From Acholeplasmataceae bacterium (GTDB lineage Bacteria; Bacillota_I; Bacilli_A; Acholeplasmatales; Acholeplasmataceae): a DNA stretch of 64,000 nt. Positions 1 through 64,000 of the stretch are shown piece by piece (the first letter of the stretch is position 1; each line of letters begins with the position of its first letter). The notes below the pieces were generated by a model. The model made no database searches, was not told the DNA's origin, and saw nothing but the letters and a program-made list of their open reading frames with translations. The stretch lies in NCBI GenBank assembly GCA_030603805.1, contig JAUVXD010000005.1:1-64000 (forward strand). Reading direction: 5' to 3'. Both the position numbers and the translations under genes were made by a program.

Positions 1-51
1 GGTTAAAATATTCTTGTAAATAATTGGGTTTTTGCATACTTCAATTATACC

Positions 52-85
52 AAAAAACCACCCTGGCTTCCAGAGTGGCTTTTTT
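52..85 (-). terminator. Intrinsic terminator downstream of eno
   Basis: A 9-bp stem (58-66 with 70-78, one G-U pair) and a 3-nt loop lie between an A-run at 52-57 and a T-run at 80-85. The element can therefore work in both directions. It sits about 60 bp past the enolase stop codon and is the natural end of that transcript. Confidence 0.8.
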
Positions 86-147
86 GTTATTAAGGCTGTT
101 TATCTTTTTATTTCGTTACAGCCCCTTGATTTCATTTAAAAATTAAA

Positions 148-1458
<1,311 letters not shown>

Positions 1459-1491
1459 TTAGATTTTTTGCCTGTTGTTTTTGCTAATTCT

Positions 1492-1520
1492 ATTATACAC
1501 ATAATTGTGTGATAATTAAA
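1492..1520 (-). promoter_or_regulatory. eno promoter with palindrome in the spacer
   Basis: On the minus strand a perfect TATAAT (-10, 1492-1497) is preceded by a 17-nt spacer and a weak TTTAAT (-35, 1515-1520). The spacer holds an inverted repeat, ACACA-TAAT-TGTGT, at 1497-1510, placed where a repressor would block polymerase. The function of the repeat is inferred from its position only. Confidence 0.55.
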
Positions 1521-1541
1521 GATTATTGTCCATAAAAACGT

Positions 1542-2009
1542 TTACTTACTATACCGATAAGCATAAACTGTTCCAATGATAAAGAAGATAACTTCAAAGA
1601 GATTCTCTACGGTTAAGAAATAGCCAGATAATGGATTTAAAAATGAAAAATACTGTAATGGATTGAGTAACATGAGATAAAGATTTATATCTTGAATGTG
1701 ATTAATGTAGAATAATCCACCATACAATGTGAGAGACATGATGTAATAAGCTAAAACGAAGAAAAAAATAGAAAGTATTGAAAATAAAACATGATGTTCA
1801 AGATATGCACTTTTAATTCTTCTGGCTATTAAATGAGCTAGAACCAATAACATGAGCCAAGTTAAGGAAAAATTAAATAAAAATGTGAGTAAAAGGTGCA
1901 TTGATCCGATTAAGAGCCCACCAGAAAGTGACATAAAAATGCCCTGTCTAAGGACGGGCATTAAATCGCTTTGATGTATGGGTTCTTTAAGTCTTTTCCA
2001 TAAATTCAT
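1542..2009 (-). CDS. Hypothetical four-helix membrane protein
   Basis: I do not recognise this 155-residue protein. It has a short basic N-terminus and about four hydrophobic segments (roughly residues 28-60, 72-95, 108-125 and 132-150), so it should be an integral membrane protein. The ATG at 2007-2009 follows a GAGGG site, and the gene starts 28 bp after ribU. It is probably co-transcribed with ribU from the FMN-riboswitch leader. That linkage hints at a membrane role beside the vitamin transporter, but no specific function can be assigned. No hairpin separates it from eno downstream. Confidence 0.7.
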   Translation of the reverse strand: MNLWKRLKEPIHQSDLMPVLRQGIFMSLSGGLLIGSMHLLLTFLFNFSLTWLMLLVLAHLIARRIKSAYLEHHVLFSILSIFFFVLAYYIMSLTLYGGLFYINHIQDINLYLMLLNPLQYFSFLNPLSGYFLTVENLFEVIFFIIGTVYAYRYSK

Positions 2010-2037
2010 AAATATCCCTCAAAAGTATTATATCATA

Positions 2038-2691
2038 TTAGAGTTCTAGATATTTGAGTCTAGGTTTGATGATTAAGAAAATGATAGAGACTAAAATCCC
2101 TTTGGTGATATTAAATGGGAAATAACCTGCAACAGTAAACCATAAGAAACTCGAATAGTTTGGAAACTGCGCATTAGGAATCCATGAGAACACTGAAAAC
2201 TTGATATTACCTGTAAAATATGAGAAATAAAAAGGTGTTGCGAAGAAAAAATTCACTGCCCATAAAATCACAGATAAAGAAAGTGTGATACAAGCTGTTG
2301 TGACAATAAACTCTTTTAAATGAATCTTATTATTATTCACACTAACTTCATAAAACAATGGTCTTTCTTTAATGCCAAGAAGTTTCTTAGAGATTGCATA
2401 TCCTAAGATGATTGAAAATGATGCAAACATCGCAAGCAATTCTCCAACCAACTCGTCAGGTGCAAACCCTCTAAAAAGTCTTCTAGCAATGGTTCGAATT
2501 AAGACAACAATCAATGTTTCTTTTGTGCCTAAGACAAGAAGTGCGACTAAAATGGCAACTTCACTAAAATCAATCTTTAGAAATGAGAATGCTGGAACAA
2601 TCCAGACAATTTCAATCAAAGACAGCACAATCGATACCGCTGCAAGTGATACAATGTAAAGCATTTTTTTTAAACGTAAGTAATTTGACAT
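2038..2691 (-). CDS. ribU: Riboflavin ECF transporter S component RibU
   Basis: This substrate-binding S component of an energy-coupling-factor transporter probably imports riboflavin in the membrane with shared EcfA/A'/T subunits, which are not in this window. The product is about 217 residues and very hydrophobic, with about six membrane segments and the ECF-type motif PAFSFLKIDFSE near the N-terminus. The best start is the ATG at 2689-2691 behind AAGGAGG. An in-frame extension upstream would run into the riboswitch and is rejected. The FMN riboswitch immediately upstream is the main evidence that the substrate is riboflavin. Confidence 0.9.
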   Translation of the reverse strand: MSNYLRLKKMLYIVSLAAVSIVLSLIEIVWIVPAFSFLKIDFSEVAILVALLVLGTKETLIVVLIRTIARRLFRGFAPDELVGELLAMFASFSIILGYAISKKLLGIKERPLFYEVSVNNNKIHLKEFIVTTACITLSLSVILWAVNFFFATPFYFSYFTGNIKFSVFSWIPNAQFPNYSSFLWFTVAGYFPFNITKGILVSIIFLIIKPRLKYLEL

Positions 2692-2765
2692 GATTTTAAC
2701 CTCCTTAGTTAAATAAAAATTCGCCAAATTACTCCGGCGACAAAAAGACGTCAAAAAATGACAAA

Positions 2766-2871
2766 TCTTCTCCCATCCAGACTTTACTGTCGGTCCCTGA
2801 ATCACACAGGAGTCTGCCCGAAGGCTCGCGGACTATTACCGCCGGTCACGAATTTCACGTTGCCCCGAAGT
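2766..2871 (-). ncRNA. FMN riboswitch (RFN element)
   Basis: The minus-strand leader contains the conserved RFN blocks in order: CTTCGGGGCA at its start (2861-2870), GACCGGCGGTAATAGTCC, GCGAGCC, then GATTCAGG and the closing GATGGGAGAAG (near 2767-2777). The ends pair as P1. A stem TCGCC/GGCGA followed by ATTTTTATTT lies between the aptamer and the ribU ribosome site and could be the expression platform's terminator. FMN binding would lower ribU expression, as known for this family. Confidence 0.95.
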
Positions 2872-2887
2872 ATTTAATTACGGATAT

Positions 2888-2915
2888 ATTTTAACATATT
2901 TTTTATAATTTTCAA
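2888..2915 (-). promoter_or_regulatory. Promoter of the riboswitch-ribU transcript
   Basis: On the minus strand, TTGAAA (2910-2915) and TAAAAT (2888-2893) are separated by 16 nt. They lie just upstream of the RFN element, so the transcript starts immediately before the aptamer. Confidence 0.6.
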
Positions 2916-2926
2916 TACACCTCAAT

Positions 2927-2981
2927 TGAAAACGTTTTTTTTGTGTTGTCATCTTAAGAAATCAAAATATCAAGTATAATA
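2927..2981 (+). promoter_or_regulatory. gpmI promoter region with cre-like box
   Basis: A TATAAT at 2976-2981 precedes gpmI; its -35 is weak. Upstream at 2927-2940 lies TGAAAACGTTTTTT, which matches 12 of 14 positions of the B. subtilis CcpA consensus TGWAANCGNTNWCA. Catabolite control is an inference. Confidence 0.4.
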
Positions 2982-3013
2982 AATATGGACAAAACGATAA
3001 GGAGTATATAACA

Positions 3014-4537
3014 ATGAACAAGAAATTTGTAGGACTCATCATTATGGATGGATATGGGCTTGCGCCAGCAAGTGATTCTAATGCTGTGACTTTAGCACAT
3101 AAGCCATTTTTAGACAAGCTGTTTACTGAGTATCCGACCAATGTTTTACAGGCAAGTGGAGAATATGTAGGTCTTCCTGATGGTCAGATGGGTAACAGTG
3201 AGGTCGGGCATTTAAACTTAGGTGCAGGACGTGTAGTTTATCAATCATTAACCAGAATCAATGTTGCGATTAAAGATGGTTCTTTCTTTGAAAATGAAGC
3301 ATTTATTGCGGCTATTGATCATGCGAAGAAACATCAAAGTAAAATTCATATTTTTGGACTTATCAGTGATGGCGGTGTGCATAGCTATCCAACACATATC
3401 ACAGCTCTTCATGATCTTTGTGTAAGACATGGACTCACCCCATATTTACATGCCTTCTTAGATGGTAGAGATACACCACCCACTTCAGGTCTTGGATTCT
3501 TAAAGGATATGATTGACCATGGGCTCAAAGTTGCAAGTGTCTCTGGTAGATATTATGCAATGGATCGAGATAATAATTGGGACCGCATTCAAAAAGCATT
3601 TGATAATATGGTTTTAGGTACTGGACCTATTTATGCTGATGCTTTAGAAGGTATTGATGCTTCTTATAAAGCCGGAATTACTGATGAATTTGTCATGCCT
3701 TTCTTAGTGGATCAAGCTGGATTAATTGGAGACAATGACGCGATTTTGTTTGCCAATTTTAGACCTGATCGCGCCATTCGAATTGCAACTGCATTTACCA
3801 ATCCTGAAGGAACAAGACTCTACGAAACGCCTGGTAAAGCATCCTTTGATGCAACTCATGTGCCAAAAAATATCTTCTTAGTTTCGATGATGCATTATAA
3901 TGAATCTGTAAAAGGTCCACTTGCTTATGAACTGCAAACTTTAGATAATTTATACGGTGAAGTCATTGCAAATGCTGGTTTAAAACAGCTTAGAATTGCA
4001 GAAACTGAAAAATATCCTCATGTCACCTTCTTCTTTGATGGTGGTGCTGAAAAAGAGTTAAGCGGCAGCAAAAGAATCTTAGTTCAATCACCTAAAGTCC
4101 CCACCTATGATTTAAAGCCTGAAATGAGTGCATTTGAAGTAAAAGATAAAGCTGTTGAAGCGATTTTATCTGGTGCATATGACACGATGATCTTAAATTT
4201 TGCAAATCCAGATATGGTGGGTCATACGGGTTCAATTGAGGCAACCAAGATTGCTGTTGAAACGGTGGATCAGTGCACGAAGGCAGTCGTTGAAGCGATT
4301 GAAAAAATTGGTGGGGTTGCTATCATTTTAGCAGACCATGGGAATGCAGAAAAAATGAGAGATGAATCTGGTAATCCACATACTGCACATACGACCAATT
4401 TGGTGCCTGTTGCTATTACGAAAAAAGATGTTAAACTGAATACAGGTGCACTTTGTGATGTTGCACCAACACTTCTTGATCTTCTTGGCGTAGAACAACC
4501 AAAAGAGATGACAGGTAAGAGTTTAATCATTAAATAG
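3014..4537 (+). CDS. gpmI: 2,3-bisphosphoglycerate-independent phosphoglycerate mutase
   Basis: This Mn-dependent mutase interconverts 3- and 2-phosphoglycerate in cytoplasmic glycolysis, supplying enolase. The 507-residue length is typical. The alkaline-phosphatase-like fold is shown by the N-terminal MDGYG, the phospho-acceptor Ser62 in NSEVGH, and metal-site motifs NFRPDRA, ADHGNAEKM and HTAHTTN. The ATG follows AAGGAG. It is transcribed divergently from ribU, and its terminator overlaps its stop codon. The identification is secure. Confidence 0.97.
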   Translation: MNKKFVGLIIMDGYGLAPASDSNAVTLAHKPFLDKLFTEYPTNVLQASGEYVGLPDGQMGNSEVGHLNLGAGRVVYQSLTRINVAIKDGSFFENEAFIAAIDHAKKHQSKIHIFGLISDGGVHSYPTHITALHDLCVRHGLTPYLHAFLDGRDTPPTSGLGFLKDMIDHGLKVASVSGRYYAMDRDNNWDRIQKAFDNMVLGTGPIYADALEGIDASYKAGITDEFVMPFLVDQAGLIGDNDAILFANFRPDRAIRIATAFTNPEGTRLYETPGKASFDATHVPKNIFLVSMMHYNESVKGPLAYELQTLDNLYGEVIANAGLKQLRIAETEKYPHVTFFFDGGAEKELSGSKRILVQSPKVPTYDLKPEMSAFEVKDKAVEAILSGAYDTMILNFANPDMVGHTGSIEATKIAVETVDQCTKAVVEAIEKIGGVAIILADHGNAEKMRDESGNPHTAHTTNLVPVAITKKDVKLNTGALCDVAPTLLDLLGVEQPKEMTGKSLIIK

Positions 4538-4559
4538 GTGCAAATTTTGCACCTTTTTT
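4537..4559 (+). terminator. Intrinsic terminator of gpmI
   Basis: The stem GGTGC/GCACC (4537-4541 with 4549-4553, extendable through the A/T loop) is followed by TTTTTT. The stem begins on the last base of the stop codon. Confidence 0.85.
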
Positions 4560-4650
4560 GTTGACATTTTTTGATTTATTAACCTTCTATGCAAATGATT
4601 AAACTTTCATTTATAAAAGTGGTATCTTGGCCTAAAGGGGCGTGAAATCT

Positions 4651-5043
4651 TTGAAAGCGGATGCTTATTTTAATTTATGTGTCGTTGATGTCTTTAAAGC
4701 AAGATCATTTTTTGAAAAATTAGGATTTGAAATCATAGAGGATTACTCAGACGACAAAGGCTTTTGTCTATCCTTAAATGAACGAGCTTATTTGATGATG
4801 CTTGGAACTGAAAAGTTTGAAGTGTTTGCAAAAAACACTGCTGTTGATAGTTTTAAGCATACCGAAGTTATCTTTAGTTTCGATGTGGGTTCAAAAGAAA
4901 AGGTTGACCATTTGATTGAATTGGTCAAAGATTTAGGTGGTATGGAAATTGGTGAAGCACACCAAGATGAGTATATGTATTATAGGTCATTTAGGGATTT
5001 AGATGGTCACCATTTTGAAGTGTTTTCAATGACAAAGAGATAA
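4651..5043 (+). CDS. Glyoxalase/bleomycin-resistance (VOC) family protein
   Basis: This small cytoplasmic protein has the paired beta-alpha-beta-beta-beta vicinal-oxygen-chelate fold. It starts FNLCVVDVFKARSFFEKLGF and ends RDLDGHHFEVF, both typical of the family. Its substrate cannot be deduced. Two starts are possible: a GTG at 4642, only one base after the AAAGGGG site, or the TTG at 4651, which is spaced about ten bases. I prefer the TTG, giving 130 residues. It stands alone between two terminators. Confidence 0.8.
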   Translation: MKADAYFNLCVVDVFKARSFFEKLGFEIIEDYSDDKGFCLSLNERAYLMMLGTEKFEVFAKNTAVDSFKHTEVIFSFDVGSKEKVDHLIELVKDLGGMEIGEAHQDEYMYYRSFRDLDGHHFEVFSMTKR

Positions 5044-5064
5044 GTACATCTTATCTTTTTTTTT
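5038..5064 (+). terminator. Intrinsic terminator after the VOC gene
   Basis: The stem AGATAAG/CTTATCT (5038-5044 with 5050-5056) with a 5-nt loop is followed by a run of nine T. It overlaps the stop codon. Confidence 0.8.
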
Positions 5065-5125
5065 ACACATATAGATTACATCTAAGCTTACAGAGGAGTA
5101 CAATAGAAATAGGCAGGTATCCCTC

Positions 5126-6037
5126 ATGATTTGGAAATGGATTAGTATCATTTATCATCTTCTCTTAAGCTTAATTTCAATCCTTTTTTTACTCTATACT
5201 TTCATGATTCCACATGGTGGTTCTTTTGTTTCTGACCCTGAAGCTTTTTATTTGGAGCACATCAATGAGTATCCTGATTTAAGTTATGGCAATACACATA
5301 TCCCCTTACTCGATCAAAGCATCCAAATCGGTTACTATGAAAGTCCTTATGTATTAATAACACTCTATCAGGTAAGACTTTATGATTCCGATATTTATAT
5401 TGCTGATGTTGTAGTTAGAGATCCCAAAGTTATCTTAACTGCATTTGCGAATCAAAGATTTGGTGGACATAACTATTTAGAAACTGTATCTCATATGGCT
5501 GAAAAGAGAGATGCAATTTTTGCGATCAATTCTGATCATGCAGAGCATTACAACCAAGGTATCGTCATTCGTAATGGTCAAATTTTAAGGGACTCGCTTT
5601 CTTATAGAAAAGCATTTGTTTTATGGGAAAATGGATCGATGTCAAGTATTATCGATCAAAATACAAGTGCACAACAACTGAGTGAACTAAACGCATGGCA
5701 AGTTTGGTCTTTTGGTCCACCACTCGTCAATCACTTTTTGAATGTCGCTCGCATCGACGATGGTTATATCAGAAATGAAGTTGATAATCCAAGAACAGCT
5801 TTGGGATGGGTTGAGGATTACAGATATATGTTTGTTGTTATTGATGGTCGCACACAAAAATCACGTGGCGTAGATATTGTTGAACTAGCATCGATCATGG
5901 TCATGCTTGGATGTCAAGAGGCTTATAATCTTGATGGTGGGGGTTCATCAACTATGGTATTTGATGGCAGAGTAATCAATACACCTAGTGGTGGTAAGGA
6001 AAGGAAGGTCGGAGACTGTGTCTACATCATCGGATAA
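5126..6037 (+). CDS. Membrane-anchored phosphodiester glycosidase (NAGPA-like)
   Basis: The 303-residue protein has one N-terminal membrane segment (about residues 8-28) and then an extracellular phosphodiester glycosidase domain. This family includes the mammalian enzyme that removes GlcNAc from GlcNAc-1-phosphodiesters. Motifs visible are FAINSDH, NPRTALGW, VVIDGR, and LDGGGSSTM at 269-277 followed by VINTPSGGKER. The true bacterial substrate is unknown; trimming or remodelling of a sugar-phosphate surface polymer is plausible. The gene overlaps the next by about 20 bp and heads a three-gene operon ending in a GT2-GtrA glycosyltransferase, which supports a surface-glycan role. Confidence 0.85.
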   Translation: MIWKWISIIYHLLLSLISILFLLYTFMIPHGGSFVSDPEAFYLEHINEYPDLSYGNTHIPLLDQSIQIGYYESPYVLITLYQVRLYDSDIYIADVVVRDPKVILTAFANQRFGGHNYLETVSHMAEKRDAIFAINSDHAEHYNQGIVIRNGQILRDSLSYRKAFVLWENGSMSSIIDQNTSAQQLSELNAWQVWSFGPPLVNHFLNVARIDDGYIRNEVDNPRTALGWVEDYRYMFVVIDGRTQKSRGVDIVELASIMVMLGCQEAYNLDGGGSSTMVFDGRVINTPSGGKERKVGDCVYIIG

Positions 6038-6404
6038 AAATTCTACGCAGAAAATGGCCTTCTATGGCTATTTAGCTCTTTTACTAATGGCTTGTGTTAA
6101 TCTTTATGAGTTCTTTAGTCATCAGGTCTATTCTCAAGTGATGCGTATGGTTTGGTTATATCCTATACTTGGTGGTTTAGTGATGATTGGTTTATTTGAA
6201 AGATGGATGGTTTTTCGAACTATCAGTTTATATCTTTGGAAAATGGCGATGTTTACTTTAAGTATAGGTCATATTCTTTTTGGTATATTTGAAATCTATG
6301 GTTCAGAAACGAATATTGTTTATCTTTACTTTTTTATGGGTGGATTGCTCGTCTTAGTTTCAATTGTTTTATTATGCATCAAACCTAAGGATCCACTTTT
6401 ATGA
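6018..6404 (+). CDS. Hypothetical four-TM membrane protein in glycan operon
   Basis: This small integral membrane protein has about four hydrophobic helices and a basic, polar N-terminus (STSSDKNSTQK). No family is recognised. The preferred start is the GTG at 6018, about nine bases after AAGGAAGG at 6001-6008; an upstream GTG at 5988 lacks a ribosome site. The gene overlaps both neighbours: about 20 bp with the glycosidase and 4 bp (ATGA) with the glycosyltransferase. Such tight coupling suggests the three proteins act together, perhaps as a scaffold or lipid-carrier handler, but that is inference. Confidence 0.7.
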   Translation: MSTSSDKNSTQKMAFYGYLALLLMACVNLYEFFSHQVYSQVMRMVWLYPILGGLVMIGLFERWMVFRTISLYLWKMAMFTLSIGHILFGIFEIYGSETNIVYLYFFMGGLLVLVSIVLLCIKPKDPLL

Positions 6405-7438
6405 ACATTCTTTTAATACCCGCATACGAGCCTACGGATGCTTTATGTCGTTTGATACGAGAACTTAAATCTTATGGACTATCAAACATTGTTATTATTG
6501 ATGATGGCAGTGGTCCTGTCTATAAAAACATTTTTGATGAAGTAAGAAATCTTGGTTGTCAAGTAATTACTCATGAGAAAAATATGGGTAAGGGTATGGC
6601 CATAAAAACAGGTATTTCATATGCAAAACAAACATATCCTCATTTAAGATACATCATAACCTGTGATGCAGATGGTCAACATCTTGCGAAAGATGTTTCA
6701 CATATTAATGATGTAACTTTGATATCAACAGATGAACTCATTCTTGGTGTCAGAGATTATCATAAAAAAGGCATTCCCTTTAAAAGTAGAATCGGCAATC
6801 TTTTTTCATCTTTCTACTTCCATCTTTCGACTGGTGTCGTTTGTCCTGATACACAAACTGGTCTTAGAGCTATTCCAGTTGCTCTATGTCAACAAGCCTT
6901 GGGGATTCAAGAAAACCACTTTGATTATGAAATGGTCTTCTTGACTCTAGTTTCAAAACAAAAAATACCCTTGAGATTTGTTCCTATTGAGACCTTGTAT
7001 ATTGATCATAATGAACACACACATTTTAAACCTGTCAAAGACTCTTTTTTAATCTACCGAAAACCACTTAAATTTTTACTGGTGTCTTTGATGAGTGCTG
7101 TCCTTGATTTAGGTATATTTGCACTTTTGGTTTGGATTCTTGAGGGTCGATTAATTCAAGTGATTGCCATTGCAAGTATTTCAGCACGTGTCATGAGTGG
7201 TTCTTTTAATTTTATAATGAATAGAGTCTTTAGTTTTCAAAGTAAAGGTATTTTGTCTCATGAGATGGGTAAGTATTTCATCTTATATATTGCTCAACTC
7301 TTAACGAGTATTTTACTGGTTTATGTGTTTTCTACATTGTTCATCAATTTGACGTGGATTAAGCTTATGGTGGATTCTCTTCTATTTATCATCAGTTATA
7401 TGATTCAAAAAAAGTATGTATTTACACATAAAGTTTAG
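6401..7438 (+). CDS. Bifunctional GT2 glycosyltransferase-GtrA membrane protein
   Basis: The 345-residue fusion has a DPM1-like GT2 domain (about residues 1-215) with DDGSG at 34-38 and CDADGQH at 88-94. A GtrA-like domain of four membrane helices follows (about 224-340). GT2-DPMS enzymes load a sugar from a nucleotide donor onto polyprenyl phosphate, and GtrA proteins are thought to flip or transfer that lipid-linked sugar. One polypeptide may therefore do both. It starts by a 4-bp ATGA overlap with the four-TM gene. Sugar and acceptor are unknown. Confidence 0.9.
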   Translation: MNILLIPAYEPTDALCRLIRELKSYGLSNIVIIDDGSGPVYKNIFDEVRNLGCQVITHEKNMGKGMAIKTGISYAKQTYPHLRYIITCDADGQHLAKDVSHINDVTLISTDELILGVRDYHKKGIPFKSRIGNLFSSFYFHLSTGVVCPDTQTGLRAIPVALCQQALGIQENHFDYEMVFLTLVSKQKIPLRFVPIETLYIDHNEHTHFKPVKDSFLIYRKPLKFLLVSLMSAVLDLGIFALLVWILEGRLIQVIAIASISARVMSGSFNFIMNRVFSFQSKGILSHEMGKYFILYIAQLLTSILLVYVFSTLFINLTWIKLMVDSLLFIISYMIQKKYVFTHKV

Positions 7439-7455
7439 CTTAGTGAGGCTGAAAT

Positions 7456-7492
7456 AAAAAAAGTATCCGACTCTTTTGACTCAGTCAGATAC
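7456..7492 (-). terminator. Intrinsic terminator facing the HMA gene
   Basis: An imperfect stem (7463-7473 with 7482-7492, arms GTATC-GACT/AGTC-GATAC) is followed on the minus strand by seven T (7456-7462). It ends leftward transcripts and probably also blocks read-through from the convergent glycan operon. Confidence 0.65.
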
Positions 7493-7559
7493 AATCTAGT
7501 GCTTTTTAATTTGAATATTCAATAAAGATTATGTAGGTTGAATCTTATGTTTATTATTT

Positions 7560-7793
7560 TTAGTCTTCTTCATACTCTAATAGATCTGCAATATGAGGTT
7601 CATAACCTAGATGCTTGATGCAGTCTATAATCTCATCAAGTTTGACTGCTTCTTTACTAAACATGATTTTTGCCATAGCATTGGATAAATCATACTCAAA
7701 ATGATCGATACCTAAGCGAAACAAACAGTTTTCAATCGACGTGATACATCCGCTGCAGTTAATATGCTTGAAATTGAGATATAAGATTGGCAT
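7560..7793 (-). CDS. Heavy-metal-associated (HMA) domain protein, CopZ-like
   Basis: The 77-residue protein is a single ferredoxin-like HMA domain with the metal-binding CSGC at residues 13-16 (INCSGCITSIE). It ends with an acidic tail. Family members carry Cu(I) or other soft metals to P-type ATPases or regulators, but no such partner is in this window. The ATG follows GGAGGG. It lies 22 bp after the dehydrogenase gene and likely shares its transcript, although no functional link is obvious. Confidence 0.8.
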   Translation of the reverse strand: MPILYLNFKHINCSGCITSIENCLFRLGIDHFEYDLSNAMAKIMFSKEAVKLDEIIDCIKHLGYEPHIADLLEYEED

Positions 7794-7814
7794 ATACCCT
7801 CCTTATGAGTCAAG

Positions 7815-8666
7815 TTAACTCATTTTTCTCAAATAATACTCAATGATACTTTGTGTACCATTTTCTGAGAATCCTTGATCTGAAAGTATTTGATATGCTT
7901 TGGTGACTGTTTCAACGACTTCTAACTTTAAGTCTTGTTTTTCTTCTAAGACGAGCTTTAAATCCTTTAGGAAATGCTTGACATAAAATCCCGGTTTGTA
8001 ATCTTCAATCAGCATTTTAGGTCCATTATTGGTGGCTTGCCATGAGTTGGCACTACCTCCAGTAATGACTTTTAGCATGGCATCTAAATTGAGTTCTTTT
8101 TCTTTAGCATAGACAAGTGCTTCTGCAAGACCCATAATGGCCCCTGCAATGGTTGTTTGATTGGCAAGCTTGGCGTGTTGTCCTGAGCCTCTTTTACCCA
8201 TATAGGTAATGGTTTTTCCCATTTTTTCAAACAAAGGTAACACCTTGTTAAAAATCTCTTGATCTCCACCAACCATGATGGAAAGTGTGGCATTAATTGC
8301 ACCTAAATCGCCACCTGTAACTGGTGCATCTAGCATGTATAAGCCTTTTTGTTTAGCCTCTTCATATAAACTTACAGCAAGCGACGGTGATGATGTGGTC
8401 ATATCGACTAGAATGGTCCCTTTTTTGACATAGTTCATCACGCTCTGATAGGTTTCTAAAACATCTTTCGGATACCCAACAATACTAAAGACAATATCAG
8501 CATCCTTCACACATGATTTGATATCTTGATATGCTTTAACTAAAGGTTCTAACTGAACTGCTTTTTCATAGGTCCTATTATAGACAGAGACCTCATATCC
8601 TGCTTTCGCAAGATGTAATGCCATGGGTTTGCCCATGACCCCTGTTCCAATCCATGCAACTTTCAT
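7815..8666 (-). CDS. NAD(P)-dependent beta-hydroxyacid dehydrogenase
   Basis: This soluble oxidoreductase belongs to the 3-hydroxyisobutyrate/tartronate-semialdehyde reductase family. It has an N-terminal Rossmann motif GTGVMG at 7-12, the substrate-binding DAPVTGG segment, and the catalytic Lys (about 166) in GSGQHAKLANQT, with a helical C-terminal domain. The start is the ATG at 8664-8666 behind AAGGAG; a longer reading would overlap the upstream gene. The exact hydroxyacid (hydroxyisobutyrate, glycerate or a succinic-semialdehyde-like substrate) cannot be told from sequence. Confidence 0.88.
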   Translation of the reverse strand: MKVAWIGTGVMGKPMALHLAKAGYEVSVYNRTYEKAVQLEPLVKAYQDIKSCVKDADIVFSIVGYPKDVLETYQSVMNYVKKGTILVDMTTSSPSLAVSLYEEAKQKGLYMLDAPVTGGDLGAINATLSIMVGGDQEIFNKVLPLFEKMGKTITYMGKRGSGQHAKLANQTTIAGAIMGLAEALVYAKEKELNLDAMLKVITGGSANSWQATNNGPKMLIEDYKPGFYVKHFLKDLKLVLEEKQDLKLEVVETVTKAYQILSDQGFSENGTQSIIEYYLRKMS

Positions 8667-8676
8667 CTTGTTCTCC

Positions 8677-9471
8677 TTATGTTGATCTTTCACTGAGCCA
8701 TAAAATCACATCTTGAAATACTTTTTCTCGGTCGAGATCATTAAATATTTCATGATATGCACTTGGATATGTGATGATTTTTTTATCTTCTACTGGAATA
8801 ATTTCATAAAGTCTTTGACTAAATGAGCGTGGTACAATTTTATCGTTTTCTCCGTGTAAGATGAGTACAGGTGTTTCGTAGTTTTTAATGTTTTTATTCA
8901 AGTATTTGACCCCACTGACAAACATGTTGCCTGCAAGAGAAAAATGAAATTTCTTTAAGTTCAGTGGATCTTCTTTGTACTCATCTTCTACTTGTTTAAT
9001 TCTAGAGAGTTGATCATTGGCAAAGTTGGATTTTCTGGTTAAGAAACCTAACCATTTGTATCCAATGATTCTAAAGGGTAATACGTCTTTGATGTAGTAG
9101 GAAGGTGCCGCACTTGAAATGATGCCATCGACATCATGATACTTGACCCCATACATATTCACGATGAGACCACCCATACTATGTCCAATTAAAAAGAGTT
9201 TTTTAGGTAATTTCTTCTTTTCTTCAACGACTAATGCATGCAAATCATCAATAAATTGATGGAAACTCTTTAATGCACCACGTTTACCTTGTGACTGCCC
9301 ATGACCTCTCACATCATATCTGACAACTGAGTATCCTGCTTGATTGAGTTTACCTGTAATTTCTTCATATCGTCCTGAATGTTCAGCAATCCCATGAGTG
9401 ATGATGATGGTGCCTTTTGAATCTATGATATCATTACGTTTTACATGTAGTAAGATTTGATTAACTAACAT
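8677..9471 (-). CDS. Alpha/beta hydrolase, lysophospholipase/monoglyceride-lipase type
   Basis: The 264-residue Hydrolase_4-type protein has HGIAEHSGRY near the oxyanion region, the nucleophile Ser98 in GHSMGG, Asp210 in HGENDK and His240 in AYHE. This is a complete triad typical of monoacylglycerol lipases and lysophospholipases. There is no signal peptide, so it should be cytosolic, where it could recycle membrane-lipid breakdown products. The ATG follows AAGGAG. It lies 10 bp upstream of the dehydrogenase and likely forms an operon with it and the HMA gene. Confidence 0.88.
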   Translation of the reverse strand: MLVNQILLHVKRNDIIDSKGTIIITHGIAEHSGRYEEITGKLNQAGYSVVRYDVRGHGQSQGKRGALKSFHQFIDDLHALVVEEKKKLPKKLFLIGHSMGGLIVNMYGVKYHDVDGIISSAAPSYYIKDVLPFRIIGYKWLGFLTRKSNFANDQLSRIKQVEDEYKEDPLNLKKFHFSLAGNMFVSGVKYLNKNIKNYETPVLILHGENDKIVPRSFSQRLYEIIPVEDKKIITYPSAYHEIFNDLDREKVFQDVILWLSERST

Positions 9472-9569
9472 CGTATCAGCTCCTTAACTTTATTATACTA
9501 CCAAGTGATGTATACTTTAAGATGTTTTTATGATATACTGACCCTAAATTAGATTTTCGGGGGCTTTCA

Positions 9570-10427
9570 ATGAAAAAAATCATCTTGTTATGGATTATTC
9601 TTTTGACGATTTTCATGATTCCTTTTCAGTCTGTTCAAGCAGATATCGGACCCAAAAGGACACTCGATGTTAAGGTCATTGGTGTCGATCAACCTTATTT
9701 TTTAGATATTTTAGTTCGTAATCAAATGCCTGAAGACATTACTTATATTCAAGAACACTACCACATGTTACCTGATATGATTTGGACTTTTGATGAAGAT
9801 GGCTTTATATCGAATATCATCTCAGCACCTTGGGGAAGACCCATGCTTCAAGTAGGTGAAAATCATTATCGGGATGGTTATCATGCGCCTTCTCGTTTTA
9901 AACTGATCTTAATCTTTGAAGATGAGTCTTACATCACATCAGATATCATCACAACCAAACTCTTTAATAGTAGAATCACCTGGGATTTAAGTGGTATAGA
10001 TTTAACTACAACCCAAATCGGTGTTGGCGATGTGACTGAAGAGTGGCCAATTGCCTATATGTCCATTGACTTAATCGTTCGAATTGTTCTCACTATTTTA
10101 ATTGAGATTCTCGTTTTATATGTATTTGGGTATCGCTTGAAAGAATCATTTAAACTCGTGCTATACATTAATATTGTGACTCAAACGATCTTAACTGGGT
10201 TTGTGATTGCGATGCGTTACTTCTATTTTCCATTTTTAGGAGAAATCTTTGTTTTAATCGTAGGAGAGTTCTTCATTTTCATGATTGAGATCACTTTGTT
10301 TGTCTTCTTCTTAAAAGAGTTTACAAAGAAAAAAGCAGCACTTTATGGATTTGTCGCGAATTTGATTTCACTCATGGCAGGCTTTCTCTTTCTCATGATT
10401 TTCTATATGATTTTAAGTTATCTTTAA
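9570..10427 (+). CDS. Hypothetical signal-peptide protein with C-terminal membrane domain
   Basis: No family is recognised for this 285-residue protein. It begins with a signal peptide (MKKIILLWIILLTIFMIPF, likely cut after SVQA near residue 24). An extracellular domain of about 140 residues follows, starting DIGPKRTLDVKV. Four membrane helices then span about residues 165-285. The ATG follows a GGGGGC site. It is transcribed divergently from the hydrolase operon and ends at its own terminator. The architecture suggests a sensor or lipid/glycan-related membrane protein, but function is unknown. Confidence 0.75.
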   Translation: MKKIILLWIILLTIFMIPFQSVQADIGPKRTLDVKVIGVDQPYFLDILVRNQMPEDITYIQEHYHMLPDMIWTFDEDGFISNIISAPWGRPMLQVGENHYRDGYHAPSRFKLILIFEDESYITSDIITTKLFNSRITWDLSGIDLTTTQIGVGDVTEEWPIAYMSIDLIVRIVLTILIEILVLYVFGYRLKESFKLVLYINIVTQTILTGFVIAMRYFYFPFLGEIFVLIVGEFFIFMIEITLFVFFLKEFTKKKAALYGFVANLISLMAGFLFLMIFYMILSYL

Positions 10428-10457
10428 GAAACCAAATCCTGGTTTCTTTTTATTTTT
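10428..10457 (+). terminator. Intrinsic terminator after the 9570 gene
   Basis: The stem GAAACCA/TGGTTTC with a 5-nt loop is followed by TTTTTATTTTT. It starts at the stop codon. Confidence 0.85.
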
Positions 10458-10475
10458 ATAAAATAAACATAATCG

Positions 10476-10523
10476 TTTGTTTTAGAAAAATATGTTGTAT
10501 AATGAAAATAGAAAACGCTTTTA
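10476..10523 (+). promoter_or_regulatory. gcv operon promoter with cre-like box
   Basis: TTTGTT (10476-10481), a 16-nt spacer and TATAAT (10498-10503) form the promoter. A near-palindrome GAAAACGCTTTTA at 10511-10523 covers the expected start of transcription, a position that favours repression. The leader to gcvT is under 30 nt, so there is no room for a glycine riboswitch. Confidence 0.5.
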
Positions 10524-10536
10524 GGGAGAATTCAAA

Positions 10537-11613
10537 ATGAAACAAACAGCCTTACACGACAGACACCTAGCGTTGAACGCAAAAATGATTGAATATGCTG
10601 GATTCCATATGCCAGTGTCCTATACGGGGATTTCTGAAGAGCATCTTGCAGTGAGAACCGGTATGGGCATTTTTGATGTTTCACACATGGGTGAATTTTT
10701 AGTTGATGGGAAAGATGCCTTAAAGTTTGTCAATCATATCGTTACCAATATCATCCCCTTAGATACATCTAAGGTCACTTATGCACTTTTCTGTGATGAA
10801 TTAGGATTTGTAGTTGATGATTTGCTTGTTTACGTGATTAAACCAGAACAAGTGCTTCTTGTGGTTAACGCAGGGAATATTGATAAAGATTTTGAGTGGG
10901 TTAAAAAACAATCACAAGGATTCGATGTTTCTTTAAGAAACGTCTCTGAATCTTATGGGCAGGTTGCGATTCAAGGTCCACTTGTTCAAGAACATATTCA
11001 TGAAATCATGGGTGTTGAAGGTAAAGATCTTAAGTTTATGACCTATAAGGTTGTACCTTTTATGGATGGCTATGTTATCTTATCTAGAACGGGATATACC
11101 GGTGAAGATGGATTTGAAATTTATGGTGAACCTAAGTATGTTTCAGAGGTTTGGGATCGTGCAGTGACTTTGGGTGTTGTACCTTGTGGACTTGGAGCAA
11201 GAGATACTTTAAGATTTGAAGCGAATCTTCCATTATATGGTCATGAAATCAGTGAAACCATTAACCCAGTGGAAGCTGGACTTAATTTTGCAGTCAAATT
11301 CGAAAAAGAAAACTTCATTGGTAAAGATGCACTGCTTAAATATAAAGAAAATCCTTTAAGAAAAGTTGTCGGTATTGAACTTTTGGAAAGAAACATTCCA
11401 AGAGCTGGTTATAAAGTCTTTTTTAGTGATTTAGAAATTGGTGAAATCACCACGGGTTATTTATTACCGAGTAATCCAACACCGATTGCCTGTGCATTGG
11501 TGGATATTAAGTATGCAGAGTTAGGCACCGAACTTCTTGTTCAAATCAGAAATAATAAGGTTCAGGCAAGAGTTAGAAATAGAAAATTTTATACAAAGAA
11601 CTATAAGAAATAG
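10537..11613 (+). CDS. gcvT: Glycine cleavage system T protein (aminomethyltransferase)
   Basis: GcvT transfers the aminomethyl carbon from lipoyl-GcvH to tetrahydrofolate, releasing ammonia. The 358-residue product has the N-terminal KMIEYAGFHMPVSY and GIFDVSHMGE motifs, the folate-domain SRTGYTGEDGFEIY, and GLGARDTLRFEANLPLYGHE. The ATG follows AGGGAG. It is the first gene of a complete gcvT-gcvH-gcvPA-gcvPB operon, so one-carbon units for folate can be made from glycine. The dihydrolipoamide dehydrogenase and lipoate ligase needed are elsewhere. Confidence 0.97.
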   Translation: MKQTALHDRHLALNAKMIEYAGFHMPVSYTGISEEHLAVRTGMGIFDVSHMGEFLVDGKDALKFVNHIVTNIIPLDTSKVTYALFCDELGFVVDDLLVYVIKPEQVLLVVNAGNIDKDFEWVKKQSQGFDVSLRNVSESYGQVAIQGPLVQEHIHEIMGVEGKDLKFMTYKVVPFMDGYVILSRTGYTGEDGFEIYGEPKYVSEVWDRAVTLGVVPCGLGARDTLRFEANLPLYGHEISETINPVEAGLNFAVKFEKENFIGKDALLKYKENPLRKVVGIELLERNIPRAGYKVFFSDLEIGEITTGYLLPSNPTPIACALVDIKYAELGTELLVQIRNNKVQARVRNRKFYTKNYKK

Positions 11614-11626
11614 GGAGGATTTAATT

Positions 11627-12001
11627 ATGGTATTACAAGGATTGCTTTACAGTGAAAGTCATGAGTGGGTAAAAGTGGATGGCCAAACCGCTTATGTTGG
11701 TATTTCTGATCATGCACAGCATGCATTAGGTTCTGTTGTTTTTATCGAGTTACCTAAAGTAGGAAAAAGTGTTAAAAAAGGCGATGCTGTGGGCGCAGTT
11801 GAGTCTGTGAAAGCTGCTTCTGACCTCTATTCACCTGTTTCTGGAAAAATTATTGAAGTCAATAGTAACATTGAAAATGCACCTGAGCTCTTAAATGATG
11901 ATCCATATGGATCTTGGATATTTAAGGTTGAATTAGCAGATGCATCGGAACTTGAAAAACTATTATCACCTGAAGCTTATACACCACTTTCAGAGGAGTA
12001 A
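11627..12001 (+). CDS. gcvH: Glycine cleavage system H protein
   Basis: This small lipoyl carrier shuttles the aminomethyl group between P, T and L proteins. The 124-residue product begins MVLQGLLYSESHEWV and has the lipoylation Lys in GAVESVKAASDLYSPVSG. The ATG at 11627 follows GGGAGG with good spacing. A longer reading from 11537 would overlap gcvT and has no ribosome site. The C-terminal codons contain the AGGAG used by gcvPA. Confidence 0.97.
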   Translation: MVLQGLLYSESHEWVKVDGQTAYVGISDHAQHALGSVVFIELPKVGKSVKKGDAVGAVESVKAASDLYSPVSGKIIEVNSNIENAPELLNDDPYGSWIFKVELADASELEKLLSPEAYTPLSEE

Positions 12002-12006
12002 CTGAT

Positions 12007-13320
12007 ATGCACAAATATCTGCCACATACTGCGCAGGATATTGAAGAAATGCTGAAGGTCACAGGGGCAAGTTCCCTTGATGATCTCTTTTCTTCTATCC
12101 CTAAAAAATTAAGATTAACAAAGCCTTATAACATTCCAAGTGCTTTATCAGATGATAATCTGACGAAACACATGAAAAATTTAGCTGGACAAAATAAAGA
12201 ACTCGTTATTTTTAGAGGTGCTGGTGCGTATGACCACTATACGCCTTCGATTGTCAAAGCATTAATTTCTAGACAAGAATTTTTAACTTCTTATACGCCG
12301 TATCAACCTGAAGTTGCTCAAGGGACTTTGCAATACATTTTTGAATATCAAACCATGGTTTGTGAACTGACAGGCATGGAAGTATCGAATGCCTCGATGT
12401 ATGATGGGGCAACAGCAACTGCTGAAGCGATGTTTATGGCTTATGCTCAAACAGGACTTAATCAAATTTTAGTGTCTAGCACGATGAATCCTAGAACGAT
12501 TGATGTGATTAAGACTTATGCAAGATATCGTAACATAGAAGTCATTTTAGTACCAGAAAAAAATGGGTTAACAGATTTAAATTGGGTTAAGGCAAATGCT
12601 TCAAATAAAATGGGCTTAATTGTTCAAAATCCTAACTATTTTGGTATTATTGAAAACTATGATGGTTTTGCAAGTGTCATTCACGATGCTGGTGGTCTTT
12701 TCATCATGAACGCTGAAGGACAGTCTTTAAGCTTACTTAAGACACCTGGTGAATACGATGCAGATATCGCATGCGGTGATCTTCAATCATTAGGTGTACC
12801 ACTTTCTTTTGGTGGTGCCTATATTGGATATCTTGCGACTAAAAATAAGTATGTGAGAAAAATGCCAGGTCGTATTTGTGGACTGACCACAGATGTTGAT
12901 GGTAAGAGAGCCTTTGTTTTAACACTTCAAGCGAGAGAACAACATATTCGACGTGCAAAGGCGAATTCAAATATTTGCTCAAATCAATCACTACTTGCAC
13001 TTGCTGTGACAGTTTATCTATCTGCGATGGGTAAAGAAGGTTTAGTTGAAGTTGCAAATGAATCAATGAAAGGTGCACATTACCTCTATCAAAAACTCAT
13101 TCAAACGGGTAAATTTGAAGTTGTCTATGATCAACCTTTCTTCAAAGAGTTTGTATTAAAGGCTAAATTTGATGTTGAAGCATTCGAGAAAATATTATTA
13201 AGTAAAGGCATTTTAGGACCTCTTCATATTAAAGACAATCGTTTGCTTTTTGCTGTGACTGAACGAAGAACCATAGAAGAAATAGATCACCTTGTAGAAC
13301 TGGTGGTGAACCAACAATGA
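12007..13320 (+). CDS. gcvPA: Glycine dehydrogenase (decarboxylating) subunit 1
   Basis: This is the N-terminal half of the split P protein, which with GcvPB forms the PLP-dependent glycine decarboxylase. The 437 residues are typical for subunit 1. Family segments include YTPYQPEVAQGTLQYIFEYQ, YDGATATAEA and GRICGLTTDVDGKRAFVLTLQAREQHIRR. It starts 6 bp after gcvH and overlaps gcvPB by ATGA, favouring equal synthesis of the two halves. The split form is usual in Firmicutes. Confidence 0.97.
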   Translation: MHKYLPHTAQDIEEMLKVTGASSLDDLFSSIPKKLRLTKPYNIPSALSDDNLTKHMKNLAGQNKELVIFRGAGAYDHYTPSIVKALISRQEFLTSYTPYQPEVAQGTLQYIFEYQTMVCELTGMEVSNASMYDGATATAEAMFMAYAQTGLNQILVSSTMNPRTIDVIKTYARYRNIEVILVPEKNGLTDLNWVKANASNKMGLIVQNPNYFGIIENYDGFASVIHDAGGLFIMNAEGQSLSLLKTPGEYDADIACGDLQSLGVPLSFGGAYIGYLATKNKYVRKMPGRICGLTTDVDGKRAFVLTLQAREQHIRRAKANSNICSNQSLLALAVTVYLSAMGKEGLVEVANESMKGAHYLYQKLIQTGKFEVVYDQPFFKEFVLKAKFDVEAFEKILLSKGILGPLHIKDNRLLFAVTERRTIEEIDHLVELVVNQQ

Positions 13321-14762
13321 AATATTACAATAAACTCATTTTTGAAATCTCTACCAAAGGTAGAAAAGGATATGCTTTAGAACAAAAGGCACTTCCTGAA
13401 ATCAATCTTCCACAAAACCTTTTAAGAAGTTCGAAAGCTGATTTACCTGAAGTTTCTGAGTTTGATGTCGTCAGACATTATACCAATGTCAGCCAAAAAA
13501 ACTTTGGTGTTGAAACTGGTTTTTATCCCCTTGGTTCTTGTACGATGAAGTATAATCCAAAAATTAACGATGAGCTCGCAACTTTAAGTGGATTTGCCAA
13601 TATTCATCCACTTCAACCTGTTGAAACAGTTCAAGGTTTATTAAAGATTTACCATGAAACACAAAACATGTTATCAGAAATTTCAGGACTTGCTGCATAT
13701 TCACTCAACCCATTTGCAGGCGCACATGGTGAACTCGCTGGCTTAATGATTATTAAGGCTTATCATGAAAAGAACAATGACTTTAAGAGAAATAAAATTA
13801 TCGTTCCTGATTCTGCACATGGCACCAATCCTGCAAGTGCAACCGTTTGTGGCTTTGATACTGTTGAAATTAAATCAAACCCAGATGGTACAGTGAACTT
13901 AGAAGCGCTTAAAGCTGTTTTAAATGATGAAACTGCTGGATTAATGTTAACTAATCCAAATACAGCTGGTGTTTTTGAAAAAGATATTACTGAAATTTCT
14001 AGACTTGTACATGAAGCTGGTGGTCTACTTTACTATGATGGTGCAAACTTAAATGCTCTCTTAGGTAAAGCAAAACCTGGAGATATGGGCTTTGATATAA
14101 CGCATATTAACCTGCATAAAACATTTTCTACACCTCATGGTGGTGGTGGTCCAGGTTCTGGTCCTGTAGGTGTTTGTGCAAGACTGACTGAATTCCTACC
14201 CAACCCTATTGTCAAAGAAAAGGATGGCTTTTACTTCTTTGAAGATTCAAAAGATTCGATTGGTGCATTAGGACAGTTCTATGGCAATGCTTCTGTTTAT
14301 TTAAGAGCTTATGTGTATTTAATGACCTTTGGTAAAGAACACATGAGTGATATTGGACCTTTAGCCGTCTTAAATGCAAACTATATTAAAGACTCCTTAA
14401 AAGACCTCTTTGAACTTCCAATTAAGGGCTATTGTATGCATGAATTTGTCTTTGATGGACTGATTAATGAATCGACCGGTGTGAAGACTCTGGATATTGC
14501 AAAACGTCTTCTTGATTACGGATTCCATGCACCTACTGTTTATTTCCCACTGATTTTCTCACAATCGATGATGATTGAACCGACCGAAGTAGAATCTAAA
14601 GATACTTTAGATGAATTTATTAAAATTATGCGTGTCGTTGCTAAAGAGGCGATTGAACAACCAGACATGGTGAAAACAGCACCACACCATACGATTGTTA
14701 GACGTCTCGATGAAGCAAAAGCTGCACGTCAACCCATTGTTAAATTTAAAGATATTAAATAA
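13317..14762 (+). CDS. gcvPB: Glycine dehydrogenase (decarboxylating) subunit 2
   Basis: This is the catalytic C-terminal half of the split P protein. The 481-residue product contains the PLP-binding lysine in NLHKTFSTPHGGGGPGSGP, together with GFYPLGSCTMKYNP and the PDSAHGTNPASA substrate region. It begins inside the gcvPA stop (ATGA) and ends at a strong terminator, closing the operon. Together with gcvPA it decarboxylates glycine and loads the remainder on lipoyl-GcvH. Confidence 0.97.
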   Translation: MKYYNKLIFEISTKGRKGYALEQKALPEINLPQNLLRSSKADLPEVSEFDVVRHYTNVSQKNFGVETGFYPLGSCTMKYNPKINDELATLSGFANIHPLQPVETVQGLLKIYHETQNMLSEISGLAAYSLNPFAGAHGELAGLMIIKAYHEKNNDFKRNKIIVPDSAHGTNPASATVCGFDTVEIKSNPDGTVNLEALKAVLNDETAGLMLTNPNTAGVFEKDITEISRLVHEAGGLLYYDGANLNALLGKAKPGDMGFDITHINLHKTFSTPHGGGGPGSGPVGVCARLTEFLPNPIVKEKDGFYFFEDSKDSIGALGQFYGNASVYLRAYVYLMTFGKEHMSDIGPLAVLNANYIKDSLKDLFELPIKGYCMHEFVFDGLINESTGVKTLDIAKRLLDYGFHAPTVYFPLIFSQSMMIEPTEVESKDTLDEFIKIMRVVAKEAIEQPDMVKTAPHHTIVRRLDEAKAARQPIVKFKDIK

Positions 14763-14768
14763 CGTTAT

Positions 14769-14794
14769 AAAGGAGCGAAGATTCGCTCCTTTTT
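14769..14794 (+). terminator. Intrinsic terminator of the gcv operon
   Basis: The perfect stem GGAGCGAA/TTCGCTCC (14772-14779 with 14782-14789) is followed by TTTTT. Confidence 0.9.
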
Positions 14795-14858
14795 AATGCA
14801 TTTGAATTGGGATATTTAAACAAGTGAACTATACTAAAAGAAAAAGGAGCGTAATCAG

Positions 14859-15272
14859 ATGCCAGCAATTTGCTATTTAGCATTCGATGGAAATGCGAAG
14901 GATGCGATTTCTTTCTATCAATCCATCTTTAAAGGTACACCTTCAACCATCATGACTTACAAAGATTTTCCGGATCCCGATTATCAAACACCTGAAGCCA
15001 TTAAAGATTTGGTGATGCATGCAGAAATTGAAGTTTTTGGATCTAGAGTCATGATCTCAGATATGCCAAGGGGATTTGGGCTTGATCCTGTTATTGGGAA
15101 TAATTTTTCAGTTGCAGTCATTTCAAGTGATTTAGATGCGCTTAAAGAGGCTTTTTTGAAGATTGCTGAAGGTGGAAAAATCATTACAGCGTTTGAAAAA
15201 TCTTTTTTTAGTGAAGGATATGGTTATTGCTTCGACAAGTTTGGTATTGGATGGCAGTTTATTGCTGAATAG
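14859..15272 (+). CDS. PhnB-like VOC family protein
   Basis: The 137-residue protein of the PhnB/3-demethylubiquinone-methyltransferase-like VOC group has N-terminal YLAFDGNAKDAISFYQSIF and C-terminal FGYCFDKFGIGWQF-type features (here GYGYCFDKFGIGWQFI). Members are soluble and mostly of unknown substrate. The ATG follows AAAAGGAG. It is a single-gene unit convergent with the Mrp gene across a shared terminator. It is not closely similar to the VOC protein at 4651. Confidence 0.85.
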   Translation: MPAICYLAFDGNAKDAISFYQSIFKGTPSTIMTYKDFPDPDYQTPEAIKDLVMHAEIEVFGSRVMISDMPRGFGLDPVIGNNFSVAVISSDLDALKEAFLKIAEGGKIITAFEKSFFSEGYGYCFDKFGIGWQFIAE

Positions 15273-15317
15273 ATGAATAAGAAAACCTGATTCTTGCTAT
15301 CCCTTAAGTAAAAAACA

Positions 15318-15360
15318 TAAAACCGGTACGAAATGAATTTTCGTATCGGCTTATTTTTTT
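15318..15360. terminator. Bidirectional terminator between the VOC and mrp genes
   Basis: The stem CCGGTACGAAA/TTTCGTATCGG (about 15323-15333 with 15339-15349) has a T-run on the plus side and a T-rich tract on the minus side. It serves both convergent genes. Confidence 0.85.
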
Positions 15361-16354
15361 AGATACCCATTTCTAAAATCACTTGGGTTGCGATTTGGTT
15401 ATAAATCTTACCAGCTTCTTCTTGTCCACCAAAGAGGAAATCCCCATTTTGTGGCTGTCCAATTGGAATTTGACCTAAAACAGGAACACCTAGCTTTTTA
15501 GCAACGGTGTCTCCGCCACCTGAACCAAAGATAAACTCTCTTTTTTGATTACATGGATTTAAATAATAGCTCATATTTTCAACAACACCAATCACTTCAT
15601 GACCAATGTTTTGAGCACCAATACCAGCTTTTACGGCAACATGTGATGCATTCACATGGGGTGTTGTTACAACTAAAATTTTAGATTTTGGCACATAAGT
15701 TTTAACATCTAATGCGACATCACCAGTTCCTGGTGGCAAATCAATTAAGATGATATCAATATCATTTTGCCATTTAACACCACTGAAAAAATGAACAAGC
15801 ATTTTTCCAAGCATCGGCCCACGCCACATCAGTGGTTTTTCTGGTGGCATGAAAAATTCTGTTGATATCACTTCAATCCCATTTTTTTCAAGAGGAATCA
15901 TTTTCTCATCTTCTGTTGAAGATAGTGGTTTAATACCTACTTTTAAAATATTGGGAATCGATGCCCCGTAAACGTCAGCATCAATAATGCCTACTTTTTT
16001 GCCTTGTCTAATCAGTGCTGCAGCTAAATTGGCAGTGACTGTAGATTTACCAACACCACCTTTACCTGATGCTACAGCTAAATACTTCACAGGCTTTTCA
16101 CCTTCAGGAACAAACTCTGATTCAAAAAAGTCAATTTTAATTCCAGGAAATCCTAGTTCAATCTTAACCAATTTGATAATTTGTATTTTAATGGCTTGTT
16201 CATGTTTTTGTTTATCTTTTAGATAAATCTCTAATTCTGCGACCCCATTGGGTCCAATGACGAGTTTCTTGATTCCGTTGACTTCTTTAAAAGGTTTATT
16301 ATAGCCAGGATCGATTATCTCATCAATGCGTTTTCTTAAATCATCATATGTCAT
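15359..16354 (-). CDS. Mrp/NBP35 family P-loop ATPase (Fe-S carrier ApbC-like)
   Basis: This cytoplasmic ATPase of the Mrp/ApbC group is thought to carry Fe-S clusters to apoproteins. An N-terminal MIP18-like domain (about 1-80) is followed by the deviant Walker A GKGGVGKST (97-105), then IIDADVYGASIP and LIDLPPGTGDVALD. Most Mrp proteins have a C-terminal CxxC that bridges the dimer-bound cluster. Here the region reads YLNPCNQKREF with a single Cys, so cluster binding may be altered or lost. The ATG follows GAGGTGA. Confidence 0.88.
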   Translation of the reverse strand: MTYDDLRKRIDEIIDPGYNKPFKEVNGIKKLVIGPNGVAELEIYLKDKQKHEQAIKIQIIKLVKIELGFPGIKIDFFESEFVPEGEKPVKYLAVASGKGGVGKSTVTANLAAALIRQGKKVGIIDADVYGASIPNILKVGIKPLSSTEDEKMIPLEKNGIEVISTEFFMPPEKPLMWRGPMLGKMLVHFFSGVKWQNDIDIILIDLPPGTGDVALDVKTYVPKSKILVVTTPHVNASHVAVKAGIGAQNIGHEVIGVVENMSYYLNPCNQKREFIFGSGGGDTVAKKLGVPVLGQIPIGQPQNGDFLFGGQEEAGKIYNQIATQVILEMGI

Positions 16355-16416
16355 CCGATTTCACCTCGAGACAATTATACCAAAAAGCAGGGTTTACCTA
16401 AATGAAAATGATAAAA

Positions 16417-16427
16417 GAAAACGTTTC
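16417..16427 (+). promoter_or_regulatory. cre-like box upstream of the PTS operon
   Basis: GAAAACGTTTC lies about 40 bp upstream of the TATAAT of the crr promoter. It shares the AAAACGYTT core found before eno, gpmI and gcvT. Its distance from the promoter would suit activation rather than road-block repression. Function is inferred. Confidence 0.35.
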
Positions 16428-16464
16428 ATCTTGTTTTCTGGCATACAATTTTCTAAAACCATCG

Positions 16465-16499
16465 TATAATAGATTTAAAGTGGTATATACCAGCGGAGG
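16465..16499 (+). promoter_or_regulatory. crr promoter -10 and palindromic GntR-type operator
   Basis: A TATAAT at 16465-16470 is followed by the perfect 12-bp palindrome TGGTATATACCA at 16481-16492, then the GGAGG ribosome site (16495-16499) of crr. The palindrome resembles GGT-N-ACC operators of GntR/UTRA regulators, and such a regulator is the second gene of this operon. Autorepression by that regulator is inferred. Confidence 0.6.
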
Positions 16500-16505
16500 T
16501 TTTTC

Positions 16506-16952
16506 ATGAGAATTGATTATGTTGCACCGATTCAAGGCGAACATTTAGACGTCTCTGTTGCTCCTGATGATACATTTAGCCAAGGATTACTCGGTCCTGG
16601 TTTTGTCATACTTCCTAAAGATCATCATGTATTTGCACCCTTTGATGGTAAGATTTCTTTGCTTTTTCCAACCAATCATGCGATTGCTATACACCATGCA
16701 TCTGGTGTTAACTGCTTAATACATATTGGATTTGGTACTGTGGATTTAAAAGGAGAAGGTTTTAAGGTACATAAAAAACTTCACGACGAGGTTAAACAAG
16801 GTGATCTTTTAATCGAATTTGATTATGATTTCTTATCCAAACATGGCGTTTCTATGGCAACCCCGGTTGTATTCCTTCAAAAAAAATCAGTGGATGTTAT
16901 CAAAAGTAATCCTGAATCTGAGCGCATTCAACTGCTTTTAGAGGTATTATAA
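16506..16952 (+). CDS. crr: PTS glucose-type EIIA component
   Basis: This is a free-standing EIIA-Glc-family phosphocarrier of 148 residues. The two active-site histidines are His58 (NHAI) and His73 (LIHIG), spaced as His75/His90 of E. coli Crr, and GTVDLKGEGF follows. It accepts phosphate from HPr and passes it to a membrane EIIB(C), which is not encoded nearby. It is first in the crr-gntR-ptsI-ptsH operon. The start ATG follows GGAGG directly downstream of the operator palindrome. Confidence 0.93.
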   Translation: MRIDYVAPIQGEHLDVSVAPDDTFSQGLLGPGFVILPKDHHVFAPFDGKISLLFPTNHAIAIHHASGVNCLIHIGFGTVDLKGEGFKVHKKLHDEVKQGDLLIEFDYDFLSKHGVSMATPVVFLQKKSVDVIKSNPESERIQLLLEVL

Positions 16953-16954
16953 CG

Positions 16955-17677
16955 ATGCTAGAAACACCAAAATATTTAAAAGTTATTCATTACATTGAAA
17001 GCCTCATAGAATCCTCTAAGGCACATACTTTAATTCCTTCAGAACGAACACTCTCAGATACGCTTCTAATTTCTAGAATGACGATACGTAAAGCTATTGA
17101 AATGATGGTATCTCAAGGGAAACTCTATAGAGTCCACCATAAAGGAACCTTTGTATCTGAACACAAACTTTTCAAAGTGTATAACACCATGAGCGGTTTT
17201 ACCGATGAAGTAACTGCTACAGGTGGTATGGTGAGTACAGATGTTTTACTGTTTGAAATCATCAAAGCTCCTGAAGAAATCTTATATAAACTTAATTTAA
17301 ATGAAGACGCACTTGTCTATCATATCAAGCGTCTTAGGAAAAAAGATGGCATGCCAATGATTCTTGAGGATGCCTATATGCCTTTTGATTTATGTGTTTT
17401 AAGTATCGAGGATGCAAAGCATTCTATTTATCAATCTTTAAGAAAAAAGTTATCTGTTGCTATGGCTTCTTCTATCCAAGAAATCAAAGCTGTCCTTGTT
17501 GATTTGGAAACTTCCAGTTATCTTGGCATGCAACAGGGTGAACCCACCATTGAAACAACCTATACCAGTTATTTAGAGAATGGGCGTATTTTTGAATATG
17601 TTAAAACTGTAAAAAATCAACATCACTATGAACTCATCGTTCAATCCTTTCACCTTAAGGGGAATTCACATGATTAA
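16955..17677 (+). CDS. GntR/HutC family transcriptional regulator with UTRA domain
   Basis: The 240-residue regulator has an N-terminal winged helix (about 1-70, PSERTLSDTLLISRMTIRKAIEMM) and a C-terminal UTRA effector domain (about 90-235, with YHIKRLRKKDGMPMILEDAYMP). NagR/DasR-type members bind phosphorylated amino sugars and control PTS genes. Its place between crr and ptsI, and the palindrome before crr, imply autoregulation of the phosphorelay. The effector is unknown. It overlaps ptsI by 8 bp. Confidence 0.9.
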   Translation: MLETPKYLKVIHYIESLIESSKAHTLIPSERTLSDTLLISRMTIRKAIEMMVSQGKLYRVHHKGTFVSEHKLFKVYNTMSGFTDEVTATGGMVSTDVLLFEIIKAPEEILYKLNLNEDALVYHIKRLRKKDGMPMILEDAYMPFDLCVLSIEDAKHSIYQSLRKKLSVAMASSIQEIKAVLVDLETSSYLGMQQGEPTIETTYTSYLENGRIFEYVKTVKNQHHYELIVQSFHLKGNSHD

Positions 17678-19376
17678 AGGCGTTTTAGTATCCGAAGGCT
17701 ATGCGATTGGTAAGATTCTTAAAATCAACGACATAAAAATTGATTATCGTAAAAAATCTATCCTTGATCCTATCCAAGAGATTAAGCTTTTTAAGCATGC
17801 CATTCATTTGTCTAAGCAACAGTTAAACTCACTGAAAGATGAAACAAGGAAAAGACTTGGTGATGAAACATCACATATTTTTGATGCGCATATGATGATG
17901 GCTGAAGATCCTGAATTTATTCAATCCGTTGAAAAGATTATTCAAGATGAGGTCTGTAATTTAAGTTATGCAATCAAGATGGTTGTGGACCATTTTGTCG
18001 ATCTGTTTATGAAAATTGATGATGACTACTTGAAAGAGCGATCTAAAGATATTGTCGATGTTTCACAACGAATCATTAAAAATGCACTGGGCTTACCCAT
18101 CGTTGATTATGCAACCATTGACCATGAAGTGATTGTAGTTGCAAAGGATATTAAACCTTCAGAAGCAGCTCAAATGAATCCCAAATTTGTTTTAGGATTT
18201 ATTACAGAAGAAGGTGGAAAAACTTCTCATAGTGCGATTATTGCACGTTTACTCGGTATTCCTGCTATTGTAGGTGCCAAAGATATTTTATCTTTAGTCA
18301 CCACGGGTCAAGAAATAATTATGGATGCTGTTAAAGGCGAAATTAAACTTTCGATTGATCGTGATATGAAACAACACTACTTAAGATTAATCGATATCCT
18401 TAGACAACAAAAAATGGAATTCATGCAATATAAAGGAAAGCATAGCTCAACATTAGATCACCACAAGTTTGAACTTTCTGCAAATATCGTATCATCCCGA
18501 GATATAGAACACGTGATGCAATTTGATGCCGATGGGATAGGTCTATTTAGAACCGAATTTATGTTTTTAGACCGTATGGCAATGCCTTCTGAAGAGGAAC
18601 AATTCATTGAGTATAAGAAGGTTTTAGAGGCGATGGCACCAAAACCAGTTGTGATTCGAACACTGGATATTGGTGGCGATAAGCATGTTCCTTATCTCCA
18701 TTTAGAAAAAGAGGATAATCCTTTTTTAGGTAATCGTGCCATTAGACTTTGTTTTCAAGAAATTGAGATTTTTAAAACTCAACTTCGTGCATTGCTTCGG
18801 GCAAGTGCCTTTGGTAATCTAAAGATTATGTTTCCGATGATTGCAACTAAAGAGGAATTCTTAAAAGCGAAAAAAATCGTGATTGAAGTTCAACAAGAAC
18901 TTGAAAAGTCAGGGATCATCGTAAAACCTTACGAACTCGGTATTATGGTTGAAATTCCTTCTGCTGCTCTATCAGCAGATAGCATAGCATCCGTGGTTGA
19001 CTTCTTCTCAATAGGGACAAACGATTTAATTCAATACACTTTTGCCGCAGACCGAATGAAGGAATCTTTAGAATACTTATATCAACCTTTTAATCCTGCC
19101 CTTTTAAAACTGATTAAAATGGTTGCAGATGCTGCAAAAAGACATCAAATCTGGGCAGGTGTTTGTGGTGAGATGGCATCAGATTTACTTGCTGGACCGC
19201 TTTTAATTGGTTTAGGCATTCATGAATTATCGATGACACCTGCTTCTATTTTAAAAATGCGTGCTGTTTTTTTGAAATTAAACTATGAGGATTTAAAACA
19301 ATTAGCCTCAAATGTGTTAGAATTAGAAAGTGAAGAGCAAGTGATTCATTTGCTTAAACAAAAGATTCAACAATAA
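17670..19376 (+). CDS. ptsI: PTS enzyme I (phosphoenolpyruvate-protein phosphotransferase)
   Basis: This cytoplasmic enzyme takes phosphate from PEP and passes it to HPr. The 568-residue product carries the active His187 in GGKTSHSAIIAR, GIGLFRTEFMFLDR, and the PEP-site motifs GIMVEIPSAAL, FFSIGTNDLIQY and GVCGEMASD. The start is the ATG at 17670 behind AAGGGG; a longer reading overlaps gntR without a ribosome site. It lies 9 bp before ptsH. Confidence 0.97.
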   Translation: MIKGVLVSEGYAIGKILKINDIKIDYRKKSILDPIQEIKLFKHAIHLSKQQLNSLKDETRKRLGDETSHIFDAHMMMAEDPEFIQSVEKIIQDEVCNLSYAIKMVVDHFVDLFMKIDDDYLKERSKDIVDVSQRIIKNALGLPIVDYATIDHEVIVVAKDIKPSEAAQMNPKFVLGFITEEGGKTSHSAIIARLLGIPAIVGAKDILSLVTTGQEIIMDAVKGEIKLSIDRDMKQHYLRLIDILRQQKMEFMQYKGKHSSTLDHHKFELSANIVSSRDIEHVMQFDADGIGLFRTEFMFLDRMAMPSEEEQFIEYKKVLEAMAPKPVVIRTLDIGGDKHVPYLHLEKEDNPFLGNRAIRLCFQEIEIFKTQLRALLRASAFGNLKIMFPMIATKEEFLKAKKIVIEVQQELEKSGIIVKPYELGIMVEIPSAALSADSIASVVDFFSIGTNDLIQYTFAADRMKESLEYLYQPFNPALLKLIKMVADAAKRHQIWAGVCGEMASDLLAGPLLIGLGIHELSMTPASILKMRAVFLKLNYEDLKQLASNVLELESEEQVIHLLKQKIQQ

Positions 19377-19385
19377 GGAGCCCTT

Positions 19386-19643
19386 ATGGAAAAAACGTTT
19401 ATCTTAAAAGCAGATAATGGCTTACACGCAAGACCAGCTACTAATTTTGTTCGCTTCATGTCTACGCTGCCTTCTAATGTCTATATCATACATAAAGATT
19501 TTGCTGCTGACGCAAAATCAATTATGGCCGTGATGAGCATGGGTTTATCTAAAGGCGCAAGCTTTCGAATCAAAGTGGAATCTGAAAATCAGGATGTCAT
19601 GAGTCAAATTGAAGCTTACATGCTAGAAAATCATTTAATCTAA
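19386..19643 (+). CDS. ptsH: Phosphocarrier protein HPr
   Basis: The 85-residue HPr has the EI phosphorylation site His14 in GLHARPAT and the regulatory Ser45 (equivalent to Ser46) in KSIMAVMSMGLSKG. The serine implies an HPr kinase/phosphorylase and CcpA-like control elsewhere in the genome. The ATG follows AAGGAG. It is last in the PTS operon and ends at a terminator. An AAAAACGTTTA sequence lies within its first codons, matching the cre-like core noted at other promoters. Confidence 0.97.
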   Translation: MEKTFILKADNGLHARPATNFVRFMSTLPSNVYIIHKDFAADAKSIMAVMSMGLSKGASFRIKVESENQDVMSQIEAYMLENHLI

Positions 19644-19668
19644 GAGCCTACACATAGGTTCTTTGTTT
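19643..19668 (+). terminator. Intrinsic terminator of the PTS operon
   Basis: The stem AGAGCCT/AGGTTCT (19643-19649 with 19656-19662, one G-U) is followed by TTTGTTT. It begins at the stop codon. Confidence 0.7.
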
Positions 19669-19709
19669 CATTATTTTTAAGATCATCATCAATATCTAGG
19701 GGGAGCATC

Positions 19710-20225
19710 ATGTATATCAATCAAACTACTTATTCAAAACATAGACAAAGACAACTGGTATCCTTTAGTTTTAAGAAACGTATGATACCCATTATAATTG
19801 TTTTAGAAGCAATTTTCTTAGTAGTTCTTCTTTATGGAATCATTAGCGATCGTTTGATGTTTATTTTTGTGCCAATATTGCTCATGTTTATTATTCCAAT
19901 CGAATTTTACCTTTTATCTAAACTTAAAATGAAGTTCGACTGGAAACGAAATCCCTCTGTGCAAAGAGAACCTACCATGAGATTTACGTTTGAAGATGAT
20001 TTGATTCAGATTGAAGATTTATCAGAAGATTCTACGATTGGTAAGATCAAATATGAATTCATATACTGGGGTTCTGAAGATTTGTTCAACTTCTATTTAT
20101 TTCCAAATCCCAATATGGCTTATGTGATTGATAAAAAAGGATTTGAATCTGGCACAACAGTTGAAATTAGAAATTTTTTATCTTCAAAAATAAAAAAATC
20201 AAAGTTTTCAAAAAAACCATATTAA
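19710..20225 (+). CDS. YcxB-like membrane protein
   Basis: The 171-residue protein has two adjacent membrane helices (about 25-45 and 50-72) between a basic N-terminus and a cytosolic domain. The latter resembles the YcxB-like family: RFTFEDDLIQIEDLSEDSTIGKIKYEFIYWG and a later FPNPNMAYVIDKKGF. Function of the family is unknown. The ATG follows AGGGGGAG. It is convergent with the ABC-transporter operon across a shared terminator. Confidence 0.75.
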   Translation: MYINQTTYSKHRQRQLVSFSFKKRMIPIIIVLEAIFLVVLLYGIISDRLMFIFVPILLMFIIPIEFYLLSKLKMKFDWKRNPSVQREPTMRFTFEDDLIQIEDLSEDSTIGKIKYEFIYWGSEDLFNFYLFPNPNMAYVIDKKGFESGTTVEIRNFLSSKIKKSKFSKKPY

Positions 20226-20236
20226 GATGATGAAAA

Positions 20237-20269
20237 ATGGGTTCTCAGCCGAGAACCCATCATTTTTTT
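20237..20269. terminator. Bidirectional terminator
   Basis: The perfect 10-bp stem ATGGGTTCTC/GAGAACCCAT (20237-20246 with 20251-20260) has seven T on the plus side and an A-run on the other. It ends both the YcxB-like gene and the convergent ABC operon. Confidence 0.85.
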
Positions 20270-21539
20270 ATTTTCCGTTTTTCTTTAAGTGAAAAGCTTT
20301 TTTAAAGTTGTCTTTAATACGCTTCATAAACTTTGTTTGATCATATGAAAGAATGGAAACACGGTAAACTGGCGCAACCACATAAAGTGCTAGAACTAAG
20401 AAAATCATCATCACAATGAGTGCGATAATCGTTTCAAAGATGGAAAGCAATCCACTTGCTACAGCAATAGGGGCAACAATGGGTGTAAAAAATGGAACAA
20501 ATGCCATCACCTTTAGAAATCCATCGCCACCTGCCATAGGTGCGAAAATCCCCATATAAAATCCTGCAAGCATCATCAGCATAAGTGGAGATTGAAACTG
20601 TTGATAATCTTCTTGTGTAACTGCCATAGATGCGAAAAGTGCAGCAATCACTAAATAAAAGAGCGTACCTACAATCATAAACATTAATGAAAATAGAAGT
20701 ACCGATGGCCAGTTAGGCATGAGTTCTGCTAAATAGGATAAAAGGGATAAATTGCCATCGGGTAAATTAACTGCTGCTGAGGCATCAAAGAGTCTACTGA
20801 CTAACACACCTATCGCACCATATCCGATGACGAGCAATCCTTGTATCGCAACAAATATAATACTTGAGGTAATCTTACTTAAGAAATGAATTTTAGCAGG
20901 AACGCTTGCAATAATGGTTTCAATGGCTTTAGTTGATTTTTCTTCAATGATATCGACACCAACAAACTGAGTTGCCATGGTGATTAAGATAAACATTGGA
21001 AGCACTAGCATACTTGCTATGGAACCAAGCATCATCCCTTGATCTGGATCTTCATAATCTGGTGCCAGCACTGTACTAAAATTAGGTCTTTCATAATTGC
21101 CGATTTGATAATTAATAATCTGAAGTTCAATAATATTCATGAACCCAGCATTCATATGAGGAAACTTGCTATAAATCGTAACAGTAGGTGCTGCAATATT
21201 TCCTGAAAAATGAATTAAGACATTTTGTTCGCCATCAGCCCAAAATTGATCGACATCAAGTGCATCAATTTCACTAAATAAATAGAAATCAGTACCTTGA
21301 AAAGGTGCATTAAACGATCTCGATAAATCTTCTGTTAGGTTAGGTTCTACTGTTTCATTAAAAATAACAATGGTGATATTTTCTATTTGTGGCTCATCTT
21401 TTCCAAAAAGACTCATAATGGCTGGAATATTAATCACAATCACAGTGAGTAGTAAGATGACAGCATTTGCGATAAAAAACGCTTTTCTTCCCACTCTTTT
21501 TCCTAAACCATACTTCACTAAAAACTTAAACTTCTTCAT
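20268..21539 (-). CDS. ABC transporter permease, NatB/ABC-2 type
   Basis: The 423-residue permease of the NatB/YhaP type has an N-terminal helix (about 20-40), a large extracellular loop (about 45-165), and then about six membrane helices with the family phrase VGVDIIEEKSTKAIETIIASVPA. NatAB systems extrude Na+ or other small cations, and related systems export peptides; the cargo here is unknown. The start overlaps the ATPase gene by 14 bp. It ends KKAFHLKKNGK beside a shared terminator. Confidence 0.88.
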   Translation of the reverse strand: MKKFKFLVKYGLGKRVGRKAFFIANAVILLLTVIVINIPAIMSLFGKDEPQIENITIVIFNETVEPNLTEDLSRSFNAPFQGTDFYLFSEIDALDVDQFWADGEQNVLIHFSGNIAAPTVTIYSKFPHMNAGFMNIIELQIINYQIGNYERPNFSTVLAPDYEDPDQGMMLGSIASMLVLPMFILITMATQFVGVDIIEEKSTKAIETIIASVPAKIHFLSKITSSIIFVAIQGLLVIGYGAIGVLVSRLFDASAAVNLPDGNLSLLSYLAELMPNWPSVLLFSLMFMIVGTLFYLVIAALFASMAVTQEDYQQFQSPLMLMMLAGFYMGIFAPMAGGDGFLKVMAFVPFFTPIVAPIAVASGLLSIFETIIALIVMMIFLVLALYVVAPVYRVSILSYDQTKFMKRIKDNFKKAFHLKKNGK

Positions 21540-22428
21540 CTTTTTTGCCTACCTTTGCAATAAATATTTCGGATAAAGAGGCTTGTTCAACGTCATATTT
21601 CGTGATGTGTTTACATGTCTTGATGTAATCAAAGACAAGTTCGGAAATAGTTTCATTTTCGATCTTAACTTCTATTTCATGTGCGTGTTCGATGACTTGA
21701 TAAACACCTGGAATCGTTTTTAATTTTTCGATATCGACATCGCCGATAATTTTGATGTTTTGCTTCTTAAAATCCTTTTTAACTTGATCAATTCTACCTT
21801 CAATAATCGCTTTCCCTTTTTCTAAAACAATCAGTTCTTCACAAAATGATTCTACGTGATCAAGTTGATGTGATGAGAAAACAACCATAGAACCTTTCTT
21901 TTGAAAATCACGAATGACTTCAACAAAAAGTTCGGTGTTAATTGGGTCCAATCCAGAAAATGGCTCATCTAAAACGAGGAGTTTTGGATTGTTGATGATG
22001 GCCGATATAAATTGAATTTTTTGTTGGTTACCTTTGGATAATTCTTTGATTTTTCTATTTTTATAATCAGGAATATCAAACCGTTCCAACCAATAATCAA
22101 GTCTTTCTTCAATTGTTTTTGGATCCATGTCTTTGAGTTGTCCAAAATAAAGCATCAGTTCTTTCACTGTAATCTTAGTGAGTAATGATCTTTCTTCAAT
22201 CATATAACCAATTTCATTGACATTATGGTAACCTACTTTTTCCCCATTATAGAGGACTTCCCCTTCAGTGGGTTCTAAGAGTCCCATAATCATTCTAAAT
22301 GTTGTGGTTTTACCTGCACCATTTGTGCCAAGTAAACCAAAGATGTCACCTGGTTTGATGGTAAAACTCAGTCTATCAACAGCAACCAATTGACCATAGA
22401 GCATACGTGCATTTTTGACTTCAAGCAT
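21526..22428 (-). CDS. ABC transporter ATP-binding protein, NatA type
   Basis: The 300-residue ATPase has Walker A GTNGAGKTT, signature LSKGNQQKIQF, Walker B LLVLDEPFSGLDP and the H-loop SSHQLD. The C-terminal extension of about 80 residues is usual for NatA-like proteins. It pairs with the permease encoded immediately downstream. The ATG follows GGAAGGAAG. A 42-residue membrane peptide gene lies directly upstream under the same promoter. Confidence 0.93.
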   Translation of the reverse strand: MLEVKNARMLYGQLVAVDRLSFTIKPGDIFGLLGTNGAGKTTTFRMIMGLLEPTEGEVLYNGEKVGYHNVNEIGYMIEERSLLTKITVKELMLYFGQLKDMDPKTIEERLDYWLERFDIPDYKNRKIKELSKGNQQKIQFISAIINNPKLLVLDEPFSGLDPINTELFVEVIRDFQKKGSMVVFSSHQLDHVESFCEELIVLEKGKAIIEGRIDQVKKDFKKQNIKIIGDVDIEKLKTIPGVYQVIEHAHEIEVKIENETISELVFDYIKTCKHITKYDVEQASLSEIFIAKVGKKDEEV

Positions 22429-22461
22429 ATGAATTTCTTCCTTCCAAATCTTTGTTTTGAG

Positions 22462-22590
22462 TTATTTTTTTAAGTGATCTTTCCAATCGTCTTTGTGCTT
22501 TTTTGAATCATCAGAATGCCCAAAAGAAAAAAGAGCAATGATGATAATGATTGCGACAATTCCAATAGGAATAATTAGCGAAAAATTCAT
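22462..22590 (-). CDS. Small single-pass membrane protein (42 aa)
   Basis: This small gene runs from the ATG at 22588-22590 to TAA at 22462-22464. The product has one hydrophobic helix (residues 4-24, many Ile) and a charged tail, HSDDSKKHKDDWKDHLKK. The ribosome site GAGGTGGGG is strong, and a good promoter lies just upstream, so I regard it as real. It leads the natA-natB operon by 33 bp and may be an accessory subunit or a peptide exported by that transporter. Both roles are inference. Confidence 0.65.
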   Translation of the reverse strand: MNFSLIIPIGIVAIIIIIALFSFGHSDDSKKHKDDWKDHLKK

Positions 22591-22612
22591 GTCCCCACCT
22601 CATTTCACAATC

Positions 22613-22641
22613 ATTATAGCACATTACTCATAATTATACAA
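22613..22641 (-). promoter_or_regulatory. Promoter of the small peptide-natAB operon
   Basis: On the minus strand, TTGTAT (22636-22641), a 17-nt spacer and a perfect TATAAT (22613-22618) lie about 25 bp before the 42-codon gene. Confidence 0.65.
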
Positions 22642-22653
22642 TATTATTTTTTG

Positions 22654-24576
22654 TTATTTCTTCATTTCCTTAGTAATCATGGAGACAAAATCATCAAAAC
22701 TAATGGTTATTTGATCTTGTGAACCATATTTTCGATAAGTCACTAATCCTTCTGCTGCTTCCTTATCTCCTAAGACCAGTGAATACGGAATCTTTTGAGT
22801 TTGAACTTCACGAATTTTATATCCAAGTTTTTCTTCTCTTAAGTCACTTTCAACACGAACACCTTTAGCTTTAAGTGCTTCGTGAATATCCATGACGTAC
22901 TTGTGATGATGTAAGACGTTTACAGGAAGAACCTTCACTTGGACAGGTGCAAGCCAGAATGGGAATGCGCCTTTATATTCTTCAGTGAGGTATGCAACAA
23001 AGCGTTCCATGGTTGATACAATGCCACGGTGAATGACTACCGGACGATAAATATTTTTACCATCTTCTCCAACATAAGTTAAATCAAAGCGTTGTGGGAG
23101 TAGGAAATCAAGTTGAATGGTAGATAAGGTTTCTGCATTTCCTAAAGCGGTCTTCACTTGAACATCAAGTTTAGGCCCATAGAAAGCTGCTTCGCCAATC
23201 GCTTCATAATAATCAAATCCCATTTCATCCATGGCTTCTTTAAGCATTTTTTCAGCTTTCATCCACATCTCATCATCAGGGAAGTATTTTTCAGTATCTT
23301 CTGGATCGCGGTATGATAATCTAAATTGATAATCAGTGATATTAAAATCTTTATAGACAGCAAGTAAAAGTTCAGTGGTTCTCTTGAACTCATCTTTAAT
23401 TTGGTCTGGACGTACAAAGATATGCGCATCATTTAAAGTCATTTCACGGACACGCTGCAAGCCTGAGAGTGCACCACTCTTTTCATAGCGATGCATCATG
23501 CCAAGTTCAGCAATTCTTAAAGGGAGTTCACGATAACTATGCACATCATTTTTATAGATTAACATATGGTGTGGACAGTTCATTGGTCGAAGCACAAGCA
23601 TTTCACCATCTCCCATGTCCATCGGTGGAAACATGGAGTCTTGGTAATGATCCCAGTGTCCTGAAGTGCGATATAAATCAACGTTTGCCATAATTGGGGT
23701 ATAAACATGCATGTAGCCTAAAGATAGTTCAACATCAGTGATGTAGCGTTCAATGGTACGACGGATGGTTGCACCTTTATGTAACCAAAAAGGTAGTCCT
23801 GGACCCGCTTCTTTGGTGAGCATAAATAAATCTAGTTCTTTACCAATTTTACGGTGATCTCTTTGTTTTCTTTCTTCAAGGAGGGCTAGATGTGCATCTA
23901 AGTCTTTCTTGGTTAGAAAGGATGTGCCATACACACGAAGGAGCATCTTATTATTGGAGTTGCCTCTCCAATAAGCACCAGCTAAACTTAAAAGTTTAAA
24001 GTTTCTAATCAGCTTGGTTGATGGGACATGACCACCACGACAAAGATCGGTGAAATCCCCTTGAGTATAGACCGTTAAAACATCATCTTTAAACTCTTCA
24101 ATGAGTTCTAATTTATAAGGATCTTCAACAAAAATCTGCTTAGCTTCTTCATAGGTGACTTCTCTTCTAACAATCTTAAAATCAGCATCTGAAAGCTTAA
24201 GCATTTCTTTTTCGATTTTTGGCAAATCCTCATCATTGACTTTATGATCGCCAAAATCGACATCGTAATAAAAGCCTTCTTCAATCGCTGGACCAACACC
24301 AAAATGAGATCCCGGATAAAGTCTAGTAATCGCTTGTGCCATGAGGTGCGCTGTTGAGTGGTTGATAACATCTAAGATTCTTGGATCTTTTTCTGTCAGC
24401 AGTTCTAAAAGACCGTCTTCCATTAATGGACGGTTAACTTCGATATATGCCTTGTTAAACACGGCAGCAATCGACTTTTTAGCTAAGCTTGGGGAAATAC
24501 TTTCTGCAATCTCATAAGGACTAACACCTTTTTGAAATGCTTTGATGTTGCCATCTGGAAATTGAATTTTGATCAT
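22654..24576 (-). CDS. thrS: Threonyl-tRNA synthetase
   Basis: This class II synthetase charges tRNA-Thr. The 640-residue product has an N-terminal TGS domain (1-60), the editing domain with HSTAHLMAQ, and the catalytic core with [30 protein letters not shown] and [13 protein letters not shown], followed by the anticodon domain. The start is the ATG at 24574-24576; a GTG nine bases upstream touches the AAGGAG and is rejected. A T-box leader immediately upstream controls it. No hairpin follows the stop. Confidence 0.97.
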
Positions 24577-24596
24577 GTTGATCACTCCTTTTAAAA

Positions 24597-24808
24597 TATA
24601 AAAAGTCCCAAGAAATAAATTCTAAGGACGACAAATCGTGGTACCACCTTAGTTCTAGCATTGCTAGCACTCATCATATGGATAACGGCATGACCCGGAC
24701 TAGTTTTTTTAGTCAGCTCCAAGGGAGTAATATCAATCGTTTGCAGCTTTCACCGTCCTGCATCGCTAGGTTTGATGATATCATGGCCTCTTCATAGCTT
24801 TCGTACTT
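24597..24808 (-). ncRNA. T-box leader of thrS
   Basis: The minus-strand leader of about 210 nt carries the conserved T-box AAGGTGGTACCACG (about 24637-24650), which forms the antiterminator. A competing terminator stem, GTCC-TAG/CT-GGGAC with TTTTT, lies at 24597-24630. Upstream sequence can fold as stem I. Uncharged tRNA-Thr pairing would permit read-through into thrS. The specifier codon was not resolved by eye. Confidence 0.92.
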
Positions 24809-24836
24809 ATTATAACACTTTAATCTGTGATTTCAA
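24809..24836 (-). promoter_or_regulatory. thrS/T-box promoter
   Basis: On the minus strand, TTGAAA (24831-24836), a 16-nt spacer and TATAAT (24809-24814) lie just after the dnaI stop codon. Confidence 0.75.
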
Positions 24837-24842
24837 CTAAAT

Positions 24843-25655
24843 TTAGCCTTTAAACTGTTGTTCAGTCAATTTCACATAAGTCATTAAATCCTTAAGTCGC
24901 TGAATCAAGCGTGCTGCTTTAACACGGTTCATCTCATCTTTATTGACGGTCAGTGCATCGACTAGCGAAACAAACTCAAAATTAGAAGTCATGAAAACAG
25001 GCAGTTTTGCAGAAAGTCTATATTGCATAATAGGCACTAAGACTTCATCTCTAAACCACGGAGACATATTTTCTCCACCCATATCATCAAGCATCAAGAC
25101 ATCGGCTTGTTTTAGTGAATTAATTCTTTCTTCTAAATTACCTTCATTCATGCCTTGTTTAATCGATCTCACTAAGTCAGGCATATAAACAAAGAGGACA
25201 GTAATATTTTTTTCAGCAAGTGCTTGAGCGATAGCTGAAATCAAATAACTCTTACCTGTTGCATATTTGCCGTAAATATAAAGACCTTTGTGATATCGGT
25301 CCTTCTTATAGTTTTGAATAAACTCAGAGGCAAGATCAAATGCCTTTTTTCTTTCTTCATTAAAGACTTCAAATTCTTCTAAAGTTGCATCTTGAATATA
25401 GACTTCAGAATCATAAAATTTTAAATGCTGTTTGATTTTCTGCCTTTTAATTTCTAATGCTTTTTCTTTGGTTGGACGATAAACAATTTCAATATAAGGA
25501 TCTGTACGAAGAACAGGTTGATAGCCATCCTTAGTAAAATGGGCATCCCGGTCTAAGAGATACTGATAGACTTTGTAAATGTCTACGTCTAAAATATTTA
25601 AATTCATGGTTTCTGGGTCTTTTTGAATCACTTTTCTCATGTCTTCAAGTGTCAT
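24843..25655 (-). CDS. dnaI: Primosomal protein DnaI (helicase loader)
   Basis: This AAA+ ATPase loads the replicative helicase in Firmicutes-type replication. The 270-residue product has an N-terminal helicase-interacting region, the P-loop GKYATGKS (129-136), and Walker B VLMLDDMGGE. The start is the ATG at 25653-25655 behind GGAGGG; a longer reading overlaps dnaB. It directly follows dnaB, the usual pairing. Confidence 0.93.
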   Translation of the reverse strand: MTLEDMRKVIQKDPETMNLNILDVDIYKVYQYLLDRDAHFTKDGYQPVLRTDPYIEIVYRPTKEKALEIKRQKIKQHLKFYDSEVYIQDATLEEFEVFNEERKKAFDLASEFIQNYKKDRYHKGLYIYGKYATGKSYLISAIAQALAEKNITVLFVYMPDLVRSIKQGMNEGNLEERINSLKQADVLMLDDMGGENMSPWFRDEVLVPIMQYRLSAKLPVFMTSNFEFVSLVDALTVNKDEMNRVKAARLIQRLKDLMTYVKLTEQQFKG

Positions 25656-25656
25656 G

Positions 25657-26829
25657 TTATCCCTCCATTTTGGCGAGTTCAGCCATGTAGTCATCCATCC
25701 AATCAGGTTCTTTGACCTTCATTTTCTCTGGTCTTGCTTTTTGTCTATTTTCATATTCTGTTTCAATACTTGATGCAAAGTTAATCGCATCTTCTGTCGT
25801 TAAAACACCTTTATTAAGCCAATCATGCAAAACCTTTTCTAAATAGTTTATATTAGGTAGAATACCATTTTTATGCTTTAAGATGAGCATTAAGATTACA
25901 TTAATAATACCTGGTTCAACACTGTTTCTTTCAAGTAATAAGGATGCTGTCGATAAAGCTAAACCTTGTTGATCTGTTTTTGCATATTTTTGGATAATCA
26001 CTTGTGGGGTAATTTGGTCCATCAAGGTTGGTTTAGGAATATCTTTAGACTTAATCGTTAGAATTTTATGTTTGGTTTCATAGTGTTGTTTAGCTTTTAA
26101 GTTGAGTTGTGGGAAGTTGATGAGTTGAGTTCTAGATTTAGCAGCTGCTTCATAGATGGCAACCATATCTGAGACATCAAACTGATAGACAAATGCAATC
26201 TTATTGATTTGTTCTTTAAACTTTTCAGTTAAGACCTGAGACGTTTTGAGTCGTTCAGGTAGTCTTTCAACAAACCCTTCATAATTAAACTTATAAGTGA
26301 TGTTTGAACCACCATTTTGTGTTCTACCTTGAAGGGGATGTTCCACATTTAAAAGGTTTAACGATTTAAACTCATAAAGATGGTCAAACGATTTGGTAAT
26401 ATTATCATAACCTTCAGTCTCAGGAATATCCATTTTAAAGAGGCTTGTGAGCATCGTCATATTTTTTTCTCCAATCTCTGATTGAAGATAAGACCCAAAA
26501 ACAGTATCGACTAAAAACTGTTTGGCTGTGAGTGGTGCTTTCATAAAATAAAGATACATGTCTTCTTTTTGAAAAACAGTGAGTAAGTTGAGTGCTTCAA
26601 GTTTATTTCTAATGCGTAAGAAGTCGATTTGTTTTAAATTGAGTAAGTCAAAAAGTTCTTGATGCGTGTAGGTCATTCGATTGGTCTTATTAATCAATTG
26701 ATAAAAGGTGTTATATAAAGCTTGACCTTCAAGACCCATTAAAGGCTGATATAAAAGTGCGAGCACTTTAAAATCAGCAGCAGATAAATCTGATTGGCTA
26801 TGAAGTTGAAATTGACTACTATTTTTCAT
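25657..26829 (-). CDS. dnaB: Replication initiation/membrane attachment protein DnaB
   Basis: This is the Firmicutes-type DnaB (not the helicase), a DnaD-like primosome protein that with DnaI loads helicase at the origin. The 390-residue product starts HSQSDLSAADFKVLALLYQPLMGLEGQALYNTFYQL and has a C-terminal DnaD-like helical domain (about 285-355, TEDAINFASS). It overlaps coaE by about 11 bp upstream and is followed by dnaI. Confidence 0.9.
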   Translation of the reverse strand: MKNSSQFQLHSQSDLSAADFKVLALLYQPLMGLEGQALYNTFYQLINKTNRMTYTHQELFDLLNLKQIDFLRIRNKLEALNLLTVFQKEDMYLYFMKAPLTAKQFLVDTVFGSYLQSEIGEKNMTMLTSLFKMDIPETEGYDNITKSFDHLYEFKSLNLLNVEHPLQGRTQNGGSNITYKFNYEGFVERLPERLKTSQVLTEKFKEQINKIAFVYQFDVSDMVAIYEAAAKSRTQLINFPQLNLKAKQHYETKHKILTIKSKDIPKPTLMDQITPQVIIQKYAKTDQQGLALSTASLLLERNSVEPGIINVILMLILKHKNGILPNINYLEKVLHDWLNKGVLTTEDAINFASSIETEYENRQKARPEKMKVKEPDWMDDYMAELAKMEG

Positions 26830-27400
26830 ATCCGATACCTCTTAAAAATTGAAGGATTTGGGCATAAAGCGCGTCTTTTGTCCCTTGATTGCCCAAGACA
26901 ACATCAGCTTTTTTTGCTTTTTCATCGAGTGAGCTTTGACTTTGAACTCTCATGAATGCTTCATCATAGGATAAGTGGTCTCTTAGGATGAGTCTATCGA
27001 TTTGAGTCTTTTGGTCCACATGGACAACCAAGACATAATCGACCTTGGTTTGATACCCAACCTCATAGAGTAAAGGCATATCAATGATCAAGATGGGTTC
27101 ATTTTTTAGTGTTTGTTTAATTTTTTCGATTTCCTCAAAAACAAAGGGGTGCACGATATGATTGAGTGCTTCACGCTCAAGTGGATTGTCGAAAATAATC
27201 TTTGCTAGTTTTCTTCTGTCTTCTTTAGTCTTAACGGTAAAGCCAAAATGGGACACGACTTGTCGGTTCATGTCCATATTTTCTGTCCATAATTTTGAGA
27301 CAATTTGATCTGAGTCAATGACTGGAATATCTAGAGATCTCAAAAAATCGGCAGCTGTGGACTTACCAGAAGCGATACCGCCTGTTAGTCCGATGATCAT
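26819..27400 (-). CDS. coaE: Dephospho-CoA kinase
   Basis: CoaE phosphorylates the ribose 3'-OH of dephospho-CoA, the last step of CoA synthesis. The P-loop GLTGGIASGKST lies at 4-15 when started at the ATG 27398-27400, the usual N-terminus of the family. That start lies 4 bp after the mutM stop, so it probably depends on translational coupling. Starts up to 39 bp further upstream (ATG at 27430, GTG at 27439) are also open. The region VIDSDQIVSKLW and FDNPLEREALNHIVHP are typical. Confidence 0.93.
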   Translation of the reverse strand: MIIGLTGGIASGKSTAADFLRSLDIPVIDSDQIVSKLWTENMDMNRQVVSHFGFTVKTKEDRRKLAKIIFDNPLEREALNHIVHPFVFEEIEKIKQTLKNEPILIIDMPLLYEVGYQTKVDYVLVVHVDQKTQIDRLILRDHLSYDEAFMRVQSQSSLDEKAKKADVVLGNQGTKDALYAQILQFLRGIGYEK

Positions 27401-27404
27401 GGAT

Positions 27405-28214
27405 TTAGTCTTGACAATTGGGGCAGACATAGGTTCCACGTCCTTTAACCTTCATTTTAATAATTGGAGTTTGACATATTGGGCAAGGTTCACCTTGTTT
27501 CATGTGAACCATCAGTTCGTTTTGAAAGCGTCCATGTACGCCTAAGCTTGAGGTATAACTTCGAATGGTTGTACCGCCAAGTGAGGTTGCTTTTTCTAAT
27601 ACGTAAATCGCAGATTTTAATATCGTTTCTACATCTTCAAAAGTCAATGATGATGCAGGTCTTGTTGGGTGTATATGAGATCGAAATAGTGTTTCATCCA
27701 CATAAATATTTCCAAGACCAGAGATGATGTGCTGATCTAAAAGTGCCGCTTTAATCTCGATGGATTTACTTTTGAGTTTATTAAATAAGACATCTGGTTT
27801 AAGATCTTTAGGTTCTAAAGCCAGTTTATTTAAAGGATAAGACTCAAGATAAGAATCTTTTGATAGTAAGGTGATGGTTCCAAACTTTCTGACATCGTGA
27901 TATCTCAGTTCTTTTCCACTTTTAAATTTAAAGATGACATGCTCATGCTTTAAAATAGGTTCATCTGTTTTTATAAAGAATTTCCCTTCCATCCTCAAGT
28001 GAATGATTAAAGCATAGTCATTGGTTAAAAAGATTAAATATTTACCCATGCGATCAAGCTTTAAGATGGTTTGATTTTTGATTTGTGTTAAAAAATCATC
28101 AAGTGGTGTTGTAATGAGCTTAGGATAGATCGCAACCACATGATCAATGGTTTCACCTATAATGGCGAGTTCTAATGTGCGTCTTACCGTTTCAACTTCT
28201 GGAAGTTCTGGCAT
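27405..28214 (-). CDS. mutM: Formamidopyrimidine-DNA glycosylase (Fpg)
   Basis: This bifunctional glycosylase/AP lyase removes 8-oxoguanine. The 269-residue product has the N-terminal catalytic Pro in MPELPEVETVRR, the H2TH region with SGLGNIYVDETLF, and a C-terminal zinc finger CPIC-X16-CPNC. It sits between polA and coaE, the common Firmicutes arrangement, 8 bp after polA. Confidence 0.97.
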   Translation of the reverse strand: MPELPEVETVRRTLELAIIGETIDHVVAIYPKLITTPLDDFLTQIKNQTILKLDRMGKYLIFLTNDYALIIHLRMEGKFFIKTDEPILKHEHVIFKFKSGKELRYHDVRKFGTITLLSKDSYLESYPLNKLALEPKDLKPDVLFNKLKSKSIEIKAALLDQHIISGLGNIYVDETLFRSHIHPTRPASSLTFEDVETILKSAIYVLEKATSLGGTTIRSYTSSLGVHGRFQNELMVHMKQGEPCPICQTPIIKMKVKGRGTYVCPNCQD

Positions 28215-28222
28215 AAAAACCT

Positions 28223-30841
28223 CTATTTAAGTTCGTACCAATTGTTACCAATGTCACAAGATGTCTCAAGTTCAACCTTAAGTTTTATTGCATCTTTCAT
28301 CATTTTTGGTACAACTTCTTTCATTTCTATAATTTCAGATTCTGGGACTTCTAAGATAAGTTCGTCATGAACCTGGAGTAAAATTTTTGATTTTTTCTTA
28401 TGTTTCTTTAAATAGCGATATAAATCAACCATTGCTTTCTTTAAAATATCTGCTGCACTACCTTGAATGGGGGCATTGAGTGCTGTTCTTTCACCAAATG
28501 CGCGCATTGTGAATACAGGGGAAGTGAGTTCTGGAATATATCTTCGACGTTTCATTAAGGTTTCAACATACGTATGTTCTTTGGCAAATTTGACAATATT
28601 TTCCATGTAATCCTTGATTTCAGGATAAATCGATAAATATTGATCAATAAATGCTTGAGCTTCTTTAGGGGTGACATGAATATCTTCAGATAATGACCAT
28701 GCACCAATACCGTAAATGATACCAAAGTTTACTGCTTTTGCTGCGCGTCTTTGTTCAGAAGAAACTTCTGTCACATGAAAGACATCTTGTGCGGTTTTGG
28801 TGTGAATATCTTGTTTCAAATTGAAGGCTTCAATTAAGGATTTGACATTGGCCATATCTGCAAGGACTCGAAGTTCAATTTGCGAATAATCTGCACCTAA
28901 TAGGACATGCCCTTTTTGTGGGACGAAAAATTTTCTGATTTTTCTACCTTCTTCAGTTCGAATCGGAATATTTTGAAGATTAGGATCTAATGAAGATAGT
29001 CTTCCTGTAGTCGTTAAGGCTTGCATATAGATGGTATGGACTTTTCCATCTTCAAAAAGGTTTTGTCTAACCCCTTCAATATAGGTTGAATAAAGTTTCG
29101 TGAGCTGGCGATAAATCATGATTTCATCAATGATGGGATGTTCTTTTTGAAGTTTTGTTAAGACTTCTACATCTGTTGAATAGCCTGTCTTCGTTTTTTT
29201 GCCATAGGGGAGTTTTAAATCTTCAAAAAGGATTTCTCCAAGTTGTTTAGGAGAACCTAAATTAAACGGTCTACCTGCAAGTTCAATCACTTTGGCTTCG
29301 GTTTCTTTAATGCGTTTATCTAAATCTTTTGCTTGTGTATTGAGTTCAGTTTGATCGACATAAAGCCCATTAAACTCCATTTCTGCTAAAACTTCTGATA
29401 AAGGAATTTCTAAGTCTTCTAAAAGTTTTATTTGCTCTTGTTCTTTTAGTTGTTTTAAAAGTGGATCTCTGAGTTCAAATATGGCTTTTGCTTTAGAGGC
29501 AATATGTCTTTGATAAATGGCATCTTCTGGAAGAGCTTTTTTAGCACCTTTGCCATAAACCACTTCATCATATAAAATATCTTCATAATTAAAATCAGAG
29601 ACGATACGCTTAAATTCTTCTTTGCCTAATTGAGACTTAATTAAGTATGCTGCAAGTAGCAAATCGAAAGTCACTTGTTTAATCTCTAATTTTTGCCATA
29701 AAAGAAAGACTTTAATCGCCTTATAATCATAGACAAATTTAGAAATACTTTCATCGGATAAATACATTTGAAAATTAATCGATGAAAGGGCAAATTCTGG
29801 GGACAAGTAATAATGATTTTTGCCATCTGAAATGCCAACACCCCAAAGATTAGCTTTATGATAGTTATAATCGGAAAACTCAAAATGAATGGCTAAATCT
29901 GGTTTTAAGATTTTCCCAAGCTCATGTTCATCACCAATGTTTTGGTAATGCCATTCGGATTTAATATCACTGGGTGCTTCCATTTTTTTGACAAACACAT
30001 GAAGATCTAAGTTCTGGAAAAATGACATGAGTTCTTGCGTTTTTGTAGGCTCAACAGAAAGACTACCTGGATGATAATCGATTTCTGCATAAAGATCAAT
30101 GGTGACAAGTTCTTTACTCATGATGGCCAGTGCTTCATGTGTTCTAATATTTTCCCCAAGTTTTCCTGGGATTTTATCCTTGTTGGCAAGCATATTTTCT
30201 AGCGAACCATATTCTTGAAGCAGTTTAATCGCTGTTTTTTCACCAACACCTGGAATGCCTGGAATATTATCTGAAGGATCTCCCATCAGTGCTTTTAAAT
30301 CAATCATTTGCTCATGAGTGAGTTGATATTCATCAAAAAGAGATTTCGGATTATAGGATGCAACTTCCTTCATCCCTTTTTTAAGTAGGTTGACTGTAAT
30401 GTTTTGATCAACGAGTTGAAGTAAATCTTTATCTGATGAAAAAACCTCCACTTGATAGCCTAAATGAGAGGCTTCCTTTGCTAAAGTGCCAATAATATCA
30501 TCTGCTTCATAGCCTGGTTTGCTATAAAGTTTTACACCTTTTAAATCGATATATTGATAAACCAGTGGTATTTGTTCGATCAGTTCTTCTGGCATTTTAA
30601 CACGGCCAGCTTTATAGCCTTCATAAGCTAAATGTCTTTTGGTTGGTTCTTTAGTATCAAATGCAACCAGTGCATCACTGATATCATCGGTGATGATTTT
30701 TTCAAACATCCCAACAAATGCAAAAAGCGCATTCGTGAAGACGCCTGACTTGGATTGCATCAATTTTGCCCCTGGATATGCGGTTGCATAGTAGGCTCTA
30801 AACATAATGGAGTTGCCATCGATGAGTACGATTTTTTTCAT
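28223..30841 (-). CDS. polA: DNA polymerase I
   Basis: This repair and Okazaki-fragment polymerase has 872 residues. The N-terminal 5' nuclease (about 1-290) has GDPSDNIPGIPGVGEKTA. The C-terminal polymerase has motif A DYSQIELR at 651-658, RRAAKAVNFGIIYG and HDEL at 825-828. The middle 3'-5' exonuclease domain is degenerate: where DxE is expected it reads IHFEFSDYN, so proofreading is probably lost, as in Bacillus PolI. The ATG follows AAAAGGAG. Confidence 0.97.
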   Translation of the reverse strand: MKKIVLIDGNSIMFRAYYATAYPGAKLMQSKSGVFTNALFAFVGMFEKIITDDISDALVAFDTKEPTKRHLAYEGYKAGRVKMPEELIEQIPLVYQYIDLKGVKLYSKPGYEADDIIGTLAKEASHLGYQVEVFSSDKDLLQLVDQNITVNLLKKGMKEVASYNPKSLFDEYQLTHEQMIDLKALMGDPSDNIPGIPGVGEKTAIKLLQEYGSLENMLANKDKIPGKLGENIRTHEALAIMSKELVTIDLYAEIDYHPGSLSVEPTKTQELMSFFQNLDLHVFVKKMEAPSDIKSEWHYQNIGDEHELGKILKPDLAIHFEFSDYNYHKANLWGVGISDGKNHYYLSPEFALSSINFQMYLSDESISKFVYDYKAIKVFLLWQKLEIKQVTFDLLLAAYLIKSQLGKEEFKRIVSDFNYEDILYDEVVYGKGAKKALPEDAIYQRHIASKAKAIFELRDPLLKQLKEQEQIKLLEDLEIPLSEVLAEMEFNGLYVDQTELNTQAKDLDKRIKETEAKVIELAGRPFNLGSPKQLGEILFEDLKLPYGKKTKTGYSTDVEVLTKLQKEHPIIDEIMIYRQLTKLYSTYIEGVRQNLFEDGKVHTIYMQALTTTGRLSSLDPNLQNIPIRTEEGRKIRKFFVPQKGHVLLGADYSQIELRVLADMANVKSLIEAFNLKQDIHTKTAQDVFHVTEVSSEQRRAAKAVNFGIIYGIGAWSLSEDIHVTPKEAQAFIDQYLSIYPEIKDYMENIVKFAKEHTYVETLMKRRRYIPELTSPVFTMRAFGERTALNAPIQGSAADILKKAMVDLYRYLKKHKKKSKILLQVHDELILEVPESEIIEMKEVVPKMMKDAIKLKVELETSCDIGNNWYELK

Positions 30842-30928
30842 AATGTGTCTCCTTTTCCTTCATTGTATCATAGATACAGACATTACTTTTCCACATCTTT
30901 TGGGGAAAAAAGGGTGAAAAAAAAGGGG

Positions 30929-32335
30929 TCAGCGATACTTAAATTGACCCTTTCCTTTACCTTTTCCTTTTTTATTTTGAGGTGCTGGCATCATCTTGGA
31001 AGGATTTTTAGATAAGCTTTCTAGCTCTCTTTCATCCATATGCATCATCTTTTTCATCATCTTTTTTTGTGTGTCAAGTGCAGTTCTTAGACGGTTGACT
31101 TCAGCCACCGTCACGCCTGATCCTCTAGCAATTCTTTCTCTTCTGCGACTGCTTTGATCGACTAAAGTCGGATCTTTTCTTTCAGCTTCAGTCATACTAT
31201 GGATGATGACACTCATTTGTTCAAATTGCTTGTCATCGACTTGTGATGCTGCATTTTTCATTTGACTCATACCAGGAATAAATCCGAGTATTTTTGAGAT
31301 GGAACCCATCCGTTTGATCATCTTGAACTGTTTCATAAGATCGTTATAATTAAACGTATCGGACATGAGTTTTTCCATCATGTTTTTCGCTTCATCTTCA
31401 TCAATGGATTCGGTTGCTTTTTCAATGAGCGTTAGAACATCTCCCATCCCTAAGATACGTGATGCCATGCGCTCTGGGTGAAAGACTTCAAAGGCATCCA
31501 TCTTTTCGCCACTTGATGCAAACTTAATGGGAATACCAGAAACTTCTTTAATGGATAATGCAGCACCGCCACGGGTATCGCCATCGAGTTTGGTTAATAT
31601 TGCACCGGTTGCGATGAGTTGTTCATGAAATGATTTACAGATGTTTGCTGCATCTTGACCAGTCATCGCATCAACTGTGAGTAAGATTTCATTCGGCTTT
31701 GCAATCTCTTTAACATCGATTAATTCTTGCATCATTTTTTCATCAATATGCAGTCTGCCTGCAGTATCAATAATGACCACATCGAAGCCTTTTTCCTTCG
31801 CATATTTCAAACCATCTTTAACGATTTGTCTTGCGTCTATTAAGCCCTTTTCGAAGACTTCAATACCCACTTGTTTACCAATGGTTTTAAGCTGTTCAAT
31901 CGCTGCAGGACGGTAAACGTCAGCAGCAATAAACAAGACTTCTTTCTTTTCTTGTTTACGGATAAAAACGCCTAATTTTCCAATCGCAGTTGTCTTACCA
32001 GACCCTTGAAGACCAATGGTCATAATGGTGGTTAATCCATTGATATTATAACGAATACCTTCTGCATCTTCACCCATGACACGCTTCAGTTCATCATGTA
32101 CGATTTTGACAACTTGTTGTCCGGGATTGAGTCCTTTAAGTATTTTTTCGCCAACGGCTTGTTCTTTTATGTTTGCGATAAAGGATTTGACAACTTTGAA
32201 ATTAACGTCTGCTTCAAGCAAAGAAAGACGCACTTCACGCATCATCTCATCAATATCATTTTCGGTAAGAAAGCCACGTCCAGTCAGGCGACGCATCGCC
32301 ATTTGTAAGCGTGAGCTTAAGCTGTTTTCTGCCAT
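30929..32335 (-). CDS. ffh: Signal recognition particle protein Ffh
   Basis: This SRP GTPase targets nascent membrane proteins. The 468-residue product has an N domain, the G domain with GLQGSGKTT (108-116) and DTAGRLHID, and a Met-rich M domain (about 300-450) that binds SRP RNA and signal sequences. It ends with a basic KGKGKGKG tail. Its ATG overlaps the ylxM stop by one base (TAATG). The SRP RNA is not in this window as far as I can see. Confidence 0.97.
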   Translation of the reverse strand: MAENSLSSRLQMAMRRLTGRGFLTENDIDEMMREVRLSLLEADVNFKVVKSFIANIKEQAVGEKILKGLNPGQQVVKIVHDELKRVMGEDAEGIRYNINGLTTIMTIGLQGSGKTTAIGKLGVFIRKQEKKEVLFIAADVYRPAAIEQLKTIGKQVGIEVFEKGLIDARQIVKDGLKYAKEKGFDVVIIDTAGRLHIDEKMMQELIDVKEIAKPNEILLTVDAMTGQDAANICKSFHEQLIATGAILTKLDGDTRGGAALSIKEVSGIPIKFASSGEKMDAFEVFHPERMASRILGMGDVLTLIEKATESIDEDEAKNMMEKLMSDTFNYNDLMKQFKMIKRMGSISKILGFIPGMSQMKNAASQVDDKQFEQMSVIIHSMTEAERKDPTLVDQSSRRRERIARGSGVTVAEVNRLRTALDTQKKMMKKMMHMDERELESLSKNPSKMMPAPQNKKGKGKGKGQFKYR

Positions 32336-32649
32336 TATTCATCCAACTTTCTAAGTGCTTCTAATAACGAGACATCGTTTTTAAGGATGGCTTCGTCGAT
32401 TATTTTTTTTCTTAATTCTTGAAGTTTCAATAATTTAAGTTTTTGTTCATAATCATAAAGATGTTCTTCTACTTTTTTTAAGGTATCAAACACAGCATTT
32501 CTTGAAACCAAATATAGTTCTGAAATTTCCTGCAAGGAATAGTCTTCGTGGTAATAATGCTCAAAGTAAAGAACTTGCTTTTCGGTTAAGAGTGCTTTAT
32601 ATAAATCAAAGAGCTGATTCAATTGTTCTTTCTTATCGAGTGCTTCCAT
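32335..32649 (-). CDS. ylxM: YlxM/p13-family helix-turn-helix protein
   Basis: The 104-residue UPF0122 protein has a sigma-70 region-4-like helix-turn-helix: LLTEKQVLYFEHYYHEDYSLQEISELYLVSRNAVFDTLKK. In Firmicutes it is co-encoded with ffh and reported to influence SRP function. Here it lies 9 bp after ftsY and overlaps ffh by one base, so the three SRP genes form one operon. Confidence 0.93.
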   Translation of the reverse strand: MEALDKKEQLNQLFDLYKALLTEKQVLYFEHYYHEDYSLQEISELYLVSRNAVFDTLKKVEEHLYDYEQKLKLLKLQELRKKIIDEAILKNDVSLLEALRKLDE

Positions 32650-32658
32650 GATAACCTC

Positions 32659-33615
32659 TTAGAAAAAATCTCTAAATAATCCGTAAATATATTGCTCGAT
32701 ATCAAATAAGACAAGATCATCAATCTTTTCACCAAGACCGACATACTTGATGGGTAGATGATAAAGATGTCTAATTGCTAAAACGATACCACCTTTAGCT
32801 GTGCCATCGAGTTTGGTTAATACAATGCCTGAGACATCGGTAGCATCCTTAAATACTTCTGCTTGTCTCATGCCATTTTGTCCAGTAGTTGCATCAATCA
32901 CTAAAAGTGTTTCTTGTGGGGCATTGGGTAAGGTCTTTTGGATAACACGTTTCATTTTTGATAGTTCTGCCATAAGATTTGTCTTGGTTTGAAGTCTGCC
33001 TGCAGTATCACATAAAACGACGTCATATTTTTCTTTTCTAGCAATCTCTAAAGCATCATAAATGACCGATGAGGGATCTGATCCTGCAGGCTTAGCATAG
33101 ACAAAGGTTTGACTTCTTTTGCCCCATTCAATGAGTTGATCAATCGCACCTGCTCTAAATGTATCTCCAGCAACCATCATGACCTTTTTACCTTCATCTT
33201 TAAGTTGCTTAGCAAGTTTACCAATGGTTGTTGTTTTGCCAACCCCATTAACACCTACAAAAAGATAAACATTGGTTTCTCCTTCATCATAATTTAAGTC
33301 TGTTTGAACAAGTTCACCTTTTAAGTAAATCTCAAACATCTTATCAACAATGATTTCTGCCAATTCTTTAGGTTCTTCTATTTTCTTATTCAGCACTTCT
33401 TTTTTAAGTTCATCTATAAAATAAATAACGGTGTCTATCCCTATATCTGCTTGAATAAATAAGTCTTCCAAAGCATCAAAAAGCTCATCATCAATTTTAC
33501 TTGACTTCGCTAAAATGGCTTTAAGGTTTCCTAGGTTTTCTTTAGTTTTATGAAGTCCGAGCTGATAGCGCTCGTTTTTAGGTTTTTTACCAAAAAGTTT
33601 TTGAAATAGTCCCAT
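32659..33615 (-). CDS. ftsY: Signal recognition particle receptor FtsY
   Basis: This SRP-receptor GTPase at the membrane has 318 residues, a short form: it lacks the long acidic A domain of E. coli FtsY and begins MGLFQKLFGKKPK, a likely membrane-binding amphipathic helix. The NG domain has GVNGVGKTT (121-129), DTAGRLQTK and TKLDGTAKGG. The ATG follows GGAGTGA. It is first in the ftsY-ylxM-ffh operon. Confidence 0.96.
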   Translation of the reverse strand: MGLFQKLFGKKPKNERYQLGLHKTKENLGNLKAILAKSSKIDDELFDALEDLFIQADIGIDTVIYFIDELKKEVLNKKIEEPKELAEIIVDKMFEIYLKGELVQTDLNYDEGETNVYLFVGVNGVGKTTTIGKLAKQLKDEGKKVMMVAGDTFRAGAIDQLIEWGKRSQTFVYAKPAGSDPSSVIYDALEIARKEKYDVVLCDTAGRLQTKTNLMAELSKMKRVIQKTLPNAPQETLLVIDATTGQNGMRQAEVFKDATDVSGIVLTKLDGTAKGGIVLAIRHLYHLPIKYVGLGEKIDDLVLFDIEQYIYGLFRDFF

Positions 33616-33650
33616 GTGATGTCACTCCAATTTCTTGATTATTATACCAC

Positions 33651-33684
33651 AAGACAAAAGAAAACCGAAAGTTATTCTTTCGGT
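33651..33684 (-). terminator. Intrinsic terminator of tpx
   Basis: On the minus strand, ACCGAAAG/CTTTCGGT (33677-33684 with 33664-33671) with a 5-nt loop is followed by TTTCTTTTG. The loop contains the tpx stop codon. Confidence 0.8.
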
Positions 33685-34172
33685 AATTTTCTGACAAATG
33701 TGATGAGTTCATCGAAGTTTAAGTGTTGACTCATTTCATCGACATATTCAAGATAAATGATTTTTCTTTGCTCATCGAGCACAAAGACACTACGTGCCTG
33801 AAGTCTAAGTTCTTTAATGTTGGTTCCATATTTATTGCCAAAGTCTAAATCGAGATAATCACTTAAGGTAATGACATTAGAAAGTCCTGAATTACCACAC
33901 CATCTGGCTTGAGCAAAAGGGAGGTCATTACTAATTGTTATCACTAAAACATCTGTTCTTTCAGAGAGCTCTTGATTGACTGTTCTTGCCTGCATATCAC
34001 AAACAGTTGTGTCTAATGAGGGTACAACATTTAAGATGATATAACGGGATTTGTAGTCGGATAAATGTTTGGTTTCATTTTTAACCGAAAGTGCCTTAAA
34101 ATCTGGTGCGAGATCCCCAACCTTCTTGGTTTCCCCAAGTAATGTGATGGGTTTGCCTTTAAATGTTTTCAT
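33672..34172 (-). CDS. tpx: Thiol peroxidase (Tpx)
   Basis: This atypical 2-Cys peroxiredoxin reduces hydroperoxides with thioredoxin. The 166-residue product carries the peroxidatic Cys58 in PSLDTTVCDMQ and the resolving Cys92 in ARWCG, 34 residues apart as in E. coli Tpx. The start is the ATG at 34170-34172 behind AAGGAAGG; a longer reading runs into the -10 region. A TATAAT lies about 35 bp upstream, so it is a single-gene unit. Confidence 0.95.
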   Translation of the reverse strand: MKTFKGKPITLLGETKKVGDLAPDFKALSVKNETKHLSDYKSRYIILNVVPSLDTTVCDMQARTVNQELSERTDVLVITISNDLPFAQARWCGNSGLSNVITLSDYLDLDFGNKYGTNIKELRLQARSVFVLDEQRKIIYLEYVDEMSQHLNFDELITFVRKLPKE

Positions 34173-34240
34173 AGTTACCTTCCTTATCAAATGATTCATC
34201 ATTATTATATCATATCTTTGATTTTTTTCTATTAAAATGT

Positions 34241-34346
34241 AGTCCCCCGATCAAAGAACCGGGGGACTCATTAAGGGGATTTTGTGTACTTTCGTACACG
34301 TTTATAGGGGATAAGTAGCATCCTTCTTTGCGGATGCATGATTATC
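34241..34346 (-). ncRNA. Candidate structured RNA between topA and tpx
   Basis: This 205-bp gap without a gene contains three strong hairpins: AGTCCCCCG/CGGGGGACT (34241-34249 with 34260-34268), GTGTAC/GTACAC (34284-34289 with 34294-34299) and a two-part stem GATAA+GCATCC/GGATGC+TTATC (34310-34346). On the minus strand the middle loop is GAAA, a GNRA tetraloop, which favours that strand. Possible promoters lie at 34344-34385. I recognise no known RNA family, and the region could instead be a complex leader of tpx. Confidence 0.4.
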
Positions 34347-34407
34347 TTAACACCTTTTAATAGTTTTGTAAAGCGTTTTTACAATGAGGGACTAGAAATG
34401 GTATTTT

Positions 34408-36192
34408 TTAGTCTTTTTTCACATATTTACACGATGGAAAGCCACTACATGCTGTAAATTCACCATATTTTGACTTTCTAATCACGAGTGGTTTGCCACA
34501 AACTGGACACATTTCACCGGTTTGTTTAGGTCCGATTTTCTTCATTTCCTTTTCTGCGACTTCAACCATCGGTATAAAACTATTGTAAAATCTCGAAATA
34601 AGGTGAGATCCTTTTTGTTTGCCATCAGCAATCTCATCTAAGACGGTTTCCATTTTCGAAGTATATTCCACGTTAATGATTTTATCAAAGAATATATCAA
34701 GTTGTTCTGAGGTTAATCTGCCTTGCTTGGTAGGCTTAAACCGTTTTTCTTCGAGTTCCACATAATCTCTTGATTTTAAAGTCTGAATAATTTGTGCGTA
34801 GGTTGAAGGACGACCAATCCCTTGATTTTCTAACTCTTTAATTAAGGTTGCTTCACTATATCTTGTCGGTGGTGTGGTGACTTTTTCAATTGCTAAAACA
34901 TCTTTAGCGTTGAGTTGTTGACCAACTTCAAGATGAGGTAGAAGTTTATCTTTATTCTTAGATTCTGTAAACATCTTTAAATGACCTTCAAACTTTTCAA
35001 CAGAACCTTCGACTTGATAGATGTGGCCGCCTGATGAAAGTGTGACTTTCGTGATTTCAAAGATGGCAGGTGACATCAGGGATGCGACTGCTCTTTGATA
35101 GATACGTTTGTAGAGTCTATATTCATCTTTTGAAAGATATGGTTCTAAAGATTCCGGCGTTCTAGATAACGATGTTGGACGAATAGCTTCGTGAGCATCT
35201 TGTGCATTGGCTTTGGTGGATACTAAATATTTACCTAAATAGGCTTTCCCAAAGTTCTTTTCTATATAAGCTTGTGCTTCATGAATAAAAGGTTCTGCAA
35301 GTCTTGTAGAATCTGTTCTCATATAGGTGATAAGACCTGTGATTTCTCCGTTAATTTCTTTACCTTCATAAAGTGCTTGTGCAACCATCATGGTGCGTGT
35401 CGCACTCATGGAAAGATTAGAAATCGCATCTTGTTGTAAGGTGGATGTGATGAATGCAGGTTTTGGATTTCTTTTGGAGTCTCTTTTTTGAATATCTGTG
35501 ATCGTAAAAGGATTTGTCGATTCAAGCACAATTTTTTCTGCTTCACTTTGAGATAATCTCATCTTTTCAGGAATAAGGTAATCTGCTTTTAAATGTTGAA
35601 AGGTAGCTTCAATTTCAAAGTAAGTTTCTGGAATGAAGGCTTCGATTTCTTTTTCTAAGTCTACAATCAGTTTGAGTGCAACACTTTGAACCCTTCCTGC
35701 TGATTTTGATTTAATTTTAGCTTGCAAAAGTTTAGAGAGTTTAAAACCAATGATACGGTCTAGGATGCGTCTTGCTTCTTGTGAGTAAACCAGATGTTGA
35801 TCGATTGGTCTTGGATGATTTAAAGCTTCTAAAATGGCAGGTTTCGTGATTTCTCTAAAAACGATACGATTTGATTCCGTTGAACTTAATCCTAAAACTT
35901 CTGCAAGATGCCAACCAATCGCTTCACCTTCTCGATCTGGGTCGGTTGCAATTAAGACATCTCTGCCTTTACTTTTATCAATGAGTTCCTTCACGGTTGC
36001 TTGTTTGCCTGGAATTACTGTATATTTTGGTTTGAAATGGTCTTTAATATCTAAACCTAAGCCATCAACGCCTGTCGTAGCCAAATCTCTAATATGCCCC
36101 TTTGAAGATAAAACAAGCACATCGTTACCGACGTAGCTGGCAATTGTCTTTGATTTAGATGGTGATTCTACAATGATGAGTTTCTTTTTCAT
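34408..36192 (-). CDS. topA: DNA topoisomerase I
   Basis: This type IA topoisomerase relaxes negative supercoils. The 594-residue product has the Toprim motif KKLIIVESPSKSKTI at the N-terminus and the catalytic Tyr in GLITYMRTDSTRL. It ends in a single C4 zinc ribbon (CPVC...CSGFPSCKYVKKD), fewer than the three of E. coli, so it is a short form. The start is the ATG at 36190-36192 behind GGAG. It has its own strong promoter. Confidence 0.96.
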   Translation of the reverse strand: MKKKLIIVESPSKSKTIASYVGNDVLVLSSKGHIRDLATTGVDGLGLDIKDHFKPKYTVIPGKQATVKELIDKSKGRDVLIATDPDREGEAIGWHLAEVLGLSSTESNRIVFREITKPAILEALNHPRPIDQHLVYSQEARRILDRIIGFKLSKLLQAKIKSKSAGRVQSVALKLIVDLEKEIEAFIPETYFEIEATFQHLKADYLIPEKMRLSQSEAEKIVLESTNPFTITDIQKRDSKRNPKPAFITSTLQQDAISNLSMSATRTMMVAQALYEGKEINGEITGLITYMRTDSTRLAEPFIHEAQAYIEKNFGKAYLGKYLVSTKANAQDAHEAIRPTSLSRTPESLEPYLSKDEYRLYKRIYQRAVASLMSPAIFEITKVTLSSGGHIYQVEGSVEKFEGHLKMFTESKNKDKLLPHLEVGQQLNAKDVLAIEKVTTPPTRYSEATLIKELENQGIGRPSTYAQIIQTLKSRDYVELEEKRFKPTKQGRLTSEQLDIFFDKIINVEYTSKMETVLDEIADGKQKGSHLISRFYNSFIPMVEVAEKEMKKIGPKQTGEMCPVCGKPLVIRKSKYGEFTACSGFPSCKYVKKD

Positions 36193-36215
36193 GTCAACAC
36201 TCCATTTCCATATCA

Positions 36216-36243
36216 ATTATAGTGTTATAATTTTTAAAGTCAA
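36216..36243 (-). promoter_or_regulatory. topA promoter
   Basis: On the minus strand, TTGACT (36238-36243), a 16-nt spacer and TATAAT (36216-36221) form a near-consensus promoter 24 bp before the topA start. The rest of the gap to 36385 is AT-rich sequence plus the rnhB terminator. Confidence 0.75.
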
Positions 36244-36344
36244 GCACAAAGTTTAAAGATTTTTTTATATATATTTAAAGAATATATATCTTTTTTTCAC
36301 CTTATTTTATGAGAAAAATCACATATTTACTTGGTTTTTTTAAA

Positions 36345-36387
36345 GGTAAAAAAGAAATCCCCTTTCTATATATAGAGGAAGAGGATT
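36345..36387 (-). terminator. Intrinsic terminator of the lepB-rbgA-rnhB transcript
   Basis: On the minus strand an imperfect stem (AATCC...GGATT extended by TCTT/AAGG pairs, loop TATATA) at about 36357-36387 is followed by TTTCTTTTTT. It overlaps the rnhB stop. Confidence 0.65.
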
Positions 36388-37015
36388 AGAAAAGTGATGG
36401 TTTTTTATGAAGCATAGATTTTATAGGCTCAAATGACTTCCTATGAATCGGAGTGGGTCCATATGTCTCTAATGCTAAAAGATGTTCTTTGGTGCCATAG
36501 CCTTTATGATTTTTAAAGCCATATTCTGGAAATAGCTTATCCATTTCAATCATGTAGGCATCTCTTGTGGTTTTAGCAACAATAGAGGCTGCAGCGATAC
36601 TTGCGACGAGCTCATCACCTTTAATAATACTTTTTAAAGGAATATCAAGTTCCATCGGCATCGCATCAATTAAAACAAATTCAGGTTTGATTTTGAGTTG
36701 ATGAATCGCTGAATACATCGCTTCTTTGGTTGCTCGATAAATATTGATCAAATCAATTTCTTCAACGGAGGCAATCCCTATGCCAATGGCAAGTGCATGT
36801 TCTTTAATCTCTTTTAGTGCAGCATCCCTCTTTTTTTCAGTCAGTTGCTTTGAATCATTAACGATGGAAAGCTTGGCATCTTTTTTTAAGATGACCGCTG
36901 CTGCAACCACAGGACCTGCTAAAGGACCTCTGCCTGCTTCATCAACACCTGCTATAAAGTTATATCCTAAATCATAAAGTTCTTTTTCATAAAGGAACAT
37001 CTTCGAGTCGATCAA
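36386..37015 (-). CDS. rnhB: Ribonuclease HII
   Basis: RNase HII cuts at ribonucleotides embedded in DNA. The product of about 209 residues has the catalytic AGVDEAGRGPLAGP near the N-terminus, then DSKQLTEKKR and AAASIVAKTTRDAYM. The favoured start is the TTG at 37013-37015, 8 bp after GGAGG; an ATG at 36998-37000 is the alternative. It overlaps the end of rbgA, the usual rbgA-rnhB neighbour pair. Confidence 0.93.
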   Translation of the reverse strand: MIDSKMFLYEKELYDLGYNFIAGVDEAGRGPLAGPVVAAAVILKKDAKLSIVNDSKQLTEKKRDAALKEIKEHALAIGIGIASVEEIDLINIYRATKEAMYSAIHQLKIKPEFVLIDAMPMELDIPLKSIIKGDELVASIAAASIVAKTTRDAYMIEMDKLFPEYGFKNHKGYGTKEHLLALETYGPTPIHRKSFEPIKSMLHKKPSLF

Positions 37016-37847
37016 AGGATAACCCTCCAAGCTGTTTATTTCTTATATCCGTGAGGATAATGGTGTAGACTCTTTGATAATCGATTTCTCCACCTTTAAT
37101 TAAGCATCCTCTGGATTTTCCAATATGGTCTAACATGGATACATAATCTTCATCACCTTGGATACCATATCTTTCTTTTAAGCGTTCAAGATACTTTTCT
37201 TTAAGAAAGGTCAGTGCATAATGCACGATATCATCTTCTGGTAAGATTTTATCTTTAATCGCGCCAGTAATGGCAAGATGATATCCTACACGTTTATCTT
37301 CAAATTTTGGCCATAAGACACCTGGTGTATCAAGGAGTTCAAAATTATCTCCAAGTTTAATCCATTGTTGGGCTTTGGTAACACCTGGGGTGTTTCCAGT
37401 TTTGGTAGCTGAAGATTTAGAAAGTTGATTGATTAAGGTGGATTTCCCGACATTAGGAATACCTAAAATCATGGTTCGAATTGGTCTTTCTTTTAATCCC
37501 TTACTTCTTTCTCGATTTAGTTTTTCTTTTAAAACTTCTTGAGCAAGGGGATGGATTTTATTCACATTCTTACCACTTTGAGCATCAATTTTTAAAGTCG
37601 CATATCCCAATCTTTTATAATGTGATTCAAAGTGGTTCAGTATTTTTTCATCGGCTAAATCCATTTTATTAAACAAGATGATGGTGGGTTTATGTGAAAT
37701 GATTTTATTGAGTTCAGGATTCACTGATGAAAAAGGAAGTCTTGCATCAAGCAAAACGATGACAATATCCATGAGTTTGATTTTTTCTTTAATTTCTCTA
37801 AGAGATTTAAACATGTGGCCAGGAAACCACTGAATTTGCTTCATCAT
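36987..37847 (-). CDS. rbgA: Ribosome biogenesis GTPase YlqF/RbgA
   Basis: This circularly permuted GTPase is needed for late 50S assembly. Motifs occur in permuted order: NKMDLAD (G4), then GIPNVGKST (G1), then DTPGVL (G3), followed by a C-terminal RNA-binding domain. It begins MMKQIQWFPGHMFKS; the ATG at 37845-37847 follows GGAGG and overlaps the lepB TGA stop. The gene sits between lepB and rnhB as in Bacillus. Confidence 0.95.
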   Translation of the reverse strand: MMKQIQWFPGHMFKSLREIKEKIKLMDIVIVLLDARLPFSSVNPELNKIISHKPTIILFNKMDLADEKILNHFESHYKRLGYATLKIDAQSGKNVNKIHPLAQEVLKEKLNRERSKGLKERPIRTMILGIPNVGKSTLINQLSKSSATKTGNTPGVTKAQQWIKLGDNFELLDTPGVLWPKFEDKRVGYHLAITGAIKDKILPEDDIVHYALTFLKEKYLERLKERYGIQGDEDYVSMLDHIGKSRGCLIKGGEIDYQRVYTIILTDIRNKQLGGLSFDRLEDVPL

Positions 37848-38683
37848 GAGACACCTCCAAAAGGCCAAAGTTTAAAGATTGCCTTTCCGACTAAGTCTTC
37901 GCTTCGGATTGCACCAAAGCTTCTTGAATCATAGGATGCTGGATAATGCAAATATCCATTGGCATTATCGCCAAATGCGAAGAAAAGATTCTCTTTTAAA
38001 ATATGTTGTTCTAAGGATTGCTCCATAATTTCTTTTTGATTTTGATAAACGTAGTAAGGTTCTCCGGTTGCTGCAAGAACTACAATACCATTAATCCTGA
38101 TTTCATAGCGCTCTGTTTGAAAGTTATAATTGACAAATTCAACAAGATCACCTGATTTGGCATAAATTCGTTTAACAAAAAATATCTCATTTTGAACACG
38201 AAGAATATTACCAAAAGCATCTCTTTCATAAAACATGGACAGAGGAACAATTGGATAAGCGTCTTGTGTAATTTTAACAATCACAATATCGCCAACTTCA
38301 GGTTCATAATTAAAGTGATAGATTAAAATGCGATCGCCTTCTTTAAAGGTTGGCATCATCGATGAATGCTTTACATCAGAAGGGAGTACAAAAAACATGA
38401 ATATAGTGAAAATAACCATCATCGATAAAGCTAAAAATGAAAACCAATCTAGGATTTCAAATCGATATTTCAAAATGAAATGATTGGTTTTCACATCCCT
38501 TTGATGCTTGGTTTCATGGATGGATAAAATCACTGTAAAAATCGAGAGGATGGTTGTGACAACAAAGCCAATCATTCCCCATCTTAACCCTAATTTTGAA
38601 ACTTCAAATGCATAAAGGATGATGGTGGTCATCATCAACATAACGGTCAAGATTAACGATTTATAGGCTTTACTGAGTGTCAT
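37844..38683 (-). CDS. lepB: Signal peptidase I
   Basis: This membrane serine protease removes signal peptides outside the cell. The 279-residue product has three N-terminal membrane helices (about 8-27, 35-55 and 80-100), more than the single one of Bacillus SipS. The catalytic Ser108 lies in SSMMPTFKEGD and the Lys171 in FFVKRIYAKSGD; the conserved FGDNANGY follows. It heads the lepB-rbgA-rnhB operon. Its substrates likely include the 9570 product. Confidence 0.92.
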   Translation of the reverse strand: MTLSKAYKSLILTVMLMMTTIILYAFEVSKLGLRWGMIGFVVTTILSIFTVILSIHETKHQRDVKTNHFILKYRFEILDWFSFLALSMMVIFTIFMFFVLPSDVKHSSMMPTFKEGDRILIYHFNYEPEVGDIVIVKITQDAYPIVPLSMFYERDAFGNILRVQNEIFFVKRIYAKSGDLVEFVNYNFQTERYEIRINGIVVLAATGEPYYVYQNQKEIMEQSLEQHILKENLFFAFGDNANGYLHYPASYDSRSFGAIRSEDLVGKAIFKLWPFGGVS

Positions 38684-38700
38684 AATGTGTCCTTTTGGTT

Positions 38701-40797
38701 TTAGATGATGTCATTTAAAATATCTTCAAGTTCGACCATTGTGACTAAGACTTCTCTAGCTTTGGTACCTTGACTTGGTGATACGATTTCATATTGTTCT
38801 AGCATTTCAACCAGTTTTTGAGCACGGTTAAATCCAATTTCAAATTCTTTTTGAATGCTGTTAATGGATGCATTACCTGTTTGAACGACAAAGTAGGCAA
38901 CATCTTTAAATAAATCATCATTAATGATTTCTTTAGAACGTAGGGTTGCTTTAAGTGCTTCGTGTTCAAAAATATAATTAGGTTTGTATTGTTCTCTAAT
39001 GAAATCAGTGACTGCATAGATTTCATCATCGGGGATATAAGCACCTTGTAAACGATGTGTGCGATCCGCACGTTTTAAAAGCATATCGCCTTTTCCAAGA
39101 AGTGTTTCTGCGCCAGCGCCATCTAAGATGGTTGTGGAATCGACAAATGAAGAGACTTTAAATGCAATTCTTGCAGGAATATTAGATTTAATCGTCCCTT
39201 TAACAACATCGGTGGTTGGTCTTTGAGTTGCAACCAGCAAATGAATGCCGGCAGCTCTTGCTTTTTGGGTTAGTCTTTGAATAGAATCTTCTACATCATG
39301 AGGTGCAACCATCATGAGATCAGCAAGCTCATCGATGACAATCACGATATAAGGCATTTTTTCGCCTTCCACTAAACCACGCTTTAAGTTATCGTTATAT
39401 GATTTAATATCTCTTGCTCTAGAATTCGCAAATGTTTGATATCTTTTTTCCATTTCAGACACAGCCCATGTGAGTGCGGCTGCCGCCATTTTGACATCTG
39501 TGATGACTGGTGTCACTAAGTGTGGTAAATCATTATAAGGCGTAAGCTCTACCATTTTAGGATCAATTAAGATCAGTCTTAAATCCTTAGGTGTATTTTT
39601 TAAGAGTAAACTGACGAGTACGGTATTCACACACACAGATTTACCTGAGTTGGTTGCGCCAGCAATGAGTCCATGAGGCATAGATTGAATATCGACATAG
39701 ATGTTTTCACCATCGATATCAACACCTAATGCAATTTTTAAGGGATGTTCCATATCATTTAAGAACTCTTTGGTGTCAACGACGTTACCAAATGCAACGA
39801 TTTCCGGTTTAACGTTTGGTACTTCAAGTCCTACATAAGGTTTTCCTGGAATTGGTGCTTCAATACGTAGTGATTTAGAAGATAAGTTCATCATGAGGTT
39901 ATCTTGAATGTTCACCACACGTTTAACATTTACCCCAGGTTCAAGTGCGATTTCATAACGTGTGACGGTGGGTCCTTTGACTGAACCATTAACAACACCT
40001 TCAATACCAAATTGTTGGAGGGTTGCATTAATCACATCAATTTGGTTTAAAAGCCAATCAGGTTTTTCATTTAAATCACGATCTTTTTTAGAGAAGATCT
40101 TAATCGAAGGAAACTGATACACAGGCTCAAATCTTGTTAAATAAGGTTTTTCTTGGTCGATTTCATGAACTTCGACATGTCTTGTTTCTTTTTGGATAGA
40201 ACCAAAATCAGATGAGACAATCGGTTTAGTTTCTACAGGGCGCTTATAGGTTTCAACCCGTGGTTCTCTTTCAACATGTTTTTCCTGAGGTGTAGGTTCC
40301 ATGGTCGCAACTCGTCTGATTGGTGTTTCCTGCTCCAAAACATCAGGCTTCATCTTAAACGGCATCTCTGCTTCTTTTCGTTCAGGCTTAACATACCGTT
40401 TGCCAATAGGATTGATGATTTTCTTTTCTTTAGTTTCAACTGCTTCTGTTTCTTTGGTTGGCACATAACTTGATTCACCAAAATAATCCGTTCTTGTTTT
40501 ATTGGAGATGATATTGGTGAATTCATAATACTTATTGCCATGCTTACGCACGGCTTCACTTTCGGTAAGTTTAGGTTTGGTTCTAAAAGCATCAAAGCGT
40601 CTTGTCGTATCTCCGGTATCTTTAACCGTAAACGGTACAGTGACAACATCTTTAACATGGGTACCAAAAATTGGAGAAACAAATCTAGACTTCTTATACT
40701 TTTCTTTTCCTCTAATCCCTTCTAATTTGACGAACTGAAAAATAACAAAGGGTTCTTTTTCTAAATTAAGTTCAACGGATTCTTTTGGTTTTCTCAT
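38701..40797 (-). CDS. FtsK/SpoIIIE-type DNA translocase lacking the membrane domain
   Basis: The 698-residue protein has a variable charged linker (about 1-240), then the alpha/beta/gamma motor: KGPTVTRYEIALEPGVNVKRV, Walker A GATNSGKS (380-387), Walker B IVIDELADLMM, and a C-terminal winged-helix gamma domain (FVVQTGNASINSIQKEFEIGFNRAQKLVEMLE). No N-terminal membrane helices are present, unlike typical FtsK. The start is the ATG at 40795-40797 behind GAGGGGG. It starts 1 bp after the stop of a membrane-protein gene, which may supply the anchor. Confidence 0.92.
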   Translation of the reverse strand: MRKPKESVELNLEKEPFVIFQFVKLEGIRGKEKYKKSRFVSPIFGTHVKDVVTVPFTVKDTGDTTRRFDAFRTKPKLTESEAVRKHGNKYYEFTNIISNKTRTDYFGESSYVPTKETEAVETKEKKIINPIGKRYVKPERKEAEMPFKMKPDVLEQETPIRRVATMEPTPQEKHVEREPRVETYKRPVETKPIVSSDFGSIQKETRHVEVHEIDQEKPYLTRFEPVYQFPSIKIFSKKDRDLNEKPDWLLNQIDVINATLQQFGIEGVVNGSVKGPTVTRYEIALEPGVNVKRVVNIQDNLMMNLSSKSLRIEAPIPGKPYVGLEVPNVKPEIVAFGNVVDTKEFLNDMEHPLKIALGVDIDGENIYVDIQSMPHGLIAGATNSGKSVCVNTVLVSLLLKNTPKDLRLILIDPKMVELTPYNDLPHLVTPVITDVKMAAAALTWAVSEMEKRYQTFANSRARDIKSYNDNLKRGLVEGEKMPYIVIVIDELADLMMVAPHDVEDSIQRLTQKARAAGIHLLVATQRPTTDVVKGTIKSNIPARIAFKVSSFVDSTTILDGAGAETLLGKGDMLLKRADRTHRLQGAYIPDDEIYAVTDFIREQYKPNYIFEHEALKATLRSKEIINDDLFKDVAYFVVQTGNASINSIQKEFEIGFNRAQKLVEMLEQYEIVSPSQGTKAREVLVTMVELEDILNDII

Positions 40798-40798
40798 G

Positions 40799-41569
40799 TT
40801 AATCCCCCTCTGCTTCGGTGATATCTTTTTTAATATCACTATAGATTTGGTCTATACCTGTATCAATGGATTTTTCTTGATCAAAAACTTTCTTGCTATA
40901 AATCTTATAGGTTTCTTCACCTGTAATGGCAATCATCGCCATACCAATTTTAACTAAAATGATTTGAAGTGCGATATCTTGGGTAAAGCGTCTACCCCAA
41001 TAAACAGGATTGACGGCATTCATGACTGTAAATGCAGCTTTCGTCACTTTATTGTATTTGGTTGCTGTTTTGACGATTGGGTTATTTTCGATTTTATTTT
41101 TAGTTTCATTAAGTTCAACCAGTTTACTTAAAGTCATCCCTCTAAAGAGTCTTAAAATTCTACCTCTTAAAAGCTCTTCAAGACGGTCTGTGATGTAGTG
41201 ATTGAGGAGTAAGGTTTCATCTAGTGTGAGTTCAAGGTAAGGATATCTTGATTTTGGATAAAATTTCTTAGCGATATCAACCGATAATTCTCGATTAATT
41301 TGCATTAAATACTTAGGGTATCCGATTTGCGTTCTTTGTTCTTTATCCTTAAACTGAAGCTGCGCATCTTTAATGAGCATCTTAATTTCTTCTTCATCAA
41401 TATCTTCTTCATCGGCAGCTTTAAGTTTAAGACCCTTGTTCAAACTCATTAAAACTGCATAAAGATAAATCAGGAGTAGCAGTATAAAGCCAAAACTGAC
41501 GCCAATTAGAAAACTGACGAATGTTGAAAAATCAAATCTAATGGAGTTAATAAACGATAAAAAGTGCAT
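40799..41569 (-). CDS. Hypothetical membrane protein paired with the FtsK-like translocase
   Basis: No family is recognised for this 256-residue protein. It has one strong N-terminal membrane helix (about 17-42), an acidic stretch (ADEEDIDEEEIKML), and a mostly helical soluble part. A second weakly hydrophobic segment lies near residues 205-222 (IALQIILVKIGMAMIAI). The ATG follows AAGGAGG and a TATAAT at 41594-41599. It is translationally coupled to the TM-less FtsK motor gene, which suggests it tethers or regulates the motor at the membrane. This role is inference. Confidence 0.75.
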   Translation of the reverse strand: MHFLSFINSIRFDFSTFVSFLIGVSFGFILLLLIYLYAVLMSLNKGLKLKAADEEDIDEEEIKMLIKDAQLQFKDKEQRTQIGYPKYLMQINRELSVDIAKKFYPKSRYPYLELTLDETLLLNHYITDRLEELLRGRILRLFRGMTLSKLVELNETKNKIENNPIVKTATKYNKVTKAAFTVMNAVNPVYWGRRFTQDIALQIILVKIGMAMIAITGEETYKIYSKKVFDQEKSIDTGIDQIYSDIKKDITEAEGD

Positions 41570-41624
41570 GTTTTGACTGCCTCCTTATATGATATTATAT
41601 CATGTTTAATTAAGAATTAAGAGT

Positions 41625-41652
41625 GAAAAGAAAGGAACCAACAAAGGTTCCT
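41625..41652 (-). terminator. Intrinsic terminator of the pilus operon
   Basis: On the minus strand, AGGAACC/GGTTCCT (41646-41652 with 41633-41639) with a 6-nt loop is followed by TTCTTTTC. It starts at the stop codon of the last pilus gene. Confidence 0.85.
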
Positions 41653-42217
41653 AATTGACAATCACATCGTTATGAAAGGTGTAAATGCGCATCAGATAAA
41701 CATAGTCTTCATTTAAGTTTCTTGATGCTGAGATCGACTCAATATAATAGATCCGATCTTGGTCTAATAAATTGTTGATGAATAAGAAGATTTCATCCGT
41801 ACCATCAAAGGTCATATTCAAAGTGATTAAAGTATATCTTACCGTTTGAGGAAGACTTTGAGTAAAGGGTGATTGAACACCTGTATCAAATCTAATTTGG
41901 TAACCATCGACATTGGAGAGACCAGAGAGATTTTTTACATAATCAAATTCATTGGTAATTTGTGTTTGATTGAATGTGTTGGGCAAATATTGAATAATCG
42001 CTCCAATTTCATTGTGGATATTGGTTTGACCAGAAGCGAGCACTAAATTGATTTCAAACTGAAGATTTGTTTGTTCACGTCTAAGTTCTTCTAATCTTCT
42101 TTCCATCACTTGACTGATATAAAATCTAAGTCCAACTAAAATGAGTGTTAATGCTAAAATGAGATAGATAATTTTGATTTGATTGACTTTTTTGCCAAAA
42201 ACGTTGATTTTACGCAT
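41651..42217 (-). CDS. PilO-like pilus assembly protein
   Basis: The 188-residue bitopic protein has a short cytoplasmic N-terminus (KKVNQIK), one membrane helix (about 15-33), a coiled-coil segment (RRLEELRREQTNLQFEINL), and an extracytoplasmic ferredoxin-like domain. This is the architecture of PilO/GspM proteins of the inner-membrane platform. Primary sequence similarity is weak and the call rests on architecture and position: it follows the PilM-PilN fusion with an 8-bp overlap and ends the operon. Confidence 0.72.
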   Translation of the reverse strand: MRKINVFGKKVNQIKIIYLILALTLILVGLRFYISQVMERRLEELRREQTNLQFEINLVLASGQTNIHNEIGAIIQYLPNTFNQTQITNEFDYVKNLSGLSNVDGYQIRFDTGVQSPFTQSLPQTVRYTLITLNMTFDGTDEIFLFINNLLDQDRIYYIESISASRNLNEDYVYLMRIYTFHNDVIVN

Positions 42218-43673
42218 AGGTCACTTTAACCTCCCTAGCAATACCTGAGAGTGTTCGGACACTTGGACTAGATACCATCCAACGATCATTTTGAAAAGAG
42301 CCTGAGATGATGCCGTAATTCTCATAAATGTTGATGATGTACTCATCAAGAATAACTGGGATATCGGAAATGATGATCAGCGTCATGGTCTTTGTTTTTT
42401 GATCAAGCACAAAGCTTGCAATGGTCATGCCAGGTACTGCTTCATTCAAAAGATTGTTGACATAAGTATCATAAAACATCTCTTGTGTTTTTAAGAAATT
42501 ATAGGCATTGCTATACTGAATTTCTCTTTGAGTATAGATTCTAGCTGGTGGCGTTTCCCTTAAGACAATCTCAAGTTGATTTTGAAGGTTATTATTAATG
42601 CTTTGTTGAGTGTTGATATCAATTTGAAGCGTTTGAAAAGGTAGATAAACTAAAAGTGTTCCAGCAAAAATGAAAAATGAAATGGCTAAGATGACATTTA
42701 AAATTTGATTAATACCTGGTTTTCTTTCTAGATGAAAGTGAAAATCTTGATACATTTGAATTCTTGAATCTTTGACTTTACTTGAGATTAAAGCGACTTG
42801 AGTCACTTTCGGCATCGCTTTAAGTGAATCACCTTGACCTAAAATATCAACAACTTCGATCTCATAATCTGTTAGTTTGGAAAAGAGTTTCTCTTGAAGC
42901 ATTTTATACGTAATATCTTCAGAAAAATTGAAGAAGACTACATGTTTGATGAAAGCTGCACCTTTTTTCAAGTTGAAACGGTAATAATTTGAAATACGTT
43001 CAACATAATTTTCAACCATCTCAAAGTATTCCATCGCTGAATCATCAGATTCTTCTATGATAGAAAATACAGGTGTACCCTCTTCAATGATTTTAATTGA
43101 GACTTGTCTTTCATATAAAGAAACGAGCATCACAATCGGCTGTGGTGTCTTTGTTTTTAAGAGATATGCGTTATAAAATGCTAGGGATGGAATATCAAAA
43201 GTGACTTGTTTAATACCGAGACGATCAAATATATCATGATAATCGTGCAAAATATCAGAGTTTGCAACAATTAAAATGATTTTATAGATTGCTGCATCTT
43301 CATAAGTGACATGATAAACATATGATGGTGTAGCAAAAGGTGTATGGATATCGATATTGATTTTTTGAGAAATGTAATTTTCTAAGGTTGATTTTTGTAA
43401 ATCTTCTTTTTTAATAATCACTTCTCTATTGATTAAAGAATGATCGCTAATAACAAACTGAACAAACTTTGGCTTAATCTTATTGATTTTGAACATGGTC
43501 TGCATCTTTTTAAAGAGCAGTTCTGGTTCTAAAATTTTGCCATTAAGAATGGTATTTGGATCAAGGTCGATGTATCCATGTTTTTCATCTTCAGTAAAAT
43601 CAGATTTGGAAACATAAAAACCGACTCTAGAGTCTGTACAGAAAATTGAGATGGTGCGTTTTTCTTTTGCCAT
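42210..43673 (-). CDS. PilM-PilN fusion, pilus inner-membrane platform
   Basis: The 487-residue protein appears to join two pilus components. Residues 1-315 resemble PilM, an actin-like cytoplasmic protein with a DSRVGFYVSKSD start and a YVERISNYYRFN helix. A single membrane helix follows at about 325-346, then a short coiled coil and a PilN-like outer domain (about 350-487, with LLNEAVPGMTIASFVLD). In most systems PilM and PilN are separate and bind through the PilN N-terminus, so fusion is plausible. It lies between pilD and pilO. Confidence 0.75.
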   Translation of the reverse strand: MAKEKRTISIFCTDSRVGFYVSKSDFTEDEKHGYIDLDPNTILNGKILEPELLFKKMQTMFKINKIKPKFVQFVISDHSLINREVIIKKEDLQKSTLENYISQKINIDIHTPFATPSYVYHVTYEDAAIYKIILIVANSDILHDYHDIFDRLGIKQVTFDIPSLAFYNAYLLKTKTPQPIVMLVSLYERQVSIKIIEEGTPVFSIIEESDDSAMEYFEMVENYVERISNYYRFNLKKGAAFIKHVVFFNFSEDITYKMLQEKLFSKLTDYEIEVVDILGQGDSLKAMPKVTQVALISSKVKDSRIQMYQDFHFHLERKPGINQILNVILAISFFIFAGTLLVYLPFQTLQIDINTQQSINNNLQNQLEIVLRETPPARIYTQREIQYSNAYNFLKTQEMFYDTYVNNLLNEAVPGMTIASFVLDQKTKTMTLIIISDIPVILDEYIINIYENYGIISGSFQNDRWMVSSPSVRTLSGIAREVKVTYA

Positions 43674-43677
43674 AGTC

Positions 43678-44430
43678 TCACATCCTTAAAAGATTGATAT
43701 ACCAGTTAATCAAGCCATCTCCCCATAGATAAGCGATAAACGCTCCAATCATGATGAATGGTACTAATGGAATATACTGATGATCATTTCTTATGAATAT
43801 TTTACCATAAATAAAACCAAAGAGTGATGCGAAAAATAGGGAGAGTAGTGATTGTTGCCATGTCAGGAAAAACCCAACAAATAGGTATAGTTTTATGTCT
43901 CCGCCACCAAGTGCATCCTTCTTCAACATGAGTTTACCTGTTAAAGCAATGACATAGAGTAGAACAAACATAATGAGTGCAGAAGTTAGGTGGATTAAGA
44001 AACTTTGATTGAGGATTGAGATGATAATTAAAGGCACTAAACCAATCATCCAAATACGATCAATGACGATTTTTCTTTTGACATCACTCATCGTTTCGAT
44101 AAGCATAACAATCAGAAAAATAGAGACACTGAAAAATTCGTACGAAAAATCATAAATAAGGTAAATCATAAGAAACGATAAACCACCAAATAGTTCGACT
44201 AAAGGATACTTCACTGGGATTTTGTAGCCACATGATGAACATTTACCACGATTTTTGATATAGCCAATCAGTGGTAGGACATCGATGAGATTTAAAGGTT
44301 TCTGACATGATTCACATTGACTATGTCCTAGAAGTGTTTGTTTTTTAGGAATGCGTTCTAATAAAAGAAAGCCAAATGAGACAAAGAGCATTCCGATATA
44401 GGTGATTAAAAAACCATAGAAAATCTCCAT
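43678..44430 (-). CDS. pilD: Prepilin peptidase (type 4 prepilin leader peptidase)
   Basis: This membrane aspartyl protease cuts the positively charged leader of prepilins and may N-methylate them. The 250-residue polytopic product has the N-terminal zinc motif C39-x2-C42...C64-x2-C67, and the catalytic aspartates Asp116 (MSDVKRK) and Asp178 in GGGDIKL. Substrates are the three prepilins at 44506, 49202 and 49683 and perhaps the 50315 product. The ATG follows AAAAGGGG. Confidence 0.93.
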   Translation of the reverse strand: MEIFYGFLITYIGMLFVSFGFLLLERIPKKQTLLGHSQCESCQKPLNLIDVLPLIGYIKNRGKCSSCGYKIPVKYPLVELFGGLSFLMIYLIYDFSYEFFSVSIFLIVMLIETMSDVKRKIVIDRIWMIGLVPLIIISILNQSFLIHLTSALIMFVLLYVIALTGKLMLKKDALGGGDIKLYLFVGFFLTWQQSLLSLFFASLFGFIYGKIFIRNDHQYIPLVPFIMIGAFIAYLWGDGLINWYINLLRM

Positions 44431-44449
44431 GAATATTCCCCTTTTTAGA

Positions 44450-44485
44450 TAAAAAGGAGGTTTCTCGATGAGAAAAAGCCTCCTT
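44450..44485 (-). terminator. Intrinsic terminator after the major pilin gene
   Basis: On the minus strand, AAGGAGG...CTC/GAG...CCTCCTT (arms about 44470-44485 and 44454-44466) with a 3-nt loop is followed by a T-run. It separates the pilin gene from pilD and probably stops most pilin transcripts. Confidence 0.75.
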
Positions 44486-44505
44486 AATTAAATTGATTTT
44501 TAAGA

Positions 44506-44919
44506 TTATGGTTTTGGATTACCAGTAAAGTTGTTGCCTGATAATTCCATTTCAACACCATTGAGTTCTAATCCAGTAGCAGGAGCAACAATTGAAATTG
44601 TTACAGTGTTTCCACTAACAGTGATGCTGATGTGTGTTTCGTCGGCCGCAGCACCAAGAACTGCATAATCAGTAAGTGCGATAAATTCACTATCAAGTAA
44701 ATCATCTAATGTGAAAGTTGCTACACCTTCTTCAACTGAATACAATCTAGCTTGTTGAACGATGTTGCTATAAGTTTGCTTAGCAGCATTTTCTCTTTGT
44801 CTTGCAATAAGACCACCAATGGTTGGTACTGCGATTGCAGCAATGATTCCAAGAATCACAACAACTGCAAGTAATTCTACAAGGGTAACGCCTTTTTTGT
44901 TCTTTAAAGTCTGTAACAT
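44506..44919 (-). CDS. Major type IV pilin (ComGC/PilA-like prepilin)
   Basis: The 137-residue prepilin has the class III leader MLQTLKNKKG, cleavage after Gly10, then VTLVELLAVVVILGIIAAIAVP with the conserved Glu at mature position 5. The head domain is about 90 residues and has no cysteines. Its own promoter (44975-45003), 5' hairpin and terminator suggest strong independent expression, as expected for the major subunit. Confidence 0.92.
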   Translation of the reverse strand: MLQTLKNKKGVTLVELLAVVVILGIIAAIAVPTIGGLIARQRENAAKQTYSNIVQQARLYSVEEGVATFTLDDLLDSEFIALTDYAVLGAAADETHISITVSGNTVTISIVAPATGLELNGVEMELSGNNFTGNPKP

Positions 44920-44974
44920 GAGTTAATCTCCTTTTATACTTTATTTGTCTTATTTTATCATTAAATCTATCTTA

Positions 44975-45003
44975 ATGATAGTTTAAAGATGAATAATTGT
45001 CAA
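44975..45003 (-). promoter_or_regulatory. Promoter of the major pilin gene
   Basis: On the minus strand a perfect TTGACA (44998-45003), a 17-nt spacer and TATCAT (44975-44980) precede the pilin. The 5' leader holds the stem ATCATTAA/TTAATGAT (about 44957-44979), which may protect the mRNA. Confidence 0.7.
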
Positions 45004-45031
45004 TCAAATTAATGAAATCTTAATGAATGAT

Positions 45032-46252
45032 TTAGAGTTGGCTTCCCAGTGATAACATTGGTAACATTAATGCAATTAGCATCAAACCAACAATCAGATA
45101 AACGACGAGCATTAAAACTGGTTGTAATGCGTTTTTAATTTGTTCGACTCTCACTTCTGTGACGCCATTATAATAGGTAGAAAGGTTATCCATGAGTTTA
45201 GGAATATCGCCACTTCTTTCACCGGTAGCAATCATCTTAGACATTATCGGATCAATATAAGGACTTTCTTCAAAAGACTTTGAAAATGGTTTCCCATCTT
45301 CAATATATTTTATGGTTTTCCCTATGAGTTCTTTGTAGACAACGTTGCTAATAACGTTTTCTGTTGTCACTAAAGCATCCATGGAATTAATACCCTTACC
45401 CATCATTTGTGATAAAGCGTTTGCAATTAAGACTTGGTTATTCATTTGAATCAGTTCTCCAAAAACGGGTATTTTAAGCAGAAACTTGCTTAAGCCTTCA
45501 TGAAATGGAGGACTGAACTTATTTAAGCCGCTTATGACAAAAACAATCGCAAAGATGCTACCAAAAATATAGAGTGCATTTTCTGCCATGAACTCCCCTG
45601 CATTGATGAAAAATGCAGTAATTGCTGGAAGCTGAGCATCCCCAAAGGCTGCAAATAAACTGGTAATATTCGGGAAAACGAATATGAGCATCCCTGCAGC
45701 AATCCCTAATGCAACAATCAAATAAATCACTGGCATTCTGATTGCTGATTTAATTTGAGCACTCACCTTGAGTGAATTTTCATAATAATTCGCCATTCTT
45801 AAGACTGTATCTGCTAAGTCTCCTGAAATCTCTCCAATTTCTATCATTTGAATGAGTAGTTTTGGAAACTCTTTAGGTCGATAGGATAATGCCTTTGAAA
45901 ATGAGAATCCATTATAAATTTGTTGATATAATTCAAAATATATTTTTCTTAATTGTCTATTTTCTTGCTGGAGTGATAAAAGTTCAAGCGAAGGGAGTAA
46001 TTTGATCCCTGCTTTAAGGAGTGCACCAAGTTGTTTTAGGAAGAAAACCAAATCTTTAGGTTTTAAGAGTGCACCAATCGTAATGGCATCCAATTTCGCT
46101 AATATATTCGTATATTCTGTAAGTTTAATCACTTCATAGTTCTTAGCATTTAAAAACTTAATACAAACCTGACGATTTAAGGCTTCAATTCTTCCCTTAA
46201 CAAGTTTTTTATCTGCAGTGTATGCAGTATACCTATAGTTTCTAAGTTCCAT
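45032..46252 (-). CDS. pilC: Type IV pilus/T2SS platform protein PilC (GspF family)
   Basis: The 406-residue inner-membrane platform protein works with PilB to extract and polymerise pilins. It contains two GspF repeats (about 70-190 and 270-395), each followed by membrane helices: FFLKQLGALLKAGIKLLPSLELL and NQVLIANALSQMMGKGINSMDAL. The ATG follows AAGGTGAG. It starts 9 bp after pilB. Confidence 0.94.
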   Translation of the reverse strand: MELRNYRYTAYTADKKLVKGRIEALNRQVCIKFLNAKNYEVIKLTEYTNILAKLDAITIGALLKPKDLVFFLKQLGALLKAGIKLLPSLELLSLQQENRQLRKIYFELYQQIYNGFSFSKALSYRPKEFPKLLIQMIEIGEISGDLADTVLRMANYYENSLKVSAQIKSAIRMPVIYLIVALGIAAGMLIFVFPNITSLFAAFGDAQLPAITAFFINAGEFMAENALYIFGSIFAIVFVISGLNKFSPPFHEGLSKFLLKIPVFGELIQMNNQVLIANALSQMMGKGINSMDALVTTENVISNVVYKELIGKTIKYIEDGKPFSKSFEESPYIDPIMSKMIATGERSGDIPKLMDNLSTYYNGVTEVRVEQIKNALQPVLMLVVYLIVGLMLIALMLPMLSLGSQL

Positions 46253-46261
46253 CGTCTCACC

Positions 46262-47917
46262 TTAATCCTGTGTGACTTTTAAAACTTCTTCTAATGTGGT
46301 AATCCCTTGCTGAACTTTCTTTAAACCTGCTTGAAGCAAGGTTGTCATGCCTTGTCTTTTCGCTTCTTTTTCTAAATCTTGAAGGGGTGCATTTTGTGCA
46401 ATGAGTTTCTGCATGACGCTATTGATGGGAAGTATTTCAAAAATACCCACACGTCCGACATAACCTTTATAATTACAAGAAGGACATCCTCTTGAGCGTT
46501 TGACTTTTGCATCTTCAATCAAATATTTCTTAAATAAAGCAACTTCAGTTGGTGATGGTTCATCATCATAGCTGCATTGACTACATAATCTTCTGACCAA
46601 ACGTTGTGCAATCACTCCAGTTAATGAGGATGCGAGTAAGAAAGGTTCAATTTCCATATCGAGTAGACGCATCACCGTTTTAACAGCATCATTGGTATGA
46701 ATCGTAGATAAGACTAAATGTCCAGTTAGGGATGCACGAATTGCAATCTCTGCTGTTTCAACGTCTCTAATTTCACCAATCATGACGATATTGGGGTCTT
46801 GTCTTAAAATCGATCTTAATGCATTGGCAAACGTTAAGTTGACTTCTGGATGTACTTGAATTTGATTAATTCCAGGTACTTTAATTTCGACTGGATCTTC
46901 AACTGTCATAATATTAACGCCTGGACTATTGAGTTCATGTAAACAAGAATAAAGTGTTGTTGTTTTACCAGAACCTGTGGGTCCAGAAACTAAAACGATG
47001 CCATTTGGACGATTAATCATCTCTCTAACGATTTTTTCATCTTTATCTTCTAAACCAATGGCCTTAATCTTACTCATAGAGCCAGATAAGTCCAAGATAC
47101 GCATGACGACTTTTTCACCTCTTACCGTAGGTAGTGTTGAAATACGTAGGTCGATTGACTTATCTTGAATCATGGTTTGAATTCGGCCATCTTGAGGAAC
47201 TCTAGTCTCTGTAATATCCATACCAGACATAACTTTAATTCTTGAAATCATTTGGGAATGAATTTTAATTGGAAATTCTCTCACCACATCTAAAACACCA
47301 TCGATACGATAGCGGACAAGGACTTTGTCATCGAGTGGATCAATATGAATATCGGATGCTCTTTGAAAAACTGCAGATGCTAATACTTGGTTTACCAGTT
47401 TGACCATCGGTGTATCTTCATAGTCATCTTCTTCCTCTTCAACAGACTCACTGATGACATTTTGCTTAACACCTAAAGCTTCTAAAGTTCTTGTAAATCC
47501 ATAATATTTTTCTATTTGTGAGATAATTTCATTTTTGGGAGCCGAGTAGGGCTTTGGACGATACCCAGTCATCATTCTTATTTCTTCAAATGTGCCAAAA
47601 TCAAGTGGATCAGAGGTTGCAAACGCAATCTTTGTATCTTCAATTCTTAAAGGAATGATTCCTGTTCTTCTACAAAACTGCTCATCAATCATTTGAAGGA
47701 CTTGTTCATCAATGTTATAGTTTCCAAGAGATATTCTTCTAACCCCTGTTGGCCCTTCTAAAGCTTGTAAGACTTGAGCTTCAGTTGTAAATTCTAAACG
47801 CACAAGGGTTTCACCAAGTCGTTCAGATTTTTTTTGTTTTTTTAAGGCTTCATGAAGTTGTGCATCAGAGATGACACCAGCTGAAATGAGTAAATCACCT
47901 AAACGTTTGAGTGCCAT
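46262..47917 (-). CDS. pilB: Type IV pilus assembly ATPase PilB (GspE family)
   Basis: The 551-residue hexameric ATPase powers pilus assembly. It has a full N-terminal MshEN-type domain (1-150), Walker A GPTGSGKTT at 312-320, the Asp-box and RIDGVLDVV region, Walker B GEIRDVETAEIA, and a zinc motif CSQC...CPSC. This length matches PilB/GspE rather than the short ComGA. The start is the ATG at 47915-47917, overlapping the upstream TGA. No PilT is seen nearby. Confidence 0.95.
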   Translation of the reverse strand: MALKRLGDLLISAGVISDAQLHEALKKQKKSERLGETLVRLEFTTEAQVLQALEGPTGVRRISLGNYNIDEQVLQMIDEQFCRRTGIIPLRIEDTKIAFATSDPLDFGTFEEIRMMTGYRPKPYSAPKNEIISQIEKYYGFTRTLEALGVKQNVISESVEEEEDDYEDTPMVKLVNQVLASAVFQRASDIHIDPLDDKVLVRYRIDGVLDVVREFPIKIHSQMISRIKVMSGMDITETRVPQDGRIQTMIQDKSIDLRISTLPTVRGEKVVMRILDLSGSMSKIKAIGLEDKDEKIVREMINRPNGIVLVSGPTGSGKTTTLYSCLHELNSPGVNIMTVEDPVEIKVPGINQIQVHPEVNLTFANALRSILRQDPNIVMIGEIRDVETAEIAIRASLTGHLVLSTIHTNDAVKTVMRLLDMEIEPFLLASSLTGVIAQRLVRRLCSQCSYDDEPSPTEVALFKKYLIEDAKVKRSRGCPSCNYKGYVGRVGIFEILPINSVMQKLIAQNAPLQDLEKEAKRQGMTTLLQAGLKKVQQGITTLEEVLKVTQD

Positions 47918-47918
47918 A

Positions 47919-49115
47919 TCAATCACCTACCTTGGGAACAACATGTTGATAATATATTTCATTAATCGGTAAATATTGCTCGCTAAAGACTCTAATCACA
48001 ACAGGGTCTTCTCCAAGAACTGTCATGGTTCTATTAAAGAAGAGGACACTACCTAAAACACCTGCTTGATGAAGGAGTTGGTAAGTCATTTCTGTATCTG
48101 TTTCAGTGATGATGACACCTGGTGTGTTTTCATCAAGTGTATTGAGTGGCAAATAGATGGTTTGATAAGGAATCGCAATCTTAACTTCTGTATCAAAACT
48201 ATAGGTGGTAATGGTTGGGTAGCCAATCAGTTTAAAGGTAAGCGATGTGTCACTTGTTCTTTCAATCACAAATTTTAAATCTTGTTGACTTTGATTAAAG
48301 AAGGTAAGATCAAACTGATTAACTCTTAAAATCCTAACATTCATCCCATAATTTGCCCAAGTTGGTAAAGTTAAATTTTGCTCAAATAAGAATCCATTGA
48401 AATTCACCTTACCTGAGACACCAAGTAAACCGGATGCAATGATACTCATTTGAGTGTTTGTTAAAGGTAATGAGCTAAGTTCACTTAATAGAGAAAACCG
48501 CTTATTTTGTAAAATGATTAATTCACTACCATATTGCATAATTTGATCGGCATCTAGAATTGAAATATTGATCAATGTTGTTTGATCGATGACTGATTCC
48601 TGATAAGTGGATACGACATAATGAGACATTGAATAGACTTTTCTGCTATAAAGCTCATTGATATCTGAAAGTAAATCTTCAATCAGTTTTTCTTTTAGTA
48701 TGACTGACTGGTTACCCGCAGTTAATAGATTTGCAATCTCTAAAACTAGTAGGTCTTGGTTTTCTGGTGATATGGAAAAAACAGCTTTATTTCTTCGGTC
48801 TCTTTGGATTTGGTTTAAGGTTTCTTGAAGATTAAACTCAAAAAAGGACATATCAACTTGGTATGCATACTCTTGAAATGTCACTTGATAATTGGCAGAG
48901 TTCTTCCAAACAGTTACTTCTAGATTTAAAGTATCTGCATATTCAGATGTTTCTTTATTGCCTAAATAGATAAAACCGACTGAGGTTTGATCGACTTTTG
49001 TTTGATTTTGAAAAACGATAAACATGATGGATGCAAACAGCAAGGAAGAAAGAAGTGCCGAAAGTGTAATGACAAGATATAAGTTTCTTTTTATCCAGCT
49101 TGGGTTAACGTTCAT
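47919..49115 (-). CDS. Unknown bitopic protein of the pilus locus
   Basis: I do not recognise this 398-residue protein. It has a short cytoplasmic N-terminus, one membrane helix (about 12-35) and a long extracellular part of about 360 residues rich in beta-strand-like segments and Ser/Thr/Asn. It has no prepilin motif. It lies between the minor prepilins and pilB, with the pilB start overlapping its TGA. Position suggests a pilus alignment, priming or surface-attachment factor. That is inference. Confidence 0.75.
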   Translation of the reverse strand: MNVNPSWIKRNLYLVITLSALLSSLLFASIMFIVFQNQTKVDQTSVGFIYLGNKETSEYADTLNLEVTVWKNSANYQVTFQEYAYQVDMSFFEFNLQETLNQIQRDRRNKAVFSISPENQDLLVLEIANLLTAGNQSVILKEKLIEDLLSDINELYSRKVYSMSHYVVSTYQESVIDQTTLINISILDADQIMQYGSELIILQNKRFSLLSELSSLPLTNTQMSIIASGLLGVSGKVNFNGFLFEQNLTLPTWANYGMNVRILRVNQFDLTFFNQSQQDLKFVIERTSDTSLTFKLIGYPTITTYSFDTEVKIAIPYQTIYLPLNTLDENTPGVIITETDTEMTYQLLHQAGVLGSVLFFNRTMTVLGEDPVVIRVFSEQYLPINEIYYQHVVPKVGD

Positions 49116-49201
49116 ATTTTGGACCTCTGTTTTCCATTTTTCTTATTCTTATTATATCAAACTAAAGTATATAGGAAATTAATTTAATGATTTCTTAAGC
49201 T

Positions 49202-49690
49202 TTATGCATAGCTGATGACAAGAAATGACACAACAAATGTATAATCTTCTGTTCCTGTTGTGATAACATACGTCATTTTAACAGTTTTCAAAGCATTGTT
49301 ATCCGATGTGGTAATAGAAAAATCAATGGACTTAAAGCTGTGATTGATGAGTTCAAATTCTTCAGCTTGAAAGTTTTCTTCAATTTCAAGGCGATAAGTA
49401 TCACCATCTGCTATTTTTCTAATAATAAAGACGTCTAAATCATTTGAAAAAATAAGTGTATCTTCATTAACATTTAAAACTACACCTTCTGGTTCAAATT
49501 GATTGAGTCTTGTGAGCAGTGTCGTTGTGAGGAGCACGCCTTGGCTATTGGCGGAACCTGATGAATAAATTGCATTTAAACTTGCAACAAATGAGATAAA
49601 GATGGTTGCAATCAATGCTGTTGCAATACCACCAATCGCAACCGCACCAATCAATTCAACCAGTGTGACACCTTGCTTGTTATTAAACAT
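49202..49690 (-). CDS. Minor prepilin (GspJ/ComGF-like)
   Basis: This prepilin has the leader MFNNKQG, cleavage after Gly7 and mature VTLVELIGAVAIGGIATALI with Glu5. The head of about 130 residues is beta-rich. The preferred start is the ATG at 49688-49690, 8 bp after GGAGG; it overlaps the previous gene's stop. Assignment to the GspJ/ComGF group rests on size and order only. Minor pilins usually prime assembly at the tip. Confidence 0.85.
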   Translation of the reverse strand: MFNNKQGVTLVELIGAVAIGGIATALIATIFISFVASLNAIYSSGSANSQGVLLTTTLLTRLNQFEPEGVVLNVNEDTLIFSNDLDVFIIRKIADGDTYRLEIEENFQAEEFELINHSFKSIDFSITTSDNNALKTVKMTYVITTGTEDYTFVVSFLVISYA

Positions 49691-50144
49691 TGACAAATGC
49701 CTCCACTGAAGTCATTCGATGACTAAAATAGTTAATTGTAATCGTGACTTTGATAATGGATTGTGCATTGATAGGTTTAACAACTGAAATGAAAATATTC
49801 TCATGGTTGTATGTTCTTCCCCCTATTGGTGGTTGGGAGAATAGGTTTGTACAAAAATCATGATCAAAATAGGTTCCACATGTATTGGGTAGTAAGTCTC
49901 TTGAAACCCCAGATGCATAACCTTCCATGAATGATTTTAGGTCAGCACTATGGGCATCATCTGTCATGTAGGTTGTAACATAGTTAGAAAGCATAATCGC
50001 TACTTGTGATGCAATAAGATACTCTTCAGTGGCCTTCGATTGTGTTCTTGAGTTAATCAAAATCGTCATGGTACCTACCATGACAAATGAAAGGATTAAT
50101 ATGCCTGCAAGTGCTTCAATAATTGTTAGACCCTTATGATTCAT
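49683..50144 (-). CDS. Minor prepilin (PilV/GspI-like)
   Basis: The short leader MNHKG is followed by mature LTIIEALAGILILSFVMVGT with Glu5, the pattern of PilV/GspI minor pilins. The head contains two cysteines (CGTYFDHDFC) that could form a disulfide. The ATG at 50142-50144 follows GGTGGTGAG. It is the first gene of the leftward pilus operon, with a perfect TATAAT at 50175-50180. Confidence 0.85.
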   Translation of the reverse strand: MNHKGLTIIEALAGILILSFVMVGTMTILINSRTQSKATEEYLIASQVAIMLSNYVTTYMTDDAHSADLKSFMEGYASGVSRDLLPNTCGTYFDHDFCTNLFSQPPIGGRTYNHENIFISVVKPINAQSIIKVTITINYFSHRMTSVEAFVNV

Positions 50145-50174
50145 GATTCTACTCACCACCATCTATTTGAACAA

Positions 50175-50180
50175 ATTATA
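50175..50180 (-). promoter_or_regulatory. -10 element of the pilus operon
   Basis: A perfect TATAAT on the minus strand lies 30 bp before the first minor-prepilin gene; no clear -35 is seen. The divergent gene at 50315 is preceded by TAAAAT at about 50283-50288, so the 170-bp gap holds back-to-back promoters. Confidence 0.5.
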
Positions 50181-50314
50181 CAATATTTAGGCTAAAAAAT
50201 CATAAAATTGTCTTGATTTTATGTGATTTACCCGGTTCTTAATGCATCTAATGGTGCAAATGATTTCTTTTTAAAATTTGTGATAAAATGAAAATAAGAG
50301 AGGAGGTGCCAAAA

Positions 50315-51475
50315 GTGAAGGATATCATCAATAACAAATCTGGAATATCACTGATGACTGTTTTAGGTGTTGTCGCTTTTTGGCTTGTTTCACTTTCAAC
50401 TGTCTTGGTTTTTGTGTTTAACGATTCCTCTTCTGTCAATCGTAATATCGAATATGAAAAAGAGTATGCTGAAGCAGTAAGTGTCATTCATGCTGCATAT
50501 CAGGTCATTGGTCCTGCACTCATTGCAGGAACCTATGATTACCAAGCGTCATTTTGGGTGAATTTTCATGAATCATTAAACATTACAGTAACAAAAAATG
50601 GTGACTTCTATGTTTTATCAAGACAAGTTGGTTTAAGAAGTTATTCTGGAGCTCTTGGCATTTCAGGTTCAATGATTGAATTGATTCCTGTACTCGATCC
50701 AAATGCACCCATTGATGAAGTCATGTTTCAAGCAGACAATATCTTAAATAGTTATCTAAATTTTTCTGGTGTCGCAGATCAAAACTTAAATTTTAGCAAT
50801 TTGGGTCAACTCGCCAATATGAATTATGATTTTACAGTATCAAATGTTGGTGAGTTATCTTTAGATTTAACAGGAAGTACTTATTCAACAGGTAGCCTCA
50901 ACTTAGGCGGAAATTCAGTAACTCATCTTGATACGAATGGTAATATGTTATTTGTGGATGGTAATTTAGATATTAATAATAATGTCCACAATAGTTTTTA
51001 TATGGATGGTGTGGTTGTTGTTAATGGCAACATGAATATTCCAAATAATGTTAAGTTATCTGGTGTTGTCATCGTTAAAGGTGATTTAACCATTCAAAAT
51101 GGTGTTAATGTTGAAGGCTTGCTAATTGTTAATGGTAAGACGACAATGGGTAATAGTGTCAACTTTGGTACACAACAAAATCCATCTTTCCTATTTTCAA
51201 AGGGACAAATTCAAGTTCAAGGTAGCTTTGATCTTTATGGTTTCTTATTTTCTGAAGGCTCAATCACGATTGGTAATGGTCAAGGCAATAAGTCCAATAA
51301 ACTAATTGGTGGCATCTACTCCTTCCACTCAGTGCCAACGATAGGATTCCACTATGGTCCAATTCAAATTCTAGATATCTCAGTGTTAAAAGACCAGGAA
51401 TATATTGATTTTTTAACTAGTGAAACTTCTGGTGGGGGATCCAATTTGGTTGTTACACAACCTAAAGTAAATTAA
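50315..51475 (+). CDS. Prepilin-like protein with beta-helical repeat domain
   Basis: The 386-residue product starts MKDIINNKSG, then ISLMTVLGVVAFWLVSLSTV, resembling a prepilin leader and helix but with Thr rather than Glu at position 5, as in GspK/PilX-type minor pilins. After a head of about 170 residues come 18-residue repeats at about 209-286 (GNMNIP, GDLTIQ and GKTTMG rungs) typical of a right-handed beta-helix or bactofilin-like fold. The start is the GTG at 50315, 6 bp after AGGAGGTG. It diverges from the pilus operon, so a pilus-tip or surface role is inferred. Confidence 0.75.
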   Translation: MKDIINNKSGISLMTVLGVVAFWLVSLSTVLVFVFNDSSSVNRNIEYEKEYAEAVSVIHAAYQVIGPALIAGTYDYQASFWVNFHESLNITVTKNGDFYVLSRQVGLRSYSGALGISGSMIELIPVLDPNAPIDEVMFQADNILNSYLNFSGVADQNLNFSNLGQLANMNYDFTVSNVGELSLDLTGSTYSTGSLNLGGNSVTHLDTNGNMLFVDGNLDINNNVHNSFYMDGVVVVNGNMNIPNNVKLSGVVIVKGDLTIQNGVNVEGLLIVNGKTTMGNSVNFGTQQNPSFLFSKGQIQVQGSFDLYGFLFSEGSITIGNGQGNKSNKLIGGIYSFHSVPTIGFHYGPIQILDISVLKDQEYIDFLTSETSGGGSNLVVTQPKVN

Positions 51476-51476
51476 G

Positions 51477-51504
51477 AATTGGACTCTTGAATGAGTCCAA
51501 TTTT
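51477..51504 (+). terminator. Intrinsic terminator after the beta-helix gene
   Basis: The stem TTGGACTC/GAGTCCAA (51479-51486 with 51493-51500) is followed by TTTTA. Confidence 0.8.
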
Positions 51505-51534
51505 ATCTAAATATCACAGCATGAGGAGAATTAA

Positions 51535-52350
51535 ATGAGAAAGCTAATTGCATTAGACTTAGATGGCACCACGCTTAATAAACAAGGTGAAATCACAGAA
51601 AAGACAAAAAAAGTTGTTAAGAAACTTAGAGAATTAGGACATATCATTGTACTTGCTACAGGTAGACCTTTTAGTGGAGCTTATCCGAAATATCAAGAGC
51701 TTGAATTAGATACACCCCTAGTTACAGATAATGGGGGTTCAATTGAAAATCCTGTGGATAAAACTTTTGCAAGACAAAAGACTTATATTCCACTTGAGAT
51801 GATGCATCAAATTTTTAGACATGCTAAAAGTTATACTGTGACTTCATTTTTTTGTATTGATGATATGACATATGCTTATCAATATGATCCGAAACTAGAA
51901 GCTTTTTTTAGTGGAGTCAATGGTGATAAGATAATAGAAGGTGAACATACCGATTTTCTGGTAGAAGCAACCGGTTTAGTTTACATCATTCAAGAAGATG
52001 CGATGCATGATTTTGAAACGTATATTAGAGATACTTTTGGTCACACTTTAACACATCGTTTGTGGGGTACAGAAAATGGTACTGCTGTTTATGAAGTTTA
52101 TTTAAAGCATATTTCTAAAGCATCTGCCATTAAGTATTTGCTTGAATATTATGGAATTAGTCCAAAGGATTGGATTGCTCTAGGTGATGGTGTCAATGAT
52201 GTTGAAATGATCAGGGATGCGAATCACGGGGTTGCAATGAAAAATGCAACTGCTGAAGTGAAAGCAGTCGCAAGAGATATCACAAAGTTTGATCATGATG
52301 AAGAAGGCGTAGCACGCTATCTCAAACATTATTTTGATTTAACCTTATAG
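51535..52350 (+). CDS. Cof-type HAD family phosphatase
   Basis: The 271-residue cytoplasmic haloacid-dehalogenase-type phosphatase of the Cof/YidA subgroup has motif I DLDGTTL (8-14), motif II VLATGRP, and motif IV GDGVNDVEMI with GVAMKNA. The large cap between them is of the C2B type. Such enzymes hydrolyse sugar phosphates and other small phosphates; the substrate is not predictable. The ATG follows GAGGAG. Confidence 0.93.
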   Translation: MRKLIALDLDGTTLNKQGEITEKTKKVVKKLRELGHIIVLATGRPFSGAYPKYQELELDTPLVTDNGGSIENPVDKTFARQKTYIPLEMMHQIFRHAKSYTVTSFFCIDDMTYAYQYDPKLEAFFSGVNGDKIIEGEHTDFLVEATGLVYIIQEDAMHDFETYIRDTFGHTLTHRLWGTENGTAVYEVYLKHISKASAIKYLLEYYGISPKDWIALGDGVNDVEMIRDANHGVAMKNATAEVKAVARDITKFDHDEEGVARYLKHYFDLTL

Positions 52351-52357
52351 TAGTTTA

Positions 52358-52383
52358 GAGACGACCGTGTCGTCTCTTTTTTT
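52358..52383 (+). terminator. Intrinsic terminator of the HAD gene
   Basis: The perfect stem GAGACGAC/GTCGTCTC (52358-52365 with 52369-52376) with a 3-nt loop is followed by seven T. Confidence 0.9.
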
Positions 52384-52391
52384 ATCCTAAC

Positions 52392-52440
52392 AAAAAAGAC
52401 TGATGCTTGCTTACTATTGTAGACAAGAAGTCAGTCTTTA
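52392..52440 (-). terminator. Terminator downstream of tRNA-Arg
   Basis: On the minus strand, AAGACTGA (52431-52438) pairs with TCAGTCTT (52396-52403) across a partly structured loop and is followed by TTTTTTG. It lies just past the tRNA 3' end. Confidence 0.65.
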
Positions 52441-52450
52441 TGGTTTAATG

Positions 52451-52527
52451 TGGCGTTGCAAGAGGGATTCGAACCCCCGACCGACGGCTTAGAAGGCCGT
52501 TGCTCTGTCCAGCTGAGCTATTGCAAC
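52451..52527 (-). tRNA. tRNA-Arg (anticodon TCT)
   Basis: The minus strand folds as a full cloverleaf: acceptor GTTGCAA/TTGCAAC, D-arm GCTCAGCTGGACAGAGC, anticodon stem ACGGC/GCCGT around the loop CTTCTAA (anticodon TCT, reading AGA), and T-arm GGGGG-TTCGAAT-CCCTC. CCA is encoded at the 3' end. Length is 77 nt. Confidence 0.97.
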
Positions 52528-52577
52528 ACATAGTCGGCATTGACTATTATAACGCAATCAATGCCGAATGTAAAGTA

Positions 52578-54476
52578 TTAATTGGTATCAAATTGACTAT
52601 AATACAGTTTTGAATAAAATCCATTTTGCTTTAGCAAATCCTCATGATTGCCTTGTTCAATGATGTTGCCATCATTCATGACAAAAATGACGTCTGCATC
52701 TTTAATCGTAGATAGTCTATGGGCGATGACGAAACTCGTTCTCTTTTTCATTAAAGCTTCCATCGCTTTTTGAATTAAAACTTCTGTTCTGGTATCTACT
52801 GAAGAAGTTGCTTCATCTAAGATGAGCATCGGTTTATCAGCAAGCATCGCACGACTAATGGTTAAGAGCTGTCTTTGACCTGCACTAATATTAGAACCAT
52901 TTTCGAAGAGTTCAAATTGATAGCCACCCGGTAGGGATTCGATGAAGTGGTTGGTCTGCGCAGATTTTGCTGCAGCAATCACTTCTTCTTTGGTCTTATC
53001 TAAAGATCCATAGACGATATTATCATATATCGTGCCTTCAAATAACCACGTATCTTGTAAGACCATACCAAAAAGATTTCTGACATCTGATCGTTTCATG
53101 TCTCTAATATCAATACCATCAATTTCGATAGTTCCTGATTTGATTTCATAAAATCTCATTAAAAGATTAACAATCGTAGTTTTTCCAGCACCCGTTGGAC
53201 CGACAATCGCGACTTTTTGTCCAGGTTTAATCTCAGCTGAAAATCCTTTAATGACTTCAACATCTTCTTTATAACCAAAATGAACATTCTTAAAGACAAC
53301 ATGCCCTTTAACCTTCTTTGGTTCTTTTAAAGTCTCTCTTTCAGGTGTTTCTTCAGGTTCTTTTAAGAGGTTAAAGATACGTTCAGAAGCTGCAGCGGTG
53401 GATTGTAAGACATTAGCAATACTGCCGATTTGTTGAATCGGTTGATTAATTTGTCTCGTATATTGAATGAATGCTTGAATGATCCCAACTTCAATTGCGA
53501 TTCTTGGGTCATTTGATAACACAAGGAGTGCACCGACAACTGCAATTGCGATATAAGCTAGGTTCCCAAAGAAAAACTGAACCGGCATCATAATACCAGA
53601 GATGAACTGTGACTTCACTGCTGTATGATAAAGATCGTTATTGATACGGTCAAAGTTTTGATAGGCTTTATCTTGATGATTAAAGACTTTAACCACTGTG
53701 TGTCCACTATAGGTTTCTTCGATGTGACCATTAAGTTCACCAATCGATTTTGCTTGACTTCTAAAATATCCTTGTGAAAGTTTAACAAATTTGCTCACTG
53801 TATAAAGAGAGAACAGGGTTGTGATAAAGATGACACCCGTGAGTGGAATCGATAAAAGGAGCATAATGACGAAGATGCCGATAAATAACGTAATCGATCT
53901 AAAGATTTCTGCAATACTTTGAGTGAGTGTCCCGTTAATGGTTTCAATATCGTTTGTGACTCTGCCTAAAATATCTCCAAATTGCTGAGAATCAAAATAT
54001 TTAAGGGGAAGTCTATTAATCTTTGCAGAAAGTTCTTTTCTCATGGAGTATGTTAAATTTTGAGTCATACCAATCAAAAGAAACGATTGAAAATAGTTAA
54101 AGAGTGCAGATAAAATATGCGTTCCTGCAATAAAAAGTGCAAGCTCACCAATCGATAATCTTAAACTTCCAATAATTCTAATGAGTCCAAATTCAATCGA
54201 TGATAAATCTGGTGCTGCTTTGTAGGCACGTGCAACTTCTGAGGTAATTAAGCCTAAAAGCCATGGTCCTAATACGGTTAAGAGCGAAGCGATGACTGCC
54301 ATGACGGCAGATAAGAAAATTCTTCCGCGATAGGGCTTTAAATAAGTCATTAGCTTTTTCATGGTACCTTTAAAATCTTGTGGCTTCTCAAGGTATGAGC
54401 CCATACCACGGGGTCCCATCATGGGGCGTGAGGATTGCTCACGACTTGGTCTTTGTTGTTGTTGTTGTTGTTGCAT
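52578..54476 (-). CDS. ABC exporter half-transporter with consensus ATPase site
   Basis: The 632-residue exporter subunit has six membrane helices (about 50-360) and a nucleotide-binding domain with Walker A GPTGAGKTT, signature ISAGQRQ, Walker B MLILDEATSSVD and H-loop IAHRLST, all catalytic residues present. It has an unusual N-terminus of seven Gln encoded by CAA repeats. The partner directly upstream has a degenerate site, so the two likely form a heterodimeric multidrug exporter like BmrCD/LmrCD. It is controlled by the MarR gene ahead. Confidence 0.92.
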   Translation of the reverse strand: MQQQQQQQRPSREQSSRPMMGPRGMGSYLEKPQDFKGTMKKLMTYLKPYRGRIFLSAVMAVIASLLTVLGPWLLGLITSEVARAYKAAPDLSSIEFGLIRIIGSLRLSIGELALFIAGTHILSALFNYFQSFLLIGMTQNLTYSMRKELSAKINRLPLKYFDSQQFGDILGRVTNDIETINGTLTQSIAEIFRSITLFIGIFVIMLLLSIPLTGVIFITTLFSLYTVSKFVKLSQGYFRSQAKSIGELNGHIEETYSGHTVVKVFNHQDKAYQNFDRINNDLYHTAVKSQFISGIMMPVQFFFGNLAYIAIAVVGALLVLSNDPRIAIEVGIIQAFIQYTRQINQPIQQIGSIANVLQSTAAASERIFNLLKEPEETPERETLKEPKKVKGHVVFKNVHFGYKEDVEVIKGFSAEIKPGQKVAIVGPTGAGKTTIVNLLMRFYEIKSGTIEIDGIDIRDMKRSDVRNLFGMVLQDTWLFEGTIYDNIVYGSLDKTKEEVIAAAKSAQTNHFIESLPGGYQFELFENGSNISAGQRQLLTISRAMLADKPMLILDEATSSVDTRTEVLIQKAMEALMKKRTSFVIAHRLSTIKDADVIFVMNDGNIIEQGNHEDLLKQNGFYSKLYYSQFDTN

Positions 54477-54477
54477 C

Positions 54478-56223
54478 TTAGAGTTCCTCCTTTGATAATT
54501 GTGAGGAGGCGATTTCTTGGTAAACCGAGCATGTTAACATTAAGTCTTCATGTCTGCCTTTACCAACAATTTTTCCTTGATCAAGAACAATAATTTGGTC
54601 CGCATAACGAATGGTATTGATACGTTGTGCAACAATGAGTTTGGTTGCAGTCACTTTTTCATCTAAAAGTTTTCTAAGTTTTTGATCGGTTTTATAATCA
54701 AGCGCAGAAAATGAATCATCAAAAATATAGATTGGAGGCTTTTTAGCAATCGCTCGTGCAATACTTAAACGTTGGCGTTGTCCACCTGAAACATTTGAAC
54801 CCCCTTGAGCAACCATGAAATCATACTTTTCAGTTTTTTCTAAGATAAACTCTTTAGCCTGGGCAATGGTTGCAGCATCTTCTAAGAGTTCTTGGTTATC
54901 TTGATTGTCACCAAAAAGAATATTATCTTTAATTGTTCCTGCAAAAAGAATGCCTTTTTGAGGAACATAACCTAAGAGACGATGTAAATCACTTTGATTT
55001 AAATCCATAATGTCAATCCCATCAATTTTAATCGTTCCTGAAGTGCGTTCATAAAATCTAGGAATAAGGTTAATGAGTGTAGATTTTCCAGAACCTGTAG
55101 AACCAATAAAAGCGGTTGTCTTACCTGCTTCAGCAGTAAATGAAATATCATATAAGACTGGAGCATCTGCATTAGGATATTTAAATGTCACAGATTCAAA
55201 GCTCACCTCACCTTTAATAGTGCTTGGTAAAAGTTTTGGACTTAACGGATCTTTAATCGAGATTTCCATTTCTAAAACTTCCATAATTCTTTTTGCAGAA
55301 ATGGAAGCTCTTGGAATCATAATAAAGATAAATGACATAAACATAAACGCCATAATCGCACGCATCGAATATTGCATGAGTGCCATCATTGTGCCTGGGT
55401 CAAAGCCGTCAATTCCAATAAACATCGTTGAACCAAAATAAACAATCGCAACGCTGGTTAATCCCATGATTAAGCCCATAATTGGCCACATCATACCCAT
55501 GATGCGGTTGACAAAAATGTTTAACTTCATCGATTCTTTGCTGGCATCATCGATTCTTTTTGCTTGAAACTCTTGCGTATTATAAGCACGAACGACTCTA
55601 AGCCCGGTTAAGTTTTCTCGTGTGACAAGATTGAGACGGTCCACAAGTTTTTGAACCAGTTGAAAGCGTGGCATTGTAATCGAGAATATGATAATAATCA
55701 TCACCAATAGTGCAACGATTGCTGCAACTAATAATAAAGATAATGATGGGCTTTGCATAATCGAAAGTGTAATGGCACCAATCGCTAAAAAAGGTGCTAA
55801 GATGATCATTCTTAGCAGCATATTGACAACCCCTTGGAGCTGTTGAATATCATTAGTTGATCTTGTAATTAGTGAAGATGTTGTGAAATGATCAATTTCC
55901 TGAAGCGAAAAACTTTCAATTTTTTGATATACTGCTTTTCTTAAATCTTTAGCAAATCCTGCAGAAATCTTAGATTCCATGTATCCAGAGATGATGGTGA
56001 TACCAATACTCACTAAGGTTGCTGCTAGCATTAAACCGGCATAAATCCAGATTTTTGCAACATCAGGACTGATTGCATTTTCTCCTAGACCAATCCCTTC
56101 ATTAACGAGTAATCCTAAAATTAAAGGGAGTAACAAATCTAAAAATGCACGCAGTGCAACAAAGAAAAAGACGATGAAAACGCCCCATTTGTAGGGTTTT
56201 AAAAATTTGAGTGACTTAATCAA
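54478..56223 (-). CDS. ABC exporter half-transporter with degenerate ATPase site
   Basis: The 581-residue exporter subunit has six membrane helices (about 15-310), Walker A GSTGSGKST and signature VSGGQRQRLS. After Walker B it reads IFDDSFSALD, with Asp replacing the catalytic Glu, and the H-loop is VAQRINT, with Gln replacing His. These are the changes known in the degenerate partner of heterodimeric exporters such as TM287/288. It ends 1 bp before the partner gene. The cargo is unknown; multidrug or lipid-like compounds are plausible. Confidence 0.92.
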   Translation of the reverse strand: MIKSLKFLKPYKWGVFIVFFFVALRAFLDLLLPLILGLLVNEGIGLGENAISPDVAKIWIYAGLMLAATLVSIGITIISGYMESKISAGFAKDLRKAVYQKIESFSLQEIDHFTTSSLITRSTNDIQQLQGVVNMLLRMIILAPFLAIGAITLSIMQSPSLSLLLVAAIVALLVMIIIIFSITMPRFQLVQKLVDRLNLVTRENLTGLRVVRAYNTQEFQAKRIDDASKESMKLNIFVNRIMGMMWPIMGLIMGLTSVAIVYFGSTMFIGIDGFDPGTMMALMQYSMRAIMAFMFMSFIFIMIPRASISAKRIMEVLEMEISIKDPLSPKLLPSTIKGEVSFESVTFKYPNADAPVLYDISFTAEAGKTTAFIGSTGSGKSTLINLIPRFYERTSGTIKIDGIDIMDLNQSDLHRLLGYVPQKGILFAGTIKDNILFGDNQDNQELLEDAATIAQAKEFILEKTEKYDFMVAQGGSNVSGGQRQRLSIARAIAKKPPIYIFDDSFSALDYKTDQKLRKLLDEKVTATKLIVAQRINTIRYADQIIVLDQGKIVGKGRHEDLMLTCSVYQEIASSQLSKEEL

Positions 56224-56257
56224 TTGTATTCCTTCTTTCTAATGAAAAGGAAAGACA

Positions 56258-56686
56258 TTAAATCTTTCCCATCTGACTGACTTTATCTAATAAACGCATA
56301 AGCTCATCTGTATCTTTTTCACCAAGATAATCCACTAAAACCTTAAGTGGTGCATAATACTCTTCTTTTACAGATTCTACATATGACTTACCCTCTGTTG
56401 TGAGTTTGATATATGTGACACGCAAATCCTTAGTCGAGTTTTCTTTAATCAAATATTTCTTTTCAACCAAGTCATTAACCTTATGGGTAATTGCAGGTAA
56501 TGTGACATGGAGTGTTTTAGCCACATCCGTCAACTTGATTTTTTGGTTTTGGTCACAAAACGCGACGCAAAATAAGACCATGGTATCTGCATCCGAAAGT
56601 GTGGTCTTTTTTCTTTTATATATACCGCTCTTTCTAAAATCTTGCAGGGCACGGTCAAGTTTTTGTAGTGTTCTAAGTTCTTTCAA
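56258..56686 (-). CDS. MarR family transcriptional regulator
   Basis: The winged-helix regulator of about 142 residues has the recognition region KLTDVAKTLHVTLPAITHKVNDLVEKKYLIKE and wing RVTYIKLTTEG. The likely start is the TTG at 56684-56686, 8 bp after GGAGG; an upstream TTG overlaps that site. It precedes two ABC exporter genes in one operon and probably represses them and itself through the inverted repeat at 56722-56740. The ligand is unknown. Confidence 0.9.
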   Translation of the reverse strand: MKELRTLQKLDRALQDFRKSGIYKRKKTTLSDADTMVLFCVAFCDQNQKIKLTDVAKTLHVTLPAITHKVNDLVEKKYLIKENSTKDLRVTYIKLTTEGKSYVESVKEEYYAPLKVLVDYLGEKDTDELMRLLDKVSQMGKI

Positions 56687-56721
56687 AGACGTTTCCTCCA
56701 AAAATAAACAGGTATAAAATA

Positions 56722-56740
56722 GTTATATCTATGATATCAC
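56722..56740 (-). promoter_or_regulatory. Inverted repeat, candidate MarR operator
   Basis: GTTATATC-TAT-GATATCAC is an 8+3+8 inverted repeat with one mismatch, lying in the promoter region about 40 bp before the marR start, near a weak TTAACA/TATAAC pair. MarR proteins commonly bind such repeats over their own promoter. Confidence 0.5.
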
Positions 56741-56773
56741 GATGTTAAAAATAACGAAAGCTACATAAAAATT

Positions 56774-57403
56774 TTACCATAATTTAACTGATTCATAGAA
56801 TTGACGCACTTTTTTAAGTTCATCTTTTCTTAACTCATCTGCTTGAGGCATAATTTTATCGATTTGAGCAATTTTATGCATATAATATGCTTTCGATTCT
56901 TGTTTAATCTTTAAGATAGGTCCAAGATAAAGATCTTCTTCATTTAACGTCATCTGACCTCTCTTGACTTTTAAAATGATGTAATAAAAACGGTCGAAAA
57001 CTAAGTATTCATCGATGATTATAAAACCATGATGCCTAAGATAATCTCTTAAAATATGCGTTTTTTCATTAGCTTGTAAGAGGTAGGTCACCTCTCTTTT
57101 GGGTGCATGATCCATGATGTCGCAAATGAGATAAGCCCCCATGCCTGCGATAATCGCAAGATCAAAATGCTCTTTAATTGCCAAAAAACCATCCGATAAC
57201 CGGTAGGTTACTGGATAGTTTTTTAAATTGCCTTTGGCTTGTCTGAGTGGCATCTCACGTAAATCTGCAGCGATTCCATGCTTGATATATTGCTTATCAA
57301 AGGCTTCTTTTAAAACAAAACCGTGATCTGTTCCAATATCAAGAACAGTTTCATATCCTTTGCAGAGTTCAGCAAGAAATGAAATACGTTTACTTTTTGC
57401 CAT
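56774..57403 (-). CDS. trmK: tRNA (adenine(22)-N1)-methyltransferase TrmK
   Basis: This SAM-dependent enzyme methylates A22 of tRNAs. The 209-residue product has the Rossmann motif [15 protein letters not shown] and the family's AAD(L)[12 protein letters not shown] and [14 protein letters not shown] (in place of IAGMGG.L). It overlaps the sigA end by 14 bp, the typical sigA-trmK order of Firmicutes. Confidence 0.93.
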
Positions 57404-58646
57404 AATAAAATTCGCGCAGTTTGTTTTGTCTCGATGGACTTCTAAGCTTTCTTAAAGCTTTCGCTTCAATCTGACGAATACGTTCACGTGTTACACCAAA
57501 CTCACGACCCACTTCTTCAAGTGTATGATTTTTTCCATCAAATAGGCCATATCTGAGTCTTAAAACCTTTTCTTCACGGTCTGTGAGCGTTTCTAAGACT
57601 TCATCTAAAGTTTGTTTTACCATTTCTTGAAGCATAAATTCATGAGGGGTGAGCGCATTAGGATCCGAAATAAAGTCACCTAATGAAGAATCTTCTTCTT
57701 CACCTACATGAGCTTCTAATGAGATGGGTTCTTTTGCAATGCGTTGAATATTTTGAACCTTTTCGGGTGTTATCCCCATCTTTTGCGCAATTTCCTCTAG
57801 AGAAGGTTCTCTACCTAAATCTTGAATGAGCTGTCTTTGAATACGGATCATCTTATTGATGGTTTCAACCATATGGACGGGAATACGAATAGTTCTTGCT
57901 TGATCAGCAACAGCACGGGTAATCGCTTGACGAATCCACCAGGTTGCATAGGTTGAAAACTTAAAACCTTTTTCGTAATCAAATTTATCGACGGCACGCA
58001 TTAAGCCCATATTACCTTCTTGAATGAGATCTAAAAATAATAAACCTCTACCAACATAACGTTTAGCAATGGAGACCACCAAACGATAGTTCGCTTCAAC
58101 GAGCTTGTTTTTAGCGAACTGCGCTTTTTCAACAGCTCGTTTTAGTTCATCAATATCTTGACTTTGAAGCTCATTTAAACCTGCTTGATACTCATCAAGT
58201 TGTTCTTTTGCGTAACGACCATTAGAGACTGCAACAGCATATTTCTTTTCATCTTCTTGATTTAAAAGTGGAATTTGTCCAATTTCTTTTAAATACATAC
58301 GGACTGGGTCATCAATTTTAATGTTTGAGGCAATCGATTCAATACTAATTAATTCTTCCTCTTCAACTTCAAGACCACTTAAGGATAAGTCATCTGGTTC
58401 TGCTTCTTCGAAATCAAATTCAACATCATCTTCATCTTCTTCGATTTCAAGCGTTGACGCTGTTTCTTCTTCCTCTTCTAATTCATCTGCAACGATGATA
58501 TCAATATCTTCGTTGAGCAATTCTTTTTCAATCTCAAAATAATCTTCGCTGTTTGGTGCAGCATAAGGTAAGACATCTTCTTGTGTTAAATACTTTTCCT
58601 TACCTGCTTTTTTGATGAGATCTTTAATCACTTTGTCTCTATCCAT
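57390..58646 (-). CDS. sigA: Primary RNA polymerase sigma factor SigA
   Basis: This is the housekeeping sigma-70, 418 residues. After a highly acidic stretch (about 50-100, many Glu/Asp) come region 1.2 ([16 protein letters not shown]), region 2 ([17 protein letters not shown]-type; here [18 protein letters not shown]), region 3 and region 4.2 ([28 protein letters not shown]). It recognises TTGACA/TATAAT, matching the promoters seen in this window. It lies 10 bp after dnaG. Confidence 0.97.
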
Positions 58647-58656
58647 GGTTTTCCTC

Positions 58657-60396
58657 CTAGTTCATAAGCTGACGAAGGAGTTCGTCTCGCTCTTTGGCAT
58701 AACTGAGTGCTTCTATATCAGTTTCTGCACTTGCTATTTTTTCTTTTAAGTACTGCAAACGACGTTTACTGTTCGCTTGCTTGATGAGTTCAATATAATG
58801 ATCGATTTCTTCGGGCTTGATTTCAATTTGATCTTTCCAAAATAAATCTTTTAAAATCACGTGTTCCATATAATCTCTTTGATCTTGGGTAAGTTCATCT
58901 AAAAAATCAGTCATGACAAACTCTAGATGATCTTCATAATAATGTTCAACACGAATTCGAATAAGTGCAGTTAAATGATCAGCAAAATCTGTTTTCTTTA
59001 AGTTTTTAATGGACTTGACCATTATCTCTCTGGATCTAATCATCGCAAAAATCAAGTAACGTTCCGCTTTTTCGAATTTATTCGTGATTTTTTGTCGTTC
59101 AGGAATTTTAATATTCGGTTGAATGACTGTGGGTAACACTTTTTTAGTATCTAGTTCTTCTAAAGGAATATTAAAATCTGTTGAAAGTCTTTGGACATAA
59201 TACGCTTTAATCGAACTATCTGATGATTTGATCATCGACATGACTTGTTTTTTAAACTCTGCTAAGTCATTGGCGTTATTAAAGTTTTTCCCTTGCTTAT
59301 AGTATTGGTATCTAAAGGCATAGCCATCTCTGGTATACTCACCAAAAAGCATTTCATACTTTTCAGGACCATAAGCTTTGATAAATTCATCTGGATCCAT
59401 TTTTTCTGGAATGGAGAGGACTTCAACTTTGAGCTGTTCTTTTTCTAAAATGGGAATGCCATGATCGGCTGCCTTTAACCCTGCTGAGTCGCCATCATAG
59501 GCGATGATGACGGATGGCGCAACACTTTTGATCAATTTGGCTTGATCTTTTGTGAGCGCAGTGCCCATCGTTGCAACCCCATTTTTGATGCCGGCTGCAT
59601 AACTACTCATCACATCAAAAAAACCTTCATATAAAACAACTTGTTTAGCTTTTCTAATTTCAGGAAGTGCCTCATAAAAATGATAAAGTAATAGTCCCTT
59701 TTTAAAGATGACGGTTTCAGGGCTGTTGATGTATTTGGTTTGTTCTTTAGGGTTCGTGGTTCTACCCGATAATCCAACAACATCACCTTTTGGGTTAGTG
59801 ACTGGAAAGATGATTCGATCAGAGAAAAGATCATAATAAGTGCCATCATCTTTTTGTTTGACAACACCAAGCTTGATCATGTCAGAAACTAAATACCCTT
59901 TATCTTTTAAAAGCTGATAGAGTGTATCAGAAAATGGTGGTGCATATCCAATTCTAAAATGCAAGATCAGTTCATCGGTCATTTGGCGATCGTAGAGATA
60001 TCTCATCGCTTCTTGACCTTTTTGACTGCTTTTTAAATTAAACTCATAAAATGAGGCAACCTCTTGCATCAGTTTATAATAAATTTCATTGGGGTCTTTT
60101 TGAACTTTCGCTTTTTTAATTTCAATGCCTGCACGTTCTGCAAGGATTTCAGCAGCTTCTTCAAAAGAGATATTTTTAATTTTTCTTAAGAAGTTAATGG
60201 GTGAACCGCCTTCGCCACACCCCATACATTTAGCAATATTTTTCTCAGGAGACACTGAAAAGCTCGGTGTCTTTTCCTGATGGAAAGGACATAAGCCCAT
60301 GTAGTTTTTACCACGCTTAGAAAGTGAAATAAATTCACTGACTAAATCGACAATAGGCGTTTTCTCATTGATGATATCGATGAGTTTATTCTCCAT
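58657..60396 (-). CDS. dnaG: DNA primase
   Basis: This enzyme synthesises RNA primers at the replication fork. The 579-residue product has the CHC2 zinc motif Cys36-His39-Cys57-Cys60, the Toprim core with [14 protein letters not shown] and AYDGDSAG, and a helical C-terminal helicase-binding domain. The ATG follows AAAGGAG. It sits in the classic glyS-dnaG-sigA macromolecular-synthesis arrangement. Confidence 0.96.
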
Positions 60397-60418
60397 TGAG
60401 TGCTCCTTTTAAACGAAT

Positions 60419-61789
60419 TTAAAACTTAGTTTCTTTTTCTATATACATTCTTAATTCAGAAATAGGAACTCTCACTTGAGCCATGGTATCTCTATTTCTG
60501 ACGGTCACTGTATCATCTGTCATGGTATCATGATCAATGGTGATGCATAAATAGGTCCCAATTGCATCCTGTCTACGATAACGTTTACCAATATTTTGAG
60601 TTTCATCATAGGTAACATCAAAATAGGAACATAACGTTTGATAGACTTCCATTGCTTTTTCAGCATGATCTTTCTTAATTAAAGGAAGAATGGCTGCTTT
60701 ATAGGGTGCAAGTGTTGGATGAATGTGTAAAACTTGTCTCGTATCTCCGCTTTCTAATGTTTCTTCTGCAAGGCCATTCGATAAGAAAGCAAGAATTAAA
60801 CGCTCTACACCCACAGAAGGTTCAATGACATAAGGCAAATACTTTTTACTCGTTTCAGGATCTAAATAAGCCATCGATTCACCTGAATGATTTTGATGGG
60901 CTTTTAAGTCATAATCTGTTCTAGATGCAATCCCCCATAGTTCATCAAATCCCCATGGGAATTGATATCTAATATCTGTGGTCGCATTCGAATAATGTGA
61001 AAGAGCTTCGGGTTTATGATCATCAAATTCTAGGTTTTCAGGCTTTAAGCCTAAGGATAAAAGCCAGTCCATGCAGTACTTTTTCCAGTAAGCAAACCAC
61101 TTTAGTTCAGTACCAGGTTTGACGAAGAATTCCAGTTCCATTTGTTCAAATTCTCTGGTTCTAAAAATGAAGTTCCCTGGGGTAATTTCATTTCTAAAGG
61201 ATTTACCAACTTGACACACACCAAAAGGCACTTTCTTTCTGGTTGTTCTTTGAATATGCTTGAAATTAATAAAAATACCTTGTGCGGTTTCTGGTCTTAA
61301 ATAAATTTGATTAGCTTGTTCTAAGACAACCCCTTGATAGGTTTGAAACATCATATTAAATGCACGAATGGGAAGCCAGTCAGACTTTCCACAATTTGGG
61401 CAAGAAACTTTATGTTCCACTAAATATTGATACATCTCTTCTGTCTTCCATCCATCTGGATGAACATTTCGATTGTGATCTTCAATCAGTTTATCCGCAC
61501 GAAATCTGTTGTTACAGCTCTTACATTCGGTGAGTGGATCACTAAAACCGCCCACATGTCCTGAAGCTTTCCAGACTTCACTATTCATCAAAATTGATGA
61601 ATCAAGCAACACATTATAAGGCGTTTCTCTTTGAAATTTTTTAATCCATGCTTCTTTAATATTTTTCTTAAGTAATGCACCGAGTGGACCATAGTCCCAG
61701 GTGTTCGCTAAGCCCCCATAGAGCTCGCTACCTTGAAAGATATATCCTGTCGATTTTGCATATTGCACAATCTGATCTAATGTTACCAT
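60419..61789 (-). CDS. glyQS: Glycyl-tRNA synthetase (single-chain class II)
   Basis: This homodimeric eukaryote/mollicute-type GlyRS has about 456 residues, not the alpha2beta2 bacterial form. It shows MVTLDQIVQYAKSTGYIFQGSELYGGLANTWDYGPLG, the motif 2 region with FRNEITPGNFIFRTREFEQMELEFF, motif 3 EPSVGVERLILAFL, and a C-terminal anticodon domain. The ATG at 61787-61789 follows AAGGATG. The single-chain form is common in mollicutes and staphylococci. No T-box is seen before it, as it sits within the operon. Confidence 0.95.
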   Translation of the reverse strand: MVTLDQIVQYAKSTGYIFQGSELYGGLANTWDYGPLGALLKKNIKEAWIKKFQRETPYNVLLDSSILMNSEVWKASGHVGGFSDPLTECKSCNNRFRADKLIEDHNRNVHPDGWKTEEMYQYLVEHKVSCPNCGKSDWLPIRAFNMMFQTYQGVVLEQANQIYLRPETAQGIFINFKHIQRTTRKKVPFGVCQVGKSFRNEITPGNFIFRTREFEQMELEFFVKPGTELKWFAYWKKYCMDWLLSLGLKPENLEFDDHKPEALSHYSNATTDIRYQFPWGFDELWGIASRTDYDLKAHQNHSGESMAYLDPETSKKYLPYVIEPSVGVERLILAFLSNGLAEETLESGDTRQVLHIHPTLAPYKAAILPLIKKDHAEKAMEVYQTLCSYFDVTYDETQNIGKRYRRQDAIGTYLCITIDHDTMTDDTVTVRNRDTMAQVRVPISELRMYIEKETKF

Positions 61790-61809
61790 GCACACACATC
61801 CTTTAATGT

Positions 61810-62463
61810 CTATTGTAGATTTTTTAATGTTGTTTGTAAATGAAACTGATAGTATTTCAAAATAAATTCTTTAATCCTTAAAAGCGCTTCATCATCGATT
61901 TTTTCAAGCAAGTGATAAGGCATTAAAGAGAGTTTGAGAAGATATATGGCATCTTTGACATCTAAATCAATATACACATCTTCTTTCTCATAAACAAGAC
62001 CCCCTCTGAGGATGCTAAGACCTTTAATCGGTCTACCATCAGCAGATAAGTCTAATCCATAGCCTAATGGCTTTAATATTTTAACTGCAAAGCTAAGTGA
62101 AGATAAAAAGATATTTGGTGCTTGAAGACTTAGGATCATGTCATGAAAAATTTCTTCATGACTTTCCTTATCCACCACGACATGGTCGATAATCTCTAAG
62201 ATTAAAGCCGCACTTTGAGTTTGTTTGAAATCTTTTTTAAGCGTTTCAAAATCGTTGATGATTTTTGCTTCACTTAAAACGATAAAAGACTTTGTTGAAT
62301 CTTTGAAGTCAATATGTGTCAAATATTGCGCAAGAATTCTATTTGGATGATTGACCTTTTGACTGCCTTGAGCAAGGAGTGTCTTTTTGCCCTTTGGGGT
62401 ATAGACATAAAGGAGTCTTGCATGCTCCTGATAAGGCTGAATTTTATAGATCAAACCTTCCAT
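61810..62463 (-). CDS. recO: DNA repair protein RecO
   Basis: RecO loads RecA with RecR in gap repair. The 217-residue product begins MEGLIYKIQPYQEHARLLYVYTPKGKKTLLAQGSQK, an OB fold typical of RecO, followed by a helical domain. The cysteine zinc-binding site of some RecO proteins is absent. It lies 2 bp after era. Confidence 0.9.
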   Translation of the reverse strand: MEGLIYKIQPYQEHARLLYVYTPKGKKTLLAQGSQKVNHPNRILAQYLTHIDFKDSTKSFIVLSEAKIINDFETLKKDFKQTQSAALILEIIDHVVVDKESHEEIFHDMILSLQAPNIFLSSLSFAVKILKPLGYGLDLSADGRPIKGLSILRGGLVYEKEDVYIDLDVKDAIYLLKLSLMPYHLLEKIDDEALLRIKEFILKYYQFHLQTTLKNLQ

Positions 62464-62465
62464 AA

Positions 62466-63359
62466 TTATTCCTCAGTATATCCGAATGCTTTTAAATCGG
62501 TTGGACGGTTTCGCCAATCCTTTTTAACTTTGACCCATAGGGTTAAATGAATTTTGGTATTTAAGAGTTTGTTGATTTCAAGTCTCGCTTCCATACCAAT
62601 CTTCTTCATTTTTTCGCCGCCCTTACCAATTAAGATTTGTTTTTGAGTTGGGCGTTCAACGATGATGAGTGCTGTCACATCCACGGTATTGAGTTCATGA
62701 TTTTCCTTAATCGATTCAATCACGACAGCAACGGCATGTGGCACTTCTTGTTCTGCGTGATATAAAATGCGTTCACGAATAAGTTCAGACATCAGCTTTT
62801 CTTCACTCTGATCAGATTTCATATCTTCTGGAAAAAAGGCAGGTCCTTCAGTGAGATATGGTATCAGTGTTTCTTCGAGTTTATCTAAATGTATTTTATC
62901 TTTAGCAGATATCGGAAGAACGCCTTCAAAATCATAGGCATGGATATAAGATAAAATAATTTCATCAATCGCATGTTTACCTTTAAGTTCATCGATTTTA
63001 TTTATCACAAGAAAAACAGGGGTATCTAGATTTCTAAAATATCCTAAAATGTGATCTTCAGCATCCCCTTTTTGTTTATCAACTACAAATAAGATGAGAT
63101 CAACATCAGATAATGCAGAAACTGCAACTTGATCAATGGTTTTATTTAAAAGGTCTTTACCCTTATGCATCCCTGGGGTATCCACAAAAACCATTTGATA
63201 ATTAGGTCTTGTTAAAACACCCATGATTCTATGTCTTGTCGTTTGAGGTTTTGGACTCATAATCGCGATCTTTTCGCCAACGAGTGCATTAATTAATGTC
63301 GATTTTCCCACATTAGGGCGACCCACAATCGCGATAAATCCTGATTGATGACTACTCAT
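62466..63359 (-). CDS. era: GTPase Era
   Basis: This essential GTPase binds 16S rRNA during 30S maturation. It has GRPNVGKST (13-21), DTPGMHKG and NKIDE, and a C-terminal KH domain (IVERPTQKQILIGKGGEKMKKIG). The favoured start is the ATG at 63357-63359, overlapping the cdd stop; upstream starts exist but extend past the family N-terminus. Confidence 0.96.
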   Translation of the reverse strand: MSSHQSGFIAIVGRPNVGKSTLINALVGEKIAIMSPKPQTTRHRIMGVLTRPNYQMVFVDTPGMHKGKDLLNKTIDQVAVSALSDVDLILFVVDKQKGDAEDHILGYFRNLDTPVFLVINKIDELKGKHAIDEIILSYIHAYDFEGVLPISAKDKIHLDKLEETLIPYLTEGPAFFPEDMKSDQSEEKLMSELIRERILYHAEQEVPHAVAVVIESIKENHELNTVDVTALIIVERPTQKQILIGKGGEKMKKIGMEARLEINKLLNTKIHLTLWVKVKKDWRNRPTDLKAFGYTEE

Positions 63360-63750
63360 TGGGCTTTTCATCCAAAATAAAGGCGTAAGGTAGAAGTTCA
63401 TCCGGTGTTGTTTCTAAGGTTTTGCCTTGTGTATTTGCTAAAATGATTTTGGTCCCTTTAGGTAGGAGCTCATGCATCACTTGGCGGCATGCCCCACATG
63501 GAGATACAGGACCATGGTCGTTGGCAATAATGGTCATTGATTTAATGTCTTCCTTTTGATAGCCTTGGCTATATAAAGAATAGAGGGCACTACGTTCAGC
63601 GCAGTTCGTTAATCCAAAGGATGCATTTTCAATATTCGCACCATGGATATAGGTGCCATCTTTAAGTTCAATAGCTGCACCTACTTTAAATTTTGAATAT
63701 GGGACATAAGCTTTTTCTCTAGCCTTGATGGCTTCATCGATTTGTTTCAT
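63352..63750 (-). CDS. cdd: Cytidine deaminase
   Basis: This homotetrameric zinc enzyme deaminates (deoxy)cytidine in pyrimidine salvage. The 132-residue product has the zinc/catalytic Cys50-Ala-Glu52 (TNCAERSA) and PCGACRQ (Cys85, Cys88). The ATG follows GAAAGGAG and overlaps the ybeY stop (ATGA). The ybeY-cdd-era order is standard in Firmicutes. Confidence 0.96.
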
Positions 63751-64000
63751 GGCTTGCTCCTTTCAAGGTTGGCTGCTTTTAAAATACGTTCTTGTTCATA
63801 AATCATGATTTCTTCTTCTTCAGGCGTATGGTGATCATAACCTAGTAGATGCAAAAATCCATGAACAGCTAAAAATCCAATTTCTCTTTCAAAAGAATGC
63901 TCATAATCTTTGGCTTGAATTCTTGCTTGTTCAATCGAGATAAAAATATCTCCAAGTGATTTTTCTTTAGGTTCATCATTAGGAAAACTTAAGACATCGG
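63747..64000 (-). CDS. ybeY: Endoribonuclease YbeY (3' part, truncated by window edge)
   Basis: Reading from the right edge to the TGA at 63747-63749, the frame encodes the C-terminal 84 residues of YbeY. It contains the zinc motif [12 protein letters not shown]. YbeY is an rRNA-processing and quality-control endoribonuclease. It overlaps the cdd start by ATGA. The N-terminal part lies outside the window. Confidence 0.93.

Follow-up and report, generated by a model that had tools for sequence, protein, structure and literature searches.

A minor pilin without Glu5 and with a predicted beta-helix, probably a tip cap, at a type IV pilus locus of an Acholeplasmataceae bacterium

Introduction

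Core minor pilins form a tip complex that is capped by a subunit lacking Glu5 (review, PMC10191384). GspK/PulK, PilK and ComGG lack Glu5, belong to a minor-pilin group, occur in single copy and are linked to the assembly ATPase (PMC10191384); GspK carries a helical insert (PMC6561018). In Thermus thermophilus, the competence-associated pilin ComZ (PDB 6qvi) has a beta-solenoid placed ahead of its final pilin strand and has been proposed to act as a DNA receptor at the tip (PMC6561018). Salleh et al. reason on steric grounds that a solenoid-bearing ComZ can be accommodated nowhere but at the tip (PMC6561018). In modular type IV pilins such as Streptococcus sanguinis PilB, a functional module is displayed on a small pilin module, which in that case carries a vWA module and retains Glu5 (PMC8179133). 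Right-handed beta-helices also occur in surface-binding proteins, such as the tapirins of Caldicellulosiruptor (4wa0, 6n2b).

Here we describe a minor pilin gene in a window of 64,000 nucleotides (positions 1 to 64,000 of contig JAUVXD010000005.1) from an Acholeplasmataceae bacterium. Its product shares with ComZ a predicted GspK-type pilin domain joined to a large beta-solenoid, minor-pilin neighbours and a proposed location at the tip, and for the ComZ solenoid, as for the predicted beta-helix of a homologue, L024, the closest structure is an ice-binding protein. In contrast to these likenesses, no sequence match to ComZ was found, the solenoid measures about 135 residues in the window protein and about 380 in ComZ, and the Thermus envelope includes an outer membrane and a PilQ secretin. 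With GspK/PulK, PilK and ComGG the protein shares the missing Glu5, the minor-pilin group, the single copy and the linkage to an assembly ATPase, whereas those proteins are without a beta-helix and the NCBIfam GspK profile matches the family only at E 0.015. Its design, a module for display on a small pilin module, recalls S. sanguinis PilB, but the module is a predicted beta-helix and Glu5 is missing. The likeness to the tapirins is one of fold and similar geometry only, a sequence relation not having been found.

Results

The gene and its parts are arranged as follows.

50300..50308, + strand: Shine-Dalgarno sequence GAGGAGGTG of the beta-helix pilin gene, strong, read from the sequence
50315..51475, + strand: beta-helix minor pilin gene, 386 aa, from the ORF, the Shine-Dalgarno sequence and the family profile
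50315..50344, + strand: prepilin leader, residues 1-10, with G or A at -1 in the family and cleavage expected after Gly10
50345..50524, + strand: pilin helix alpha1, residues 11-70, with Thr at +5 (AlphaFold helix 13-70; alignments A1 and A2)
50525..50662, + strand: predicted small alpha/beta pilin sheet, residues 71-116 (AlphaFold; the same elements, at pLDDT about 89, in homologue L024)
50918..51322, + strand: predicted right-handed beta-helix, residues about 202-336 (AlphaFold, periodicity, VIA matches)
51323..51472, + strand: C-terminal tail with an invariant T-x-P motif (alignments A1-A3)
51477..51502, no strand: terminator-like palindrome 3' of the gene, before a HAD gene

The start codon is a GTG at 50315 and the stop codon ends at 51475; an in-frame ATG at 50288 is less likely to be the start, because it lies upstream of the Shine-Dalgarno sequence. 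The protein begins VKDIINNKSG, continued by ISLMTVLGVVAFWLVSLSTVLVFVF, with Gly at -1, then a hydrophobic helix, and Thr rather than Glu at +5. The original prediction of a prepilin-like N-terminus without Glu5 is thereby confirmed. These traits extend to the family: all 30 members with a readable start show the class III signal layout of type IV pilins (a short charged leader up to G or A, then a hydrophobic helix), the -1 residue being G in 26 and A in 4, and none has Glu at +5. The N_methyl profile PF07963, a match to which is usual for type IV pilins but not defining, found nothing in the window protein at E<=1; ComZ was likewise missed by PilFind (PMC6561018).

Rungs of about 18 residues had been noted from the sequence at residues 209-286 (DNA about 50939-51172), and they withstood statistical scrutiny. 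Over this stretch, 18 was the top lag both for autocorrelation of hydrophobicity (0.67) and for residue identity (0.32), and neither value was reached at any lag in 5000 shuffles (permutation p<0.001); for residues 204-290 the family-wise p of the 18-residue repeat was 0.0002. The period left no signal in residues 1-204 or 290-386.

With 16 sequences, AlphaFold predicted for the window protein a helix (13-70), a small sheet up to residue 116 and a right-handed beta-helix at about 202-336, mostly at pLDDT 70-87 and with irregular rungs past the regular 209-286 stretch; outside the beta-helix the model is weak, and its mean pLDDT is 56.6. L024, 24% identical to the window protein, gave with 21 sequences a model of pLDDT 87.3 and pTM 0.80, consisting of helices at 12-67 and 72-82, strands at 85-118 that form a three-strand sheet, helices up to 181, a beta-helix at about 187-334 and C-terminal strands at 358-382. 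The helix alpha1 and antiparallel sheet typical of pilins are predicted there at pLDDT about 89. A pilin domain and a right-handed beta-solenoid are present in both predicted models, in agreement with the proposal of a beta-helix behind a pilin-type anchor. C-terminal strands in the L024 model and the invariant T-x-P motif follow the solenoid, which would be compatible with an insertion of the ComZ type, between the final two strands of the pilin sheet; the C-terminal tail of the window protein (51323..51472) may return to that sheet.

Among the VIA matches of the window model were a bactofilin filament (6rib, Z 12.9), BacA (2n3d, Z 11.9) and the tapirin C-terminal domains 4wa0 (Z 12.9) and 6n2b (Z 12.0); the bactofilin-like rung geometry suggested from sequence is borne out by the first of these. 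For the L024 model the matches were ice-binding proteins (Z about 10), tapirin 6n2b (9.5) and ComZ 6qvi (7.9 over 178 residues), and the 50 structural entries listed for it included no bactofilin, which excludes nothing. Foldseek ranked ComZ 6qvi first for L024, weakly, at E 0.086, and returned no match at E<0.001 for either model. Since the Foldseek E value is weak, a tie to ComZ is only suggested, whereas the fold class, a right-handed beta-helix, is well supported. A left-handed helix was rejected, as those of the acyltransferases LpxA, LpxD and GlmU superpose at 11-12 angstrom rmsd compared with about 3 for right-handed helices. Sequence searches of the PDB with the beta-helix pilin returned weak beta-helix enzymes and nothing pilin-like.

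A profile of homologues built without the window protein matched it at E=7.7e-36 over the pilin part, the beta-helix and the C-terminus, scoring 116.8 bits against 13.5 for the best of 2000 shuffled copies. Single-sequence searches of the genome contigs found no relative with the window protein and, with one homologue, its own record alone. A search of the order with the family alignment located the gene in 21 of 160 genomes, one copy each, in three genera; class-wide, ten further homologues were found, all in a single family (f24). PilB (strong T2SSE match) is present in 21 of 21 carriers but in 13 of 139 non-carriers of the order (Fisher p about 1e-17, kinship of the genomes uncorrected). 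Remoter matches in three families (f16, f12 and f15) have about 380-710 residues and the same kind of Glu5-less start, and are mostly the third gene of the minor-pilin group at pilus loci (L099, L101, L102, L103, L107, L108).

No curated family of Pfam or NCBIfam reaches its cut-off for the beta-helix pilin family, and PHROGs yielded no match. GspK, ComGG and PilX_N, a match to any of which would be helpful though not defining for a tip-capping minor pilin, all stayed below cut-off within the family, GspK matching 3 of the 16 members weakly, with E 0.015 as the best value. Pfam Bactofilin (PF04519) gave E 0.28 on the window protein, at 11.9 bits against a cut-off of 27.9. DUF7305 (PF23981) covers the beta-helix of one f24 homologue (G265) at E 7.6e-5 and those of other homologues more weakly, but the best of them scores 22.4 bits where 27 are needed, and the window protein has no match. 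One remote relative (L105) matches Pfam PilX_N (8.5e-07) and also the family profile, there in its beta-helix portion (E 1.9e-4). From the distant-relative matches to PilX_N and DUF7305, the family is placed at the edge of the PilX/GspK group. It is a previously unnamed family of a known kind, in an atypical host. The combination of pilin and beta-helix had been called unusual, which holds only in part; the design has a solved precedent, ComZ already being a pilin with a beta-solenoid (PMC6561018).

The remainder of the pilus locus lies on the opposite strand.

49683..50162, - strand: minor pilin 1, 159 aa, Glu5 present (Pfam N_methyl just under cut-off; weak NCBIfam ComGE/PilV)
49202..49696, - strand: minor pilin 2, 164 aa, Glu5 present (Pfam N_methyl)
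47919..49115, - strand: p398, conserved first gene of the pilus operon, 398 aa, found at relatives' loci
46262..47926, - strand: PilB-type assembly ATPase with MshEN (T2SSE 9e-138, MshEN 3.2e-18)
45032..46252, - strand: PilC-type platform protein (T2SSF 5.5e-48)
44506..44919, - strand: major pilin candidate, PilA/ComGC-like, Glu5 present (N_methyl 9.9e-08; NCBIfam ComGC 1.1e-06, sub-cut-off)
43678..44430, - strand: PilD-type prepilin peptidase (A24_N_bact, Peptidase_A24)
42210..43673, - strand: PilM-like protein (TIGR01175 8.4e-08, under the curated cut-off)
41651..42217, - strand: PilN/PilO-like small membrane protein, by position (gene order, conservation)

Relatives across the class likewise have p398 at the head of the pilus operon; Pfam and NCBIfam searches assigned p398 (47919-49115) to no known family, and it is probably an unnamed core component of the pilus. 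A conserved protein of 256 residues with no assigned family, encoded at 40799-41569, lies between pilN and ftsK in relatives.

The expected linkage to pilB and pilC proved to be conserved: in 29 of 30 relatives the beta-helix pilin gene adjoins the minor pilins and the p398-pilB-pilC-pilA-pilD-pilM-pilN operon, read as far as the contigs reach, and the exception (L028) is a contig that starts within the gene. Usually, minor pilin 1, minor pilin 2 and the beta-helix pilin follow one another in the same direction, divergent from p398-pilB. At L027, L029 and L032, whose PilB proteins are the closest to that of the window and form a clade of four with it, the tip genes are co-directional with p398-pilB and the beta-helix pilin gene is flanked by minor pilin 2 and p398; only in L032 could minor pilin 1 be recognised. 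In the window, both minor pilins are co-directional with p398-pilB, and the beta-helix gene, on the opposite strand, is located upstream of the pair and separated by the palindrome at 51477-51502 from the HAD gene beyond it. The 29 relatives whose loci could be read all lack this divergence from the minor pilins; it is therefore a derived feature of the window genome rather than a conserved regulatory arrangement. The promoter scan left the + strand empty, and its hits were fewer than those in shuffles. The suggestion of joint control through divergent placement fails on this evidence, the gene being, among relatives, mostly the third of a minor-pilin operon.

How far has the window drifted from its genus? 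We compared median identities of the window to its genus-mates with those of the genus-mates among themselves, using seven to ten genomes per gene. On the motor side, the two values were 40 and 42% for p398, 73 and 84% for PilB, 63 and 70% for PilC, 48 and 58% for PilD, 34 and 40% for PilM, and 37 and 47% for PilN. For the tip trio they were 24 and 46% (minor pilin 1), 23 and 38% (minor pilin 2), and 22 and 50% (beta-helix pilin), the two small minor pilins being taken as orthologous from position and N-termini. Identity of the window trio to its genus is thus lower than that between the same genus-mates and another family of the class (33-40%). In trees, the terminal branch of the window measures 0.29 for PilB, 3.85 for the beta-helix pilin, and 2.07 and 2.83 for the minor pilins, although misalignment of such distant sequences may make the branches of the trio too long; because these branches are very long, the exact tree position of the tip proteins was not used. 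The tip trio (49202-51475) has diverged jointly and together with a change of gene order, and the motor genes (41651-49115) have not. The divergence would be accounted for if the tip cassette had evolved at a jointly accelerated rate or had been replaced. Composition lends no support to a recent acquisition of the tip genes from a source of foreign base content, the G+C of the gene being 0.344 and that of the window 0.355.

The host genome has 2.06 Mb, is 99.9% complete by tool estimate and encodes 22 GGDEF domains. Penicillin-binding transpeptidase and FtsW/RodA/SpoVE found no match in it, both searches being positive in 10 of 14 control genomes. A genus-mate, 'Tenericutes bacterium HGW-Tenericutes-2', is filed under Mycoplasmatota, and within the family the genomes of one genus measure 0.3-0.9 Mb, a range in which phytoplasma genomes also fall. 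From the missing wall genes, the genus-mate in Mycoplasmatota and the small genomes of the family, we infer an Acholeplasma-like, wall-less host. A full type IV pilus locus accordingly belongs to a cell that is apparently wall-less. Cyclic di-GMP is bound by some MshEN domains, and the MshEN domain of PilB (46262-47926), together with the 22 GGDEF domains, suggests cyclic di-GMP control of the pilus. A comEA-comEC pair lies on another host contig (L113:5507-8063, contig C22), and DprA was found neither in the host nor in any of the 20 genomes of the genus, the search being positive in 11 of 14 controls. Possession of comEA-comEC by a host whose whole genus is without DprA points to DNA uptake without classical transformation, perhaps nutritional.

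Discussion

We consider it likely, if well short of certain, that the gene product is a tip-capping minor pilin that carries a beta-helix as a display module, an estimate that does not extend to any given ligand. The leader motif, the missing Glu5, the predicted fold and the linkage all bear on this reading. The gene is encoded together with minor pilins and an assembly ATPase, and Glu5 is present in the major pilin and both minor pilins of the window and in nearly all minor pilins of relatives, but never in the beta-helix pilin; a cap with the beta-helix outermost is therefore the natural reading. The steric argument that confines ComZ to the tip would carry over to this protein by analogy. 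Of the two roles first proposed, a tip adhesin is the favoured kind, given the missing Glu5 and the minor-pilin linkage. A non-polymerising accessory is disfavoured, as absence of Glu5 marks the subunit that caps the tip complex (PMC10191384).

How might such a protein reach the tip? We envision a scenario, modelled on known systems, whereby PilD would cut off the ten-residue leader and the pilin helix would hold the protein in the membrane. Missing Glu5, it would not dock beneath another pilin and would thus come to lie on top, joining the two Glu5-bearing minor pilins encoded alongside. PilB and PilC would then insert major pilin underneath, so that the beta-helix would be driven outward at the end of the fibre, where it might make the first contact with a ligand, be it a surface, a polymer or DNA.

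As to the ligand, adhesion has a slight edge over DNA uptake. The tip protein might be an adhesin that attaches to solid or polymer surfaces (polysaccharide, mineral or other cells), tapirin-like in effect, and we regard this refinement of the tip-cap reading as plausible, at somewhat below an even chance. The tapirin C-terminal domains 4wa0 and 6n2b rank among the best VIA matches of the beta-helix, an MshEN-bearing pilus ATPase occurs in a genome with 22 GGDEF domains, and the quick divergence of the tip trio fits changing ligands. However, the beta-helix fold is common to many unrelated functions (bactofilins, ice-binding proteins, lyases), and the tapirin match therefore names no ligand. 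Alternatively, and with less probability, the tip-cap reading may be refined to a DNA receptor of a competence-type pilus, which, like ComZ, would pass DNA to ComEA and ComEC. ComZ is the first-ranked though weak Foldseek match, comEA and comEC adjoin each other in the host genome, and ComEC is present in 21 of 21 carriers against 81 of 139 non-carriers of the order (kinship uncorrected); moreover, a single T2SSE ATPase was found, hence no PilT was seen, as in Com pili. Yet the absence of DprA makes transformation of the usual type doubtful, the beta-helix is not basic (6 K/R, 8 D/E), ComEC is frequent also where the beta-helix pilin gene is missing, and MshEN on PilB with 22 GGDEF domains is more typical of surface behaviour.

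Is the machine a pilus at all? That the protein is a minor pseudopilin of a type II-like secretion pump, and not part of a surface pilus, appears improbable to us. Weak GspK matches in some homologues and the failure to find a second T2SSE ATPase are in its favour, but PilB with its MshEN domain and a PilM-like protein resemble a pilus system, and the host is apparently wall-less; if it is Acholeplasma-like it has one membrane, and a type II exit port would thus have no place. That the protein is bactofilin-like and polymerises via its beta-helix at the membrane, outside any pilus, is hardly credible, for notwithstanding the VIA matches of the window model to 6rib and 2n3d and a weak Pfam Bactofilin hit, that profile stays far under its cut-off, and the protein has a prepilin leader, a pilin helix with sheet, and strict linkage to minor pilins and pilB.

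For a tip-capping minor pilin with a beta-helix display module, what is added beyond ComZ is an unnamed family, a host without genes for penicillin-binding proteins and FtsW/RodA, and three tip pilins that have diverged jointly, at a far higher rate than the motor genes. One conceivable picture, which we hold to be unlikely as a whole, is that the family provides tip pilins to a type IV pilus of cells without wall or outer membrane, and that in the lineage of the window the three tip pilins form a fast-evolving receptor cassette, whose changes are independent of the conserved motor and re-aim a single machine at new ligands, possibly including food DNA taken up via ComEA-ComEC. In a literature search that covered few subscription journals, we found no account of type IV pili in Acholeplasma-like bacteria. 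Models of type IV pili rest on walled bacteria, mostly with outer membranes, and a complete locus of pilB, pilC, pilD, pilM and minor pilins in a genome without genes for a penicillin-binding transpeptidase and FtsW/RodA is a natural minimal system. The analysis proposes a role for a gene left without a name in the curated databases. It also adds a second case of the ComZ design, a pilin with a beta-solenoid at the tip, to which no sequence relation is seen, and thereby makes the tip-receptor model testable elsewhere.
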